Of a stretch of DNA of 64,000 nt, positions 1 through 64,000 are shown one piece after another. The stretch lies in assembly GCF_030161595.1 (NCBI RefSeq), contig NZ_BSUM01000001.1, positions 1,922,001 through 1,986,000 on the forward strand, given 5' to 3'. This DNA comes from Litorihabitans aurantiacus (GTDB lineage Bacteria > Actinomycetota > Actinomycetes > Actinomycetales > Beutenbergiaceae). The position numbers were made by a program, and so were the translations under genes. Under the pieces are notes generated by a model. That model was not told where the DNA came from and did not search any database. It was given only the letters and a program-made list of their open reading frames with translations. Each line of letters begins with the position of its first letter. The stretch's first letter is position 1.

Positions 1-251
1 TTCTCGCGCGAGGCGACGACCCTCACCGTCTCGTCGTCGATCGCGGCCTCGCGGTCGGTGGCGCGCACGAGGCGGCCCTCGGCCTTGGAGACCACCTTCG
101 AGGAGAGGACGACGACGTCGCTCGCCTCGACCCCCACGCTCCCGTCCGGCCAGACGAGATTCGCCAGGACGGGGACGAGCACCGCCGCCAGCTCGGTGGA
201 GGACGTGACGGCGGGGACGCCGTCGGGCGCGACGACCTGGAGCGCGCTCAC
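1..251 (-). CDS. cofE: CofE/FbiB, coenzyme F420-0:L-glutamate ligase, N-terminal part
   Basis: The first 83 residues of a gene that runs off the left edge of the window. CofE adds gamma-linked glutamates to F420-0 using GTP and builds the poly-glutamate tail of coenzyme F420. The visible part has the family pattern: a hydrophobic strand then [16 protein letters not shown] at about residues 50-65, followed by [10 protein letters not shown]. The chosen start is a GTG at 251, which overlaps the TGA of the upstream F420-dependent oxidoreductase by four bases (GTGA). The overlap implies coupled translation of a cofactor user and a cofactor maker. Whether a C-terminal FbiB-type nitroreductase domain follows cannot be seen. 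Confidence 0.85.
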
Positions 252-1252
252 CGGTGCAGCTGCGGGAGGACGTCGCGGCCGAAGACCTCGACCCACTCGG
301 TCTGGTTGCGACCCACGTTGTGCAGGTAGACCCGGTCGAAGCCGAGGTCGACGTACTTCTGGATCTCGGCGCGGTGCACGTCGGGGTCCTCCGAGATGAC
401 CATGCGGCCCTCGAAGTCCTCGGGGCGAACGAGCTTCGCCATCGCGGCGAAGTCGAACGGCGAGCGGATGTCGCCCTTGGGGAACTTCATCCCGCCGTTG
501 GGCCACTGCGTCATCGCGTTCTCCAGCGCCTCCTCGTAGGTCGGCGCCCACGACAGGTGCAGCTGGATCACCTTCGGCATGCTCGAGGGGTCCTTGCCCG
601 CCTCGCGCGCCCCGGCGTCGAACTTCTCGAACAGGCCCGAGATCTTCTCGAGCGGCGCACCGACCGTGATGAGACCGTCCACCGTGCGCCCGGCGCGCTT
701 CGCGGTGATCGGACCCGCCGTCGCCACCAGGATCTCCGGCGGCACCTCGGGCATCGTCCACAGCCGCATCGACTCGAGCTGGAAGAACTCGCCGCGGTGC
801 TTGACGTCCTTGCCCGCGAGCGACCCCGTGAACAGCTTCTGGATGATCTCGATCGCCTCGAACATGCGGTTGATCCGCTCGGGCGCCTCCGGCCAGTACC
901 GCGCCGTGATGTGCTCGTTCAGCGCCTCGCCGCTCCCGAGGCCGAGCCAGTGGCGGCCGGGATACATCGCCGCGAGCGTCGCCGAGGCCTGCGCCACCAT
1001 GGCGGGGTGCCAGCGCATCGACGGGCACGTCACGCCGGGACCGATGTCACCCGTCGTGGTCTGCCCGAGCGCCGCGAGGACGTTCCACACGAACGCCGCC
1101 TCGCCCTGCGCGGGCACCCACGGCTGCACGTGATCGGCCGCCATCACGCCGGAGAAGCCGTGCTTCTCGGCCAGCGCGGTGTGCTCGATGATCTCGTTCG
1201 GGCTGAACTGCTCCAGGGCTGCGGCGATGCCGACGGTCAGGGCGGAGGTCAT
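248..1252 (-). CDS. F420-dependent LLM-class oxidoreductase, G6PDH-like subfamily
   Basis: A 334-residue luciferase-like TIM-barrel protein. It resembles the F420-dependent glucose-6-phosphate dehydrogenase group (TIGR03557-type): [10 protein letters not shown] near residue 38, a [14 protein letters not shown] segment near 72, and [16 protein letters not shown] near 98 where the deazaflavin cofactor and substrate phosphate sit in relatives. Its substrate cannot be fixed from sequence. The ATG at 1252 has a GGAGG box a few bases upstream. The gene overlaps cofE by four bases, which supports F420 rather than FMN as cofactor. It is cytoplasmic, with no signal peptide. Confidence 0.88.
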
Positions 1253-1334
1253 GCCTCCATCCTCGCACCCGACCTCGACACCGGGCGGGCGCGACGACGG
1301 CGGTGCGTCCCCGCCGCGCGCCGCCGACCGCGCG

Positions 1335-2321
1335 TCAGCCCACGGCCTGCGCGGGCGCCGCCGCCTCCGCGAGCGGCCGCAGGTGCTCCGGGATCTCCCG
1401 ACCGCGCGCCACCATCGAGCGCGCCCACAGGCGCCCGGCCCGGTAGGACGAGCGCACGAGCGGCCCCGCCAGGACTCCGAGGAACCCGAGCTCCTCCGCC
1501 TCGGCCGAGATCTCCACGAACTCCTCCGGCCGCACCCAGCGCGCGACCGGCAGGTGCCGCGGCGAGGGGCGCAGGTACTGGGTGATCGTGATGATGTCCG
1601 TCCCGGCGTCGCGCAGGTCGCACAGCGCCTCGGTGATCTCGTGGCGCTCCTCGCCCATCCCGAGGATGAGGTTGGACTTCGTGATCATCCCGGCGTCCTG
1701 GCCCTGCGTGATCACGTCGAGCGAGCGCTCGTAGCGGAACGCCGGCCGGATCCGCCTGAAGATCCGCGGCACCGTCTCGACGTTGTGCGCGAACACCTCG
1801 GGCCCGGCGTCGAACACCTGCTCGAGGTGCTCGGACCGTCCGGTGAAGTCGGGCACGAGGATCTCGACGCCGGTGCCGGGCGCCTGCCGGTGGATCTCCC
1901 GGATGGTCTCGGCGTACAGCCACGCGCCCTCGTCGGGCAGGTCGTCACGCGCGACGCCTGTCACCGTGGAGTACCGCAGACCCATCCGGGCCACGGACTC
2001 CCCCACCCGGCGCGGTTCGTCGACGTCGTAGTCCGCCGGCTTGCCCGTGTCGATCTGGCAGAAGTCGCAGCGGCGCGTGCACTGCGAACCGCCGATGAGG
2101 AACGTGGCCTCGCGATCCTCCCAGCACTCGAAGATGTTGGGGCAGCCGGCCTCCTGGCAGACCGTGTTCAGCCCCTCGCTCCGCACGAGCTCCTGCAGGC
2201 CTCGGTACTCCGGCCCCATCCGCGCCCGCGTCCTGATCCACTCCGGCTTCTTCTCGATCGGTGTGGCCATGTTGCGCACCTCGAGGCGCAGGAGCCGGCG
2301 GCCCGCGGGATCCGCGCTCAT
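1335..2321 (-). CDS. lipA: Lipoyl synthase LipA
   Basis: A radical-SAM enzyme of 328 residues that inserts two sulfurs into protein-bound octanoyl groups to make lipoate. The auxiliary cluster cysteines are C55, C60 and C66 ([12 protein letters not shown]). The SAM cluster motif CTRRCDFC supplies C81, C85 and C88. The C-terminal RSSYRAG holds the serine that ligates the auxiliary cluster. The start overlaps the lipB stop (ATGA), so lipB-lipA is a coupled operon. A longer N-terminus is possible in the same frame, but this ATG is the one that couples to lipB. Confidence 0.97.
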
Positions 2322-2992
2322 GCCGCCACCCCCAGGTCGATCTCGGCCACGCCCGCGAGCTCGCGCTCCAGTGCGTCGCGGATGGGCCCGACGGCGTCGC
2401 GCACCGCCAGCGTGCGGCCCGCCTCGCGGGTCAGCGTGGTGACACCGGCGTCGGTGATACCGCACGGCACGATCGCGGTGAACGGCTCGAGCGCGCACGC
2501 GACGTTGAGCGCGAACCCGTGCATCGTCACGCCGGAGGCGACCCTGACGCCGACCGCCGCCACCTTGGCGGGCGGCCCTCCCGGCTGCGGCACCCACACG
2601 CCCGAGCGCCCCTCGACCCGCTCGGCCGCGACCCCGAGGTCGTGGGCGGCGGCGATCAGCGCCGCCTCGAGCGCGCGCACGTAGGCCACGACGTCGATCG
2701 GCCGCCGCAGCCGCACCACGGGGTAGCCGACGAGCTGACCGGGCCCGTGCCACGTGACGCGTCCGCCGCGGTCGACGTCGACCACGGGCGTCCCGCCGAG
2801 CCCCTCGCCCGCGGGGCGCTCGTCCCGCCGGGTGCGCCGCCCCGCGGTGTAGACCGGCGCGTGCTCGCACAGCACGACGGTCGCCCGCCGCGAGCCGGTC
2901 ACGACGGCGTCGTGCAGCTCGCGCTGCAGCCGCCACCCTGCCCGGTAGTCGAGCAGCGAGCCGTCCAGACCCCGTTCCAGGAACTCCGTCAT
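2318..2992 (-). CDS. lipB: Octanoyltransferase LipB
   Basis: A 224-residue lipoyl(octanoyl)transferase that moves octanoyl from acyl carrier protein to E2 and H-protein lysines, the step before LipA. The family landmarks are present: [15 protein letters not shown], the lysine in [13 protein letters not shown] and the catalytic cysteine in VPCGITDAG. The ATG at 2992 (MTEFLERG) is preferred over one 33 bases upstream because it lies just after the TAGGCT promoter box at 3004-3009. It is first in the lipB-lipA pair and is preceded by a palindrome likely to be an operator. Confidence 0.95.
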
Positions 2993-3003
2993 GGGCCCAC
3001 CGT

Positions 3004-3028
3004 AGCCTAGTTGGACGCCGTCCAACTA
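3004..3028 (-). promoter_or_regulatory. lipB promoter with overlapping 21-bp palindromic operator
   Basis: On the minus strand TAGGCT (3009 to 3004) fits the actinobacterial -10 pattern TANNNT and ends 12 bases before the lipB ATG. It overlaps a perfect palindrome, TAGTTGGAC-GCC-GTCCAACTA at 3008-3028. A dimeric TetR- or MarR-type repressor bound here would block the promoter. No regulator gene is adjacent, so the ligand is unknown. Confidence 0.6.
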
Positions 3029-3049
3029 TGGCCACGGTGGGAGCCCGTC

Positions 3050-4988
3050 CTACTCCTCGACGGCGGCCGGCCTCACCTGGACCGCGCGCACGCGCGCGAC
3101 ATCGAGCTTCTCGCTCCGGTCGAACCGGTAGATCCCGTTCTGCTCCTGGAAGACGTCGGTGAGCTGCGTGTAGCAGTAGCCGAACATCTCCGGGTCGCCC
3201 AGCAGAACGTCAGCGAGCCCGGCGAACCGCGCGTGGAACTCCTCCTCGTCCCGCACCCGCTGGCCGTAGCCCCAGGACTCGTCCTGCTCCGTGCCCACGG
3301 CGTCGAGCCGGTCGGGGTTCCACCAGATGCCGCCGAACTCGCTGACGAAGTACGGCTGCCCGGCGTACGGGAGCGACATCGGAGCGCCGTCGTCGCGCCG
3401 GTTCTCGTGGTAGCGGCCCTCGGCGAGCCCCCGACCTGCTCGGCGAACGCGGCCGGGTCCTGCTCGTAGGAGTGGGAGTCCCACACGTCCGTCTCGGGCA
3501 CGCGGTGGGAGTACCCGCTGGCGTCGACCACCGGCCGCGACGGGTCGGCGAGCTTGGTCGCGAGGAACATGCCGCGGGTGACGTCGTCGAGCACCGTCAT
3601 CCGGTCGTGCAGGTCCTGGTGCGTCTCGTTCAGGGGCACCACCCGACGATCGCCGGGTGGTTGTGGTCCCGCTCGAGCACCTCGAGCCACTGCGTGACGA
3701 AGCTGGCGGTCGGCGCCTGGTTGTGGCCGGGGCCGCCCTGACCGGAGACGCCCCAGTCCCCGAACTCGCCCCAGACGAGGTAGCCGAGGCGGTCCGCGTG
3801 GAACAGGTAGCGCTCCTCGAACACCTTCTCGTGCAGGCGTGCACCGTTGAAACCGGCCTCGAGGCCGAGCTCGATGTCGCGGAGCAGCGCGGCGTCGCTG
3901 GGCGCCGTCATCAGCGTGTCCGGCCAGTAGCCCTGGTCGAGGACGAGGCGCTGGAACACCGGCTGCCCGTTCAGCAGCAGACGTCGTCCGTCGATCGCGA
4001 CCGAGCGCAGACCCGCGTAGCTCGTGATCTCGTCGACGACGGCGCCGCCCGCGTCCAGCAGACGCACGCGCACCCCGTAGAGGTGGGGGTCCTGTGGCGA
4101 CCACGTCCGCACGCGATCCGCCGGGAGGACCACGCGGACCTGGGGGGCGAGGTCGAGGTCCGCGGCGACCGACGCCGTCGCGACCACCCCGGCCTCGTCG
4201 ACCACGTCGACCTCGACGCGGCTGCCGGGCCGGTTCGCGCTCAGCGGCAGCCGGACGTCGAAGGCCCGCGAGGCGAGGTCGGGCGTGATGCGGGGGCGAC
4301 GCAGGTGCACGGCCGGGACAGGCTCGAGCCAGACCGTCTGCCAGATCCCCGTCGTGCGTGTGTAGTTGCAGTGGGTGTTGGCGTACCAGGTGGCCTGCTT
4401 CCCGCGGGCCTGCATCTCGCCGCGGGGGTCGCGGGCCCGCACGACGATGGTGATCGTCTCGCCCGCGCGCGCACCGATCGGCGCGGTGATCGGCGTGAAG
4501 CCGCCGCGGTGGCGCACCACCTCGACACCGTCGACCCAGACCGTGGCGTCGTGGTCCACCGCCCCGAGGTGCAGCAGCACGACGTCGTCGCCCCACTCGG
4601 CGGGCACCGTCACCGTGCGCCGGTACCAGACGGCCTCGAGGAAGTCGGTGTCCTCGACGCCGGAGGCCTCGGACTCCGGAGCGAAGGGCACGGTGATCGT
4701 GCGCTCGAGATCACGCCCGACCAGTCCGCGCTCGAACCCGCTGTCGCCGCGGTCGATCTCGAAGCCCCACTCGCCGTTGAGGTTCAGCCAGCGGGGGCGC
4801 ACCACCTGCGGGCGGGGGTACTCGGGGCGAGGCACCCCGGCGTCGGCGCCGGCCGACGGCGGCGCGAGGTCGCCCAGGTGGGCGGGGGTCGCGACCAGAG
4901 GGGCGCCGGACCCGTCGGCGGGCGCTGTCGCAACCGCGGAAGCGGTCGCTGCGGTGTTGGCGGTCGAGCTGTCGGGGTGCACGGTCAT
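3050..4988 (-). CDS. Glycoside hydrolase family 2 (beta-galactosidase/glucuronidase-like), frame broken twice
   Basis: About 646 residues when read across two one-base losses. There is a GH2 sugar-binding sandwich domain ([18 protein letters not shown] near residue 65, then [12 protein letters not shown]), an immunoglobulin-like middle domain, and a TIM barrel with the acid/base glutamate in VPLNETHQD and the nucleophile in YFVSEFGG. Frame changes lie near 3640 and near 3428, each fitting one missing base. There is no signal peptide, so it probably acts in the cytoplasm on oligosaccharides imported by the neighbouring ABC system. The exact sugar is not visible. The ATG at 4988 follows a GGAG box. 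A LacI-type operator lies about 90 bases upstream. Confidence 0.87.
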
Positions 4989-5075
4989 GGCGGCGGCTCC
5001 GTCGCTGTCGGGGATCGTCGTGCGGGCGCCGAGTCTGCGGCGGCCCGGGTTGATGCTCGCAAAACCGACTGCGAA

Positions 5076-5089
5076 ATGCAACGTTGTAT
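5076..5089. promoter_or_regulatory. LacI-type operator before the GH2 gene
   Basis: ATGCAACGTTGTAT is a 14-bp near-palindrome with one mismatch and the central CG typical of LacI-family operators. It shares the core GCAACGTTG with the site at 6397-6410, which suggests that one regulator binds both. Confidence 0.6.
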
Positions 5090-5113
5090 CAGGCCGGGCG
5101 GCGGCCGCCGGTG

Positions 5114-6270
5114 TCAGCCGCGGACGTCGCTCGACTCCCGCACGAGCAGCCGGTGGGCGATCGTGTGGTGCTCGGCGGCGCTGGTGTCCCCCTGCACCCG
5201 GGCGATGAGGCGATCGACGGCGAGCACGGCCAGCGCGTCCAGGTCCGGCGCGACCGTCGAGAGGGTCGGCGCGGCGTAGCGGCCCGCCTCGGTGTTGTCC
5301 CACCCGACGACGGCCACGTCGTCCGGCACGCGGACGCCGTTGCGCCGGAACGCGTGCATCACGCCGAGCGCGAGGTCGTCGTTGCCGCAGACGACGGCGT
5401 CGACCTCGCCCAGTCGCGCCAGGACGGCCTCGACCGCGTCCGCGCCGGCGCGACGCGTGTAGTGCGGCGTCGCCAGCAGCCAGCCCGGCCGCGACGGAAG
5501 ACCCGCCTCGTCCAGCGCCCGCTCGAAGCCCCGCTGGCGCAGCAGCGCCGTCCCGGGCGGCGCGTCCGGCTGCGCCCCGAGGAACGCCGGGCGCCGCCTG
5601 CCGCGCGCCAGCAGGTGGGCGGTGGCCTCCGCCGCACCGGCCACGTTGGCGACGCTGACGTGGTCGGTCCCGGCCGCGCCCGACTCGCTGCCGCGCTCGC
5701 CGAGCAGGACCATGGGGACGGCACCCCGCCCGGCGTCCACGTCCGCGAGCGAGAGGCCGATCGGCGAGAACAGGACGCCGTCGAAGTGGCGCTCGCCGAA
5801 CCCGCGGGTGACATCGCGCTCGACGGCCGCGCGCCCCCGGTCTCCTGGATGAACACGCGGTAGCCGCGGTCCGCGGCGACGGCGATCACCTCGTGCGCCA
5901 GGGCGCCGAAGTAGGCGGTGTGGACCTCGGGCATCACGAGCGCGAGGGTGTGCGTGCGCCCCTGCCGCAGCGCCCGGCCGGCGATGCTCGGCCGGTAGCC
6001 GAGCTCGTCGATGACCGCCTCGACCCTGGCCCGCGTCGCCGCCCCGACCCGTCCCGAGGAGTTCACGACGTTGGAGACCGTCTTCCACGAGACCCCGGCC
6101 GCGGCGGCGACGTCCTTCAGGCTCGGGGCCCTCGACGAGGGAGGACGACCACGGTCCCGCCCGGCGCCGTCGGCGTGCGGGACGGCGGGCACCGGGATCC
6201 CACCCGGGACGCCGTCGACCCCGACCGCCCGGTTCTCGCCCTCGCCCGCCGTGCTGCGCTCGTGCGCCAT
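5114..6270 (-). CDS. LacI-family transcriptional repressor, frame broken once
   Basis: About 385 residues. The helix-turn-helix (SLKDVAAAAGVSWKTVSNVVN) starts unusually late, near residue 50, after a Gly/Pro-rich extension. It is followed by a periplasmic-binding-like sensor domain ending in VVGWDNTEAGRYAAPTLSTV. A one-base loss in a C run near 5840, just after VFIQETGG, splits the reading frame. It sits between the GH2 gene and the divergent sugar ABC operon. Matching operators lie before both, so it is the likely local repressor relieved by an imported sugar. The ATG at 6270 has GGAGG upstream; a start nearer the HTH is possible. Confidence 0.87.
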
Positions 6271-6384
6271 CCCGCCTCCGTGACCACTCGTCGCGACCCG
6301 CCCCCGCTCCGCACTCGTGGGGTGCCCGGCGCCGTCGCGCCGTGAGGGGCGCTTGACCGTACCGCGTTCCGTCGTCCATGCTGC

Positions 6385-6410
6385 TTCAACGTGAGAGCGC
6401 AACGTTGAAT
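6385..6410. promoter_or_regulatory. LacI-type operators between lacI-like gene and ABC operon
   Basis: TTCAACGTGA at 6385-6394 and GCGCAACGTTGAAT at 6397-6410 lie in the divergent intergenic region. The outer TTCAACGT and ACGTTGAA also form an 8-bp inverted repeat. The core AACGTT matches the site before the GH2 gene. Confidence 0.6.
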
Positions 6411-6487
6411 CACCGAACGCGGCGCTACCGCACGGATCAGCGACGGAGCACCCCAGCCGCTCCGCACTCTCGACACGGAGGTCGACG

Positions 6488-7839
6488 ATGACCCGAGGCC
6501 AGCCAGCCCTGCTGCGCCCCGCCCCGCCTCGGGGCGCGGGCTCCCTCAGCCGCCGCAGCCTGCTCGGACTCGCGCTGGCGGGAGCCGGCACGCTCGCCGT
6601 CGCCGGCTGCTCGCCCGGCGGCGGCGGCACCGGTGGCCGCACGCCGGTCCGCATCTGGGACCTGTTCCAGGGCGCCGACGGCGCTCGCATGCAGTCGATG
6701 CAGGCCGACGCGATGGCCGCGGAGCCCGACGTCGCCATCGAGAGCGTGACCCTCGCGTGGGGTTCGGCGTACTACACCAAGCTGGCGATGGCCTCGGCCG
6801 GCGGGCGGGCGCCGGAGGCCGCCGCCATGCACCTCTCGCGGCTCGCGGGCTACGCCCCGGGGGTCTGCTGGAGCCGTTCGACCTCGACCGCCTCGCCGAC
6901 CTGGGCATCACCGAGGCCGACTTCACGCCCGCCGTCTGGGAGCGCGCCACCTACCGGGACCAGCTCTACGCCCTCCCCTTCGACACCCACCCGTTCATCA
7001 CGTTCTACGACCCGGCGATCGCCGGTCCGGCGGGCATCCTCGACGCCGAGGGCGGGCTCAGCGGCATCACGAGCCCGGACACCTTCCTCGACGCCGGGCG
7101 GCGCCTCGCGGAGGTCACCGGCGGCACCGGGATGACCTTCGGCTACCTCCTCGACACGGCACAGACGTGGCGCCTGTTCTGGGGCCTGTACCACCAGGCC
7201 GGTGGCGGGTTCCGGCTCGAGCCCGGTCGGCCCGCCGAGCTCGACGAGGCCCGGGCGGGCGAGGTCGTGGAGTTCATGCAGGCCGTGACCGACGGCACCG
7301 TCGCCGGTCGCGACGTCGACTACTTCGGCGCGATCGCCTCGTTCACGACCGGCCGCAGCGGCCTGATCGTCTCGGGCGAGTGGGAGCTGCCCTCCTTCCA
7401 GGAGGCGATCCCCGACGTCGCCGGCCGCCCGATGCCGACGATCTTCGGCACGCCGGCGAACTACGCCGACTCCCACGCCTTCGTCCTGCCGCGCCAGACC
7501 TCGCGCGACCCCGAGCGGGTGGACGCGACCTACCGCGCGCTCGCGCAGCTGGTGAAGGGTGCGCAGATCTGGGCCGAGGCGGGTCACATCCCCGCCTACC
7601 TCCCGACGACGCGCACGCCCGAGTACCAGGCCCTCACCCCGCAGCGCGACTACGCCGTCGCGAGCGAGAGCGTCGTGTTCGACCCGCCCGCGTGGTTCGT
7701 CGGTGCCGGCAGCGACTTCCAGGCCCGCATGAGCGACCCGCTCTCGGGCGCCCTGCAGGGCAATCGCGACGCGGCCTCGACCGTCACGACGATGCTGCGG
7801 GAGATGGACGTGTTCCTCTCGCAGCCGGTGCCGGCGTGA
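6488..7839 (+). CDS. Sugar ABC transporter substrate-binding lipoprotein, frame broken once
   Basis: About 450 residues of the family 1 extracellular solute-binding type. The N-terminus has twin arginines (SRRSLLGLALAG) and a lipobox ending in VAGC near residue 40, so it is probably a lipoprotein, perhaps Tat-exported. The frame shifts by one lost base in the G run near 6858 (after RLAGYAPG), after which GLLEPFDLDRLADLG resumes the family pattern. It is first gene of a binding protein-permease-permease operon and divergent from the LacI gene. GGAGG precedes the ATG. Its partner ATPase is not in the window and is probably a shared MsmK-type subunit encoded elsewhere. Confidence 0.88.
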
Positions 7840-7879
7840 TGCGCCCCGACCCCCACCCGTGCCCCGCGGAAGGACGACG

Positions 7880-8824
7880 ATGACGCTCCCCTCCACGCGC
7901 CCGGCCCCGGCCGGTCCCGCCCCCGCCGCGGCGGGTCGCTCCGCCGTCGCCCCGACCCGCCGGCGACGCCGCGGCGACCTCAGCGGCTACGCGTTCGCCG
8001 CGCCCTTCGTCGTGGTGTTCGCGGCCTTCCTCGTCTGGCCCGTGCTCGCCGGTGCCTGGACCAGCCTCACCGACACCAGCCTCATGGCCCCGGGCGGCTT
8101 CATCGGTTTCGGCAACTACGCCGAGGCGTTCGCCGACCCCCAGGTCTGGCAGACCCTGTGGCAGACCTTCCTCTTCACGCTGATCACCACGCTGCCGCTC
8201 GTCCTGCTGGGGCTCGTCATGGCGCTGCTGGTGCACACCGGCCTGCCCGGCCAGTGGCTGTGGCGGACGTCGTTCTTCGCGTCCTACCTGCTGCCGGTCG
8301 CCGTCGTGACCGGCATCTGGGCCTGGATGTTCCAGGCCGACATCGGACTGCTGAACAGCACCCTGGCGTCCCTGGGCCTCGAGGGCGTGGGCTGGCTGAC
8401 GCAGGAGGGCGTCGCGATGCTCTCCATCGCCCTGGTGACGGTGTGGTGGACGGCGGGGTTCAACTTCCTGCTCTACCTGGCCGCGCTGCAGTCCATCCCC
8501 GCGAGCCACCTCGAGGCGGCGACGCTCGACGGTGCCGGTGCGTGGCGCCGCATCTTCTCGGTGATCGTGCCCCAGCTGCGGGGTGTCACGGGGGTCATCC
8601 TCGTGCTGCAGCTGCTCGCCTCGCTCAAGGTGTTCGACCAGATCTACCTGCTGACCGCGGGCGGCCCGAACGGCAGCACCCGGCCGATCCTCGAGTACAT
8701 CTACGACACCGGGTTCACCAACTACCGGCTGGGCTACGCCTCCGCGATCTCCTACATCTTCTTCGCCGTCATCCTGATCATCACGCTGATGCGGTTCCTG
8801 CCGAGCCGCCGCAAGGAGCACTGA
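7880..8824 (+). CDS. Sugar ABC transporter permease (MalF/UgpA type)
   Basis: A 314-residue inner-membrane permease with six hydrophobic segments, beginning FAAPFVVVFAAFLVWPVLAG. The EAA loop is recognisable as EAATLDGAGAWRRIFSVIVPQL near residue 213, the contact for the ATPase. The ATG at 7880 has GGAAGG upstream and follows the binding-protein gene by 40 bases. The next permease starts one base after its stop, so the two are co-translated and probably form the heterodimeric channel. Confidence 0.95.
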   Translation: MTLPSTRPAPAGPAPAAAGRSAVAPTRRRRRGDLSGYAFAAPFVVVFAAFLVWPVLAGAWTSLTDTSLMAPGGFIGFGNYAEAFADPQVWQTLWQTFLFTLITTLPLVLLGLVMALLVHTGLPGQWLWRTSFFASYLLPVAVVTGIWAWMFQADIGLLNSTLASLGLEGVGWLTQEGVAMLSIALVTVWWTAGFNFLLYLAALQSIPASHLEAATLDGAGAWRRIFSVIVPQLRGVTGVILVLQLLASLKVFDQIYLLTAGGPNGSTRPILEYIYDTGFTNYRLGYASAISYIFFAVILIITLMRFLPSRRKEH

Positions 8825-8825
8825 C

Positions 8826-9791
8826 ATGGCTGCTCTCCTCACCGATCCCGCGACCACCGGCCCGGCCGATGCGCCCGACGGCGTCGAGCCCGCACCCCGC
8901 TCGGCCCGAGCCGCCCGGCGACTCACCCGGCAGGCCGAGAACCGCGCCCAGACCCGACTGATCGTCGGAGACCGGCGCCTGGCGCGGGTGGCCGTGCTCG
9001 CCGTCCTGGCGGTGCTCGCGCTGGCGTGGCTGATCCCGCTGCTGTGGGCCGTGGTCACCTCGCTCAAGAGCGAGCAGGCAGCCGCGAGCGACGCGAGCTG
9101 GTTCCCCGCCGACGGCTTCACACCGGCGGCCTACGTCTCGGTCCTGACCGCCGGCGACGTCCCGCTGTGGATGCTCAACTCGACGATCGTCGCCGTCGTG
9201 GTCACGGCCGTGACCGTGATGATCTCGGCGATGGCCGGCTACGCCATCTCCCGGACCCGGTTCCGCGGTCGGCGGCTGCTGCTGGCGCTCGTGCTCGGCT
9301 CGATCATGATCCCGCCCCAGATTCTCATCGTCCCGCTGTTCCAGGAGATGCTCGCGCTGGGGCTCGTGGACACCCTGGCCGGCGTGATCCTGCCGCAGCT
9401 CGTCGCACCCGTGATGGTCTTCATCCTGGCGCGGTTCTTCGACGCCGTCCCGCAGGAGATCCTCGACGCGGCGTCGGTCGACGGCGCCGGTCCGTGGCGG
9501 GTCTTCTGGCGCATCGTGCTGCCGCTGTCGCGCTCGATCCTCGTCGCCGTCGCGATCTTCGTGTTCATCGGCGCGTGGAACAACTTCCTGTGGCCCTTCA
9601 TCGTGACGAACGACCCGGCGCTGATGACGCTGCCGGTGGGTCTCGCGACGGTGAAGAACGCCTACGGCGTGCAGTACGCGCAGACGATGGCCTCCGCGAT
9701 CCTGGCCGCGCTCCCCCTGCTGGTGGTGTTCATGATGTTCCAGCGCCGCATCGTCCAGGGCATCGCGACGACGGGGCTCGGCGGGCAGTGA
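8826..9791 (+). CDS. Sugar ABC transporter permease (MalG/UgpE type)
   Basis: A 321-residue permease with a longer charged N-terminus (residues 1-55, Arg/Ala-rich) before the first membrane helix (VLAVLAVLALAWLIPLLWAV). Its EAA motif is DAASVDGAGPWRVFWRIVLP near residue 215. It pairs with the upstream permease to import the sugar that the GH2 enzyme probably hydrolyses. The start ATG lies one base past the upstream stop. Confidence 0.95.
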   Translation: MAALLTDPATTGPADAPDGVEPAPRSARAARRLTRQAENRAQTRLIVGDRRLARVAVLAVLAVLALAWLIPLLWAVVTSLKSEQAAASDASWFPADGFTPAAYVSVLTAGDVPLWMLNSTIVAVVVTAVTVMISAMAGYAISRTRFRGRRLLLALVLGSIMIPPQILIVPLFQEMLALGLVDTLAGVILPQLVAPVMVFILARFFDAVPQEILDAASVDGAGPWRVFWRIVLPLSRSILVAVAIFVFIGAWNNFLWPFIVTNDPALMTLPVGLATVKNAYGVQYAQTMASAILAALPLLVVFMMFQRRIVQGIATTGLGGQ

Positions 9792-9828
9792 CCGCGGCTG
9801 CGCCGGCGGGTCTGGGATGATGGGGGGC

Positions 9829-12582
9829 ATGACCACGCAGACCCCGGGCGCCGCCGTGCCCGCCGCCGACCCGACCGATCACGACCACGGCCTGCTGGAC
9901 GCCGTCGTCGTCCCGGACCGGGTGGGCGTCGAGGGGCTCGAGGAGCGCTGGGCGCCGGCGTGGGACGCCGCGCAGCTGCACGCCTTCGACCGCACCGCGC
10001 CGCGCAGCGAGGTGTTCTCGATCGACACGCCTCCCCCGACGGCGTCGGGCAGCCTCCACATCGGCCACGTGTTCTCCTACACGCACACCGACGTCGTGGC
10101 CCGCTTCCAGCGCGCGCGCGGCAAGCACGTGTTCTACCCGATGGGGTGGGACGACAACGGGCTGCCGACCGAGCGCCGCGTCCAGAACTACTACGGCGTG
10201 CGGTGCGACCCGTCGCTGCCCTACGAGGGCGACGACTTCGCGCCCCCGCACCACGGCGGCGCGACCAGCGTGAAGGCCGCCGACCAGGTGCCGGTCTCGC
10301 GCCGCACCTTCGTGCGCCTGTGCGAGCAGCTGACGGCGGAGGACGAGAAGCAGTTCGAGGCGCTGTGGCGTCACCTCGGGCTGTCGGTGGACTGGAACCA
10401 CCAGTACCAGACCATCGGGTCGACGGCGCGGGCCGTGGCGCAGACGACGTTCCTGCGCAACCTCGCGCGGGGCGAGGCCTACCAGGCCGAGGCGCCCGGG
10501 CTGTGGGACGTGACGTTCCAGACCGCCGTGGCGCAGGCCGAGCTCGAGGCGCGCGACTACCCGGGCCACTACCACTCGCTCGCGTTCCACGGGACGGACG
10601 GCGGCGACGTCGTCATCGAGACCACCCGCCCCGAGCTGCTCGGTGCGTGCGTGGCGCTGATCGCGCACCCCGACGACGAGCGCTACCAGCACCTGTTCGG
10701 CACCACGGTGACCACGCCCGTGTTCGGCGTCGAGGTGCCCGTGCTCGCCCACCCGTCCGCCGAGGCGGACAAGGGCTCCGGCATCGCGATGTGCTGCACC
10801 TTCGGCGACCTGACCGACGTGCAGTGGTGGCGCGAGCTGGACCTGCCCACGCGCTCGATCGTGCAGCGCGACGGTCGGATCACGCGCGAGGTGCCCGAGT
10901 GGATCACGGCGGAGGCCGGCCGCGAGGCGTTCGCCGAGCTGCTCGGGAAGACGACGTTCTCGGCGCGCACCGCCGTCGTCGACGCCCTGCGTGCGAGCGG
11001 CGATCTGATCGGCGAGCCGACCGCGACGCAGCGCAAGGCGAACTTCTTCGAGAAGGGCGACAAGCCGCTCGAGATCGTGACCTCGCGCCAGTGGTACATC
11101 CGCAACGGCGGCCGCGAGGTGCCGGGCGGCCGCGATCTGCGGGCGGAGCTCCTCGCGCGCGGTGACGAGCTCGACTTCCACCCCGACTTCATGCGGGTGC
11201 GCTACCGCAACTGGGTCGGCGGCCTGAACGGCGACTGGCTCATCTCGCGCCAGCGCTTCTTCGGTGTGCCGATCCCGGTGTGGTATCCGGTCGACGAGGA
11301 CGGCGAGACGCGCTGGGACGCGCCGATCGTGCCCGAGGAGGCGCAGCTCCCGATCGACCCCAGCTCCGACGTGCCCGCCGGCTACACGGCCGAGCAGCGC
11401 GGCGCCGCGGGCGGCTTCGTGGGCGACACCGACGTGATGGACACCTGGGCGACCAGCTCGCTGACGCCGCAGATCGCGGGCGGCTGGCTGCACGACGCCG
11501 ACCTGTTCGAGCGCGTCTTCCCGATGGACGTGCGCCCGCAGGGGCAGGACATCATCCGCACCTGGCTGTTCTCGACCGTGGTCCGCAGCCACCTCGAGCA
11601 CGACGCCCTGCCGTGGAGGCACGCGGCCATCTCGGGGTGGATCCTCGACCCCGACCGCAAGAAGATGAGCAAGTCCAAGGGCAACGTGGTCACGCCCATG
11701 GACCTGCTCGTGGAGCACGGCTCCGACGCGGTGCGCTACTGGGCCGCCTCGGCGCGCCTGGGGACCGACGCCGCGTTCGAGGTCGGCCAGATGAAGATCG
11801 GTCGCCGCCTCGCGATCAAGGTGCTCAACGCGAGCAAGTTCGCGCTCACGGCCGCCTCGGGCGAGGGCAGCGCCGTCGTGCTCGACCCGGCCGCCGTGAC
11901 CGAGGCGATCGACCGGGCCCTGCTGGCCGACCTCGCGACCGTGGTCGAGCAGGCCACCGCGGCGTTCGAGGGCTTCGACCACGCCCGCGCGCTCGAGACC
12001 ACGGAGACGTTCTTCTGGACGTTCTGCGACGACTACCTCGAGCTGGTCAAGGACCGCGCCTACGGTCGCGGCCCGACCGGGGCCGACGGCGAGCCCGAGC
12101 CGCTCACGCCTGAGCAGATCGCCTCGGCGCGCGCCGCGCTCGCGCTCGCGCTCGACGTGCTGCTGCGCCTGTTCGCCCCGTTCCTGCCGTTCGCGACCGC
12201 CGAGGTGTGGTCGTGGTGGCGCGGCGGTTCGGTGCACAGCGCGCCGTGGCCGACGACGGACGCGCTGCGGGCGGCCTCCGCGGGCTCGCCCGGTGGGGCG
12301 AGCGAGGGGCTCGTGGCGACGGCGGGGGCCGCGCTCGGCGCCCTGCGCAAGGTCAAGAGCGAGGCGAAGGTCTCCCAGCGCACGCCGCTGCTGTCCGCGC
12401 GGATCCTTGCGTCGGCGGTCGCGGCCGAGCAGGTGGCCGCGGTCGAGGCCGACCTGCGCGCCGCCGGGAAGGTGACGGGTCCGCTCGAGGTCGAGGTGGG
12501 CGAGCCCGTGGGCGGCGACGGCGAGGCCGTGGCCGTCGTCGTGGCCGCGCACGAGCTCGGCGAGGCCCCGCCGAAGCGCTGA
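9829..12582 (+). CDS. valS: Valyl-tRNA synthetase
   Basis: A 917-residue class I synthetase that charges tRNA-Val. The HIGH motif is in SGSLHIGHVFSYTH (near residue 73) and the KMSKS motif is in KKMSKSKGN (near residue 613). The CP1 editing domain (VVIETTRPELLGACVALIAH) is intact. The C-terminus carries an anticodon-binding domain and ends without an obvious long coiled coil. The ATG at 9829 follows a GGGGGG stretch acting as ribosome site. A strong hairpin follows the stop by about eight bases. Confidence 0.97.
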   Translation: MTTQTPGAAVPAADPTDHDHGLLDAVVVPDRVGVEGLEERWAPAWDAAQLHAFDRTAPRSEVFSIDTPPPTASGSLHIGHVFSYTHTDVVARFQRARGKHVFYPMGWDDNGLPTERRVQNYYGVRCDPSLPYEGDDFAPPHHGGATSVKAADQVPVSRRTFVRLCEQLTAEDEKQFEALWRHLGLSVDWNHQYQTIGSTARAVAQTTFLRNLARGEAYQAEAPGLWDVTFQTAVAQAELEARDYPGHYHSLAFHGTDGGDVVIETTRPELLGACVALIAHPDDERYQHLFGTTVTTPVFGVEVPVLAHPSAEADKGSGIAMCCTFGDLTDVQWWRELDLPTRSIVQRDGRITREVPEWITAEAGREAFAELLGKTTFSARTAVVDALRASGDLIGEPTATQRKANFFEKGDKPLEIVTSRQWYIRNGGREVPGGRDLRAELLARGDELDFHPDFMRVRYRNWVGGLNGDWLISRQRFFGVPIPVWYPVDEDGETRWDAPIVPEEAQLPIDPSSDVPAGYTAEQRGAAGGFVGDTDVMDTWATSSLTPQIAGGWLHDADLFERVFPMDVRPQGQDIIRTWLFSTVVRSHLEHDALPWRHAAISGWILDPDRKKMSKSKGNVVTPMDLLVEHGSDAVRYWAASARLGTDAAFEVGQMKIGRRLAIKVLNASKFALTAASGEGSAVVLDPAAVTEAIDRALLADLATVVEQATAAFEGFDHARALETTETFFWTFCDDYLELVKDRAYGRGPTGADGEPEPLTPEQIASARAALALALDVLLRLFAPFLPFATAEVWSWWRGGSVHSAPWPTTDALRAASAGSPGGASEGLVATAGAALGALRKVKSEAKVSQRTPLLSARILASAVAAEQVAAVEADLRAAGKVTGPLEVEVGEPVGGDGEAVAVVVAAHELGEAPPKR

Positions 12583-12589
12583 TGCACCA

Positions 12590-12637
12590 CTCGTGGGGAG
12601 GTTCCGCTGGCTGAGGCCTGCGGAACTTCCCCACGAG
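12590..12637 (+). terminator. 48-bp palindromic hairpin after valS (repeat copy 1)
   Basis: An almost complete palindrome beginning CTCGTGGGGAGGTTCCGC and ending GCGGAACTTCCCCACGAG. A second copy with four differences in 48 bases lies after pepN at 36700-36747. It is placed as a terminator, but there is no T tract. The repeated sequence suggests a small mobile palindromic repeat. Confidence 0.7.
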
Positions 12638-12685
12638 CGTCTCTCCTCCCGGGCTGCGGGCACCCTCGCTGGCAGGATGGAACGC

Positions 12686-14508
12686 ATGACCCAGCTCTCC
12701 GCGACGCCCGCCGTCGTGCCCGACGACCCGGCCGTCTCGATCCCGGGTGCCCTGCGCGACCGTGCCGCCGCCGCTCCCGACGCCACGATCCTCGAGCGAC
12801 GCGTCGCCGGTGCGTGGACGCCGGTCAGCGCCGCGACCTTCGTCCGCGAGGTCACCGACCTCGCCCGCGGGCTGGTGGCGTGGGGGCTGGAGCCGGGCGA
12901 CGTCGTCGCCATCATGGGGCGCACGAGCTACGAGTGGACGCTCGCGGACTTCGCGATCTGGAGCGCCGGTGGCGTGCCGGTGCCGATCTACGAGACCTCC
13001 TCCCCGACCAGATCGCCTGGATCGCCGGTGACTCCGGCGCGGTCCTCGTGCTCGCGGAGTCGGACGAGCACGCGGCGCGCGTGCACGCGGCGGCGGTCGA
13101 CGGCGTGCGCGAGGTCGTCACGTTCGGCGGGCTGGGCACGCTCGCCGGTCGCGCGGACGAGGTCGGGGCCGACGTCGTGGCGGAGCGGACCGCGGTGCTG
13201 CGCGGCTCCGACCTCGCCACCATCATCTACACCTCCGGGACGACCGGCCGCCCCAAGGGCGTGGAGCTGACGCACGGCAACTTCGTCTACCTGGCCCGCA
13301 ACGGTGCGCGCTCGGACCTGCACGACGTCGTCTCGCTGCCGCACTCGCGCACGCTGCTGTTCATGCCCCTCGCGCACGTGTTCGCGCGCTTCATCCAGGT
13401 GCTGTGCGTGGTCGAGGCGGGCGTGCTCGGGCACTCCCCCGACACGAAGAACCTCGTGGCCGACCTCGGCTCGTTCCGCCCGACGTTCCTGCTGGCCGTG
13501 CCGCGCGTGTTCGAGAAGGTGTTCAACTCCGCGCAGCAGAAGGCGGCAGGTGGGGTGAAGGCCCGGCTGTTCTCGTTCGCGACGAACGCCGCCATCGAGT
13601 ACTCGCGCGCCCTGGAGCGACCCACGGGGCCGAGTGCGGCGCAGCGCGCGCGGCACGCTGTCGCCCACCGGCTGGTGCTGCACCGGTTGACCGCGGCGAT
13701 GGGTGGCGCGCTCGAGTACGCCATCTCCGGCGGGGCGCCGCTCGGCGCGAGGCTCGGGCACTTCTACCGCGGGCTCGGCGTCACGATCCTCGAGGGCTAC
13801 GGCCTGACCGAGACGACGGCGCCCACCACCGTGAACCTGCCCGGTGACGTCCGCATCGGCACCGTCGGCCCGTCCTACCCGGGCACGCAGGTGCGCATCG
13901 CGGACGACGGCGAGATCCAGGTCGCCGGACCGCACGTGTTCCGCGGCTACCACGGCAACGCCGAGGCGACGGCTGCCGCGATGACGGCCGACGGGTGGTT
14001 CCGCACCGGAGACCTCGGGTCGATGGACTCGGGCGGGTACGTGACCATCACCGGGCGCAGCAAGGAGATCATCATCACCGCGGGTGGCAAGAACGTCGCC
14101 CCGGCCGTGCTCGAGGACGGGCTGCGCGGGCACCCGCTCGTGTCGCAGGTGGTCGTGGTCGGCGACGGGCGGCCGTTCATCGGGGCGCTGGTGACGCTCG
14201 ACACCGAGATGCTCCCCGGCTGGCTCGCCGGCAAGGGGCTGGAGCCGATGACCGTCGCCGAGGCCGCGGCGCACCCGGTCGTGCAGGACTCCCTGGTGCG
14301 CGGCACGGTACGGACCAACCGTGCCGTCTCACGAGCCGAGTCCATCCGGCGGATCCGGGTGCTGGACGTCGACCTCACGGAGGCGAGCGGGCATCTCACA
14401 CCGTCGCTCAAGGTGAAGCGGGCGGCCGTGCAGTCAGACTTCGCGGACGCGATCGAGGTGCTCTACGCGCCGGGCGGCGCCGGGCTCGACGTGCCCGCCG
14501 CGGGCTGA
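12686..14508 (+). CDS. Long-chain acyl-CoA synthetase (FadD15-like), frame broken once
   Basis: About 607 residues. An AMP-forming ligase that activates fatty acids to acyl-CoA. The ATP motif YTSGTTGRPKGVELTHGN, the LEGYGLTETTAPTTVN core and the GWFRTGDLGSMD hinge region are intact. The frame shifts by one lost base near 13008, after PIYETSS, where the family would read PDQIAWI. The start ATG at 12686 lies seven bases after CAGGAT, a -10-like box, so the mRNA may be leaderless; an in-frame ATG at 12677 is the alternative. Confidence 0.9.
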
Positions 14509-14556
14509 CACGGTCCCTCGGTCGGTTCGCCGGGTTCACCAGCGGCTCGGCCGCCT

Positions 14557-14751
14557 CGTCGGGCGGTGTCGCCGGCGCGTCGGGCGGTGTCTCTGGAGCG
14601 GCGGGCGGTTTCGGACGGGCCGCGCAGCCTCTCGACGGCGGACTGGCCGCATCGCCCCTGGTCACGGCACCGCGCTGAAGGTTCGTCGGCGAACGAACCG
14701 CCCGACGGATTGAGCAGACCGCCCGACGAATCAGTCAGACCGCCCGACGAA
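14557..14751. repeat. Three direct then three inverted copies of a GTCGGGCGGT motif
   Basis: Between the convergent synthetase and chorismate mutase genes, CGTCGGGCGGTGTC occurs near 14557 and 14578, with a variant near 14602. The opposite orientation (ACCGCCCGAC) occurs near 14697, 14717 and 14738. Any forward copy can pair with any reverse copy to give large alternative hairpins. A bidirectional terminator is the likely role. I see no gene in the 309-bp gap. Confidence 0.6.
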
Positions 14752-14817
14752 CGCGACGGGCCGCTCGGCCGGCTGGGTGGATCGTCCAGCGACGACACCG
14801 GGGCGGGCGCCGGGCCC

Positions 14818-15125
14818 TCACGCCTGGGAGGCGATGTCCTCATGGTGGCGGATGACCTCGGCCACGACGAAGGCGAAGAACTTCTCCGCGAAGACCGGGT
14901 CGAGCCCCGCCTCCTCCGCGAGCACCCGGAGGCGCGCCACCTGGCGCGCCTCGCGGCCGGGGTCCGAGGCCGGTAGCGCCAGTTCAGCCTTGAGCACGCC
15001 GACCTGCTGGGTGGCCTTGAACCTCTCGGCCATGAGGTGCACGAGCGCCGAGTCGATGTTGTCGATGCTGTGGCGCAGGCGCGCGAGCTCCGGCGGGATC
15101 GGCGGCAGCTCGGGGACGTCCGCCG

Positions 15126-15129
<4 letters not shown>
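14818..15129 (-). CDS. Chorismate mutase (AroQ type)
   Basis: A 103-residue all-helical AroQ-class protein converting chorismate to prephenate for Phe and Tyr synthesis. The helix-1 pattern [23 protein letters not shown] and the later [17 protein letters not shown] carry the Arg and Lys residues that bind the substrate. It ends with the [11 protein letters not shown] helix. The GTG at 15129 overlaps the clpX stop by four bases, so the gene is translated from the clpX message although the two functions are unrelated. Confidence 0.9.
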
Positions 15130-16411
<1,282 letters not shown>

Positions 16412-16538
16412 CGGCTCTCCTCCTCCCTCGTGCCCGGCTCGCGCCCGCACGTGTCGTCGGTCGACGCCGTCGGGCGCCAGGACCGGGTCCTCATCTGTCC
16501 GTTCCACCCTACGTCGCACGCTCGTGACGCGGGCGGGT

Positions 16539-16569
16539 GGTCCGGCGGGTGTGTCGCACCCGCCGGACC
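16539..16569 (-). terminator. Hairpin terminator after clpP2
   Basis: A perfect stem of 13 bp (GGTCCGGCGGGTG and CACCCGCCGGACC) with a 5-base loop, starting six bases past the clpP2 stop. It separates clpP1-clpP2 from clpX, which would then need its own promoter in 16412-16538. No T tract follows. Confidence 0.75.
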
Positions 16570-16574
16570 CACGC

Positions 16575-17261
16575 TCAGCGGGCGGGCGCCACGACCTTCT
16601 TGCGGCTCTCGAGCACCTGGTCGACGATGCCGTACTCCAGCGCCATCGGGGCCGTGAGGATCTTGTCGCGCTCGATGTCCTTGCGAACCTGCTCGACGTC
16701 GCGGCCCGTGTGGGCGGCCAGGGTGTCCTCGAGCCACTCGCGCATGCGGATGATCTCGTTGGCCTGGATCTCGATGTCGGAGGCCTGGCCGTACCCGCCG
16801 CCGGACATCGCCGGCTGGTGGATCAGCACGCGCGCGTTCGGGAGCGCGAGGCGCTTGCCCGGCGATCCGGCGGCGAGCAGCACGGCCGCGGCGGAGGCCG
16901 CCTGGCCGAGGCAGACCGTCTGGATCTGGGGGCTGATGTACTGCATCGTGTCGTAGATCGCCGTGAGCGCGGTGAACGAGCCGCCGGGCGAGTTGATGTA
17001 CATCGTGATGAGACCGTCGGGGTCCAGGCTCTCGAGCACGAGGAGCTGGGCCATGACGTCGTCGGCCGACGCGTCGTCCACCTGCACGCCGAGGAAGATG
17101 ATGCGATCCTCGAACAGCTTGGTGTACGGGTCCTGGCGCTTGAAGCCGTAGGCGGTCCGCTCCTCGTACTGCGGGAGGATGTACCGCGAGTCTGGCGACG
17201 TCGGAGCGGCGCCGCCGAAGCCGGCGGGTGCGGTGAGGTGCGTGGATGGCATGAGGTTCAC
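16575..17261 (-). CDS. clpP2: ATP-dependent Clp protease proteolytic subunit ClpP2
   Basis: A 228-residue serine peptidase. The serine is in [14 protein letters not shown], the histidine in [12 protein letters not shown], and the aspartate follows in the C-terminal part. The stretch [20 protein letters not shown] is typical of the actinobacterial ClpP2 type. It pairs with ClpP1 in a mixed 14-mer. A GTG at 17261 with AGAG upstream is used here; the in-frame ATG at 17252 is an alternative. It lies 35 bases after clpP1. Confidence 0.96.
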
Positions 17262-17296
17262 GTTGCTCTCTCGAATCTCTCGAAGTCTCTGTGGTC

Positions 17297-17911
17297 TCAG
17301 TCGCTCGTCCCGCCGCCACCGGCGACGTTCGCTGCGCTCGTGACGACCTGGTCGATGAAGCCGTACTCGAGCGCCTCCTGCGCGGTGAACCAGCGGTCGC
17401 GGTCGGCGTCGGCGTTGACCTGCTCGGGGGTCTTGCCCGTCTGCTCCGCCGTCAGCTCGGCCATCACGCGCTTCATGTGGAGGATCAGCTCCGCGTTGAT
17501 CCGGATGTCGGTGGCCGTGCCGCCGATGCCGCCCGAGGGCTGGTGCATCATGACGCGGGCGTGCGGCGTCGCGTAGCGCTTGCCCTTCGCCCCCGAAGCG
17601 AGGAGGAACTGGCCCATCGAGGCGGCCATGCCCATCGCGACCGTGGCGACGTCGGGCTTGATGAACTGCATCGTGTCGTAGATCGCCATACCGGCGGTCA
17701 CCGAACCACCGGGCGAGTTGATGTAGAGCCAGATGTCCTTGTCGGGGTCCTCGGCGGCCAGCAGGAGCATCTGGGCGCAGATCGCGTTCGCGTTGTCGTC
17801 GCGCACCTCCGACCCGAGCCAGATGATGCGCTCCTTGAGCAGACGGTTGTAGACGTGGTCACCCAGCCCGAAGCTCTTCGGGTCGGCCTGGGCCTGAGGC
17901 ATCTCGCTCAC
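17297..17911 (-). CDS. clpP1: ATP-dependent Clp protease proteolytic subunit ClpP1
   Basis: A 204-residue ClpP. The serine is in [14 protein letters not shown], the histidine in [14 protein letters not shown], and the aspartate in [19 protein letters not shown]. The GTG at 17911 is supported by AAGGAG six bases upstream. It is first gene of clpP1-clpP2, with a TANNNT promoter and a ClgR-like box upstream. In actinobacteria the P1/P2 pair is needed together for activity. Confidence 0.96.
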
Positions 17912-17977
17912 GTGGCGCTCCTTGAGTCGTCGTCCTGCACCGCGGGTCCCGAGGGTCTGCGCCGTGCGTGTTCCTCG

Positions 17978-18036
17978 ACATTAACGCCCGCACGCGGCAC
18001 GACCATGCCCGCGTCCGCACCGTTTCGCTGTTGGCG
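17978..18036 (-). promoter_or_regulatory. clpP1 promoter with ClgR-like box
   Basis: On the minus strand TAATGT (17983 to 17978) fits a -10 box. About 50 bases upstream, CGCTGTTGGCG at 18026-18036 matches the published actinobacterial ClgR pattern CGCYNANRGCG with one mismatch. The spacing suits an activator bound upstream of the -35 region. Confidence 0.6.
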
Positions 18037-18060
18037 CACATCAGCAGCCTCCTGACAGGA

Positions 18061-18108
18061 GCACGACGGCGGCCCGTCACCCCGAGGGGTGACGGGCCGC
18101 CGTCGTGC
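18061..18108 (-). terminator. Strong hairpin terminator after tig
   Basis: Perfect 23-bp arms separated by only GA: the left arm starts GCACGACGGCGG and the right arm ends CCGCCGTCGTGC. It lies 15 bases past the trigger factor stop. There is no T tract, as is common in actinobacteria. Confidence 0.85.
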
Positions 18109-18122
18109 GAGCGGTCGGAGGC

Positions 18123-19718
18123 TCAGGCCTCGTCGGCCGCCTTCTCGGCGGCCTTCTTGGTCGTCTTCTTCGCGGGAGCCTTCTTCGCCGGCGCCTCGGC
18201 GGTCTCCTCCGTCTTCTTGGCGGGGGCCTTGCGGGCGCGCTTCGGCTTCTCGGCGGGAGCCTCCTCGGCGTCGGTCGCCTCGGCGGTCTTCGCGGGGGCC
18301 TTGCGCACGCGCTTCGGCTTCTCGGTCGGGGCCTCGTCGGTGGTCGCGGCCGCCTCGGCCGGCGCCTCCTCGGTGGCGACCTCGACGACCTCGGTGTCGC
18401 CACCGTCGGCCGACGCACCCTCGCCCGACGCGGCGGCGTCGAGCTCGTCCGAGCCGATGAACGGCGTGAGGTCGACGGCGTTGCCGTCGCCGTCGGTCAC
18501 GCTCACCTGGCGCAGCGCGAGCGCGAGCGACTTGTTGCGAGCCAGCTCGCCGACGAACACCGGGATCTGGCCGGTCTTGTCCGCGTTCTGCACGAACTCG
18601 TTGGGGTCGACGCGGTACTGCTGCGCCGTGCGGACGAGGAAGTCGATGAGCTCCTCCTGCGCGACGCGCACCTTGAGCTGCTCGGCGAGCACGTCGAGGA
18701 GCAGCTGGCGGCGCAGCGACTCGGTGGCCTCCACCTGCACCTCGGCGCGGTGCTCGTCGTCCTCGAGGCGACCCTCGCCCTCGAGGTGGCGGTGCACCTC
18801 GGCCTCGACGACGGCGGCCGGGACCGGGAAGTCGACCTGCGCGAGCAGCGCGTCGAGGAGCTTGTCGCGCGCCTGCACGGCCTGGCCGTCGACCTTGCCG
18901 GCCGCAGCCTGGGTGCGGACGTCGTCGGTCAGCTCCGCGAGGGTGTCGAACTCGCTCGCGAGCTGCGCGAAGTCGTCGTCGAGCTCGGGGAGCTCCTGCT
19001 CCTTCACGGCCGTGATCGTCACGCTGACCTCGGCCTGCTCACCCGCGCGCTCGCCGCCGGCCAGCGGCGCGGTGAAGGTCGTGGACTCGTCGGCCGAGAG
19101 GCCGGTGACGGCCTCGTCGAGGCCCTCGAGCATGTTGCCCGAACCGATCTGGTAGGAGACGCCGGAGACCGTGTCGACCTCCTCGCCGTCGATGGTGGCG
19201 TTCAGGTCGAGGACGACGAAGTCGCCGTCCTTCGCGGCGCGCTCGACGCCCGCGAGGGTGCCGAAGCGCTGGCGCATGACCTCGATGCGCTCGTCGACCT
19301 CGTCGTCGGAGACCTCGAGCGAGTCGACCTCGATGGCGAGGCCGGAGAGCTCGGGCAGCGCGATCTCGGGGCGGACGTCGACCTCGGCGGTGAACGCGAG
19401 CTCACCCTCCTTGGCGGACGTGGGGATCGTGGTGACCTCGACGTCGGGCTGCCCGAGCGGGGACAGGCCCGCCTCGGTCACGGCCTCGCGGTAGAAGCCG
19501 GGCAGCGCGTCGTTGACGGCGTGCTCGATGATCGGGCCGAAGCCGATGCGCTGCTCCAGGATGCGCGCGGGGACCTTGCCCTTGCGGAAGCCCGGGATCG
19601 AGACGTCCTTCGCGATGTGCTGGTAGGCGTGCTGGATGCTCGGGGTGAGCTCGTCGAGCGTCACCTCGACGGTCAGCTTCACGCGGGTGGGCTCGAGGGT
19701 CTCGACGGCGCTCTTCAC
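18123..19718 (-). CDS. tig: Trigger factor with long Lys/Ala/Pro/Glu tail
   Basis: A 531-residue ribosome-bound chaperone and peptidyl-prolyl isomerase. The ribosome-docking signature GFRKGKVPARI is near residue 45, the FKBP-type domain is at roughly 150-240, and helical arms follow. From about residue 445 there is a low-complexity tail with repeated EKPKRVRKAPAK/EKPKRARKAPAK blocks alternating with acidic Ala-rich blocks. The GTG at 19718 (VKSAVETL, the usual family start) is preferred over one nine bases upstream because GGAG is then ten bases away instead of one. A TAGGAT promoter-like box lies near 19824. Confidence 0.95.
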   Translation of the reverse strand: MKSAVETLEPTRVKLTVEVTLDELTPSIQHAYQHIAKDVSIPGFRKGKVPARILEQRIGFGPIIEHAVNDALPGFYREAVTEAGLSPLGQPDVEVTTIPTSAKEGELAFTAEVDVRPEIALPELSGLAIEVDSLEVSDDEVDERIEVMRQRFGTLAGVERAAKDGDFVVLDLNATIDGEEVDTVSGVSYQIGSGNMLEGLDEAVTGLSADESTTFTAPLAGGERAGEQAEVSVTITAVKEQELPELDDDFAQLASEFDTLAELTDDVRTQAAAGKVDGQAVQARDKLLDALLAQVDFPVPAAVVEAEVHRHLEGEGRLEDDEHRAEVQVEATESLRRQLLLDVLAEQLKVRVAQEELIDFLVRTAQQYRVDPNEFVQNADKTGQIPVFVGELARNKSLALALRQVSVTDGDGNAVDLTPFIGSDELDAAASGEGASADGGDTEVVEVATEEAPAEAAATTDEAPTEKPKRVRKAPAKTAEATDAEEAPAEKPKRARKAPAKKTEETAEAPAKKAPAKKTTKKAAEKAADEA

Positions 19719-19896
19719 GGCAGGCACTCTCCAGGCGGTTGCGGAGGCCGACGGCGGTGCGTCGGCGAAGACTCGTTCGGTCGCGGTCGCGCGCGGGGCG
19801 CGACCGCCAGTTCAGCCGCCTATCCTATCGCGGCGCGCCGTGGCCGACGGACGGCGGGCGGGTCCGGCCGCCGATCGGGGCGACGCGGTGCTCAGA

Positions 19897-19925
19897 CGAC
19901 CTCCCGGAACGCCTCCGGGAGGTCG
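19897..19925 (-). terminator. Hairpin terminator after the 145-aa membrane protein
   Basis: A perfect stem CGACCTCCCGGA / TCCGGGAGGTCG with a 5-base loop, 28 bases past the stop at 19953 on the minus strand. Confidence 0.7.
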
Positions 19926-19952
19926 AGCTCGCCGTCGCTCTCGGGGCCGCGC

Positions 19953-20390
19953 TCAGTCCAGCATGATCCGGTCGTCGACGCCGATGTGGACCTGGACCGG
20001 GATGGGCGGGTCGAGGTCGAAGGTCACGCCCCCGGCCCTGGCCCGCGCCAACGCGCCCGCGCGGTCCGGGACCTGGATGCAGGGAGCGTGGCGCACGTGC
20101 CACCAGCCCACCGTGCGGCTGCGGAACTTCGAGGGCGTGAGTCGCGAGGACTCCCACGACGTGGCGGTCCGGCCCTCGAAGTCCACGTGCAGGCCGATGC
20201 GGGTCGGGTCGGTGTCGCCGCGGGCGATCGGCGACGGCGACACGACGACGGTCGCGGCGACCACCTGCCCGGGAACCGTGCGCACCGCACCGGCCCGGCG
20301 CCGGGCGGGCACGACCCACCGCTGCCAGGCGATGACGGCGATCGCGACGACGGCGAACAGCGTCGGGACGAGGGGGCCGAGGTCACCCAC
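19953..20390 (-). CDS. Small membrane-anchored protein of unknown function
   Basis: 145 residues from a GTG start. One N-terminal membrane segment (LVPTLFAVVAIAVIAW) is followed by RRRAG and a soluble domain with WWHVRHAPCIQVPD and alternating beta-like stretches. I do not recognise the family. The arginines after the helix suggest a cytoplasmic soluble domain. It is a single gene between tig and tRNA-Pro with its own terminator. Confidence 0.65.
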   Translation of the reverse strand: MGDLGPLVPTLFAVVAIAVIAWQRWVVPARRRAGAVRTVPGQVVAATVVVSPSPIARGDTDPTRIGLHVDFEGRTATSWESSRLTPSKFRSRTVGWWHVRHAPCIQVPDRAGALARARAGGVTFDLDPPIPVQVHIGVDDRIMLD

Positions 20391-20514
20391 GGCTGCACCC
20401 CCGGTGCGGCTCGGGCCGGGCGAGGAGGGGGCGGGACGGCGTCGTCATGCCCTCGATCCTGACGGACGACCGGGACCGCGGTGGGGACGGGATCGGCCCC
20501 GGCGCCCGGCGTGG

Positions 20515-20588
20515 TCGGGATGACAGGATTCGAACCTGCGACCCTCCGCTCCCAAAGCGGATGCGCTACCAAGCTGCGCTACATCCCG
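20515..20588 (-). tRNA. tRNA-Pro (anticodon TGG)
   Basis: A complete cloverleaf. The acceptor arm CGGGATG pairs with CATCCCG, the anticodon loop is TTTGGGA, and the T arm contains GGTTCGAATCC. The discriminator base is A at 20515 and no CCA is encoded. A TAGACT -10-like box lies at 20633-20628 on the same strand. Confidence 0.95.
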
Positions 20589-20705
20589 GAACCGATCGAG
20601 CACGAAGCGGCTCCGGTCGGCAGCGCGAGTCTAGGTCACGAGCCCCGGGCACCAACCTCGCTGCCGCTACACTCGACTCCGGCGCGGACCCCTGCGGGCC
20701 GCCGC

Positions 20706-20779
20706 GCGGATGTAGCTCAATGGTAGAGCCTCTGCCTTCCAAGCAGATGGTGCGGGTTCGATTCCCGTCATCCGCTCCA
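20706..20779 (+). tRNA. tRNA-Gly (anticodon TCC), CCA encoded
   Basis: The acceptor arm GCGGATG pairs with CATCCGC, the anticodon loop is CTTCCAA, and the T arm is GGGTTCGATTCCC. The 3' CCA is encoded at 20777-20779. A TACACT -10-like box lies at 20668-20673. Confidence 0.95.
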
Positions 20780-20904
20780 CCCGACCCCGGCGAGCGACGC
20801 CCGGGTACGTTCGCCCGTTGAGACGATTCCTTCCCCCACCCGCCGCCGCGGCGTTGCGCGCTACCTTCACGCTCGTCCGCAGTCCAGACCGGTGGAGGAG
20901 CCCC

Positions 20905-21567
20905 ATGACCGAGCAGACCATCGCCCAGCAGGTCGACGAGTTCAACGTCGGCTTCACCGCGCAGATCGGACCGGAGCTGTCCGCGGTGTTCGACGGCGAA
21001 CAGCGCGACCTCCGCGCCGGCGGGACTCCCGACGGCGTCGTCGCGGTCGGGGACGCGCTCCCCGGTGCGACTCTCGTGACCCCGACGGGCGAGGAGAGGT
21101 CCCTCGACGCCGTTCTCGGCGGTGCGCCGGCGGTGCTGGTCTTCTACCGCGGCTCGTGGTGCCCGTACTGCAACCTGACCCTGACGACGTATCAGCGCGA
21201 CCTGGTCGGCCCGCTCGGCGACGCGGGTGTGCAGCTCGTCGCGATCAGTCCTCAGACGCCCGAGGCCTCGCAGCGGTCGACCGCCGACGGCGACCTCGGG
21301 TTCACGCTCCTGACCGATCCGGGCAACCGTCTCGCCGCCCAGCTCGGCATCGTCACGGCCCCCAGCCCGCAGGCCCGGGCGGCGCACACCACCCTCGGCT
21401 TCGACGTCGCCGACAGCAACGCCGACGCCACGGCCGCGATCCCGTTCCCGACGGTGATCGTCGTCGACTCCTCCGGCACGGTGCGGTTCGTCGACGTGCA
21501 CGTCGACTACACCACCCGCACCGAGGTGCCCGACATCCTGCGCGCGGTCTCCGGACTGGCTCGTTAG
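20905..21567 (+). CDS. Peroxiredoxin-like AhpC/TSA family protein
   Basis: A 220-residue thioredoxin-fold protein with FYRGSWCPYCNLTL near residue 85. The CPYC pair holds the peroxidatic or redox cysteine of the peroxiredoxin-like (AhpC/TSA, RGSWCPYC) group. It would reduce peroxides with thiol donors. GGAGGAG precedes the ATG. The stop is followed by the control region of cysK, so thiol supply and thiol peroxidase are neighbours, but a separate promoter probably serves cysK. Confidence 0.88.
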   Translation: MTEQTIAQQVDEFNVGFTAQIGPELSAVFDGEQRDLRAGGTPDGVVAVGDALPGATLVTPTGEERSLDAVLGGAPAVLVFYRGSWCPYCNLTLTTYQRDLVGPLGDAGVQLVAISPQTPEASQRSTADGDLGFTLLTDPGNRLAAQLGIVTAPSPQARAAHTTLGFDVADSNADATAAIPFPTVIVVDSSGTVRFVDVHVDYTTRTEVPDILRAVSGLAR

Positions 21568-21593
21568 CCGGAACGCGACGGGAGCTGCGTGCC

Positions 21594-21654
21594 CTCGTGC
21601 CGATCCCGGTCAGCGGGTACGTTGTCACCGCAACCACTTCCGGGTCGGCACGAG
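21594..21654 (+). promoter_or_regulatory. Probable cysK leader promoter inside a long inverted repeat
   Basis: TACGTT at 21618-21623 fits a -10 box about 40 bases before the leader peptide. It lies between perfect 10-bp inverted arms CTCGTGCCGA (21594-21603) and TCGGCACGAG (21645-21654). These could be paired regulator sites or a hairpin in the RNA. Confidence 0.45.
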
Positions 21655-21664
21655 AGGACGAGCG

Positions 21665-21721
21665 ATGAACCACGCCGCCGTTCCGGCCGCCGCCCGTTGC
21701 CGCCCGACCTGCTGTCTCTAG
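21665..21721 (+). CDS. Cysteine-rich leader peptide upstream of cysK
   Basis: An 18-codon ORF, MNHAAVPAAARCRPTCCL, with an AGAGGA ribosome site before its ATG. Three of its last seven codons are cysteine, including an adjacent pair just before the stop. Its position before cysK-cysE and the switchable stem region that follows fit a ribosome-stalling attenuator that senses charged tRNA-Cys. Cysteine-sensing leader ORFs of this general kind are known in mycobacteria. It is too short for ordinary gene finders. Confidence 0.75.
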   Translation: MNHAAVPAAARCRPTCCL

Positions 21722-21749
21722 AGCTCACCGGCTCCAGCCACCTCAGGCG

Positions 21750-21804
21750 GCTCGGCCCGTGCGCTCGCACCCACCGGCAGCCGAGCGGGAGCCGCACCGC
21801 TCGG
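21750..21804 (+). promoter_or_regulatory. Attenuator: mutually exclusive stems between leader peptide and cysK
   Basis: GCCGAGC (21780-21786) can pair with upstream GCTCGGC (21750-21756). The overlapping CCGAGCGG (21781-21788) can instead pair with downstream CCGCTCGG (21797-21804) around an 8-base loop. The two stems share bases and cannot form together, the usual design of an antiterminator/terminator or ribosome-site sequestration switch. Confidence 0.6.
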
Positions 21805-21855
21805 TCGCCCTCGAACCCGCGGCACGACCACCCCCGCTGAAGTGAGGATCACGCC

Positions 21856-22790
21856 ATGGCACGCATCTACGACGACGTCACGAAGCTCGTCGGCAACACC
21901 CCCTCGTCCGCCTCAACCGCCTGACGGAGGGCGCCGGCGCGACTGTCCTGGGCAAGCTCGAGTTCTACAACCCCGCGAACTCGGTCAAGGACCGCATCGG
22001 CGTCGCCATCATCGACGCGGCCGAGGCCTCCGGGGACCTCAAGCCCGGCGGCACGATCGTCGAGGGCACGAGCGGCAACACCGGCATCGCGCTCGCGTTC
22101 GTCGGCGCCGCCCGGGGCTACAAGGTCGTGCTGACGATGCCCGAGTCCATGAGCAAGGAGCGCCGGGCGCTGCTGCGCGCCTACGGTGCCGAGCTCGTCC
22201 TCACCCCCGCGTCCGAGGGCATGAAGGGTGCGGTCAACCGCGCGAACGAGATCGCCGCCGAGCGCGAGGGTGCGATCCTCGCCCGGCAGTTCGCGAACGA
22301 GGCCAACCCGGCGATCCACCGCGCCACCACCGCGGAGGAGATCTGGAACGACACCGACGGAGAGGTCGACATCGTCGTGGCCGGCATCGGGACCGGGGGC
22401 ACCATCACCGGCGTCGGGCAGGTGCTCAAGGAGAAGAAGCCGAGCATCCAGATCATCGCGGTCGAGCCCGAGGAGTCGCCCATCCTCAACGGCGGCGCCC
22501 CCGGCCCGCACAAGATCCAGGGCATCGGCGCCAACTTCGTGCCCGAGATCCTCGACACGTCCGTCTACGACGAGGTCATCGACGTCAACGCCGAGACCGC
22601 CGTCAAGGTCGCCCGCCGCGCCGCCGCCGAGGAGGGCCTGCTCGTGGGCATCTCCTCGGGCGCCGCGATCGACGCCGCCGTGCAGGTCGCGAACCGCCCC
22701 GAGAACGCCGGCAAGACCATCGTCGTGATCATCCCGTCGTTCGGCGAGCGCTACCTGTCGACGATCCTCTACGCCGACCTGCTCGACTGA
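21856..22790 (+). CDS. cysK: Cysteine synthase A, frame broken once
   Basis: About 311 residues. A PLP enzyme joining O-acetylserine and sulfide to make cysteine. The start [15 protein letters not shown] is followed by a five-C run near 21900 where six are expected. After the loss the frame continues [12 protein letters not shown]. The PLP lysine is in NPANSVKDR, the substrate loop is [10 protein letters not shown] and the phosphate/ring contacts lie in GISSGAA. cysE follows after 37 bases. Expression is probably controlled by the upstream cysteine leader peptide. Confidence 0.94.
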
Positions 22791-22827
22791 GCGCCCCGCC
22801 ACGAGCAGCAACCGCGGACGAACCCCG

Positions 22828-23430
22828 ATGATCTCGAGCCTGCGCCACGTCCTCGCCCTCGCGCGCGAGGACGTGGCCGCTGCGCGCCGCCACGACCCGG
22901 CGGCGCGCAGCGCGCTCGAGGTCGCGCTGCTCTACCCCGGGGTGCACGCGGTGTGGGCGCACCGCCTCGCGCACCGCATCTGGACCACATCGGTCGTGCT
23001 GCACCCCCTGGCGCGCGCCGTCTCCCAGCTCGCCCGGCTCCTCACGGGTGTGGAGATCCACCCCGGCGCCACGATCGGGCCACGGCTGTTCATCGACCAC
23101 GGCATGGGCGTCGTCATCGGCGAGACCGCCGTCGTCGGCGCCGACGTGATGCTCTACCACGGCTCGACCCTCGGCGGCCGCTCCCTCAGCCGCGGCAAGC
23201 GTCACCCGACGCTCGGCGACCGGGTGACCGTGGGCGCCGGGGCCAAGGTGCTCGGCGACATCACCATCGGCGACGACGCCTCGATCGGTGCCAACGCCGT
23301 CGTCGTCCGCGACGTCCCGGCCACCGGCGTCGCCATCGGCGTCCCCGCGAAGGTGCGCATCCCGGCCACGCCCCCGCGCGACCGCCTCCCGGTCGAGGAC
23401 CCCAGCGAGCTCATCGAGTACATGATCTGA
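22828..23430 (+). CDS. cysE: Serine O-acetyltransferase
   Basis: A 200-residue left-handed beta-helix acetyltransferase that makes O-acetylserine for CysK. The hexapeptide repeats begin at [18 protein letters not shown], with the catalytic His in [10 protein letters not shown] and the loop [17 protein letters not shown]. It is shorter than the E. coli enzyme and lacks most of its N-terminal helical extension, which is usual for the actinobacterial and EpsC-like form. It is the second gene of the cysK-cysE operon. Confidence 0.95.
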
Positions 23431-23463
23431 GGGCCGGACCGGCAGTTCGTCGCGAGGCGCGGA

Positions 23464-24402
23464 TCAGCGCCGCCGCTGGCAGCGCGGGCACCAGTAGACG
23501 CGGCGCCCCGCGAGGTCGTCGACCTGTACCCGCGTGCCGCAGCGCAGGCACGGCCGCCCGTCGCGGTGGTAGACGTAGAACGCGTCCGACGGCGCCGCCC
23601 GGTCGGCCGCCTCCGTCGTCACGATGCGACCGGTCGCCACGCCGTCGGCCATGAGCACGACGGCGTCGCGCCAGATCCCCTGCAGCGTCCGCGCCGCGAC
23701 CGACCTGCCCTCCCGCAGCGGATGGACCCGGGCGCGGTACAGCAGCTCGGCGCGGTAGATGTTCCCGACCCCCGCCAGCACGGCCTGGTCCATCAGCAGC
23801 ACGCCGATGCCGGTGCGCCGCCGGCGCACGTCGGCCACGAACCGGGCCTCGCCCTCGCCACCCGGGTCGGGGCGCAGCGGATCGGGTCCGAGGCGGGCGA
23901 CGACGGCGTCGCGCGCCGGTGCGGTGAGCACCTCGCACCGTGTGGGGCCCGTCAGGTCCGCGACGCCGTGCTCCCCGACGATCCGCACGCGCACCTGGCC
24001 CCGGGGTTCCGGGGGCGTCCAGTCCCCCGGGTCCGCGGCGACGCCGACGGCCTCGGCAGCGTCGGCGGCCGCGTCGCCGCGCAGCGGACGCTCCTCCTCT
24101 CCCACCCGGACGCGCGGCGCACCGATCGCGTGCGGGCCGGCGAACGCGGTGTCGCCCGCGAAGGTCCACGCGCCGTAGAGGCCGAGGTGGACGTGCAGCC
24201 AGCGCAGCTCGCCCCCGCCCTCGGGTCGGACGCCGAGGAACAGGTGCTTGCCCCAGGCGTCGCACACCTCGAGCACGCCGCCGTCGAGCAGCGCCGCCCC
24301 GTCCGCGAAGCGGCCCTGCGGCGACGCCACCTCGAGCCGCTGGCCGGCGAACCCGGCCTCGAACGCCTCGGCGAGCCGCCGGACGGAGTGCCCCTCAGGC
24401 AT
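23464..24402 (-). CDS. nei: Endonuclease VIII-like DNA glycosylase (Fpg/Nei family)
   Basis: 312 residues. It removes oxidised bases and cuts the abasic strand. After Met removal the N-terminus is PEGHSVRR with the catalytic proline and glutamate. The helix-two-turn-helix region DQAVLAGVGNIYRAELLYRA is intact, and the C-terminal zinc finger is CLRCG...YWCPRCQ. It overlaps the upstream ATL gene by eight bases, so two base-repair functions are coupled. The stop is 33 bases from the convergent cysE stop. Confidence 0.92.
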   Translation of the reverse strand: MPEGHSVRRLAEAFEAGFAGQRLEVASPQGRFADGAALLDGGVLEVCDAWGKHLFLGVRPEGGGELRWLHVHLGLYGAWTFAGDTAFAGPHAIGAPRVRVGEEERPLRGDAAADAAEAVGVAADPGDWTPPEPRGQVRVRIVGEHGVADLTGPTRCEVLTAPARDAVVARLGPDPLRPDPGGEGEARFVADVRRRRTGIGVLLMDQAVLAGVGNIYRAELLYRARVHPLREGRSVAARTLQGIWRDAVVLMADGVATGRIVTTEAADRAAPSDAFYVYHRDGRPCLRCGTRVQVDDLAGRRVYWCPRCQRRR

Positions 24403-24802
24403 CGACGGCCCCCTCCACCACGACGTCGGTCTCGAACGCGTGCAGCGCCGCCGCGAGGTCGACGCGCTCACCGGCGAACGGCGTGCCCTCGGCGCGCAGC
24501 AGCGCGACGGCGCGGCCCGCCACCAGCTCGGCCGGAGCACCCGAGGCGGTCACCACGCGCCACCACGGCACCTCGGAGCCCCGCGTCGCCATCACCCGCC
24601 CGACACCGCGCGCGCTCCCCCGCCCGCACCGCAGCCGCGCCTCGAGCGCGATCCGCCCGTAGGTGCTCACGCGTCCGGGCGGGATCTGCGCGGCCAGGTC
24701 GAGCGTGCACTCGATGAAGGCGGCGACGGCGTCCGCCACCGCCGCGCGGTCGGACCGGGTGCCCGCCGTGCGGGGCGTGCCGGGGGTGCGGGGGCTGGTC
24801 AT
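24395..24802 (-). CDS. Alkyltransferase-like protein (ATL)
   Basis: 135 residues matching the DNA-binding domain of O6-alkylguanine transferases (IPPGRVSTYGRIALEARL, RGVGRVMATRG). The catalytic PCHR is replaced by PWWRVV, so the methyl-accepting cysteine is absent. Such proteins bind O6-alkylguanine and hand it to nucleotide excision repair. The N-terminus has about 20 Thr/Pro/Arg-rich residues. It is the first gene of the pair with nei. Confidence 0.9.
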   Translation of the reverse strand: MTSPRTPGTPRTAGTRSDRAAVADAVAAFIECTLDLAAQIPPGRVSTYGRIALEARLRCGRGSARGVGRVMATRGSEVPWWRVVTASGAPAELVAGRAVALLRAEGTPFAGERVDLAAALHAFETDVVVEGAVDA

Positions 24803-24893
24803 CCATCCATCATGGGCGACGGCGCCGACATCACCACGTCCCGATCGGCACCAACCCGGGGCAGGCGGGCGCACCACCGTAGGATCGATGCCC

Positions 24894-25790
24894 GTGAGCA
24901 CCACCCCCGAGCAACCCGCCGCCCCCGAGGCCCCCACCCTCCCCGGCGAGACGGTCGCCCCGTCGCCGTCGCCGTCGGCCCCGGAGCCCGCAGCAGCGGC
25001 CGCACCCGCGACCACCGCGCCGTCGACCGGTGAGGCGCACTCGTGCGAGCACTGCTCCGGCAACGGCGGTGCCGCACCCGACCCCGCCGAGCGCGCCCGC
25101 GAGCACCTGCGCGCCGGACGGCGCCGCGTCGTCCCGCGCCTTCTCCTGGGTGCGCTCGGTGTCGCCATCGCGATCCTCCAGGCGGTCCGGCACGAGCAGC
25201 CGGTGCTCGCAGTGGCACTGGTCGTCGTCGCCGCCGGCCTCGTGTGGGTGCTCGCCGCGGGCGGCGGGGTGGTGCTGGGCGCGCTGCTCGCCGCGCGGCG
25301 CGCGCCCTGGGCCCGGCTCGCGCTGGGCCAGGTGCTCGCCACGGCGCTGGCACCCGTGGGGGCGCTCCTGATCGCCCTCGCCCTCGGCCTCGCGGGGCTG
25401 CCCCGCGACTCCGCGGGCGCACTCGGCGACTCGACCATCGACCGCGTCCTCCCCCACGCCCTGGCGGCTGCGGCCGGCTGGTTCCTCGCCGCCGCCCTCG
25501 CGGAGGTGTGGCGACTCGTCGTCGCTGGCCGCAGCGTCGAGCGGCAGGACGAGGTCGGTCTGCGGGCGCGCGCCGAGGCCCACGCCCTCACCCCGGGTGC
25601 CCTGCAGCGTGCCGACGTCGCGGCGCTCGGCGTCGCCCTCGCGTTCGGTGCGATCACCGGCGTCCTGCTCGTGCTGCCCTGGCTCGTGCTGATCCTGGTG
25701 CCGCTCGCCGCCGCGGGAGCCGCGCTCGCGGCGCGGCCGGAGGCGGCCGCCGCGCCGAGCTCCCGCTCGAGCGCTCAGCCGACCTCGTAG
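24894..25790 (+). CDS. Multi-pass membrane protein of unknown function
   Basis: About 298 residues. A long Pro/Ala/Ser/Thr-rich N-terminal stretch contains a CEHC pair near residue 50, then come five to six hydrophobic segments (RLLLGALGVAIAIL, VLAVALVVVAAGLVWVLAAG and others). I do not recognise the family. The GTG at 24894 lies eight bases after TAGGAT (24880-24885), so it is probably leaderless; an ATG at 24888 is in frame but too close to the -10 box. Its tail overlaps the convergent rpiB stop by 16 bases. Confidence 0.7.
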   Translation: MSTTPEQPAAPEAPTLPGETVAPSPSPSAPEPAAAAAPATTAPSTGEAHSCEHCSGNGGAAPDPAERAREHLRAGRRRVVPRLLLGALGVAIAILQAVRHEQPVLAVALVVVAAGLVWVLAAGGGVVLGALLAARRAPWARLALGQVLATALAPVGALLIALALGLAGLPRDSAGALGDSTIDRVLPHALAAAAGWFLAAALAEVWRLVVAGRSVERQDEVGLRARAEAHALTPGALQRADVAALGVALAFGAITGVLLVLPWLVLILVPLAAAGAALAARPEAAAAPSSRSSAQPTS

Positions 25791-26233
25791 GCCGCGAGCG
25801 CGTCGATCCGCCGCTGGTGGCGCGCGTCGCCCGAGAAGGGTTCCGCCAGGAACGCCTCGACGAACGAGGTCGCCTCCGCCAGCGAGTGCTGGCGCGCACC
25901 CACGGCGACGACATTCGCGTCGTTGTGCTGACGCCCGAGTCGCGCGGTCTCGAGGTTCCACGCCAGCGCCGCACGCACGCCGCGCACCTTGTTCGCGGCG
26001 ATCTGCTCGCCGTTGCCGCTCCCGCCGATCACGACGCCGAGCACCTGCCCGCCGGCGGCGTTCTCGGCCACGACCGCCTCGCCCGCGGCGAAGCAGAAGC
26101 TCGGGTAGTCGTCCTGCGGGTCGAAGGTCGCGGCACCGTGGTCCACGACGTCGTGGCCGGCGGCGGTGAGGTGGCCGACCAGGTGCTGCTTGAGCTCGTA
26201 CCCGGCGTGGTCGGCGGCGATGTGGATGCGCAT
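25775..26233 (-). CDS. rpiB: Ribose-5-phosphate isomerase B
   Basis: A 152-residue enzyme interconverting ribose-5-phosphate and ribulose-5-phosphate in the pentose phosphate pathway. MRIHIAADHAGYELK and GGSGNGEQIAANKVRGVRAAL form the phosphate-binding and active-site loops, and RQHNDANVVAVGAR is conserved. It fits the actinobacterial form, in which a glutamate replaces the catalytic cysteine of other RpiB enzymes (NGEQ). It is divergent from pepO with only 32 bases between starts. Confidence 0.95.
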   Translation of the reverse strand: MRIHIAADHAGYELKQHLVGHLTAAGHDVVDHGAATFDPQDDYPSFCFAAGEAVVAENAAGGQVLGVVIGGSGNGEQIAANKVRGVRAALAWNLETARLGRQHNDANVVAVGARQHSLAEATSFVEAFLAEPFSGDARHQRRIDALAAYEVG

Positions 26234-26252
26234 GCTGCCATGGTCCCAGACG

Positions 26253-26258
26253 TAGCAT
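26253..26258 (+). promoter_or_regulatory. -10 box of leaderless pepO
   Basis: TAGCAT ends seven bases before the GTG start, placing transcription start at or next to the first codon. Confidence 0.55.
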
Positions 26259-26265
26259 CGATCGG

Positions 26266-28311
26266 GTGACGAACCCGAGCGAGCGACCCGAGCAGACCAG
26301 TTCCGACACGAGCCCCACGAGCGGCGCCCACCCGGTCCCCCCGGGTGGCGACCCGGCGGTCCGGGTCCAGGACGACCTCTACCGCCACGTCAACGGCACG
26401 TGGCTGCGCGAGCACGTCATCCCGGCGGACCGCTCGCGCGACGGCGAGTTCCACCGCCTGCGCGACGAGGCGGAGGAGCACGTGCGTGCCATCGTCGAGC
26501 GCGCGAGCGCGCAGGCGGCCGACGGCGAGGGCTCCGGGGACGTGTCGGCCGACACCGCCCGCATCGCCGCGCTGTACTCCGCCTTCATGGACACGGCCGC
26601 GATCGAGGCGGCCGGGCTCGCACCGCTCGCCGTCGACCTCGACCTCGTGACCTCGGTGCAGCACCGCGGCGACCTCGCCCGCGTGCTGGGCGAGCTGCAG
26701 CTGACGGGGGTGGGCGGCGCCGTCGGGCTCTACGTGGACACCGACTCGAGCGAGCCCGACCACTACGCGCTCCACCTCGCGCAGTCCGGTCTGGGCCTGC
26801 CCGACGAGGCCTACTACCGCGAACCGCAGCACGCCGAGACGCTCGCGGCCTACGAGGCGCACGTCGCGCGTCAGCTCGCGGCGACCACCGGTCTCGACGC
26901 CGCGGCGGCGGCCGCGAGCGCCGCCGTCGTGCTCGCGCTCGAGACCCGCCTGGCCGCGGGCCACTGGGACCGCGTGCGCGACCGCGACGCCGTCGCGACC
27001 CACAACCCCACGACGCGCGAGGAGCTCGCGCAGCTGCTGACCGGGTTCGACCTGGAGGCGTGGCTGGGCGGCCTCGGGATCACCGAGGCGATGCTCGCAC
27101 GCGTCGACGTGCGCGAGCCCAGCTACCTCGAGGCGTTCGCACAGGCGTGGGCGGACGTGGACCTGGCCGACTGGCGCACCTGGCTGACCTGGCGCGTGGT
27201 CCGCTCCCGCGCGCCCTACCTGACCGCCGCCGTCGTGGAGGAGAACTTCGACTTCTACGGGCGGACGCTGACGGGCGCGGAGGAGATCCGGGAGCGCTGG
27301 AAGCGCGGCGTCGGGCTCGTCGAGGGGGCGCTCGGTGACGCGCTGGCGAAGCTGTACGTGGCGGAGCACTTCCCGCCGGACCACAAGGCGCGGATGGACG
27401 AGCTCGTCGCCAACCTGGTCGAGGCCTACCGCCGCTCCATCACGGACCTGGACTGGATGAGCCCGGCCACGCGCGAGCGGGCGCTGGAGAAGCTCGCGGC
27501 GTTCACCCCGAAGATCGGGTACCCGGTGCGCTGGCGCGACTACTCCGACCTGGACCTGAGCGGTGACCTCCTCGCGAGCGTGCGCGCCACGAGCGCCCAC
27601 GAGACGCGGCGCGAGCTGGGCAAGCTCGGCGGCGAGGTCGACCGCGACGAGTGGTTCATGACACCGCAGACGGTCAACGCCTACTACAACCCCGGGATGA
27701 ACGAGATCGTCTTCCCGGCCGCGATCCTCCAGGCGCCGTTCTTCGACCCCGACGCCACCGACGCCGCCAACTACGGCGGGATCGGCGCCGTCATCGGGCA
27801 CGAGATCGGGCACGGGTTCGACGACCAGGGCAGCCGCTACGACGGCGAGGGCCGCCTCGCGGACTGGTGGACGCAGGAGGACCGGGCGGAGTTCGAGGTG
27901 CGGACGTCGGCCCTGATCGCGCAGTACGACGCGCTCTCGCCGGCGCAGCTGGCCGGCTCGCACCACGTCAACGGCGGTCTCACCGTCGGGGAGAACATCG
28001 GCGACCTCGGCGGGCTGAGCATCGCCATCAAGGCCTACCGCATCGCGCTCGCGGCCGCCTCGCCCGCGGGTGTGGACGCCGACGTCGAGCACCGGGGTCT
28101 GGTGGACCTGTTCCACACCTGGGGCCTCATCTGGCGCACCAAGTCGCGCGACGCCGAGGCAATCCGTCTGCTCTCGATCGACCCGCACTCCCCGGAGGAG
28201 TTCCGGGCGAACGCGGTGGTGCGCAACGTCGACGAGTTCGCGCAGACGTTCGACGTCCGCCCCGGCGACGAGCTCTGGCTCGAGCCGAGCGAGCGCGTGC
28301 GCATCTGGTAG
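26266..28311 (+). CDS. pepO: M13-family zinc metallopeptidase (PepO/neprilysin type)
   Basis: 681 residues. The zinc motif HEIGH is in VIGHEIGHGFDDQGSRYDG near residue 511 and the third ligand glutamate is in GENIGDLGGL near 574. NAYYNPGMNEIVFPAAILQ and the C-terminal end RVRIW are also family marks. There is no signal peptide, so it is a cytoplasmic or non-classically located oligopeptidase. The GTG at 26266 has no ribosome site and lies seven bases after TAGCAT, fitting leaderless translation. Confidence 0.93.
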   Translation: MTNPSERPEQTSSDTSPTSGAHPVPPGGDPAVRVQDDLYRHVNGTWLREHVIPADRSRDGEFHRLRDEAEEHVRAIVERASAQAADGEGSGDVSADTARIAALYSAFMDTAAIEAAGLAPLAVDLDLVTSVQHRGDLARVLGELQLTGVGGAVGLYVDTDSSEPDHYALHLAQSGLGLPDEAYYREPQHAETLAAYEAHVARQLAATTGLDAAAAAASAAVVLALETRLAAGHWDRVRDRDAVATHNPTTREELAQLLTGFDLEAWLGGLGITEAMLARVDVREPSYLEAFAQAWADVDLADWRTWLTWRVVRSRAPYLTAAVVEENFDFYGRTLTGAEEIRERWKRGVGLVEGALGDALAKLYVAEHFPPDHKARMDELVANLVEAYRRSITDLDWMSPATRERALEKLAAFTPKIGYPVRWRDYSDLDLSGDLLASVRATSAHETRRELGKLGGEVDRDEWFMTPQTVNAYYNPGMNEIVFPAAILQAPFFDPDATDAANYGGIGAVIGHEIGHGFDDQGSRYDGEGRLADWWTQEDRAEFEVRTSALIAQYDALSPAQLAGSHHVNGGLTVGENIGDLGGLSIAIKAYRIALAAASPAGVDADVEHRGLVDLFHTWGLIWRTKSRDAEAIRLLSIDPHSPEEFRANAVVRNVDEFAQTFDVRPGDELWLEPSERVRIW

Positions 28312-28329
28312 CGAGCGCCCGACGGCGTC

Positions 28330-28363
28330 GGGCCGGGTGCGATCAACCGATCGCGCCCGGCCC
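28330..28363. terminator. Bidirectional hairpin between pepO and the convergent anchored protein
   Basis: GGGCCGGGTGCGATC and GATCGCGCCCGGCCC form a 15-bp stem with one wobble and a 4-base loop, 18 bases after the pepO stop. It includes the last codons and stop of the opposite gene. Confidence 0.65.
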
Positions 28364-28984
28364 GTCCGTCGTCAGGGCGGCGCGCGCCAGGGTGAAGCGC
28401 GTGCCGTCGGCGAGCGAGGAGCACTCCACGCCGCTCTCGCTCGAGGTGCACGCCCACCGCCCCACCGAGGTGGACTGCCCGTACTCGAGCACGGGGATCT
28501 CCTCGCCCGCCGCGGCGGCGGGGCCGTCCGGGCACGGGAGGGCCACGCCGTCGTCCGCCAGCGTGACCACCTGGCCGCGGAACTCGCAGTCCTCTCCCGG
28601 CGGCGGGGTGAACTCGGCGTCCGCGATCTGGCACGTCACGGCACTCTCGTCGAGCGTGCACGCGATGTTCCGGCTCGGGAGCGCGAACGAGGCGAGGTCG
28701 AGCGCGCCCTCGGGCGGGGCCGCGAGGTCGGTCGGTTCCTCCGGCTCGGGGGCCGGGGAGGTCTCGACCGGGGGCGCCGAGGTGGCGGGTGAGCTCGGGT
28801 CGGTGGCGGGCGGGCTCGACGGAACCGCGGGCTCCTCGACGGCGGTGCTCGCGTCCTCGGCGTCGGCGTCCCCGCCCGAGCCCTGCAGCAGGAGCACGAC
28901 GAGGACCAGCGCGAGGACGCCGACGGCCGCGCCGAGCCCGATGATCCAGCGCCGGGTCGAGGCGGGCATCGTGTTGGCGCTCAC
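28343..28984 (-). CDS. Membrane-anchored protein with Pro/Ser/Thr linker, unknown function
   Basis: 213 residues. A short cytoplasmic N-terminus, one membrane helix (WIIGLGAAVGVLALVLVVLLL), a roughly 60-residue Pro/Ala/Ser/Thr/Glu linker and an extracellular domain with six cysteines (IACTLDESAVTCQIAD, GEDCEFRG, LPCPDG, WACTSSESGVEC). Even cysteine pairs suggest disulfides. The GTG start overlaps the DsbA-like gene stop by four bases, so a possible oxidase or reductase is co-translated with a likely disulfide-bearing exported protein. That link is inference. Confidence 0.75.
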   Translation of the reverse strand: MSANTMPASTRRWIIGLGAAVGVLALVLVVLLLQGSGGDADAEDASTAVEEPAVPSSPPATDPSSPATSAPPVETSPAPEPEEPTDLAAPPEGALDLASFALPSRNIACTLDESAVTCQIADAEFTPPPGEDCEFRGQVVTLADDGVALPCPDGPAAAAGEEIPVLEYGQSTSVGRWACTSSESGVECSSLADGTRFTLARAALTTDGPGAIG

Positions 28985-29604
28985 GTGAGGATCGGCCCCG
29001 AGGTCCGGGTCCGCTTGAGCTCGTAGAAGCCGTCGACGGACGTCATCAGCACGAGCCCGTCGAAGAGGCGCAGCGCGTCGTCGCCGGTCGGTGCGGGCGT
29101 GACGACCGGTCCGAAGTAGCCGCGGCCGTCGATCGCGACGACGGGCGTGCCGACGTCCTCACCGACGATCGCGATGCCCTCCGCGTGCGAGGCGCGCAGG
29201 GACTCGTCCAGCTCCCCGGAGGTCGCGACCCCCGCGAGGTCGGGGTCGAGCCCGACGTCGGTCAGCGCGCCGGCGATCGCCTCGGGGAACTCCTCCTGGC
29301 CCAGGTGGATGCGCGTGCCGAGCGCGGTGTAGAGGTCGCCCAGCACGTGCTCGCCGACCCGCTCCCGCGCGGCGTTGACCACGCGGGCCGGTCCCCACGC
29401 GCGGTCCATGAGGTCGCGGTAGTTCTCGGGCAGCTCGCGCCCCTCGTTGAGGACCGACAGCGACATCACGTGCCAGCGCAGGTCGATGTCGCGGTGCTCG
29501 GCGACCTCGCGGATCCAGCGGGACGTCATCCACGCCCAGGGGCAGACGGGGTCGAACCAGAAGTCGACCCGGGTGGTCTTCTCGGTCACGTCGGCTGCAG
29601 CCAT
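28981..29604 (-). CDS. DsbA-fold oxidoreductase, mycothiol-dependent nitroreductase (Rv2466c) type
   Basis: 207 residues. A thioredoxin fold with FWFDPVCPWAWMTSRW at residue 14 onward, then EGRELPENYRDLMDRAWGP and EDVGTPVVAIDGRGYFGPVV with the cis-proline. These match the actinobacterial Rv2466c-like group. The motif here is CPWA, so the second cysteine of a CXXC is missing, which points to a monothiol mechanism with mycothiol. It has no signal peptide and is therefore cytoplasmic. It is coupled to the downstream anchored protein. Confidence 0.85.
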   Translation of the reverse strand: MAAADVTEKTTRVDFWFDPVCPWAWMTSRWIREVAEHRDIDLRWHVMSLSVLNEGRELPENYRDLMDRAWGPARVVNAARERVGEHVLGDLYTALGTRIHLGQEEFPEAIAGALTDVGLDPDLAGVATSGELDESLRASHAEGIAIVGEDVGTPVVAIDGRGYFGPVVTPAPTGDDALRLFDGLVLMTSVDGFYELKRTRTSGPILT

Positions 29605-29813
29605 GAGTCCTCCTGGACCTCGTGCTCCGGTGCGCTCGCGCGCTCTTTCCAGTCATCTACTGTCGCACGCGTGGATCGCAGCACGAATCCGGAGGTCGAG
29701 CCGGCCTCCCCCGACAGGGGGGACAACCCCACCCCGGACTCGGGGGCCCGCCCCGGTCCGCGCGCTCGCCGCCGTCGCGACGATGGAGTCTCCGCGACGA
29801 AGGAGATCCCGTC

Positions 29814-31182
29814 ATGACCGCACCGCCCCCCGCCCCGCTCGAGCACGTCGGCTTCTGGCGCGGACCGTTCGCCGCCAGGACCTGGCGGGAGCAGGGCTAC
29901 CTCGCGACCCTCCTGCTCACGGGCGTGGTCGGCCTCGCGTGGTTCGTCCTCACCGCCACGCTGATCCCGAGCCTCGCGATCACGGTGGTGGGGCTCCTCG
30001 TCGGCGGCGGCATGGTCGTGGGTGCCCGGGCGTGGGGCGCGATGCACCGGGGGCTCGCGCGGGGCCTGCTGCGGCACGACGTCGCGCCCCCTCCCCTGGC
30101 GGCGGCCCCGAGGCTTCTGGCAGACCCTGCGGGCGATGCTCGCGGACGGCACGGGCTGGCGCGCGCTGGCCTTCATGCTGGTCGAGTTCACCCTCGGTCT
30201 CGCGGCCTTCATCGTGTCCGTCACGCTGCTGGCCACCTCGCTCGGCGGCGCGACGTACTGGTTCTGGTCCCGGTGGCTGCCGCTGCAGCAGGGGGCCGAC
30301 GGCGTGTGGCGCCGGGCGACCGAGATCCTGCCCGGGATCTACGTCGAGGGGTGGCGCTGGGACCTCGCCTACGCCGTGGTGGGCCTGATCCTGCTGTTCG
30401 TGTGGGCGAGGGCAACCCTCGGGCTGGGACACGCCTTCCGTGGCACCGTCACCGCGCTGCTGGGACCGACGCGGACCGCCGCCCGGCTCACCGAGGTCGA
30501 GCGCACGCGCCAGGAGGTCGTCACGGACGCGGACCTGCGGCTGCGGCAGATCGAGCGGGACCTGCACGACGGGACGCAGGCGCGGCTCGTCGCCGTCGCG
30601 ATGCAGCTGGGCGAGGCGAGGGACCAGCTCGAGCGCGGGGGCGACGCCGAGCACGCGCGGGTGCTCGTGGGGACGGCGCACGACTCGACCAAGGAGGCGA
30701 TGACCGAGCTGCGAGCCATCGCCCGCGGGATCCGGCCGGCCTCGCTCGACTCCGGTCTGGCGGTGGCGCTCGAGACGCTCGCCGCGCGCAGCGCGCTCCC
30801 CGTCGCGCTCGACGTCGACGCGGAGGTCCGCGCCTCCCCCGAGGTCGAGGCGATCGCCTACTACGCCGTGGCCGAGCTGCTGGCCAACGCGAGCCGGCAC
30901 GCCGGTGCGAACCGCGCCGTCGTCGAGGTCCGGGTGACGGACGACGGGCGCACGGGATCCGGCGCGTCCGGCGACGCGCACCTGGTCCTGACCGTCCGCG
31001 ACGACGGCGTCGGCGGGGCAGCGATCGTCCCGGCGGATGAGCGACCGGCCGGCACGGGCGGGACGGGGCTGCGCGGGATCGTCGCGAGGGCCGCCGCGGT
31101 CGACGGGCACCTCGAGCTCGTCAGCCCCGCGGGCGGGCCTACGGTGGCCACCGTGACCCTCCCGATCTCGGCCGCCCGATGA
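29814..31182 (+). CDS. Two-component sensor histidine kinase (NarL/DesK type), frame broken once
   Basis: About 456 residues. An N-terminal sensor with four membrane segments (YLATLLLTGVVGLAWFVL, LAITVVGLLVGGGMVV and later ones), a HisKA_3 helix with the phospho-His in IERDLHDGTQARLVAVAMQ, the N box in LLANASRHAGA and G boxes in GTGLRGIVARAAAV. Near 30108 the frame needs one base fewer in a GCCCC run, the only insertion-type break in the window. AAGGAG precedes the ATG. The stop overlaps the response regulator start (ATGA). Confidence 0.9.
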
Positions 31183-31877
31183 CGCCCGCCGCCGACCCCG
31201 ATCCGCCCGCGACCGGCCTGCGCGTCGCCGTCGCCGAGGACTCGGTGCTGCTGCGCGACGGCCTCGTGGCCCTCCTGACCCGCCGCGGTCTCGACGTCGT
31301 GGCGAGCACGGGCGACGGCGAGTCGCTGCTGGCCGCGGTGGCGGCCCTGGACGTGGGGCGGCGCCCGCAGGTGGCGGTCCTCGACGTCCGGATGCCGCCG
31401 TCGTTCACCGACGAGGGACTGCGCACCGCGCTGCGGCTGCGCGACGAGCACCCGGGAACCGGGGTCCTGCTGCTGTCCCAGCACGTGGAGACGCGCTTCG
31501 CCGCCCGGCTCCTGCGCGGCGACTCGCGCGGCACGGGGTACCTGCTCAAGGACCGGGTGGCCGACGTGGGCGACTTCGTCGACGCCGTCGAGCGCGTGGG
31601 GGCCGGTCACAGCGTGCTGGACCCCGAGGTGGTGGCGCAGCTGTTCGGCGCCGCGGCGACCGACGCGGGTCTCGCGCGGCTCTCGCCGCGCGAGCGCGAG
31701 GTGCTGGAGCTGATGGCGCAGGGCAGGTCCAACGGGGCGATCGCGGAGCGGCTCGTCCTCAGCTACGGGGCCGTGGAGAAGCACGTCGGCGCGATCTTCA
31801 CCAAGCTCGACCTGCCGCCGGACTCGGGCGACCACCGCCGCGTCCTGGCGGTGCTGCGCCACCTCGCGCCACGCTGA
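31179..31877 (+). CDS. LuxR-type response regulator
   Basis: 232 residues. The receiver domain has acidic residues AEDS at the N-terminus, the phospho-Asp in VAVLDVRMPP near residue 70 and the conserved Lys in GYLLKDRV. The C-terminal LuxR helix-turn-helix is LSPREREVLELMAQGRSNGAI then YGAVEKHVGAIFTKL. It is co-translated with the kinase above. No neighbouring ABC exporter is seen, so the target is unknown. Confidence 0.95.
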   Translation: MTPAADPDPPATGLRVAVAEDSVLLRDGLVALLTRRGLDVVASTGDGESLLAAVAALDVGRRPQVAVLDVRMPPSFTDEGLRTALRLRDEHPGTGVLLLSQHVETRFAARLLRGDSRGTGYLLKDRVADVGDFVDAVERVGAGHSVLDPEVVAQLFGAAATDAGLARLSPREREVLELMAQGRSNGAIAERLVLSYGAVEKHVGAIFTKLDLPPDSGDHRRVLAVLRHLAPR

Positions 31878-31914
31878 CCACCCTGACGACGCGAGACCCC
31901 CGCAGGGGGCCGCC

Positions 31915-32403
31915 TCAGTCGATGAGGCTCGTCATCCGCCCGTCGGGGTCGAGGCGCTGCAGGATGGCGTCGCCGATCGCCGTCAGCTGCTCCACCTGCT
32001 CGGGGGTGAGGGCGTCGACGACGGCGTCACGCGCCGTCGCCACGTGTCCGGGGGCCGCGGCCACGACGGCGTCCCACCCCGCGTCGGTCAGCACCACGTT
32101 CGTGGCACGGCCGTCCCCGGGGCAGGCGCGCCGCTCGACCAGGCCGCGTCCCGCGAGGCGCGTGATGACGTGCGAGAGGCGCGGCAGCGTCGCGTTGGTG
32201 CGGTCCGCGAGGGCCGACATCTGCAGCGTGTGCTCGGGATTCTCCGAGAGCATCGCGATCGTCTGGTACTCGAAGTGGGTGAGGGCGGAGTCGCGGCGGA
32301 GCTGACCGTCCAGGGCACCGGGCAGCAGCTCGACCACGGCGAGCAGGCGGAGCCAGGCGCTGCGCTCGGCGGGGCTGAGCCAGTGGGGTGCGGACGTGGT
32401 CAT
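31915..32403 (-). CDS. MarR-family regulator, probable repressor of the divergent VOC/esterase genes
   Basis: 162 residues with a winged helix: FEYQTIAMLSENPEHTLQMSALADRTN, TLPRLSHVITRLAGRGLVERR and CPGDGRATNVVLTDAG (the wing). A single cysteine precedes the wing (RRACPGDGR) and could be a thiol sensor. GGAGGG precedes the ATG. It is divergent from a ring-cleaving-dioxygenase-like gene, with two 18-bp repeats between them. Confidence 0.92.
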   Translation of the reverse strand: MTTSAPHWLSPAERSAWLRLLAVVELLPGALDGQLRRDSALTHFEYQTIAMLSENPEHTLQMSALADRTNATLPRLSHVITRLAGRGLVERRACPGDGRATNVVLTDAGWDAVVAAAPGHVATARDAVVDALTPEQVEQLTAIGDAILQRLDPDGRMTSLID

Positions 32404-32415
32404 CGACCCTCCTCG

Positions 32416-32464
32416 TTGGTTGACCCGACAACTGTAACGGACTACTTTGGTTGCAGCGACAACT
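32416..32464 (+). promoter_or_regulatory. VOC promoter with paired MarR operator repeats
   Basis: Two direct copies of TTGGTTG-N3-CGACAACT at 32416-32433 and 32447-32464 are 31 bases apart, three helical turns, and each is itself a partial palindrome (GTTG...CAAC). The first overlaps a -35 box TTGACC (32420-32425). The second overlaps a -10 box TACTTT (32443-32448), with a 17-base spacer. Bound protein would block this promoter. Confidence 0.75.
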
Positions 32465-32478
32465 ACTGAGGAGCCCCG

Positions 32479-33351
32479 ATGACCGCCGCCGACCTGCTCG
32501 CCCCCGAGACCCGCATGGACACGCTCACGCTGCACGTGGGCGACCTGGGCCTGATGTCGTCCTACTACGCGCGGGCGCTGGCGCTCGAGCCGCTGCGCGA
32601 GGGCGACGGCGAGGTCGTGCTCGGGCGGGGTGGGTCCGGCGTCGTCCGGCTGGTGCACACCCCCGGTCTGCCCGCGCCGAGCCGGTCGCAGGCCGGCCTC
32701 TTCCACACAGCGATGCTGCTGCCCGACCCCGCGACCCTGGCGGCCACCGTGCTGGCCGCCGCCCAGGACCCGCGCTCGCGGTTCGTCGGCAGCTCCGACC
32801 ACCACGTGAGCGAGGCGTTCTACTTCACCGACCCCGAGGGCAACGGCATCGAGCTGTACCGCGACCGCCCCCGCGAGGGCTGGTACGGGGCGGACGGCGC
32901 GATCGCCATGACGACCCAGCACCTCGATCCGCAGCGCTACCTGGACACGCACCTCGAGGAGCGGGTCGTCGCCGACGTCACGGCGCTGCCGGCGAGCGTC
33001 GGCCACATCCACCTCCAGGTCGGCGACCTGGCGACGGCGGAGCGCTTCTACGTCGATGCGCTCGGGTTCGAGGTCACGACGCGCTACCCCGGTGCGCTCT
33101 TCGTCAGCGCCGGCGGCTACCACCACCACATGGCGATGAACGTCTGGAACTCGGCCGGCGCCCCGGCCCGCGCCGCGACCCTCGGGCTCGGCGAGGTGAC
33201 GATCACGGTGCCGACGCGGGAGGACGTCGAGGCGGCCGCCGACCGGCTGCGCCACCACGGCCACGAGGTCGCCGACGACGGGAGCACCCTGCGCGTGGCC
33301 GACCCGTGGGGCTCCACCGTCGCGCTCACGCCTGCCCCCGACCCTGCCTAG
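32479..33351 (+). CDS. VOC-family ring-cleaving dioxygenase/glyoxalase (CatE/MhqO type)
   Basis: 290 residues in two vicinal-oxygen-chelate halves. Metal ligands are likely the His in TLTLHVGDLGLM (residue about 18) with GIELYRD (Glu) and, in the second half, VGHIHLQVGDL. GNGIELYRDRPREGWY and GYHHHMAMNVWNS are typical of the catechol-2,3-dioxygenase/hydroquinone dioxygenase group. GAGGAG precedes the ATG. It is followed by a carboxylesterase, the same order as in quinone-responsive mhq operons. Confidence 0.88.
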   Translation: MTAADLLAPETRMDTLTLHVGDLGLMSSYYARALALEPLREGDGEVVLGRGGSGVVRLVHTPGLPAPSRSQAGLFHTAMLLPDPATLAATVLAAAQDPRSRFVGSSDHHVSEAFYFTDPEGNGIELYRDRPREGWYGADGAIAMTTQHLDPQRYLDTHLEERVVADVTALPASVGHIHLQVGDLATAERFYVDALGFEVTTRYPGALFVSAGGYHHHMAMNVWNSAGAPARAATLGLGEVTITVPTREDVEAAADRLRHHGHEVADDGSTLRVADPWGSTVALTPAPDPA

Positions 33352-33360
33352 GGTCGGGGC

Positions 33361-34029
33361 ATGACCCTCGCGATCGACGACGCCGCCACCGTCCGCGTGC
33401 CCTCGCCCGGGGCCGCCCCGGGCGCCGACACCACGGCCGACGACGCGCCCCTGCTCCTGCTGCTGCACGGCTACGGCGCGCACGAGGGCGACCTCGTCCC
33501 CCTCCTGGAGCACCTGGGGCACCCCGGCGACGCGGCCGCGCTGCGCGCCCCGCTGCCCATGGACCACGGCGGCTGGGCGTGGTTCCCGATCACCACGATC
33601 GGGGCACCCGACCCCGCCGCCGTGCAGGCCGCCGCCGACGCCGTGCTCGCGTGGTTGGCGCAGCACGCCGGCGGGCGCCGCGTCCTCGTGCTCGGGTTCA
33701 GCCAGGGCGGGGCGGTCGCGCTGCAGGTCGCCCGCACCTCGCCCCAGGCGTTCGCGGCGCTGGTGGTGCTGTCCGGGTTCGTCTCGCCGACCCCGCACCC
33801 GGGTGACGCGGCGCTCGCGGCCGCGGCCCCGCCGTCGTTCCTCGGGCACGGCGACGCCGACGCCGTGATCCCACCCGCCGTCACCGAGCTCACCGCCGCC
33901 TGGATGGCGGAGCACACCACCCTCACCCGGCGCGCCTACACGGGCCTCCCGCACGGCGTCGGCGGCCAGGAGGTCGCCGACGTCGCGGACTTCCTCGCCG
34001 GGCTCGCCGGGGCGCGCGTGGAAGGATGA
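33361..34029 (+). CDS. Phospholipase/carboxylesterase-type alpha/beta hydrolase
   Basis: 222 residues. The oxyanion region is LLHGYGAHEGD, the catalytic Ser is in LGFSQGGAVAL near residue 115, the Asp in GHGDADAVIP and the His in LPHGVGGQE. It resembles MhqD/YodD-like hydrolases. The start is nine bases after the VOC stop. TAGGGT at 33349-33354, overlapping that stop, lies six bases before the ATG and may give a second, leaderless transcript. Confidence 0.9.
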   Translation: MTLAIDDAATVRVPSPGAAPGADTTADDAPLLLLLHGYGAHEGDLVPLLEHLGHPGDAAALRAPLPMDHGGWAWFPITTIGAPDPAAVQAAADAVLAWLAQHAGGRRVLVLGFSQGGAVALQVARTSPQAFAALVVLSGFVSPTPHPGDAALAAAAPPSFLGHGDADAVIPPAVTELTAAWMAEHTTLTRRAYTGLPHGVGGQEVADVADFLAGLAGARVEG

Positions 34030-34086
34030 TCGGCGGCCCGCGACCCGGGCCACGCTCGAATCCAGCCCCACCGCGAAGGAGCACCC

Positions 34087-36672
34087 GTGCCCGGAGAGAA
34101 CCTCACCCGCGCCGAGGCGCAGCAGCGCGCCGCCGTCGTCACCACGCACCACTACGAGGTCGCGCTCGACCTCACCCGGGGCGAGAAGGAGTTCGGCTCC
34201 CGGACCCTGGCCCGCTTCGACGCCGAGCCCGGCTCGAGCACCTTCATCGACCTCATCGCGCCGAGCGTGCAGCGCGTGACGCTGAACGGGCGCGACCTCG
34301 ACGTCGCGCAGGTGTTCGCCGACTCCCGCATCCAGCTCGACGACCTCGCGGCGAGCAACGAGCTCGTGGTCGAGGCCTCCTGCGCCTACATGCACACGGG
34401 CGAGGGTCTGCACCGGTTCGTCGACCCGGTCGACGGCGAGGTCTACCTCTACTCGCAGTTCGAGGTCGCCGACACGCGCCGCGTCTTCGCGGTCTTCGAG
34501 CAGCCCGACCTCAAGGCGACCTTCGCCTTCACGGTGACCGCGCCGTCGCACTGGCGCGTCATCTCCAACTCCCCGACGCCGGAGCCCGTCGCGGCCGGTG
34601 ACGACACCGCCACCTGGACCTTCGAGCCCACGGTCGTGCTCCCCTGCTACGTCACCGCGATCATCGCCGGCCCCTACACCGGCGGCGACGGCGAGCTCGT
34701 CAGCAGCGACGGCCGCACCATCCCGCTCGGCGTCTACTGCCGCGCCAGCCTCGCGGAGCACCTGGACGTCGCCGAGATCCTCGACGTCACGCGCCGCGGC
34801 TTCGCGTTCTACGAGGAGCAGTTCGACTACCCCTACCCCTACGCGAAGTACGACCAGATCTTCGTGCCGGAGTTCAACGCGGGTGCGATGGAGAACGCGG
34901 GCGCCGTCACGTTCCTGGAGAACTACGTCTTCCGCTCCAAGGTGACCGACGCGATGATCGAGCGGCGCGCCGTCACGATCCTGCACGAGCTCGCGCACAT
35001 GTGGTTCGGCGACCTCGTCACGATGAAGTGGTGGAACGACCTGTGGCTGAACGAGTCGTTCGCCGAGTACGCCTCCACGCTCGCGACGGCCGAGGCGACG
35101 CGCTGGACCAACGCCTGGACCACGTTCGCCTCCCTGGAGAAGTCGTGGGCCTACAAGCAGGACCAGCTGCCCTCGACCCACCCGATCGTCGCCGAGATCT
35201 CCGACCTCGAGGACGTCGAGGTCAACTTCGACGGCATCACCTACGCCAAGGGCGCCTCGGTGCTGCGCCAGCTCGTGGCGTGGGTCGGTGCGGAGGAGTT
35301 CATGACCGGCGTCGCCGCGTACTTCAAGGCGCACGCTCACGGCAACACCGAGCTGCCCGACCTGCTGCGCGAGCTCGAGCGCACCTCGGGCCGCGACCTG
35401 TCGGGGTGGAGCGGCGTGTGGCTGGAGAAGGCCGGCGTCACGCTGCTGCGGCCCGAGCTCGGGACGACCACGGGTGAGGACGGCGTGCGCCGCATCTCCT
35501 CGCTCGCGATCACGCAGGAGGCACCGCAGGACTGGCCGACGCTGCGCCCGCACCGGCTCGCGATCGGGGGCTACGACGTCGACGGCGCCGGGGCGCTCGT
35601 GCGTCGGCTGCACCTCGAGCTCGACGTCGACGGCGCGCGCACGCCCGTCACCGCCTGGGACGGCGAGGTGGCGCCCGACCTGCTCCTGGTCAACGACGGC
35701 GACCTCGCCTACGCGAAGATCCGGCTCGACGACGCCTCGCTCGCCGCGGCCCTGTCCTCGCTGCGCGGCTTCACCGACTCCCTCCCCCGCACGCTCGTGT
35801 GGGGCGCCGCGTGGGACATGACGCGCGACGGCGAGTGGCCGGCGCGCCGCTTCGTCGACCTGGTCCTGGGCAACATCGACGCCGAGACCGACTCGACCGT
35901 GGTGATGGTGCTGCTGCGCCAGCTGAACCAGGCGATCGGCGAGTTCGTCGACCCGCGCGTGCGCGGCGAGGTCGGCGAGCGCGCGGCGGACCGCCTGTGG
36001 GAGCTCACGACGGCGGCGGCCCCCGGCTCCGACGCGCAGCTGCAGTTCGCCAAGGCGTACGCACTCCGGGCCCGCACGGCGCAGCAGCTGGACCGCCTGG
36101 CCGCGCTGCGCGACGGCTCGCTCGAGGTCGCGGGGCTCGCGATCGACGTCGACCTGCGCTGGGAGCTGCTGACCGCGCTCGTCGCCGGCGGCGCCGCGGG
36201 CGAGGACGAGATCGCGGCCGAGCTGGAGCGGGACGCGACGGCGAGCGGCGAGCGGGCCGCCGCCGGTGCGCGCGCCGCGATCGCCACGCCCGAGGCGAAG
36301 GAGGCGGTCTGGGCACGCGTCGTGGCTGCCGACGAGCTGCCGAACGCGCTGCAGATGGCCACCGTGCTCGGGTTCGCCCGGACGCACGACCGGACGCTGA
36401 CGGTGCCGTTCGTCGAGCGCTACTTCGCGGCGCTGGAGACGGTCTGGGCCGAGCGCACCAACGAGATGGCGCAGAACGTCGTCACGTGGCTGTACCCGTC
36501 CTGGCTCGCCGACCTCGACGACTCGTTCGGGGTCGACGTCCCGGGCCTGACCGACACGTGGCTCGCGCAGCTCGGGGAGCGCACGCCGGCGCTGCGCCGC
36601 CTCGTGGTCGAGGCGGCCGACGGCGTGCGGCGCGCGCTCGCCGTGCAGGCGGTCGACCGCCAGCAGGCCTGA
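34087..36672 (+). CDS. pepN: Aminopeptidase N (M1 family)
   Basis: 861 residues. A zinc aminopeptidase that trims N-terminal residues from peptides. The exopeptidase motif GAMEN is near residue 266, the zinc motif is HELAHMWFGD near 299 with the third ligand in LWLNESFAEYAS, and the catalytic Tyr region is FDGITYAKGASVL. The C-terminal ERAP1-like helical domain is complete. The GTG start has AAGGAG five bases upstream. A 48-bp palindrome follows the stop by 27 bases. Confidence 0.97.
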   Translation: MPGENLTRAEAQQRAAVVTTHHYEVALDLTRGEKEFGSRTLARFDAEPGSSTFIDLIAPSVQRVTLNGRDLDVAQVFADSRIQLDDLAASNELVVEASCAYMHTGEGLHRFVDPVDGEVYLYSQFEVADTRRVFAVFEQPDLKATFAFTVTAPSHWRVISNSPTPEPVAAGDDTATWTFEPTVVLPCYVTAIIAGPYTGGDGELVSSDGRTIPLGVYCRASLAEHLDVAEILDVTRRGFAFYEEQFDYPYPYAKYDQIFVPEFNAGAMENAGAVTFLENYVFRSKVTDAMIERRAVTILHELAHMWFGDLVTMKWWNDLWLNESFAEYASTLATAEATRWTNAWTTFASLEKSWAYKQDQLPSTHPIVAEISDLEDVEVNFDGITYAKGASVLRQLVAWVGAEEFMTGVAAYFKAHAHGNTELPDLLRELERTSGRDLSGWSGVWLEKAGVTLLRPELGTTTGEDGVRRISSLAITQEAPQDWPTLRPHRLAIGGYDVDGAGALVRRLHLELDVDGARTPVTAWDGEVAPDLLLVNDGDLAYAKIRLDDASLAAALSSLRGFTDSLPRTLVWGAAWDMTRDGEWPARRFVDLVLGNIDAETDSTVVMVLLRQLNQAIGEFVDPRVRGEVGERAADRLWELTTAAAPGSDAQLQFAKAYALRARTAQQLDRLAALRDGSLEVAGLAIDVDLRWELLTALVAGGAAGEDEIAAELERDATASGERAAAGARAAIATPEAKEAVWARVVAADELPNALQMATVLGFARTHDRTLTVPFVERYFAALETVWAERTNEMAQNVVTWLYPSWLADLDDSFGVDVPGLTDTWLAQLGERTPALRRLVVEAADGVRRALAVQAVDRQQA

Positions 36673-36699
36673 GTGGGCTGAGGCCCGCCCCCGGACGTG

Positions 36700-36747
36700 C
36701 TCGTGGGGAGGTTCCGCAGGCTCAGGCCTGCGGGACCTCCCCACGAG
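36700..36747. terminator. 48-bp palindromic hairpin between pepN and malQ (repeat copy 2)
   Basis: This copy begins CTCGTGGGGAGGTTCCGC and ends GCGGGACCTCCCCACGAG, matching the element after valS at 44 of 48 positions. It sits between convergent genes and could terminate both. Confidence 0.7.
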
Positions 36748-36761
36748 GCGTTGCGGGTGGG

Positions 36762-38948
36762 TCAGCCCCGCTCGTCGGCGCGGCGGCGCAGCTCGTCGTC
36801 GACGGCGGAGGTGAGCGAGGCGAACCGGCTCACCTGCGCCAGGTCCTCCAGCAGCACCGCGTTCCCGGCCGAGTCCGCGAGCGGGATCTGCCAGTTGGGG
36901 TACTCGGTGTTGGTCCCCGGCTGGTTCTGCGCGCGGCTCTCGCCCACGGCGTCGACGAGCGCGACACCGAGCAGCACGGAGTCCGACGCCGCGAGGTAGC
37001 GGTGCAGAGCCTCGACGGTCTCCCGCTCGGTGGGGTGCTGACCGATGAGCCCGCGCTCGCGCAGGAGCCCCAGCATCGTCTCGCGCTCGGCGTCGGCCGC
37101 CGCGCGCACCTGCTCGACCGGTTCGGTCAGCAGGTTCAGCCGGTCGCGCAGGTCGACGTGCTTGCCGGCGAGGTAGCCGGCCGTCGGCGGCAGGTCGTGG
37201 GTGTTGACGGTGGCCAGCAGCAGCCGGCGGTAGTGCTCGGGCGGGGTGGGGCGGTCGCCGTCGTACTCGAACCACAGGACCGACGTGCCGAGCACACCGC
37301 GCGAGGAGAGGTAGTCGCGCACCCACGGCTCGACGTTTCCGAGGTCCTCGCCGATGACGACGGCGCCGGCCCGCTGCGCCTCGAGCGCCAGCACCCCGAT
37401 CATCGCCTCGTGGTCGTAGCGGACGTAGGTGCCCTCGCCCGCGCCCTTCCCGGACGGGATCCACCAGAGGCGGAAGAACCCGATGATGTGGTCGATCCGC
37501 AGGGCTCCGGCGTGGCGCAGCAGACCGCGGATCATGTCCCGCAGCGGCGCGTAGCCCGAGCGCACCAGCGCGTCGGGCCGCCACGGCGGCTGCGACCAGT
37601 CCTGACCCTGCTGGTTGTACATGTCCGGCGGCGCGCCGACGGACATCCCGGGCGCGAACATCCGGCGCATCGACCAGGAGTCGGCGCCGCTGGGGTGCAC
37701 GCCGACGGCGAGGTCGTGCATCACGCCGATGCGCATCCCGGCGCGGTGGCCGGCCTCCTGCGCGGCCCCGAGCTGCTCGTCGGCCACCCACTGCAGCCAC
37801 GAGTAGAACTCGACGCGCTCGGCGAGCTCGGTGCGCAGCTGCGCGACCTGGGCGCTCCCGACGTCGTCGACCTCCGCGGGGCGGGGACCGCCGTCGTAGT
37901 GCTCCTCGAGCGCGCACCAGAGCGCGAAGTCCGCGAGCGCCCGGCCCTCGCCTCGGACGAAGGACTCGTAGGCGCGCTGGCGACCGGCCGAGCGCGGGGC
38001 GCGGAACAGGACCTCCAGCGCGGCCTTCTTCGCCTCCCACGCGGCGTCGCGGTCGATGCGGGAGGGGTCGGTGTTGGAGGCGCTGACGCCCTCGAGGCCC
38101 CACTCGAGCAGGGCGCGCTGCGCGCTCGGGAGGTAGGCGGCCTCGCGCACGTCCTCGGGGCGGATGTACAGCGGGGAGACGTAGCGGCGCGTCGCGGGGA
38201 GGTAGGGGCTGGGCTCGATGCGGCCGGTGACCTCGGCGGCGTGGATCGGGTTGATGAGGAGGAAGTCGGCGCCGCGGCTGCCCGCGATGTCCGCCAGGTC
38301 GCCCAGGTCCGCGAAGTCGCCGATGCCCCAGGAGGCGCGCGAGCGCACCGAGTAGAGCTGGGCCATGAGACCCCACGCGCGTTCGCCGTACGCCTCGCGC
38401 AGGCCGGGGACCGCGAGGCTGTCCGGGGTGATCGCCAGGATGGTGCGGGCCTCACGGGCCTGTGCGCCCTCGCCCGAGCGCGCCCGCTGCGTCGCGCGCA
38501 GCTCGTGCCAGCCGAGCGGGAGGTCGGCCGGGAGCGTGGCGCGCAGGCGCCAGTGGGCGACGCCGTCGACGTCGCGGCTCTCGGGCTCGTCGCCCGCCAG
38601 CGCGACGTCGCGGGTGGACCCGTCCTCGAGGTGGAGCACGAGCACGGCGTCGTGCCCGTCCGCGACGTGCACGGGCACCTCGCGCTCCTCACCCTCGCGC
38701 AGGATCAGCGACGGCGGCACGAGGTCGCGCCACGGCGACGTCCGCGTCTCCTCGAGCGAGGCCTCCACCTGGGCGGGGGTGAACGTGGCGACCCCCATCG
38801 CCCCGAGCACGGCGCGCAGCGTCGCGGCCGGCGGGGTCACGAGGTCGCCGAAGAAGGAGTGGTAGCTGGTCGCGATCCCGTGCGCGTCGGCGAGGGCGAG
38901 GAGCGACGCCGACGGCGGATCCTCGTGCTGGGTGTCGTCGCTGGTCAT
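36762..38948 (-). CDS. malQ: 4-alpha-glucanotransferase (amylomaltase, GH77)
   Basis: 728 residues. It transfers maltodextrin segments in glycogen and maltose use. It has the long N-terminal extension of the actinobacterial MalQ (about 200 residues, partly beta). The GH77 catalytic residues are in LRIDHIIGFFRLWWIP (nucleophile Asp), VIGEDLGN (acid/base Glu) and NTHDLPP (Asp). The ATG at 38948 follows AGAGGA. It is divergent from mscS. Confidence 0.95.
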   Translation of the reverse strand: MTSDDTQHEDPPSASLLALADAHGIATSYHSFFGDLVTPPAATLRAVLGAMGVATFTPAQVEASLEETRTSPWRDLVPPSLILREGEEREVPVHVADGHDAVLVLHLEDGSTRDVALAGDEPESRDVDGVAHWRLRATLPADLPLGWHELRATQRARSGEGAQAREARTILAITPDSLAVPGLREAYGERAWGLMAQLYSVRSRASWGIGDFADLGDLADIAGSRGADFLLINPIHAAEVTGRIEPSPYLPATRRYVSPLYIRPEDVREAAYLPSAQRALLEWGLEGVSASNTDPSRIDRDAAWEAKKAALEVLFRAPRSAGRQRAYESFVRGEGRALADFALWCALEEHYDGGPRPAEVDDVGSAQVAQLRTELAERVEFYSWLQWVADEQLGAAQEAGHRAGMRIGVMHDLAVGVHPSGADSWSMRRMFAPGMSVGAPPDMYNQQGQDWSQPPWRPDALVRSGYAPLRDMIRGLLRHAGALRIDHIIGFFRLWWIPSGKGAGEGTYVRYDHEAMIGVLALEAQRAGAVVIGEDLGNVEPWVRDYLSSRGVLGTSVLWFEYDGDRPTPPEHYRRLLLATVNTHDLPPTAGYLAGKHVDLRDRLNLLTEPVEQVRAAADAERETMLGLLRERGLIGQHPTERETVEALHRYLAASDSVLLGVALVDAVGESRAQNQPGTNTEYPNWQIPLADSAGNAVLLEDLAQVSRFASLTSAVDDELRRRADERG

Positions 38949-39025
38949 GCGTGTCCTCTCCTGCGCCCGGATGGCCCGATCGATCCTGCCAGACCAGCGC
39001 CCAGCAATCACTCAGCGCGTCGACC

Positions 39026-39031
39026 TAGGCT
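39026..39031 (+). promoter_or_regulatory. -10 box of leaderless mscS
   Basis: TAGGCT lies six bases before the GTG start at 39038, consistent with transcription starting at the codon. Confidence 0.55.
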
Positions 39032-39037
39032 GGATCG

Positions 39038-39895
39038 GTGACATTCGAGAACGCCCAGGAAGCCGCCATCCGCTCCGCCATCATCATCGCCATCGGGATC
39101 GTGCTGGTGATCATCGCCCGCTGGGTGCTGGGCCGTGTGGTCGGTCGCCTGAGCCGGACCCCGCGCGCGAAGGTGAACAAGACCGGTCGGTTCACCGTCA
39201 GCCTCGGATCGGTCCCGATCGACCACGCCCGCGTCCGCCGGCTCAGGACGCTGCACCAGCTCCTGGCCTCCACGATCACCGTGGTCGTGAGCATCATCGT
39301 GTTCTCGATGGTGCTGTCGGCGTTCGGTGTGGACATCGCGCCGCTCATCGCCTCGGCCGGCGTCATCGGCGTCGCGCTCGCCTTCGGTGCCCAGTCGGTC
39401 GTCTCCGACCTGCTCGCCGGCCTGTTCATGCTGGTGGAGAACCAGTGCAACGTCGGCGACCGCGTCGAGCTCGGCGCGCTCGGCAGCACGCTGGCCGCCG
39501 GCACCGTGGAGGAGGTCGGCCTCCGGGTCACCACGATCCGGGACGACGACGGCCGGCTCTGGTACGTGCGCAACGGCCAGATCCTGCGGGTCGCGAACGA
39601 GTCGCAGGGGTGGTCCCTCGCCGTCGTCGACATCGCCTTCGACCCCGCGGTGGACCTCACGCAGACGCGCGACCTCGTCGAGGGGCTCGTGACCGAGGCC
39701 GTGTCCGACCCCGGGCTGCGCGAGCTCGTGCTGACCGACCGCGAGCCGACCGTGCGCGTCAGCGACATCGGTGCCGCCTCCGCCGTGCTGCAGGTGCGGG
39801 TCGAGTCGCAGCCGGGCGAGAACCAGCGCGTCGCCTCCGTGCTGCGCCGTCGCCTCCACGACGAGTTCGCGACGCGGGGCATCACCCTCGCCTGA
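39038..39895 (+). CDS. mscS: Small-conductance mechanosensitive channel (MscS family)
   Basis: 285 residues. Membrane helices near residues 12-32, 70-90 and 95-120. The pore helix region reads IGVALAFGAQSVVSDLLAGLFMLVE, and the beta domain starts NVGDRVELG. It opens under membrane tension to release solutes on osmotic downshock. A GTG start with no ribosome site and a TAGGCT box six bases upstream suggests a leaderless mRNA. A strong terminator follows. Confidence 0.94.
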   Translation: MTFENAQEAAIRSAIIIAIGIVLVIIARWVLGRVVGRLSRTPRAKVNKTGRFTVSLGSVPIDHARVRRLRTLHQLLASTITVVVSIIVFSMVLSAFGVDIAPLIASAGVIGVALAFGAQSVVSDLLAGLFMLVENQCNVGDRVELGALGSTLAAGTVEEVGLRVTTIRDDDGRLWYVRNGQILRVANESQGWSLAVVDIAFDPAVDLTQTRDLVEGLVTEAVSDPGLRELVLTDREPTVRVSDIGAASAVLQVRVESQPGENQRVASVLRRRLHDEFATRGITLA

Positions 39896-39919
39896 GACCG
39901 ACCTCGACCGCACCGACGA

Positions 39920-39955
39920 CGAACGGCGCCGCCCCGGGAGGGGCGGCGCCGTTCG
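39920..39955. terminator. Strong hairpin between convergent mscS and EIIB genes
   Basis: CGAACGGCGCCGCCCC and GGGGCGGCGCCGTTCG form a perfect 16-bp stem with a GGGA loop, usable from both strands. Confidence 0.8.
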
Positions 39956-39978
39956 CGTGCTGCTGCGGGTGGGTGCGG

Positions 39979-40209
39979 TCAGCGCACCTGGTCGAGCCTG
40001 GCCGCGAGGTCGTCCGCCTCGGGGCCCACCACGACCTGGACCACGTGACCCGAGCGCACGACGCCGAACGCGCCGTGGCTCTTCAGGGCCGCGTCGTCCA
40101 CCAGTGCGGGGTCGGCGACCTCGACGCGCAGCCGCGTGATGCAGGGCTCCACCTCGAGGACGTTCGCGGCACCGCCGAGATCCGCCAGGAAATCCAGCTC
40201 CTTGGACAT
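39979..40209 (-). CDS. Stand-alone PTS EIIB subunit, glucose family
   Basis: 76 residues, the length of a lone EIIB domain. The phosphorylated cysteine is in VEPCITRLRVEVAD near residue 23, the mark of the glucose/N-acetylglucosamine family. The later part HGAFGVVRSGHVVQVVVG completes the fold. It would pass phosphate from EIIA to sugar through an EIIC that is not encoded nearby. The 243-bp gap to the globin gene holds a TAGGCT box (minus strand, near 40278) likely to be its promoter, and nothing else I can name. Confidence 0.9.
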   Translation of the reverse strand: MSKELDFLADLGGAANVLEVEPCITRLRVEVADPALVDDAALKSHGAFGVVRSGHVVQVVVGPEADDLAARLDQVR

Positions 40210-40440
40210 GAGTGCCTCCAGTTGATCGAGTCGTCCCACGGCTTCGCGTGCTCGCGCCCACCGTGACCGGATCAGCCTACCCGGGGGTGGCGGGCCCACC
40301 CACCCGGGAACCGGCCACCGGGGCGATGCTCAGCGGATGCTCGGGCGACGGTGCGCCGATGCACAGGTGACGCTGAGCCGGAACTCCGCGAGAGCGCCCG
40401 ACGGCGGCCGGTGCGACCGGTGCAGCCCACGCGGCCCCCC

Positions 40441-40446
40441 TACCAT
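40441..40446 (+). promoter_or_regulatory. -10 box of leaderless globin gene
   Basis: TACCAT lies six bases before the GTG start at 40453. Confidence 0.5.
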
Positions 40447-40452
40447 CGAGGG

Positions 40453-40962
40453 GTGAGTGAGTCCCGCCCCGCCTTCCCCCGGCCCGCCGCGACGTTCTAC
40501 GACGAGGTGGGCGGTCGCGAGACGTTCGCGCTGCTGACGGCCCGGTTCTACGAGGGTGTGCGCACCGACGACCTGCTCGCCCCGATGTACCCGCCGGACG
40601 ATCTCGACGGCGCCCAGGAGCGGCTCGAGCTCTTCCTGGTGCAGTACTGGGGCGGTCCCGGCACGTACTCCGCGCAGCGTGGGCACCCCCGGCTGCGGAT
40701 GCGCCACGCCCCGTTCGCCGTCACGCCCGCGGCGCGCGACCGCTGGCTCGAGCACATGCGCAGCGCGCTGCTCTCCCTCGAGCTGCCGCCGCTGCACGAG
40801 GCGACGCTGTGGGACTACCTCGAGCGCGCCGCCCACGCGATGGTGAACGCCTCCGAGAGTGGCGCCGGCGGCGCCCGTGGTGGTGGCGGTGCGGCACCGT
40901 CCGTCCCACCCCCGCAGGCCCCACCCGCCCCGCCGCAGGCCGAGGGGCGGCGGCTCCTGTGA
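40453..40962 (+). CDS. glbO: Truncated hemoglobin, group II (GlbO type)
   Basis: 169 residues. A 2-on-2 globin: FYDEVGGRETFALLTARFYEG at the N-terminus, YWGGPGTYSAQRGHPRLRMRH around the proximal histidine region, and DRWLEHM with the group II tryptophan. These proteins bind oxygen and may handle NO or peroxide. A 40-residue Gly/Ala/Pro tail follows the globin fold. The GTG has no ribosome site and is probably leaderless. The stop overlaps the tesB start (GTGA). Confidence 0.93.
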   Translation: MSESRPAFPRPAATFYDEVGGRETFALLTARFYEGVRTDDLLAPMYPPDDLDGAQERLELFLVQYWGGPGTYSAQRGHPRLRMRHAPFAVTPAARDRWLEHMRSALLSLELPPLHEATLWDYLERAAHAMVNASESGAGGARGGGGAAPSVPPPQAPPAPPQAEGRRLL

Positions 40963-41912
40963 CCGCGCTCGACCCGGTCGAGGCCGTCGCCGCCGCAGCC
41001 TCGGGAGAGGGACCCGTGCCGAGCGGCGAGGAGGTGTTCGCCGCCGTCGTGCGATCCTTCGACCTGCACCGGACCGACGCCACGACGTTCGCCGGTGACA
41101 CGCTCCCCCACGCCAACCACCGGATCTACGGCGGCCAGGTCTTCGGGCAGGCGATCGTCGCGGCCGGGCGGACGGTCGCCCCGGACCGGTTCGTGCACTC
41201 GGCGCACGGGTACTTCCTGCGGCCGGGGCGCATCGAGTCGCCGCTGACGTTCGCGGTGGAGGAGCTGCGCGACGGCGGGTCCTTCTCCGCCCGGCGCACG
41301 CACGCGCTGCAGGACGGCGTGCCGATCCTGTCGCTCATCGCCTCGTTCCAGACCGAGCAGGACGGCGTGACCCACGCCGTCGCCGCGCCGCCCGACGTGC
41401 CCGGTCCCGAATGCCTGCCGAGCTCGGACGCGCTGTTCCGGTCCTCCGACGCGATCGCGCGGCGCTACCTCGCCCCGCGCACGGCCTTCGACGTGCGCCA
41501 CGTGGAGCCGCAGCTGTTCCTGACTCCCGACCCCGAGCCTCGCCCGCACCAGGCGATGTGGATCCGCGCGCACGGCGAGCTCACGGGCGACGCCGTGAGC
41601 GACCGCAACCTGCGCGCCGCGCTGCTCGTGTACGCGTGCGACCAGGCGATGCTGGAACCGGTGCTGCGCCGGCACGACGTCTCGTGGTCGAGCCCCGGCC
41701 TCAGCGTCGCGAGCCTGGACCACGCGACCTGGTGGCACCGCGACGTCGACGTGACGCAGTGGCTCCTGTACGTGCAGGACTCCCCCGCGGCCCAGGGCGG
41801 GCGCGGCCTCGGCACCGCCCGGGTCTACGACACGGCCGGGCACCTCGTGGCGAGCATCGCGCAGGAGGGCATGGTGCGCGTGCGGGATCGCGAGACCGAC
41901 CGGACGGTCTGA
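40959..41912 (+). CDS. tesB: Acyl-CoA thioesterase II
   Basis: 317 residues with the double hot-dog fold. HRIYGGQVFGQAIVAAGRTV and SAHGYFLRPG are in the first half, and VYACDQAMLEPVLRRH with SLDHATWWHRDVD in the second half contains the catalytic Asp. It hydrolyses acyl-CoA to free acid and CoA. The start GTG overlaps the globin stop, so the two are co-translated, a pairing seen here without an obvious metabolic reason. Confidence 0.95.
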   Translation: MTALDPVEAVAAAASGEGPVPSGEEVFAAVVRSFDLHRTDATTFAGDTLPHANHRIYGGQVFGQAIVAAGRTVAPDRFVHSAHGYFLRPGRIESPLTFAVEELRDGGSFSARRTHALQDGVPILSLIASFQTEQDGVTHAVAAPPDVPGPECLPSSDALFRSSDAIARRYLAPRTAFDVRHVEPQLFLTPDPEPRPHQAMWIRAHGELTGDAVSDRNLRAALLVYACDQAMLEPVLRRHDVSWSSPGLSVASLDHATWWHRDVDVTQWLLYVQDSPAAQGGRGLGTARVYDTAGHLVASIAQEGMVRVRDRETDRTV

Positions 41913-41964
41913 CGTCGCAGGACTGCTCGACCGCTTTTCGCGCCTCCCGCCGCAGACTGGAGGA

Positions 41965-43490
41965 ATGACGAACGAGCGAGTGGCAGCGGTGACCGGGGTC
42001 ACCGGGTACGTCGGCGGCCGGCTGGTCCCCGAGCTCCTCCGCGCGGGGTTCCGCGTCCGCGGCATCGCCCGCAACCCCGGCCGGCTCCGGGACCGACCGT
42101 GGCGCGGGGACATCGACGTGACCGAGGCCGACCTCACCGACCCGACCGCCATCCGCGAGGCCCTCGAGGGTGTCGACGTCGCCTACTACCTCGTGCACTC
42201 GCTCTCGGCCGACGACACCTTCGCCGCGCGCGACCGCCGCACCGCGCTGACGTTCGCGCAGGCCGCGCGCGAGGCCGGCGTGTCGCGGATCGTGTACCTG
42301 GGCGGCATGCACCCCGACGCTCCCCCGGCGAGCTCTCGATCCACCTCGAGTCCCGCCGCGAGATCGGCGACATCCTGCTCGCCTCCGGCGTGCCGACGGC
42401 GGCGCTCCAGGCCGCCGTCATCCTCGGCTCGGGGTCGGCCTCGTTCGAGATGATGCGCTACCTCACCGAGCGGCTGCCCGCGATGATCGCGCCGCGCTGG
42501 GTCGACACCCGCATCCAGCCGATCGCGATCCGGGACGTGCTGCGCTACCTGGTCGGCGCCGCCGACATCCCGGGCGACGTCAACCGGACGTTCGACATCG
42601 GCGGTCCCGAGGTCCTCACCTATCGCCAGATGATCCAGCGCTACGCCCGCGCCGCCGGCCTCCCCCGCCGCACCATCGTGCCCGTCCCGCTCCTCACGCC
42701 CGGGCTCTCCAGCCACTGGGTCGGCGTCGTCACCCCCGTGCCCTCGGAGATCGCGAAGCCGCTCGTGGGCTCGCTCGTGCACGAGGTGGTGGCGCACGAG
42801 CACGACATCGCGCAGTACGTGCCCGACCCGGACGGCGGCCTCATCGGGTTCGACCGCGCCGTCGAGCTCGCGCTGGAGAAGATCCAGGGCGACGACGTGC
42901 AGACGCGCTGGTCCGACGCGCGCCGCCGCGACCCCAGCAAGGGTCAGGACAGCGACCCGGACTGGGCCGGCGGGTCGGAGCTCGAGGACGTGCGCACGCT
43001 CGACGTCGACGCCTCACCCGAGGAGGTCTTCGACGTGCTGCAGGCGATCGGTGGCGAGCAGGGCTGGTACTCGTGGCCGCTGGCCTGGCGCGTGCGTGGC
43101 GTGCTCGACCGGCTCGTGGGCGGTCCCGGCCACCGCCGCGGCCGCCGCTCGAGCAAGCACCTGGTGCTCGACGACGTCGTGGACGTCTGGCGCGTGGAGG
43201 ACGTCGAACCCGGGAGGATGCTGCGGCTGCGCGCCGAGATGCGGCTGCCGGGCGAGGCGTGGCTCGAGTTTCGGCTCGAGGCCCGCGACGGCGGCACCCG
43301 GATCACGCAGCACGCGCGCTTCACCCCGCGCGGGCTCGCCGGGCAGGCCTACTGGTACTCCCTCATGCCGTTCCACCCGCTCGTGTTCAGCCAGATGATC
43401 GCCGGGATCGGCGAGGCCGCCGAGGCGCTGCGGCAGGAGCAGGCCGTGGGCTCAGAAAAGGCCGAGCAGGCCGACACCGCAAGCGACTGA
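41965..43490 (+). CDS. NAD(P)-binding SDR with C-terminal DUF2867/SRPBCC domain, frame broken once
   Basis: About 509 residues. The N-terminal half is an atypical short-chain dehydrogenase: the dinucleotide motif is GVTGYVGGRLVPELL, then YYLVHSLSADD and FDIGGPEVLTYRQMI. The C-terminal half from about residue 340 is a DUF2867/SRPBCC-like domain (TLDVDASPEEVFDVLQAIGG, WRVEDVEPGRMLRLRAEM, WYSLMPFHPLVF). One C is missing from a run near 42327 (after MHPDAPP). CAGACT six bases before the ATG suggests leaderless transcription. The substrate is unknown. Confidence 0.88.
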
Positions 43491-43493
43491 CCG

Positions 43494-44015
43494 CTACCGG
43501 CGGTGCCGGAAGGCGACCGGCGTGCCGGTGAACGGTGCGAGCGCAGCGCGGTGCTCCGGGCGCAGCCGGATCGGCGCGCCGGTCGCGGCGTCCACCATCA
43601 CGAGGGTGGTCGCCGCGACGGCGTAGGCCGGACTGGTCAGCGGCGGCCCCGTGCGCGCGAGCCCCGGTACGAGGTCGTGGATCGAGTAGCACACCTCGAT
43701 GCTGGAGCCGCCGAGCCTCCCGATCCACAGCTGGACGAGAAGTCCGGCGCGCGCGTGCGGCATCGGCCGGGAGTACTCCATCTCCTGACGCGCCACGAGG
43801 GTCTGGATCGGGGCGCCGGGCCCCATCGCGGCCAGCGCCGTCGGCCACGGGTCCTGGCGTCCCTCGTGCGCCCAGAACGCCTCGATGCGCGCCTCCTCGA
43901 GCAGCCGGAAGGCGTCGGCGTTGTTGACGTGGCCGTAGGCGTCCAGGTCGCCCCAGCGCACCGCGACGGGGATGCGCAGCCGCACCTCGCCGCCGGCCGG
44001 CGCGCCGACGCTCAC
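43494..44015 (-). CDS. Acyl-CoA thioesterase, 4HBT type
   Basis: 173 residues in a single hot-dog fold. The signature VRWGDLDAYGHVNNADAFRLLEEAR contains the catalytic Asp. It hydrolyses a small or aromatic acyl-CoA; the substrate is not defined. The GTG start overlaps the stop of the upstream membrane GTPase by four bases. The stop is three bases from the convergent SDR gene. Confidence 0.92.
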   Translation of the reverse strand: MSVGAPAGGEVRLRIPVAVRWGDLDAYGHVNNADAFRLLEEARIEAFWAHEGRQDPWPTALAAMGPGAPIQTLVARQEMEYSRPMPHARAGLLVQLWIGRLGGSSIEVCYSIHDLVPGLARTGPPLTSPAYAVAATTLVMVDAATGAPIRLRPEHRAALAPFTGTPVAFRHRR

Positions 44016-45697
44016 GCGGCGGCCTGCGCGGCGGCGGCGCGGATCGCGCCGGCGGCCTGGATCTCCGTGCGCACGGCCGCAACCACGAGGTCGTGCGCGA
44101 CGCCGTCGACCGCGCGACGCAGCCGCTGCCGGGTCCGGCGGGCGCGCCTGGCCGCTCCGGCCCCGGCCGCCCAGCGCGCCAGCAGCGCGGTGAGGAGTCC
44201 GGCGACGGCGCCGCCCACCGCCAGGAGCGTGGGCCACGGCAGGTCCCGACCGCCGAGCGTCGCGACCGGGGTCGGCCAGGGCGGCAGCTGGAGGTAGCCA
44301 ATCACCGCGAGCGCGCCGAGCCACAGCAGTCCGACGGCGAGCGCCCCCGCGAGCAGCCACTGCCACGCACCGACGGCCCGCCACCACCGGGCCGGGGCCA
44401 CGGCCCCGAGCGAGGTGCGGGTCAGCACGACGTCGAGGTCGTCGCCGACGTGCTCCGTGCGCGCGAGGACCTCGGCGCGGACGCGCTCGCGCCAGACCGG
44501 GGGCAGGGACACCCCCGCCGCGTCGACGTAGGTGCGCACGGCGCTGGTGGCGGCCGAGCGCAGCGCGGGTGACGGCGCGGGGAGCGAGGAGCGCACGAGG
44601 TCGCCGGTGTCGGTGACGGTCGAGTCGCCCGACGTCGCTGCCGATCGACGGGCGGGGCCGCGCAGACCCAGCGTCCGCAGCGGGTCGCGCCGCCACCGGC
44701 CGAGCCAGCGCGTGGGCGGCCAGCCGGTGTGGCGCACGGCGTCGCGCACCGCGGACCCGCGCACGGCGTCGACCACGAGCGGGACGCCGGCCGCCTGCTC
44801 CAGCCTGGCGGTGAGCTCGGCCCGCGCGCGGTCGTGGGCGCGCGCGTACGACGCCGTCCCCTGCCCGCCCAGCGCGTCCAGGACCGCGGTGGCGGCGGCG
44901 GCCAGCCGGGCGCTCGAGCGGGCGACGACGGCGGTGCGCCGCGACACGGCGGCGTGCAGGTGGCGGCGCAGCTCCGCGAGCCCCGCCCCGGTGGTCGCCG
45001 ACGTGGCCAGCACGGGCGCGTCGATGCCCGCGCGGGCCACGAGGCGCGCGAGGTCGGCGCGGCACGCCTCGGCGTCGGCGGGCGAGAGTCGGTCGACCTG
45101 GTTGAGCACGACGACGACGCCACCCTGCCCGGCGAGCGGCGCGAGGTAGTCGTGGTGGAGCACGGCGTCGGCGTACTTCTGCGGGTTCGTCACCCACACG
45201 AGCAGGTCGGCGCGCTGGGTCACGTGGTCGGCGCGGACGCGGTGCTCGACGACGACGGAGTCGTGGTCCGGCAGGTCGAGGAGGATCACGCCGTCGGGCC
45301 GCTCGTCGTCGGGAGCGACGTCGTGCCGCCGCGGCACGCCGAGCCAGTCCAGCAGGGCGGTCGACCCGGCGCGGCGCCCGGGCGACTCCGCGACGACGCC
45401 CAGGGCGAGCGACGTCGTCGGGCGCTGCCGGGAGGTGCGGGCAACCTCCTGGCCCGCCAGCGCGTTCAGGAGCGAGGACTTCCCGGTCCCGGTCGCGCCC
45501 GCGAGCGCGACGAGCGTGTGCTCGGCCGAAAGGGCCGAGCGCTGCTCGACCTGCTCGAGCGCGGTGCGCGCCTGCGCCAGCACGTCGTGCGGCAGCCGGC
45601 CGCTCCCGAGGTCGCACACCTCGCGCAGCGCGGCCGTCCGGGTGGCGAGATCCGGGCCGCGCCGCCCGGTGGCCCGCGAGGCCCCGCGGGCCCTCAC
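44012..45697 (-). CDS. Membrane-associated Era/YfjP-like GTPase, B partner of pair 1
   Basis: 561 residues. The G domain is N-terminal: Walker A is ALAGATGTGKSSLLNALAG near residue 48, G3 is LLDLPDHDS and G4 is VVLNQVD. Two close membrane helices near residues 430-500 (WLLAGALAVGLLWLGALAVI and LLAVGGAVAGLLTALLA) are followed by a basic helical tail. The architecture resembles dynamin-like or YfjP GTPases that act at membranes. It is co-translated with the A partner upstream (GTGA overlap) and has a paralogue at 50394. Confidence 0.85.
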   Translation of the reverse strand: MRARGASRATGRRGPDLATRTAALREVCDLGSGRLPHDVLAQARTALEQVEQRSALSAEHTLVALAGATGTGKSSLLNALAGQEVARTSRQRPTTSLALGVVAESPGRRAGSTALLDWLGVPRRHDVAPDDERPDGVILLDLPDHDSVVVEHRVRADHVTQRADLLVWVTNPQKYADAVLHHDYLAPLAGQGGVVVVLNQVDRLSPADAEACRADLARLVARAGIDAPVLATSATTGAGLAELRRHLHAAVSRRTAVVARSSARLAAAATAVLDALGGQGTASYARAHDRARAELTARLEQAAGVPLVVDAVRGSAVRDAVRHTGWPPTRWLGRWRRDPLRTLGLRGPARRSAATSGDSTVTDTGDLVRSSLPAPSPALRSAATSAVRTYVDAAGVSLPPVWRERVRAEVLARTEHVGDDLDVVLTRTSLGAVAPARWWRAVGAWQWLLAGALAVGLLWLGALAVIGYLQLPPWPTPVATLGGRDLPWPTLLAVGGAVAGLLTALLARWAAGAGAARRARRTRQRLRRAVDGVAHDLVVAAVRTEIQAAGAIRAAAAQAAA

Positions 45698-47736
45698 GAG
45701 GTGCCCCCGCGCCGCAGGACGCGACGCCAGAACGAGCGGCGCTCACCGCCGTCGCCCTCCGCCCCGGTGGCTCCGGCCGGCTCGCCCGCGCCGGCCTGGC
45801 CGGCCCCGTCGGCCCCCGCCGCCCGCAGGTAGGGCGAGAGGTGCACCTGCTCGCCCGAGCCCGTGACGCGCCCGGCGAGCTCGGCACCGCGCAGCCGCGG
45901 CGGGGCGGCGCTCACCTGGTGGGGGTCGGTGTCCTCACCCGGAACCTGGCGGTCCGCGCGCTCGCTGGCGGCGGCCCGCTCGACCGCGTCGGCCGCGGCC
46001 CGCAGCGCGGCACCGTCCTGCGGCGCGACACCGAGCGCCGCCACCCGGGTGAGCGCGAGGGCGCTCTCGGCCGCGACGACGCGCCCGAGGCGCTCGTCCA
46101 GCAGCGTCGCGGCCTCGCGGCTGAGGCGGCGCACGGCGTCGTCGCCGAACGCGGCCTCCAGCACCTTCTGGGCCAGGACGGCGGTGCCGCCCGCGATGCC
46201 GATCTCGGCGCCGCTGAGCCCGCCCGTACCGGCGAAGACGACCACCATCACGGCGACCCCGAGCCCGTTGACCCCGAAGGACAGCGCCCGCGCCAGACCG
46301 CGCCGGTCCTGACCCTGCTCCCGCACGAGGGCGAGCACGTCGTCCTGCCAGCCGCGGATCTGCGCGGCGATGCTCGCGCGCAGCTCGGTCGTGGCGGTGC
46401 CCAGGGCGGCTGTCGTGCCGTCCCCTCGCACGAGCTCCGCGCCCGCCGGCTCGGCGAGCCAGAGCGCGCGCGTCCGCTCGCGCGCGGTCTCGACGGCGTC
46501 GAGCGTCACCGCCGCGAGCCCCTGCGCGATCGCGACCTCGACGGTCTCGGGCGCGACGCGGCGGCCGCGCACGAGGGCACCGACGGCGTCGCGCACCCGG
46601 CTCACCCCGCGTTCGACCGAGCGCATGACGTCGCTCGTGCCAACGAGGTCCTGCCAGCGCGCGAGGACCTCGCCGCGCAGCATCGCGCCGTCGGAGGTCG
46701 CCTCGGTCAGCGCCGCGCGCGCCTCGGCCTCGCTGACCTCGACGGCGCGCACCAGCCGGGCGGCGGCCGCGGCCTGCGCCTCGGCCGCGTCCGCGGTCTC
46801 GCGCACGCCGGCCACGACCGCGGCGACGACGCCGTCGCGCGTGGCCAGAGCGATCTCGCCACGGGCACGCGCGTCCCCGCCGAGGTCGGAGAGCCAGGCG
46901 GCGACGTCGGCCACCGCGGCCGCGGGCAGCAGGCCGTTCTCGTCCTGCGGCGCCTCGGCCACGACGAAGAGCGGGGCGCCGGCCAGGCCGTGGGCCGCCA
47001 TCAGGCGGGACAGGTCGACGACGACCTCCTCGTCCCCCTCCTCGACCCGGTCCAGGACGAGCGCGATCTGCGCCCGGCGCTCGGCCGCGCGGCCCAGCAG
47101 GTCCCACGGGACGGCGTCCGCGTAGCGCGCGGCGGTGGTGACGAAGAGCCAGAGGTCGGCGGCGGCGAGCAGCTGCGCGGCAAGGTCGCGGTTGGCGGTC
47201 TCGAGCGAGTCGATGTCGGGTGCGTCCAGGAGCGCGAGGCCCGCGGGGATGCCGGGGAAGGGGGAGAGGCGCAGGGCGCGGACGGTGGTGGTCTCCTGGC
47301 GGTCGGCGGCGGTGCGAGCCGTGTCCGAGACTGCCGCTCCGTCCTCGCGCCGGAGCGTGGGCAGGATGCGGTCGCCCGCGAACCACGGCGCATCGGCCGG
47401 GTGGTGGACGAGGACCGGGGAGCGCGTCGTCGGGCGCAGCACGCCCGGCCTGGTGAGGGACGCCCCGAGGAGGGAGTTGACCAGCGTCGACTTGCCCGCA
47501 CCGGTGGATCCGCCGACGACGACCAGCAGCGGCGCACCGACGGTCCGCAGGCGGGGCAGCAGGTAGTCGTCGAGCTGGTCCAGCAGGGCGCGGCGGCGGG
47601 CGCGAGCCAGCTCGACCCCGGCTCCCGCGAGCGGGAGCGTGGTCGCCGCCAGCCGGCCGCGGACGACGTCGAGGCCGCTCACCAGGTCCGCGCGGGCGGT
47701 GGTGGCGCCGCCCTCGGCGCCCGCGGGCGTGGTCAT
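45694..47736 (-). CDS. Dynamin-like GTPase, A partner of pair 1
   Basis: 680 residues. The G domain has VVGGSTGAGKSTLVNSLLG (G1) near residue 75, LLDAPDIDS (G3) and LVLDRVEEG at the G4 position, not a canonical NKXD. Long helical regions follow, then a hydrophobic hairpin (NGLGVAVMVVVFAGTGG, GIAGGTAVLAQKVLE) near residues 520-560 that could insert into membrane. The tail is Gly/Ala/Glu-rich and ends basic (RRSFWRRVLRRG). It heads the pair and is paralogous to the gene at 51760-53390. Confidence 0.85.
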   Translation of the reverse strand: MTTPAGAEGGATTARADLVSGLDVVRGRLAATTLPLAGAGVELARARRRALLDQLDDYLLPRLRTVGAPLLVVVGGSTGAGKSTLVNSLLGASLTRPGVLRPTTRSPVLVHHPADAPWFAGDRILPTLRREDGAAVSDTARTAADRQETTTVRALRLSPFPGIPAGLALLDAPDIDSLETANRDLAAQLLAAADLWLFVTTAARYADAVPWDLLGRAAERRAQIALVLDRVEEGDEEVVVDLSRLMAAHGLAGAPLFVVAEAPQDENGLLPAAAVADVAAWLSDLGGDARARGEIALATRDGVVAAVVAGVRETADAAEAQAAAAARLVRAVEVSEAEARAALTEATSDGAMLRGEVLARWQDLVGTSDVMRSVERGVSRVRDAVGALVRGRRVAPETVEVAIAQGLAAVTLDAVETARERTRALWLAEPAGAELVRGDGTTAALGTATTELRASIAAQIRGWQDDVLALVREQGQDRRGLARALSFGVNGLGVAVMVVVFAGTGGLSGAEIGIAGGTAVLAQKVLEAAFGDDAVRRLSREAATLLDERLGRVVAAESALALTRVAALGVAPQDGAALRAAADAVERAAASERADRQVPGEDTDPHQVSAAPPRLRGAELAGRVTGSGEQVHLSPYLRAAGADGAGQAGAGEPAGATGAEGDGGERRSFWRRVLRRGGTS

Positions 47737-47811
47737 GCGCTCATCCTGCCCCGTGGCTGCGGCAGGCGCGGGTGCGGCACGCCCGGGCCGGTGCGTCCTT
47801 GCTCACGCACG

Positions 47812-47849
47812 AGGGCCCCGCCGCGCCGGTACCGGCGGGACGGGGCCCT
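47812..47849 (-). terminator. Hairpin terminator after ettA
   Basis: AGGGCCCCG and CGGGGCCCT flank an inner GC-rich stem, 26 bases past the ettA stop on the minus strand. Confidence 0.65.
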
Positions 47850-47874
47850 GGATCGTCGTGCGGGGTGCGAGCGG

Positions 47875-49557
<1,683 letters not shown>

Positions 49558-49711
49558 AGTTCTCCCTCAGAGCCTCTCGGGGTGGATGGTCTGGGACAAG
49601 CCTACGCGGGCGGGCTGACGGCGGGCGCGAGCGGTGGGTACGAGGAGCGAGCGCGAGCAGCGGGCGGGGCCGACGGCGCGGGGGTGGCGACCGCCGGCCC
49701 CGCCGGCCCGG

Positions 49712-50242
49712 TCAGAACGGCGGTCCGTCGCCGTCGCCCTCCTCACCGGCGGCGGTGCCCGAGGCCGACGCCCCCGCCATCGCCGGCTCGGGGGTGCCCT
49801 CGTCCGCCAGCACCTCGAAGCCGGTCAGGTCGGGGACGTTGCCGTGGCTCCCGTCACCGCTCTCCTCGCCGCCGGCGCCCGACGGCGCCGTCCGGTTCCA
49901 CACGAGCGAGCCGCTCGTGAGGTCGATCGCGACGCTGCGGGCGATGACGGCGGGTCCGCTGCGCGGCTGACCGTCCTGCGTCACCCACTCCTCGTGCGAG
50001 AGGTCGCCCACGATCGTCAGCGGCGTCCCCTTGCGCACGACGGCGGCGACGCGCTCGGCGAGCTGGCGGAAGACGGTGACGCTCACCCAGAGGGTGGCCT
50101 TGTCCTCCCAGCCGCCGTCGGGCGACCTCTTGCGCGACGTGCTCGCCAGCCGGAAGCTCGTCCAGACGGTGCCGCTGGCGGACTTGCGCAGCTCGGGCAC
50201 CGACCCCGCGTGCCCGCGGATCGTGATGGTCGTGTCGTTCAT
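49712..50242 (-). CDS. ssb: Single-stranded DNA-binding protein
   Basis: 176 residues. The OB fold spans about 1-105: TITIRGHAGSVPELRKSASG, WTSFRLASTSRK and LTIVGDLSHEEWVTQDG. A Gly/Ser/Glu-rich linker leads to the acidic tip GDGDGPPF, a variant of the usual DDDIPF partner-binding end. It is not beside rpsF/rpsR here, so this may be the accessory SsbB-type copy. The 151-bp gap upstream contains a 16-bp palindrome (GGATGCGCGCGCATCC near 50278) and no gene. Confidence 0.9.
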   Translation of the reverse strand: MNDTTITIRGHAGSVPELRKSASGTVWTSFRLASTSRKRSPDGGWEDKATLWVSVTVFRQLAERVAAVVRKGTPLTIVGDLSHEEWVTQDGQPRSGPAVIARSVAIDLTSGSLVWNRTAPSGAGGEESGDGSHGNVPDLTGFEVLADEGTPEPAMAGASASGTAAGEEGDGDGPPF

Positions 50243-50393
50243 GGTCTCTCCTTCTCCTGACGGTGCTGGTGAGGAGAGGATGCGCGCGCATCCGGACGTC
50301 GAGGAGCCCGCCGGGAGGCGCTGTGCGGTGCCACGACGCGCGGCCGTGCTGGGGACACTCCCCCGCCGCGCCGGCCCTACCGGGAGAGCCGGC

Positions 50394-51758
50394 TCAGCGG
50401 GTGTCGGCGCCCAGCGTCGCCCGCGCCGAGGCCAGGGCTGCCAGCTCGGCCCGCGCCGGGGCGAGCGTCCGCGCCACGACGGGCGCCAGCGCCGCCGTCG
50501 CCGCCGTGCGGTAGGCCGCAGCGGCCTCGTCGCCCGCGCGCTCGAGGCGACCCCGCCGCAGCCGGGCCAGCAGCCCGGGCGTCGGCGGCGGTGCGGCGGC
50601 GATCTCCGCGAGTGCTGCGACCGCGTCGCCGGAGATCGCGCCCGCGCCGGGCACGGCGGCGTCGACCGCCGAGCGCCAGGCCGCGGGGAGGCCGGCGGTC
50701 AGCTCCTCCACCCACGCCGAGCGGACGGCGTCGACCCGGGCCCGCGACGGGGTGCGCACGCCGGTGACCGCCCCGCCCTCGCCGCGGTGGGCGGCGGCGA
50801 GCGCGTCCGCGACGGCCTCCGTACCGAGCACGTCGGCCAGCCGCCCCACGGCGGCCGCGTCCTCGACGTCGGGCACCGCACCCGTGCCGATCGCCGCGGC
50901 GAGGTCCTGCGTGAGGGAGACCAGCTGCGCCCGCACCGCGACCCGACCCGCGGAGCTGCGCTCCCCCGTCCGGCGCAGCGTCTCGCGCAGCGTGGGCACT
51001 CCCTCGCCGGTCCGGGCCGAGACGAGCAGGATCTCCACCTCGCCGAGACCCTCGCCCACGAGGAGACGGGCGATGTCGAGGCGCAGCTGGTCGCGCCCGG
51101 ACTCCGTGAGCGTGTCGACCTGGTTGAGGACGACGACCATCGCCTCCTGCCGCCCGGCGAGCGCCGCGAGGTAGTCGCCGTGCAGGCGCTGATCGGCGTA
51201 CTTCTGAGGGTCCAAGACCCACACGAGGAGGTCGACCAGCGGGACGAGGCGGTCGACGTGCCGCCGGTGACCCTGCGCGATCGAGTCGTGGTCGGGCACG
51301 TCGAGCAGCACGACACCGTCGAGCGAGCCGGGCACGGGTCCCGCGAGCGCCTGCTCCCCGCGGTAGCGACGGTCGGTCGGCACCTCGAGGTGGTCCAGCA
51401 GCGTGCTCGCCCGCGACCCCCACACCGCTCCGGTCGGGACCGCGGTGGTCGGGCGGCGCGCTCCGACGTCGGCGACGTCGAGGCCCGAGATCGCGTTGAA
51501 GAGCGAGGACTTGCCCGATCCGGTACCGCCGACGAGCGCGACGACCGTGTGCTCGATGCCGCGGTCGATGCGGGAGCCCAGCACGTCGAGCGTCTCGCGG
51601 GCGCTCGTCAGGACCTCGACCGGCAGGCGCGGGGCGAGGTGGTCGACGAGGTCGTGCAGCTCGCGCAGGCGCGCGGCCTCGGGGCTCCCTGCGTCGTCAC
51701 GGGCGGCGTGCGCGGCCCGGGTCCGCCCGTCCGTCGTGTCCGTCGCGTCGTCCGTCAT
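50394..51758 (-). CDS. Era/YfjP-like GTPase, B partner of pair 2
   Basis: 454 residues. G1 is ALVGGTGSGKSSLFNAISG near residue 74, G3 is LLDVPDHDS, and G4 is VVLNQVD, followed by WVLDPQKYAD-type sequence shared with pair 1 (VTNPQKYAD). Unlike its paralogue at 44012 it has no clear membrane helices; the C-terminal half is helical and Ala/Arg-rich. The ATG is one base past the A-partner stop, so the two are co-translated. Confidence 0.85.
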   Translation of the reverse strand: MTDDATDTTDGRTRAAHAARDDAGSPEAARLRELHDLVDHLAPRLPVEVLTSARETLDVLGSRIDRGIEHTVVALVGGTGSGKSSLFNAISGLDVADVGARRPTTAVPTGAVWGSRASTLLDHLEVPTDRRYRGEQALAGPVPGSLDGVVLLDVPDHDSIAQGHRRHVDRLVPLVDLLVWVLDPQKYADQRLHGDYLAALAGRQEAMVVVLNQVDTLTESGRDQLRLDIARLLVGEGLGEVEILLVSARTGEGVPTLRETLRRTGERSSAGRVAVRAQLVSLTQDLAAAIGTGAVPDVEDAAAVGRLADVLGTEAVADALAAAHRGEGGAVTGVRTPSRARVDAVRSAWVEELTAGLPAAWRSAVDAAVPGAGAISGDAVAALAEIAAAPPPTPGLLARLRRGRLERAGDEAAAAYRTAATAALAPVVARTLAPARAELAALASARATLGADTR

Positions 51759-51759
51759 G

Positions 51760-53390
51760 TCAGGCCTCCCCCGCCAGCACCCGCAGCTCACCCGTGCGCA
51801 GCCGCAGTGTCGCGACCGCCTCGGCGTCGACCATCCCGGCCAGCGGCGCGGCCACCGCGTCGGCCTCGGCCCGCACGACGCCGGTCGCACGGGTCGTCAG
51901 TGAGGTGCGCGCCGCCGCGAGGGCGGTCTCCCCGCACTGCGCCAGCGTCGGGCGACGGCGGCCACCGCGCCGTCGACCCCCGCGGCCGCCAGGAGCAGGA
52001 GCGTGGCGGCACCGGCGTCCTCCAGCTCGACGTCGGCCGCGCCGCCGTCGGGCACCGTCAAGCCGGCGGCCAGCCGCGCGACGTCGTCGACCCAGCCCGT
52101 CCGGGCGTGCGCGAGGCGGTCTGCGCGCTCGCGGCGGGCGACGTCGCCGGTGCGCCGGGCCAGCAGCGCGGCACCCGCGGGGTCCGCGCGCCAGTCGGTC
52201 GCGACGGCGTCGTGCGCCGACGCCGCGGCGCGCCCCACGACGTCGTCGAACGATCGCTCGACCTCGCCCCGGAGGGCTGCGAGCGCGGCGGCGCGATCGG
52301 CCCCGCCGCGCGTGACGCGGCGGCGCGCGAGGAACCCGCGCACCTCGTGTGCGAGTGGCTCCAGAGGTCCGCGAGCCCCGGCGAGCGCAAGCCAGCGCGT
52401 GGTGGGCCCACCGTCAGCGAGCGCGCCGCCGGCCACCTCGCGGCCGACCTCGTCGGAGGCGGCGGTCGACGCCGCCGTCGCGCGGGCGGCGAGGTCCTCG
52501 GCCGCGCGGGTCTGCGCCAGGACGGCGTCGAGCAGCTCGCGCACCTCCTCGCGCAGCGGCCCCCACACCCCGCGCAGGGTGCGGGCGGTGACGCCCTGCG
52601 CACCGGCCCGGGTGGCCACGAGGTCGAGCCAGCGCCGGACCTCGGCGGTGTGGTCGGCGGGCAGCGCGCCGTCGATCGGTCCGGCGTCGGGCACGATCAG
52701 GAGCGGCACGGCGTCGAAACCGGCTGCCACGAGCCTGCCGAGCAGGTCGCGACGCACCTCGCCCACGACGTCGGCCGCCACGCGGTCCAGCACGACGGCG
52801 ATGGTCACCCCGCGCCGTCGGACCTCCTCGAGCACGGTCCAGGGCAGCGCGTCGCCGTACCGCGTGGCCGTGGTGACGAAGAGCCACAGGTCGGCGACCT
52901 CGACGAGCTCGACCGCGAGCCTGCGGTTGCCCTCCTCGACCGAGTCGAGGTCCGGGGCGTCCAGCAGGGCGATGCCGGCCGGGATGCCGGAGGCGGTCAC
53001 GACGTCGGCGAGGTGGGTCACGGGGTGGTCGGCGAGCCGCTCGACGTCACCCGGGTGGACGACCAGGACGGGGCGGCGCGTGGTGGGGCGCAGCACGCCC
53101 GACGCGCTGACCTGCGCGCCCGCGAGCGAGTTGACCAGCGTCGACTTGCCCGCACCGGTCGGGCCGCCGACGACGAGGATCGCCGGGGTCGCGGCCTCGC
53201 GCAGCCGCGGGAGCAGGTGGGTGGTGATCTGCGCCAGGACGCGGGTGCGGAGCGCGCGGGCGTGGTCCGCGCCGTCGACCTCGAGCGGGAGGGCGATCTC
53301 GGCGAGGTGGGTGGCGAGGTCGGAGGCGACCTCCAGCGCGGGTCCGGTCGGCCTGCCGGGCGGGGACGGCGGCGTCGTCGGCGTGGTCAC
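51760..53390 (-). CDS. Dynamin-like GTPase, A partner of pair 2, frame broken near the end
   Basis: About 543 residues. G1 is VVGGPTGAGKSTLVNSLAG near residue 75, G3 is LLDAPDLDS and the G4 position is VVLDRVAAD, all shared with the A partner of pair 1. GVLRPTTRRPVLVVHPGD is the switch I region. One G is missing near 51926, after RRWRSAG. The correct frame then reads ETALAAARTSL and runs to the TGA at 51760. It lacks the strong hydrophobic hairpin of the pair 1 protein. Confidence 0.84.
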
Positions 53391-53466
53391 CCCCTCACCC
53401 TGCCCCAGATCGGCGGCCGGGACGGGGACGCGCGCCGGGAGCGTGTGGTCACGATCACCGCGGACC

Positions 53467-53991
53467 TCACGCGTCGGGGGCGACGCCGTCCGGATCGGTC
53501 CGCACGAGCCAGGCAGACAGGATGCGAGCGAGATCGTCGCGGTCGCGGCCCGAGAGGTCGGCGACGAGCCGGTGCTCGTTGGCCATGTGGTCGGTGTAGG
53601 CGGCGTCGGCCGCCGCGAGGCCCGCGGGCGTGAGAGCGACGACGCGGCCGCGGCCGTCCTCCGCGCTGCGCCGCCGGGCCACGAGCCCCGCGCGCTCGAG
53701 CCGGTCGACGCGCTTGGAGGTCGCCCCCGAGGTGACCATCGTGCGCGCGGCGAGGTCGGTGGGGGTGCGCTCGTAGGGGTCGCCGGCGCGGCGCAGCGTC
53801 ATGAGGACGTCGAACTCGCCCTGACTGAGACCGTGTGCGGCGTAGACGGTCTCGAGCTGCGCCATGAGGAGGCCGCCGAGGCGGTGCAGCCGGCCGATGA
53901 CGGCCTGGGGCGAGGGGTCGACGTCGGGCCGCTCGCGGCGCCACTCGCGCTGGATCGTCTCGACGTGGTCGCTCGGGGGCCGGTCGGTCAC
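53467..53991 (-). CDS. MarR-family regulator divergent from an EamA transporter
   Basis: 174 residues. The winged helix includes LSQGEFDVLMTLRRAGDPYE, LAARTMVTSGATSKRVDRLE and RSAEDGRGRVVALTPAG. The start is set at the GTG at 53991 (TDRPPSDHVE) because TATCCT (54003 to 53998) lies just upstream, so the mRNA is probably leaderless; an in-frame GTG at 54018 lies upstream of that box. It probably controls the divergent transporter through the palindrome at 54024-54054. Confidence 0.9.
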   Translation of the reverse strand: MTDRPPSDHVETIQREWRRERPDVDPSPQAVIGRLHRLGGLLMAQLETVYAAHGLSQGEFDVLMTLRRAGDPYERTPTDLAARTMVTSGATSKRVDRLERAGLVARRRSAEDGRGRVVALTPAGLAAADAAYTDHMANEHRLVADLSGRDRDDLARILSAWLVRTDPDGVAPDA

Positions 53992-54023
53992 GAGGTCAGG
54001 ATACCGGGGCACTGGCACTTAGC

Positions 54024-54054
54024 TTCCACGGAAGGCATACTGCCTTCCGTGGAA
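54024..54054. promoter_or_regulatory. 31-bp palindromic operator over the EamA promoter and start
   Basis: TTCCACGGAAGGCA-TAC-TGCCTTCCGTGGAA is a perfect 14-bp inverted repeat around three bases. It contains the CATACT -10-like box (54036-54041) and the GTG start at 54049, so a bound MarR dimer would block EamA transcription. Confidence 0.7.
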
Positions 54055-54978
54055 AGTAGATGGCAGTGGATCCTGGTGACGGCGGTCGCGCCGGTCGCGT
54101 GGGGCAGCACGTACGTCGTCACCCACCGCGCGCTCCCGGCGGACTCCCCGCTCTGGGGTGCCACGCTGCGCGCGCTGCCCGCGGGACTCGTCCTGATGCT
54201 CATCGCCCGGCGGCTGCCGCAGGGTGCGTGGTGGTGGCGCTCGGTGGTGCTCGGGACGCTGAACGTCGGGGCGTTCTTCGTGCTGATCTACGTCGCCGCG
54301 CAGGCGCTGCCGAGCGGGGTGGCGAGCAGCGTGATGGCGGCGGCGCCCGTGGCGATGATGCTGACGGCGTGGGCGCTGGTCAGCGAGCGCCCCACGCTGC
54401 GCGCGCTCGCCGGGGCGGCCACCGGGATCGTCGGCGTGACGCTGATCGTGGGGACGGCGACCGGTGCGGTGGACCCGTGGGGCGTCGCGGCGTCCGTGGC
54501 CGCGATGCTGATGTCCTCGTTCGGGTTCGTGCTCGCGAAGCGGTGGCGCAGCGACGTGCCGCCCCTGGTCTCCACCGCGTGGCAGATGGCCGCGGGCGGG
54601 GTGATGCTCGCCGTAGCCGCCCTCGTGGTGGACGGTGCACCGCCGCCGATGGACGGCGCCGCGATCGCCGGTTTCGCCTACCTCTCGATCATCGCGACGG
54701 CGGTCGCGTTCGTCGCGTGGTTCAGCGGACTCGCGCGGCTGCCGGCCGGGACGGTCGGGGTGATCGGCCTGCTCAACCCGGTCACGGGGGTGGCGCTCGG
54801 GGCGCTGGTCTCGGGCGAGCGGCTGTCGGTGGGGCAGGGCGTGGGGGTGGTGCTCGTGCTGGCCGGGATCGCGACGACGGCGGTGGTTGGGCGGGGGCGC
54901 GCACCCGGGGAGGCCCGGACGCGGGCGGCGGAGGGGCGGTGCCCCCGGCAGGACTCGAACCTGCAACCGACGGATTAG
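54049..54978 (+). CDS. EamA-family drug/metabolite transporter
   Basis: 309 residues with ten hydrophobic helices in two EamA repeats (APVAWGSTYVVTHRALPADS at the start, SFGFVLAKRWRSDVPPLVSTAWQMAAGG opening the second). It is an exporter of small metabolites or drugs; the substrate is not known. The GTG lies seven bases after CATACT and has no ribosome site. The last 13 codons (RQDSNLQPTD end) are antisense to tRNA-Arg, so the true C-terminus was probably set by drift into the tRNA gene. Confidence 0.9.
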   Translation: MESRWQWILVTAVAPVAWGSTYVVTHRALPADSPLWGATLRALPAGLVLMLIARRLPQGAWWWRSVVLGTLNVGAFFVLIYVAAQALPSGVASSVMAAAPVAMMLTAWALVSERPTLRALAGAATGIVGVTLIVGTATGAVDPWGVAASVAAMLMSSFGFVLAKRWRSDVPPLVSTAWQMAAGGVMLAVAALVVDGAPPPMDGAAIAGFAYLSIIATAVAFVAWFSGLARLPAGTVGVIGLLNPVTGVALGALVSGERLSVGQGVGVVLVLAGIATTAVVGRGRAPGEARTRAAEGRCPRQDSNLQPTD

Positions 54979-55012
54979 AAGGCCGTTGCTCTATCCATTG
55001 AGCTACGAGGGC
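54940..55012 (-). tRNA. tRNA-Arg (anticodon TCT)
   Basis: The acceptor arm GCCCTCG pairs with CGGGGGC (one G-T pair), the D arm contains AGCTCAATGGATAGAGC, the anticodon loop is CTTCTAA, and the T arm is GCAGGTTCGAGTCCTGC. The discriminator base is A and CCA is not encoded. Its 3' half overlaps the end of the opposite-strand EamA gene by 39 bases. Confidence 0.95.
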
Positions 55013-55119
55013 GCGCCCGCCAGCCTACCGGGCGGCCCCCGCCCCACCGGGAGGTCAAGCACCCGTCACAGGCACGCCCGAGGTGTGTCACGCGTCGCGC
55101 CCGATCGCCTCCGCGTGAC

Positions 55120-55125
55120 TAGGGT
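55120..55125 (+). promoter_or_regulatory. -10 box of leaderless glutamate dehydrogenase gene
   Basis: TAGGGT lies seven bases before the ATG at 55133 and no ribosome site is present. Confidence 0.5.
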
Positions 55126-55132
55126 CACAGCC

Positions 55133-56482
55133 ATGACCACCCTCGTCACCCAGGCGGGCAGCGGCGACGACGCCGCGGCACCCGTCGCTCCGTCCGACCC
55201 ATCCCCCGCGGACGCCAGCCCCTCCGCCGTCGACCACCCGACGCTCGGCCCGCTCGACGACGCGCGCGCCCAGCTGGCCTTCGCCGTCGACCACCTCGGT
55301 CTCGACGACGGCATGCACCGCCTGCTCGCGACGCCGCGGCGCGAGCTCACCGTCAGCGTCCCGCTGCGGCGCGACGACGGCTCCACCACCCTGTTCCTCG
55401 GCCACCGGGTGCAGCACAACTTCTCGCGCGGCCCCGCGAAGGGCGGTCTGCGGTTCTCCCCGAACGTCGATCTCGACGAGGTACGTGCGCTCGCCATGTG
55501 GATGACGTGGAAGTGCGCCCTCGTGGACGTGCCCTACGGCGGCGCGAAGGGCGGCATCGCGATCGACCCGCGCGCGCACTCGCAGGCGGAGCTCGAGCGC
55601 GTCACGCGCCGCTACACCAGCGAGATCATGCCGCTCATCGGCCCGGAGCAGGACATCCCGGCGCCCGACATCGGCACGGACGAGCGCACCATGGCCTGGA
55701 TGATGGACACCTACTCCGTCAACGTCGGCCACACGGTCCCGGGCGTCGTGACCGGCAAGCCGCTGAGCCTCGGCGGGTCGCTCGGCCGGGCCAGCGCCAC
55801 CTCGCGCGGGGTCGCGCACGCCGCGGTCCTCGCGATGCGCCACCGCGGCCTCGACCCCGACGCCTCCACCGCCGCCGTCCAGGGCTTCGGCAAGGTCGGG
55901 CGCGACGCCGCCCGGCTGCTGGCCGAGGCGGGCGTCAAGGTCGAGGCGATCAGCGACGTCGACGGCGCCGTCCACCGCGCGGGCGGCATCGACGTGGCCG
56001 GCCTGATCGAGCACGTGGACGCGACCGGATCCGTGCGCGGGTTCGAGGGCGGCGAGGAGATCGACGGCGCGGCCCTGCTCGAGCTCGACGTCGACACGCT
56101 CGTCCCGGCCGCGATCGAGGGCGTGATCACCGAGGCGAACGCCGCCCGGGTGTCGGCGAGGATCGTCGTCGAGGGCGCCAACGGCCCGACGACCGAGGCC
56201 GCCGACGCGATCCTGCGCGAGCGCGACGTGCTCGTGGTCCCCGACATCCTCGCGAACGCGGGCGGCGTGATCGTGTCCTACTTCGAGTGGGTGCAGGCCA
56301 ACCAGGCCTACTGGTGGAGCGAGCGCGAGGTGAACGACAAGCTCGCCGAGCGGATGACGAAGGCGTGGGAGGCGGTGCTGCTGCAGGCCACGCGCCACGG
56401 CCAGTCGATGCGCGAGGCCGCGACGTGCCTCGCCGTCGCACGCGTCACCGAGGCGCACCAGCTGCGGGGGCTCTACCCCTGA
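55133..56482 (+). CDS. gdhA: Glu/Leu/Phe/Val-type dehydrogenase (glutamate dehydrogenase)
   Basis: 449 residues. The substrate lysines are in GPAKGGLRFSPNVDLDEV and PYGGAKGGIAIDPR. The nucleotide-binding motif is VQGFGKVGRDAARLLAEAG near residue 245. EGANGPTTEAADAILRERDVLVVPDILANAGGV is typical of glutamate dehydrogenases. It interconverts glutamate and 2-oxoglutarate plus ammonia. The N-terminal 35 residues are Ala/Pro/Ser-rich and not conserved. NAD or NADP preference cannot be told. Confidence 0.93.
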   Translation: MTTLVTQAGSGDDAAAPVAPSDPSPADASPSAVDHPTLGPLDDARAQLAFAVDHLGLDDGMHRLLATPRRELTVSVPLRRDDGSTTLFLGHRVQHNFSRGPAKGGLRFSPNVDLDEVRALAMWMTWKCALVDVPYGGAKGGIAIDPRAHSQAELERVTRRYTSEIMPLIGPEQDIPAPDIGTDERTMAWMMDTYSVNVGHTVPGVVTGKPLSLGGSLGRASATSRGVAHAAVLAMRHRGLDPDASTAAVQGFGKVGRDAARLLAEAGVKVEAISDVDGAVHRAGGIDVAGLIEHVDATGSVRGFEGGEEIDGAALLELDVDTLVPAAIEGVITEANAARVSARIVVEGANGPTTEAADAILRERDVLVVPDILANAGGVIVSYFEWVQANQAYWWSEREVNDKLAERMTKAWEAVLLQATRHGQSMREAATCLAVARVTEAHQLRGLYP

Positions 56483-56512
56483 CGGGAGCCGCGGGGCCTC
56501 GCTGACGACGCG

Positions 56513-56812
56513 TCAGGTCTCGAGGCCGACGATGCGTAGCGTGACGTCGACCGTGTCGCCCGCCGCGCAGCCCTGCGCCGTCCGCACCGCCTTCTTGACC
56601 GGCAGGATGTAGGCGCCGTGCTCCCGGCTGGGGAACACCGACGTCGTCCAGGTGCTCGTGCCGATCGTCACCTCGACCTTGACCGAGCCGAAGCCGCCCT
56701 GCAGCCCGGCGGTGCGCTGGTCGATCTCGTCGGAGGCCGCCTCGGGGACGGTCAGCATGTGCCAGCGGCCCTCGTTCATCGTCCACAGCTCGGCGTCGAA
56801 GCGGTACGGCAT
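56513..56812 (-). CDS. DUF1905-domain protein
   Basis: 99 residues: YRFDAELWTMNEGRWHMLTVPE, then FGSVKVEVTIGTSTWTTSVFP and YILPVKKAVRTAQGCAAGDTVDVTL. This matches the small beta-barrel DUF1905 family, whose function is unknown. It is a single gene convergent with gdhA. Confidence 0.88.
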   Translation of the reverse strand: MPYRFDAELWTMNEGRWHMLTVPEAASDEIDQRTAGLQGGFGSVKVEVTIGTSTWTTSVFPSREHGAYILPVKKAVRTAQGCAAGDTVDVTLRIVGLET

Positions 56813-56885
56813 GGGGCGAGCCTAGGGGTGGTAGGCAGTGCTGGACGCCCCGTGGTCTTCGGGGGCGCCCCACTAGGCTCGGCCC

Positions 56886-57526
56886 ATGCGCCGCACCCTC
56901 TCCCTGACCGCCGCCGTCGCGGTCGCCACGCTCCTGGCCGCCTGCTCCTCGGGCAGCGGCGACACGACTCCCCGCCCAGCCCGTCGACCTCGGCGTCTCC
57001 GGGCGAGAGCGGCTCCGGCACCCCGGCGGGCGTCGGCATCGCCGGCGGGCGCGACGCCGACGACGACGTCGCCGACGAGTGCGCGGCCGGCGTCGGCGTC
57101 CAGATCGACGTCGGCGACCTCGACGAGGATCGCGAGGACGCCGTCGAGGACGCGATCTCCGCCATCGAGGGCGCGTGGTGCATCAGCGCCCAGACGCCGA
57201 TCACGGCGCGCGAGGCGCTCGACCTCATCGGCGTGAGCACCGAGGGCACCACCGAGTACGGCGACGCCGTGATCTGCCGCGTCGACGGCGTCCCCGCCGC
57301 CGACCTCGAGATCGCCAACCCCGAGGGTGGCAGCTACACCGAGGAGTGCGCCGGCATGCCTGCGGCGTTCGCCTACTGGGGCATGTGGGTCAAGACGGTG
57401 AACGGCCCGTGGGACTACGCCCAGGAGGGTGTCGATACCCAGCCGCTCGAGCAGGGTGAGCAGCTCGAGCTCCTCTTCACGCTCAACGGCGAGCCCACGA
57501 GCCCGGACGGCGGTTCCGCCGGCTGA
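56886..57526 (+). CDS. Secreted lipoprotein, possible DUF4430-like C-terminus, frame broken once
   Basis: About 213 residues. The signal peptide ends at a lipobox (LLAAC, Cys near residue 20). A C run near 56971 lacks one base; the next frame reads PSPSTSASPGESGSG and then the mature domain. WGMWVKTVNGPWDYAQEGVDTQP-like sequence near the end loosely resembles the transcobalamin-like DUF4430 domain, an uncertain match. TAGGCT six bases before the ATG suggests leaderless expression. It precedes the ECF transporter by 57 bases and may deliver its ligand. Confidence 0.75.
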
Positions 57527-57583
57527 CATGGGCGCACCCGCCCCCGCTCCACCCCCGGCCCCGCACCACACAGGGCCCGGATC

Positions 57584-59560
57584 GTGCGTCTGCGATCCGG
57601 GCCCGTGCGCGCCGCGGCGCTGCTCGCGCTCGCGTTCGTCCTGCTCCGCCTCCTCTACCAGGGCCTGTTCCGCGGCCTCGACCGCGGCGGCGTCGTGCTG
57701 GCCGACCTGCCCTCGTGGCGACTGCCCCACCCGATCGACCACGTCGTCCTGCTCGGTCCGGTCACGAGCCAGGGCATCCAGGCGGCGATCGTCAGCGCGC
57801 TGCCCGTCGCCGGGATCATCCTGGGATTCGGGGTCCTGAACGCCGTCGTCGACCTCTCCGCGGCGTGCGCCCGCGCCAGCCGGGGCGGCCCCCTGCGGTC
57901 CGTGGCGCAGGCGCTCGTCATCGCCTGGGCGACCTTCCCCGGGCTCGTCGGCAGCGTCACGGACGTGCGGCGCGCGCGCCGACTGCGGGGCGAGCGCGGG
58001 GCCGCGTCGCTGCTCGTGCCCGTGATGGAGCGGACGGTCGAGCGCGCCGTCGCCCTCGGGGCCTCGATGGAGGTGCGCGGGTTCGCGTCGGTCCGGTCGA
58101 GCAGCGGGGTCGCGTCGCCCCACCCTTCACCCGCCGTCCACCTCCACGGCGTCACCCTCGGGCACGACGACGCCTGGCACCTCCGCGCCGACCTCACCCT
58201 CGCGCGCGGCGGGCTCGTGCTCCTGACCGGGCCGACCGGGGGCGGGAAGTCCACGCTGCTGCGGGCGCTCAGCGGGCTGCACACCGCGGTCGACGGCGGA
58301 TCGCTCGCCGGCCGCGCGCACGTGCTCGGGCTCCCGCGCGACCTTCCGCCGCACGCGACGGCGTCGCTCGTCGGCGTCGTGGCGCAGCACCCGCGGCGCT
58401 CCTTCGTGGCCGAGACGGTGGCCGCCGAGATCGCGTTCGCCTCGGCGGTGCAGGGCGCCGACGACGCCGAGGTCGCGGCGCGGGTCGCTCGCGCCGCGAC
58501 GGGCCTGGGCATCACCGACCTGCTCGGGGCGGCGTGCGCGCACCTGTCCGCCGGCCAGTCCCACCTCGTCGCGATCGCGGCCGCCGTGGCGCACGACCCG
58601 GTGCTGCTGCTCGTGGACGAGCCGCTCGCCGACCTCGACCTCGCCTCCCGCACGCGGGTGGTCGCGGCGCTGCGCGACCTCGCGGCGGGCGGGACGACCG
58701 TGGTCGTCGCCGAGCACCGCACGGACGCGCTGCGCGAGGTCGCCGACGTCGTGCTGCGGGTCGAGGAGGGCGACGGCGGAGCGCGGGTCGTGCGCGAGGG
58801 CGCCGGCGGGGCGCCTGCGGACGCCCCGTCACCCCCCGCACCATCAACAACCCCGGCACCGCGCTCCCCCACCACCCACCCGCTGGTGCTCCACGTGGCG
58901 GACCTGACGCTCGCCGTCGGCGGCCGGACCCTGCTGACAGGCGGCGCGCTCGACGTCGCCGCGGGCGAGATCGTGGCCGTCGGCGGCGACGTCGGCTCGG
59001 GCAAGACGACGCTGCTGAACCGGCTCGCGCTGTCGGGCCGCGCGACCCCGGGCACGATCGAGGTGGGCGGCGTCGCGGTGGCGGCGCTCCGCCGTCGGGC
59101 GCGGCTGCGGGCCCTCGCGCTGGTGCCGGACGCCTCCGACGACCTGCTGTTCCGCCTGACCGTGGCGGAGGAGTGTGCGCGTGCCGATCGCCGGGCGGGG
59201 GCCGACGGCGGAGCCACGCTGACGAGGTTCCTCGCCTTCGCGGGGGTCGCGCCCGGTGTGGCCGACCGCCACCCGCGCGACCTCTCGGTCGGTCAGCGGC
59301 GACTGCTGGTGCTCGCGGTCCAGCTCGCCGCCGCGCCCCGCGTGCTCGCCGTGGACGAGCCGAGCCGGGGGCTCGACCCGGTGGCCGCCGCGGCCGTGCG
59401 GGAGGCGCTGCGCGCGGCGGCGGAGGCCGGGGCCGCCGTCGTGATCGCGACGCACGACGCCGCCTTCCTCGACCTGGCCGACCGGGTGCTCGTGCTGGCC
59501 GACGGGCGGCTGGAGGCCGACGCCGGACGGGCGCGCCCCGAGGCCGAGGTGGCGCCGTGA
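57584..59560 (+). CDS. ECF transporter: fused EcfT and two ATPase domains
   Basis: 658 residues. Residues 1-175 carry membrane helices and end in ALGASMEVRGFA, close to the Ala-Arg-Gly coupling motif of EcfT. Two ABC domains follow. The first has Walker A GPTGGGKST and LSAGQSHLVAIAAAV with VDEPLADLD; the second has GGDVGSGKTT and LSVGQRRLLVLAVQL with VDEPSRGLD. A Pro/Ser/Thr linker joins them near residue 420. The three core subunits are thus one chain. The GTG start has only a weak ribosome site. The S component follows with a four-base overlap. Confidence 0.88.
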   Translation: MRLRSGPVRAAALLALAFVLLRLLYQGLFRGLDRGGVVLADLPSWRLPHPIDHVVLLGPVTSQGIQAAIVSALPVAGIILGFGVLNAVVDLSAACARASRGGPLRSVAQALVIAWATFPGLVGSVTDVRRARRLRGERGAASLLVPVMERTVERAVALGASMEVRGFASVRSSSGVASPHPSPAVHLHGVTLGHDDAWHLRADLTLARGGLVLLTGPTGGGKSTLLRALSGLHTAVDGGSLAGRAHVLGLPRDLPPHATASLVGVVAQHPRRSFVAETVAAEIAFASAVQGADDAEVAARVARAATGLGITDLLGAACAHLSAGQSHLVAIAAAVAHDPVLLLVDEPLADLDLASRTRVVAALRDLAAGGTTVVVAEHRTDALREVADVVLRVEEGDGGARVVREGAGGAPADAPSPPAPSTTPAPRSPTTHPLVLHVADLTLAVGGRTLLTGGALDVAAGEIVAVGGDVGSGKTTLLNRLALSGRATPGTIEVGGVAVAALRRRARLRALALVPDASDDLLFRLTVAEECARADRRAGADGGATLTRFLAFAGVAPGVADRHPRDLSVGQRRLLVLAVQLAAAPRVLAVDEPSRGLDPVAAAAVREALRAAAEAGAAVVIATHDAAFLDLADRVLVLADGRLEADAGRARPEAEVAP

Positions 59561-60417
59561 CGCACGTGCAGCGGGTGTGCATCGCCGTCGCGAACCTGGT
59601 CGCCGCGGCGGCGTTCGCGTGGCCGCTGCTCGTGCCTGCCCTGCCCTCGCAGGCGCAGGCCGCGGCGCCGTGGGCGGCGCTGGGACTGGTGCCGATCGCC
59701 GTCGTGCTGGTGCTGGTCGCGCTCGATGCGAGCATCCGGTCGGCGACGACGCTCGCGATGCTCGGCACGCTCACCGCCGTCGGCGCGGCGGTACGGATCG
59801 CGGGGACGGGTGTCGGCGGGCTCGAGGCGGTGTTCGTCGTGCTGATCCTCGCGGGGCGCGCCTACGGGGCGCGGTTCGGCTTCCTGCTGGGGGTGCTGGT
59901 CATCGCGCTGAGCTCGATCGCGTCGGGCTTCGGACCGTGGACGCCGTTCCAGATGGTCGCGTGCGCGTGGGTGGGCGCGGGGGCGGGACTGCTGCCGGGC
60001 GGGCGACGACGGCGCGGGTCACCGGGCGCGACGCGCTCACCCGGGCGCGGCCAGCGGTGGCGCGAGGTCGCGCTGCTGGCGACGTACGGGGCACTGGCCT
60101 CCTACGCCTTCGGCGCGGTGATGAACCTGTGGTTCTGGCCGTTCGCCGTCGGGCCGGACACCTCCATCAGCTACGCGCCCGGGGCGCCGCTCGCGACCAA
60201 CCTCGGCTCGTTCCTCAGCTACACCCTGGTGACGTCGACGCTGACGTGGGACACCGTGCGGGCGGTGACCAGCGTGGTGGGGCTCGTCGTGGCGGGGCCG
60301 GCGGTGCTCGCCGCGCTGCGACGGGTGCGGCTCGGCCCGGGGAGCACGAGGGAGCGCCGTCGTGCGACGGCGCCCCCTCGGTCGCATCACAGCTCCCAGA
60401 AGACACCCATCTCGTAG
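59557..60417 (+). CDS. ECF transporter substrate-binding (S) component
   Basis: 286 residues. About six membrane helices (VCIAVANLVAAAAFAWPLLV, LVPIAVVLVLVALD and later) and the loop FGPWTPFQMVACAWVGAGAGLLP, typical of this S-component group. A basic loop (GRRRRGSPGATRSPGRGQRW) separates helices 4 and 5. The vitamin carried is not shown; the adjacent DUF4430-like lipoprotein and the nearby metH fragment hint at a cobalamin link, which is only inference. The tail overlaps the convergent LGFP gene by 31 bases. Confidence 0.88.
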   Translation: MTHVQRVCIAVANLVAAAAFAWPLLVPALPSQAQAAAPWAALGLVPIAVVLVLVALDASIRSATTLAMLGTLTAVGAAVRIAGTGVGGLEAVFVVLILAGRAYGARFGFLLGVLVIALSSIASGFGPWTPFQMVACAWVGAGAGLLPGGRRRRGSPGATRSPGRGQRWREVALLATYGALASYAFGAVMNLWFWPFAVGPDTSISYAPGAPLATNLGSFLSYTLVTSTLTWDTVRAVTSVVGLVVAGPAVLAALRRVRLGPGSTRERRRATAPPRSHHSSQKTPIS

Positions 60418-61337
60418 CGCGTCCCCGCCGGTCCGATGTGGATCCGGCCGCGCTCGAACACCTGCGACCACGTGCGGGTCGTCGTGTCGAAGAACTCGTT
60501 GCCCTTCGGGTAACCGAGCGAACCAGTGCCTCCGCCGCGCGCCGCGTGCGCCTCGAGGAACCCGCCCTTGACCGCCCAGCCCACGAGCCCGGTGTCGCAG
60601 CCCCAGCATCCGAGGGACGTGTACATGATGCCCCGCTCGAACCGCTGGTAGGCGTGGTCCAGACCCTGGATCTGGAGATTCCCGACGGGGTAGCCGATGT
60701 CGCTGGTCCCGCCCCCTCGCTGGGTGTAGTCGAACCCGCCCCAGCGGGAGTCGACCGGGAACGCGCCGCGCGGGCTGACGTAGATCTGTCCGCCCAGGAA
60801 CGGCTGGTACCAGTAGCCCGACGCCTGACGCACCTCGTTGCCGAGCGGGTAGCCGAGGGCTCCGGTGCCGCCGCCCGTGGCCGCGTGCACCGACCGGAAG
60901 GGGCTGGTGCCGCCTCGGACGACGGACGTGTTGACCACGGGGGTCCCGTCGGTCCGCTCCGCGTCGAGGCCGTAGATGACACCGCGCTCGAACTGCTGGT
61001 ACTGCCCGACCCCGGAGTATCCGGCGGTCTCGAACAAGAGCTGCTCGATGTCGTCGTACGTGCTCGTCGAGGTCGGGTAGCCGAGCACCCCTCGCCCACC
61101 GCCGAGCTGGAGGTGGGCGACGGAGAACGCCTTCTCGGGCGTCGCGGACGACCCCTGGACCGCGTGGGTGCCGAACGGGCTCGTGTACTGGTGCCCGTTC
61201 TCGATGACCCTCCAGCCGTAGCCGCTCGCATCCCAGGTGTAGGTGTCGGCCTGGGCGGCGGTGCCGAGGGATGCCGTCAGCGCGAGAGCGGCGACGGCGG
61301 TCGTGACGGTGCGCAGCGCGGAACGTGTGCGGCGCAT
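60387..61337 (-). CDS. Secreted LGFP-repeat protein 1
   Basis: 316 residues. The signal peptide RTVTTAVAALALTASLGTAAQA is cleaved after AQA. Then come a TYTWDASGYGWRVI opening and about five LGFP units of roughly 55 residues, each with GGGxGxLGYP, a YQxFERGxIY strand and an aromatic end. LGFP repeats are found in actinobacterial wall-associated proteins and are thought to bind the envelope. The start ATG shares a base with the stop of the upstream LGFP gene (TGATG), so the two are coupled. Confidence 0.88.
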   Translation of the reverse strand: MRRTRSALRTVTTAVAALALTASLGTAAQADTYTWDASGYGWRVIENGHQYTSPFGTHAVQGSSATPEKAFSVAHLQLGGGRGVLGYPTSTSTYDDIEQLLFETAGYSGVGQYQQFERGVIYGLDAERTDGTPVVNTSVVRGGTSPFRSVHAATGGGTGALGYPLGNEVRQASGYWYQPFLGGQIYVSPRGAFPVDSRWGGFDYTQRGGGTSDIGYPVGNLQIQGLDHAYQRFERGIMYTSLGCWGCDTGLVGWAVKGGFLEAHAARGGGTGSLGYPKGNEFFDTTTRTWSQVFERGRIHIGPAGTRYEMGVFWEL

Positions 61338-62325
61338 CAGGAGTCCACCGTCCGCAGCGCCTGACGGTCGCTCTGCAGCGCGAAGCCCTCGGTCCAGAAC
61401 TTCCCGGTGAAGTAGCGCGTCCCCCCGGGACCGATCTCGATGCGACCACGCTCGAAGACCTGGGTCCAGGTACGCGTCGAGGAGTTGTAGGTCTCGGCGG
61501 AACGCGGGTACCCCAGGGATCCGCTTCCGCCACCGCGAGCGGCGTGCGCGGAGATGAAGCCGCCCTTGACCGGCACGCCGATCGGCGGCAGGTCGCACGC
61601 GTAGCAGTCGGGCAGGGTGTAGAGGATTCCCCGCTCGAACCGCTGGTAGGCGTAGTGCGAACCCTGCACCACAAGATTGCCCGTCGGATAACCGATGGCG
61701 CTGCTTCCGCCGCCCATCTGGTTGTAGTCGTACCCGCCCCAGTACCAGTAGACCGGGAACGCCCCGGACGGGCTGACGTAGATGTCGCCGCTGAGGAACT
61801 CCTGGTACCAGTAGCCGGGGGCCTGCCTGACCTCGTTGCTGATGGGGTAGCTCAGGAATCCACCGCCTCCGCCGACCGAGTCGTGGACCGCCTTGAAAGG
61901 ACTCGAGCCACCCTTGACGACGAAGGTGCCCGAGGCGTCGACCTCGCCGTAGTAGTCGGTGACGCGCGAACCGTAGATCGCTCCACGCTCGAAGATCTGG
62001 TAGGCCCCGTCGAGGTCGTACCCGTAACCCTCGGCGATGTAGACCGATGTCGTCTGTCCGATCTGCGAGGACGTGGGGTACCCGACCGCCCCCGGCCGCC
62101 GCCCGCGGCGCGGTGGACCGCGGAGAAGGCGCGGGCCGGAGTCCCGTTCCCGCCCGTGACGGCGAAGGTTCCGCGTGGGCTGGTGTACTCGTGGCCGTCG
62201 GTGATTCCGCGCCACCCGTAGTTCGGACCGTCCCAGGTGTAGTTCTCTGCCTGGGCCGGAGCCCCGACGAAGAGCCCTGCGGCGAGTGCGAGGACGGCCG
62301 TGACCGCCACGCGAGTCGTTTTCAT
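61337..62325 (-). CDS. Secreted LGFP-repeat protein 2, frame broken once
   Basis: About 329 residues. Signal peptide TRVAVTAVLALAAGLFVGAPAQA, then NYTWDGPNYGWRGI and LGFP units ending RYFTGKFWTEGF. One base is missing near 62090 after AAGGGRG, where AVGYPTSSQIG resumes. It is a paralogue of LGFP protein 1, with the same TWD opening and final GPGGTRY block. The ATG at 62325 has GGGTGG upstream; an in-frame ATG at 62340 is possible. It is first of the coupled LGFP pair. Confidence 0.85.
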
Positions 62326-62570
62326 TTTCCACCCCGTCATAGATTTGGGCCGATGTTGACCCGGACTTCACGATAACTAAGGCGCGCGCTGGGCTGGTGG
62401 AGTGGAAAGGTCACAATTCGGACTCATCGGAGTCGAGATGGTTCAAGAGCCGCCAAGGTTCACCTGGGCGTCCGGCCATGTTGAGGCGCCAGTGGATGAA
62501 TTGACGCCGTTCGACATCGGACACCCCGGACCTCCGGGGTATCGCGGGCTCCCACAAGTGCCTCGCGGAG
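62326..62570. other. Gene-free segment of lower GC upstream of LGFP protein 2
   Basis: 245 bases with more A and T than the rest of the window (for example ACGATAACTAAGG). It holds the probable promoter of the LGFP pair. CCCCGGACCTCCGGGG near 62525 is a short hairpin. I see no supported gene and no recognisable insertion-sequence end. Confidence 0.5.
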
Positions 62571-62737
62571 CTAGACGGAGAAGTACTTCGCCTCGGGGTG
62601 GTGGAGCACGAACGCGTCGGTGGACTGCTCGGGGTGCAGCTGCAGCTCCACGCTCAGCTCGACGCCCAGCCGCTCCGGGCGCAGGAGCTCCACCACCTTG
62701 CGACGGTCCTCCATGTCCGGACACGCGGGGTCATCGC
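62571..62737 (-). pseudogene. metH: 3' fragment of cobalamin-dependent methionine synthase (metH)
   Basis: The last 55 or so codons of a MetH-type protein: DDPACPDMEDRRKVVELL, then VELQLHPEQSTDAF and the end HHPEAKYFSV with a TAG stop at 62571. These match the C-terminal reactivation domain of MetH. Upstream of about 62737 the sequence switches abruptly to a partial copy of the ECF S gene, so the rest of metH is absent. Confidence 0.8.
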
Positions 62738-62738
62738 C

Positions 62739-63239
62739 GTCGGGGCGGCCGTGCGGATCGCGGGGACGGGGGTCGGCGGGGTCGAGGCGGTGTCCGTCGT
62801 GCTGATCCTCGCGGGGCGCGCCTACGGGGCGCGGTTCGGCTTCCTGCTGGGGGTGCTGGTCATCGCGCTGAGCTCGATCGCATCGGGCTTCGGACCGTGG
62901 ACGCCGTTCCAGATGGTCGCGTGCGCGTGGGTCGGTGCGGTGATGAACCTGTGGTTCTGGCCGTTCGCCGTCGGGCCGGACACCTCCATCAGCTACGCGC
63001 CCGGGGCGCCGCTCGCGACCAACCTCGGCTCGTTCCTCAGCTACACCCTGGTGACGTCGACGCTGACGTGGGACACCGTGCGGGCGGTGACCAGCGTGGT
63101 GGGGCTCGTCGTGGCGGGGCCGGCGGTGCTCGCCGCGCTGCGACGGGTGCGGCTCGGCCCGGGGAGCACGAGGGAGCGCCGTCGTGCGACGGCGCCCCCT
63201 CGGTCGCATCACAGCTCCCAGAAGACACCCATCTCGTAG
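62739..63239 (+). pseudogene. Truncated ECF S-component copy
   Basis: It lacks the first quarter of the gene and the basic loop between helices 4 and 5 (WVGA joins directly to VMNLWFWPFAVG). The remainder, to the QKTPIS end, is identical in protein sequence to the full S component apart from a few residues at its 5' side. No start codon with a ribosome site is visible, so it is probably not expressed. Confidence 0.8.
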
Positions 63240-63512
63240 CGCGTCCCCGCCGGTCCGATGTGGATCCGGCCGCGCTCGAACACCTGCGACCACGTGCGGG
63301 TCGTCGTGTCGAAGAACTCGTTGCCCTTCGGGTAACCGAGCGAACCAGTGCCTCCGCCGCGCGCCGCGTGCGCCTCGAGGAAACCACCCCACCAGGAGTC
63401 GACCGGGAACGCGCCGCGCGGGCTGACGTAGATCTGTCCGCCCAGGAACGGCTGGAACCAGTAGCCCGACGCCTGACGCACCTCGTTGCCGAGCGGGTAG
63501 CCGAGGGCTCCG
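63209..63512 (-). pseudogene. Truncated LGFP-repeat copy
   Basis: The C-terminal part of LGFP protein 1 with one internal unit lost (VDSWWGGF joins FLEAHAARGGG). It ends in the same GVFWEL. Upstream of 63512 the sequence is unrelated to LGFP protein 1 (an AT-richer stretch to 63590), so no signal peptide or start remains. Confidence 0.8.
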
Positions 63513-63590
63513 CTACAGCTGGGGCGGCTGCGAACAGCCCCGCCAGAACTCACGCACTGAGTATTGCTCGCCGTTTCCGGCTCATCGGGC

Positions 63591-64000
63591 TTAACCCCAG
63601 AACTTGCCCATAACGTACCGGGTTCCGCCGGGACCGATCTCGATCCGACCACGCTCGAAGATCTGCGTCCACGTGCGGGTGCTCGAGTTGTAAGTCTCGT
63701 TCCATCGCGGATATCCGAGCGAGCCCGTGCCTCCACCCCGGGCGGCGTGAGCATCGATGAATCCGCCCCTGACCTCGATGCCTATCGGCGACGCGTCGCA
63801 CTCGTAGCAGGGCGGCACCGCGTACAGGATGCCTCGCTCGAACGTCTGGTACGCGTAGTGCGACCCCTGCTGGACGTGCCGCGCGGTCGGGTAGCCGAGC
63901 GGTCCGCTACCGCCACCCCTAGCCGTGTAGTTGAAACCGCCCCAGTTGTCGTAGACGGGGTAGGCGCCGCTCGGACTGACGTAGATGACGCCGAGCAGGA
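63591..64000 (-). CDS. LGFP-repeat protein 3, C-terminal part
   Basis: An open frame from the right edge to the TAA at 63591, 136 codons. It contains LGFP units (GGFNYTARGGGSGPLGYP, SHYAYQTFERGILYAVPPCYECD, AHAARGGGTGSLGYP) and ends IGPGGTRYVMGKFWG. It is closer to LGFP protein 2 than to protein 1 in its cysteine pair (CYECD versus CYACD). The 5' end with its signal peptide lies outside the window. Confidence 0.85.
   Translation of the reverse strand, partial: LLGVIYVSPSGAYPVYDNWGGFNYTARGGGSGPLGYPTARHVQQGSHYAYQTFERGILYAVPPCYECDASPIGIEVRGGFIDAHAARGGGTGSLGYPRWNETYNSSTRTWTQIFERGRIEIGPGGTRYVMGKFWG

What the first reader, a model, noticed from the sequence alone, without database searches (positions are those of the whole stretch)
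62571..63590. Mosaic junction: metH tail, shortened ECF S gene and shortened LGFP gene
A metH 3' fragment is joined at about 62737 to a partial copy of the locus 3 kb to the left. The copy has lost two in-frame blocks with short homologies at their ends, one being a single LGFP unit, and has a diverged 5' edge. This looks like repeat-driven recombination, or an assembly join of two strains' alleles.
Basis: partly seen in the sequence, partly recalled or inferred. Interest (0 to 1): 0.62.

Follow-up and report, generated by a model that had tools for sequence, protein, structure and literature searches.

The report
Second divergent gene island stacked beside metH
A bacterial chromosome carries two versions of the same small gene island side by side, the second one damaged and partly overwritten by the first; this is an ordinary kind of DNA recombination scar, although its sequence pattern suggests that the second version came from a related strain rather than from simple copying.

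Summary
The junction is real in the assembly. A 190-bp copy of the metH 3' end (62542-62731) is joined, with about one shared base, to a shortened copy of the ECF-S/LGFP locus 3 kb to the left. Full-length metH lies just beyond the window (window-equivalent 64818-68449), so the order is ECF-S, LGFP1, LGFP2, metH tail | ECF-S', LGFP1', LGFP3, metH. Convergent ECF-S/metH neighbours are old and widespread (67 of 80 relative loci); none of those 67 has a second metH end or ECF-S piece, and none of the 80 an LGFP3 match.

The copies differ as two formerly working alleles would: 10 of 13 coding differences are synonymous third-position changes (P 0.0016; 0.02 on a strict copy-lineage count). LGFP2 and LGFP3 are far older (dS 0.92) than their flanks (0.09-0.19). 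A 446-nt identical tract sits between about 95%-identical parts.

Best reading: a divergent version of the island was added in tandem by one homologous crossover plus one end-join, then partly homogenised by gene conversion and trimmed between short repeats. Rivals: an old in-situ tandem duplication; less likely an assembly chimera. ECF-S' and LGFP1' look like pseudogenes. Modest interest.

The parts
57584..59560 (+). ECF transporter double ATPase (A-A) gene, resident
   Evidence: Two ABC_tran stretches in Pfam; orthologous ORF in G001
59557..60417 (+). ECF-S gene, full length, the resident counterpart of the copy
   Evidence: PF12822 E 6e-6 and PF07155 E 3.7e-4, both below Pfam's curated cut-offs; orthologous ORF right after the ATPase ORF in G001
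60387..61337 (-). LGFP1, intact secreted-type LGFP-repeat gene
   Evidence: PF08310 E 1.4e-11; signal-peptide-like N terminus by eye
61337..62340 (-). LGFP2; its stop overlaps the LGFP1 start (TGATG); apparent single-base frameshift near 62090
   Evidence: PF08310 E 5.3e-10; frames; alignment to LGFP3
62542..62731 (-). metH 3'-end fragment (53 codons with the stop, plus 29 nt downstream), copy of the end of the metH beyond the window
   Evidence: 94.2% identity to L009 10789-10978; 94% and 91% to the G001 and G002 metH ends
62731..62732 (.). Join between metH fragment and ECF-S copy, about one shared base
   Evidence: Three-way comparison
62732..63239 (+). ECF-S' partial copy: 5' part lost, 138-bp in-frame internal deletion at about 62938
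   Evidence: no Pfam family at E 0.001 for the ORF 62598-63239
63209..63590 (-). LGFP1' pseudogene: LGFP1-like 3' part (to 63512) with a 174-bp (58-codon) deletion at about 63381, then an unrelated signal-peptide-like start with a TGA and a frame break
62937..63382 (.). 446-nt tract identical to the left copy, read as gene conversion
   Evidence: Longest mismatch-free run; reached in 14 of 200,000 random placements
63591..64000 (-). LGFP3 (3' part in the window; the gene runs to window-equivalent 64529), followed by full-length metH at window-equivalent 64818-68449
   Evidence: L009 9591-10529, PF08310 E 2e-8; metH domains in L009 10818-13241

Best explanation
The ancestral order, still common in relatives, is ECF-S convergent with metH. 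This genome acquired an LGFP gene island between them. Later a second, divergent version of the same stretch (interior of ECF-S', an LGFP gene, LGFP3, metH end) was added in tandem beside the first. The topology needs one homologous crossover (inside the metH end or ECF-S) and one end-join, which is the join at 62731. That is what homology-facilitated illegitimate recombination (HFIR) gives, and equally what circularisation of an incoming linear fragment followed by a single crossover gives. The new copy then exchanged sequence with the resident ECF-S/LGFP1 (gene conversion, 446-nt identical tract) and lost two in-frame blocks between short repeats. ECF-S' and LGFP1' are now leftovers without evident function; ECF-S, LGFP1, LGFP3 and metH remain whole or nearly so. 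Shown: anatomy, ancestral order in relatives, identical tract, synonymous bias, difference in divergence. Inferred: foreign origin, route of entry, order of events.
For: Full-length genes outside and fragments inside, as a tandem arrangement requires. In G001, G002 and G023 the ECF-S and metH matches lie 89, 128 and 72 bp apart without LGFP. In named relatives a metH end lies in 67 of 80 ECF-S loci, convergent in all 67, with one metH and one ECF-S match each; LGFP3 matches none of the 80 at E 1e-6. In 27 of the 67 more than 600 bp lie between the two matches, so the spot often takes up DNA. LGFP3 matches 1 of 24 family genomes, the own one, at E 0.001. Coding differences between copy and resident in the metH end and first ECF-S block: 13, of which 10 are third-position and synonymous, P 0.0016; with three more next to the joints 12 of 16, P 0.0008; counting only changes placed on the copy's lineage 7 of 10, P 0.02. 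dS LGFP2-LGFP3 0.92 against 0.145 (metH end), 0.094 (ECF-S block) and 0.188 (its first 25 codons). The resident ECF-S has its own changes at 62753, 62781 and 62933 where the copy keeps the relatives' state (my reading), so the copy was not made recently from today's resident gene. Identical tract of 446 nt, 14 of 200,000 random placements. Ku, an end-joining protein, is encoded here and in both congeners. Precedents in print for both routes.
Against: No second strain of this species was available, so no donor allele was seen. At all six coding differences of the metH fragment the resident metH agrees with G001, so the changes lie on the fragment's side (one of them, 62670, is shared with G002); taken alone that suits a released duplicate. 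LGFP1-LGFP1' shows 2.5 synonymous and 2.5 non-synonymous changes, no such bias. Numbers are small. LGFP genes may evolve fast, and the flanks may have been homogenised, which would weaken the argument from dS. Nearness of mismatches to joints (9 of 14 within 20 nt, P 4e-5) falls to 3 of 8 when differences within 15 nt of the two deletion joints are left out.
Confidence: 0.5

Rival explanations
1. In-situ origin: a tandem duplication of the stretch from inside ECF-S to inside the metH end (or a longer one containing whole genes, later cut down), followed by decay, LGFP divergence and gene conversion. No foreign DNA.
For: Gives the same gene order with no donor. LGFP1' sits next to LGFP3 as LGFP1 sits next to LGFP2. 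In the metH end the changes are on the fragment's side and none on the full gene's side. LGFP1-LGFP1' shows no synonymous bias.
Against: LGFP2-LGFP3 dS 0.92 against 0.09-0.19 in the flanks and the synonymous bias do not fit one recent duplication with a dead copy. They can be met if both copies were long functional, or if the flanks were converted too.
Confidence: 0.32
2. Assembly artefact: a chimeric read or contig joined two strains' versions of the locus.
For: The product would look similar. metH and LGFP2 each carry an apparent one-base deletion in a C/G-rich run relative to homologues, so the assembly probably has sequence errors; completeness is 95.28% against 99% for the congeners.
Against: The join has about one base of shared sequence, short for an assembler overlap. 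A 446-nt identical tract among diverged parts and the deletions in the copy need real events as well. In 40 other 20-kb stretches of this genome 5 held a direct repeat of 90 nt or more at 78% or more spaced over 150 nt, and by eye one of the five (L174) is a gene-tail duplication, so mixed-strain joins are not all over the assembly. This is a sample of about a fifth of the genome.
Confidence: 0.13
3. A working element: the copied gene ends serve as an integration site, or the fusion ORF is a functional protein.
For: A second LGFP gene in this genome also sits between a copied gene tail (dprA) and the full gene.
Against: Of the ORFs between the two metH ends, those taken to Pfam gave only LGFP or nothing, and none looks like an integrase by eye. 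ECF-S' has lost its start and an internal block. LGFP1' has a stop and a frame break (my reading).
Confidence: 0.05

Closest known systems
Homology-facilitated illegitimate recombination and single-crossover integration of circularised fragments (E. coli lacZ study, PMC3240628, passages read)
   Same: One homologous side and one end-joined side. In that study 56 of 60 clones expected to be HFIR gave a PCR product diagnostic of a duplication; 14 were sequenced, with duplications of 109-950 bp, ascribed to single crossover of a circular molecule.
   Different: There the events were selected in the laboratory; here only the product is seen. The 3-10 bp micro-homology it reports for most HFIR joins is not evident at 62731.
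Stacked effector-immunity modules in Vibrio cholerae T6SS clusters (PMC5361080, passages read)
   Same: New modules added beside old ones at the same locus, with a displaced gene 3' end among them, attributed to a process akin to HFIR.
   Different: Different genes (LGFP repeats, no toxin-immunity pairs), an actinobacterial setting judged by its relatives, one event, and gene conversion between the copies.
Ordinary tandem gene duplication with decay and gene conversion (general knowledge)
   Same: Same topology and the same kind of identical tracts.
   Different: Differences bear the mark of selection on both copies, and LGFP2/LGFP3 are much more diverged than the flanks.

Membership tests
HFIR / single-crossover additive integration | One side homologous, the other joined without long homology | tested here: met
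   The metH end is present in register on both sides; the join at 62731 has about one shared base
HFIR / single-crossover additive integration | 3-10 bp micro-homology at the illegitimate join (reported for most HFIR cases) | tested here: not met
   About 1 bp at 62731. So it is described as working like HFIR or like circle integration, and not filed as HFIR
HFIR / single-crossover additive integration | Donor DNA from another molecule or strain | tested here: inconclusive
   Synonymous bias and dS contrast point that way; no donor sequence seen
Simple recent tandem duplication in situ | All parts of the two units equally diverged | tested here: not met
   dS 0.92 for LGFP2-LGFP3 against 0.09-0.19 for the flanks and 0.035 for LGFP1-LGFP1'
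Gene conversion between repeats | Identical tract within otherwise diverged copies | tested here: met
   446-nt identical run, 14 of 200,000 random placements
Integrative element with duplicated attachment site | Integrase gene inside the element | tested here: not met
   ORFs between the two metH ends: the three taken to Pfam gave LGFP (two) or no family; none integrase-like by eye
LGFP-repeat protein (PF08310) | Match above Pfam's gathering score | tested here: met
   LGFP1, LGFP2, LGFP3 and the LGFP1' ORF: 45.0, 39.9, 34.9 and 36.7 bits against 22

The most novel reading that the evidence does not exclude
This lineage repeatedly builds islands of surface-type proteins by taking up linear fragments that are circularised by end-joining (Ku is encoded) and integrated by a single crossover near gene 3' ends. 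Each event would leave a gene-tail copy as a scar and keep the housekeeping gene whole. Three loci would be instances: ECF-S/metH, dprA with an LGFP gene, and an aminotransferase-like gene with its convergent neighbour.
Probability: 0.15. Interest if true: 0.5.

Novelty: new member of a known kind. Interest (0 to 1): 0.24.

Why it matters
If the stacked-allele reading is right, the locus is a record of exchange between strains: the copy keeps states that the resident gene has lost, the identical tract shows how far homogenisation went, and LGFP2/LGFP3 suggest that the slot beside metH, which holds inserts in 27 of 67 relative loci, varies between strains. A gene-tail scar at a second LGFP locus makes the route of entry of a lineage-specific protein family testable. 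As a single event it is ordinary genome plasticity.

Tried and rejected
Integrative element or prophage: rejected for the window locus (no integrase-like ORF between the repeats). Rfam scan of L009 5000-15000: 0 matches at gathering score. LGFP3 protein against plasmids and phages: no match at 1e-5 in either, so no mobile vector was found. LGFP3 in 396 genomes of the order (drawn evenly from a larger group): 3 with a match at 1e-10, the own genome and two weak ones at 36% and 32% identity; no source found. L174 against the two congeners: no counterpart longer than about 80 nt, so its ancestral state could not be judged. Direct-repeat census (90 nt or more, 78% or more, spaced over 150 nt): 5 of 40 stretches of G000 (800 kb) and 1 of 20 of G002 (400 kb). 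Looked at by eye: L174 a gene-tail duplication, L188 similar neighbouring genes and L191 an intergenic repeat, L177 an intergenic repeat, L173 inside long ORFs and taken as an internal repeat; L220 of G002 not resolved. Too few for a rate comparison. Mutagenesis at the joints as cause of the edge mismatches: not favoured, since the differences at 62753, 62781 and 62933 are on the resident gene's side. Left out of the 778-nt comparison: differences at 62734 and 63513, at the outer joins. Left out of the 13 coding differences: 62734 (non-synonymous), 62933 and 62936 (third positions), counted in afterwards, and the LGFP1' block (told under evidence against). Papers: gene conversion with partial duplication in bacterial genomes, 0 papers with all terms; a wider search seen as a listing only, mostly eukaryotic work; LGFP papers seen as listings.

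Full report
WHAT IS THERE. The window ends inside the locus, so I took the surrounding 20 kb of the same contig (L009 = C1:1976001-1996000; window position = L009 + 54000). From left to right: ECF A-A ATPase gene (57584-59560, +), ECF-S (59557-60417, +), LGFP1 (60387-61337, -), LGFP2 (61337-62340, -), a metH 3' fragment (62542-62731, -), a partial ECF-S' (from 62732, +), a partial LGFP1' (63209-63590, -), LGFP3 (63591-64529, -) and a full-length metH (64818-68449, -). The metH fragment is 94.2% identical over 190 nt to the end of that metH. ECF-S matches its Pfam models only below their curated cut-offs; its name rests also on its place after the ECF ATPase gene.

THE COPY. Three ungapped blocks relate the copy to the left locus: 62731-62940 (95.2%), 62932-63389 (99.3%) and 63380-63512 (96.2%), at offsets of 2960, 2822 and 2648 nt. 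The losses are thus 138 and 174 nt, both in frame; the second is a 58-codon LGFP unit. Short repeats stand at both: GGCGCGG (TCGGCGCGG if the left flank had the state of G001/G002) and GAACCCGCCC. The join metH|ECF-S' has about one shared base (my reading). From 63513 similarity to LGFP1 ends; on the minus strand the rest reads as a start codon and signal-peptide-like stretch with an in-frame TGA, in another frame than the LGFP part (my reading).

ANCESTRAL STATE. In the genus (3 genomes with the own) and family (24 with the own) the ECF-S match and the metH end lie 89, 128 and 72 bp apart in G001, G002 and G023, with no LGFP gene; for the other 20 the listing shows no such pair side by side, though several are drafts with the two matches on different contigs. 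Farther out, 80 loci around ECF-S relatives in named genomes, many of them Microbacteriaceae (the best 80 of 372 confirmed), give a clear picture: a metH end lies in 67 of 80, convergent with ECF-S in all 67; in 40 of the 67 the matches are less than 600 bp apart or overlap, in 27 more lies between (up to 7.5 kb). None of the 67 shows a second metH or ECF-S match, and LGFP3 matches none of the 80 (limit 1e-6 in both). So convergent ECF-S/metH is an old arrangement whose boundary often takes inserts, and the window's tandem is an exception. An LGFP3 protein search matches 1 of 24 family genomes at E 0.001, the own one, with 24 matched stretches in six regions of the chromosome, and 3 of 396 genomes of the order at 1e-10, two of them weakly.

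HOW THE COPIES DIFFER. In the metH end and the first ECF-S block there are 13 coding differences; 10 are third-position and all of these are synonymous (binomial P 0.0016 against one third). Adding three next to the joints gives 12 of 16 (P 0.0008). The resident gene is under selection in any case, so the stricter count takes only changes that G001/G002 place on the copy's side: 7 of 10, P 0.02. A copy that merely decayed after being cut off should not show this; the LGFP1' part does not show it (2.5 synonymous, 2.5 not). By my reading the resident ECF-S changed at 62753, 62781 and 62933, the copy at 62734, 62750, 62794, 62882 and 62936, and 62744 and 62771 are unclear. In the metH end the resident agrees with G001 at all six coding differences, and the fragment shares one (62670) with G002; this speaks against my reading if taken alone. 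LGFP2 and LGFP3 (233 codons behind the LGFP2 frame break) have dS 0.92 and dN 0.24, the flanks dS 0.145 (metH), 0.094 (ECF-S block) and 0.188 (its first 25 codons), LGFP1-LGFP1' 0.035. LGFP2 and LGFP3 thus separated well before the flanks, unless the flanks were later homogenised.

CONVERSION. From 62937 to 63382 there are 446 identical nucleotides; with 14 differences placed at random on the 778 compared positions, 14 of 200,000 trials gave so long a run. Differences lie near joints (9 of 14 within 20 nt, hypergeometric P 4e-5), but part of that rests on the two deletion joints: leaving out differences within 15 nt of them leaves 3 of 8 near a joint. The long identical tract does not depend on this. 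It is what exchange between the two copies would leave behind.

MECHANISM. Whole genes outside, fragments inside, one join without homology: this needs one homologous crossover and one end-join. Both routes are in print. HFIR joins one end by homology and the other illegitimately; in an E. coli study 56 of 60 clones expected to be HFIR were instead partial duplications of the target by PCR (14 sequenced, 109-950 bp), ascribed to a circular molecule integrating by single crossover, and the abstract says linear DNA is degraded or circularised by ligation (PMC3240628, passages). In Vibrio cholerae successive modules, one shifting back a gene's 3' end, were explained by a process akin to HFIR (PMC5361080, passages). 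Ku is encoded in this genome and both congeners; other end-joining genes were not sought. I favour an incoming divergent version of the locus (0.5) over an in-situ duplication (0.32) and an artefact (0.13).

ARTEFACT. No reads could be examined. For it: metH and LGFP2 each show an apparent one-base deletion in C/G-rich runs, and the assembly is 95.28% complete against 99% for its congeners. Against it: the join lacks overlap, and the identical tract and deletions need biological events too. In 40 further 20-kb stretches 5 contained a direct repeat of 90 nt or more at 78% or more spaced by over 150 nt.

RECURRENCE. Beside another LGFP gene (L130 8080-9108) a copy of the dprA end with downstream sequence (7681-7860) lies on the far side from the full dprA (10535-11731), 80.6% identical; an ORF with an rve domain lies between; in G001 and G002 the two flanking genes are 290 and 109 bp apart by their matches. 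In the sampled stretches L174 has the ends of a convergent pair on both sides of a 1.5-kb insert (17231-17406 and 18943-19123, 90.6%), the aminotransferase-like (by eye) copy with an internal loss. The other four LGFP regions (L126-L129) showed no copied flanking gene tail in self-comparison, though L129 has a tandem LGFP-plus-neighbour unit. Two of six LGFP regions and one other site are suggestive, not a demonstration.

VERDICT. A real, well-described mosaic in the assembly; most likely a recombination scar that stacked a divergent version of a lineage-specific LGFP island beside the first. The copied genes do nothing evident. Of the LGFP literature I saw the abstract of PMC2447325 (54-aa repeat in cell-surface proteins) and listings.

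Noticed in passing
L130:7681-10612 (C1:1834681-1837612): LGFP gene, a small lipoprotein-like ORF (by eye) and an rve-domain ORF between a copied dprA tail and the full dprA; in G001 and G002 the tyrosine recombinase gene and dprA are close together.
   Followed up: partly
L174:16525-19837 (C1:3006525-3009837): Ends of a convergent gene pair duplicated on both sides of a 1.5-kb insert; the aminotransferase-like tail copy has an internal deletion.
   Followed up: partly
window 62542-62570; L009 10761-10815; L128 12993-13047; L131 5444; L132 5570-5645; L028 7679-7712: Family of 21-bp tandem repeats around AAGTACCTCGCGG, some units decayed. The two-unit pattern occurs 14 times in G000, 2 in G001, 0 in G002, and 0 in the reversed-pattern control; units lie at the ECF-S/metH boundary in G000 and G001.
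   Followed up: partly
G000 C1: 641-651, 1100-1101, 1129-1130, 1598-1601, 1835 and 1982-1986 kb: LGFP genes are expanded in this genome (24 matched stretches) with no match in the other 23 family genomes searched; one group lies among nucleotide-sugar and ABC exporter-like genes (L126, by eye).
   Followed up: partly
L040-L119: Convergent ECF-S/metH neighbourhood in 67 of 80 ECF-S loci of named genomes, with inserts of 0.6-7.5 kb between them in 27; the inserts were not read.
   Followed up: partly
L009 about 13450 and window about 62090: Apparent one-base deletions in C/G-rich runs of metH and LGFP2 relative to homologues, probably sequencing errors.
   Followed up: yes
L177:12284-12919, L191:18812-19481: Another intergenic repeat built on CTCACAGCGGCTG-type units, seen in two of 40 sampled stretches.
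   Followed up: no
L129:12032-13156: ORF that looks by eye like a tyrosine recombinase, next to two tandem LGFP-plus-neighbour units; not searched against any library.
   Followed up: no
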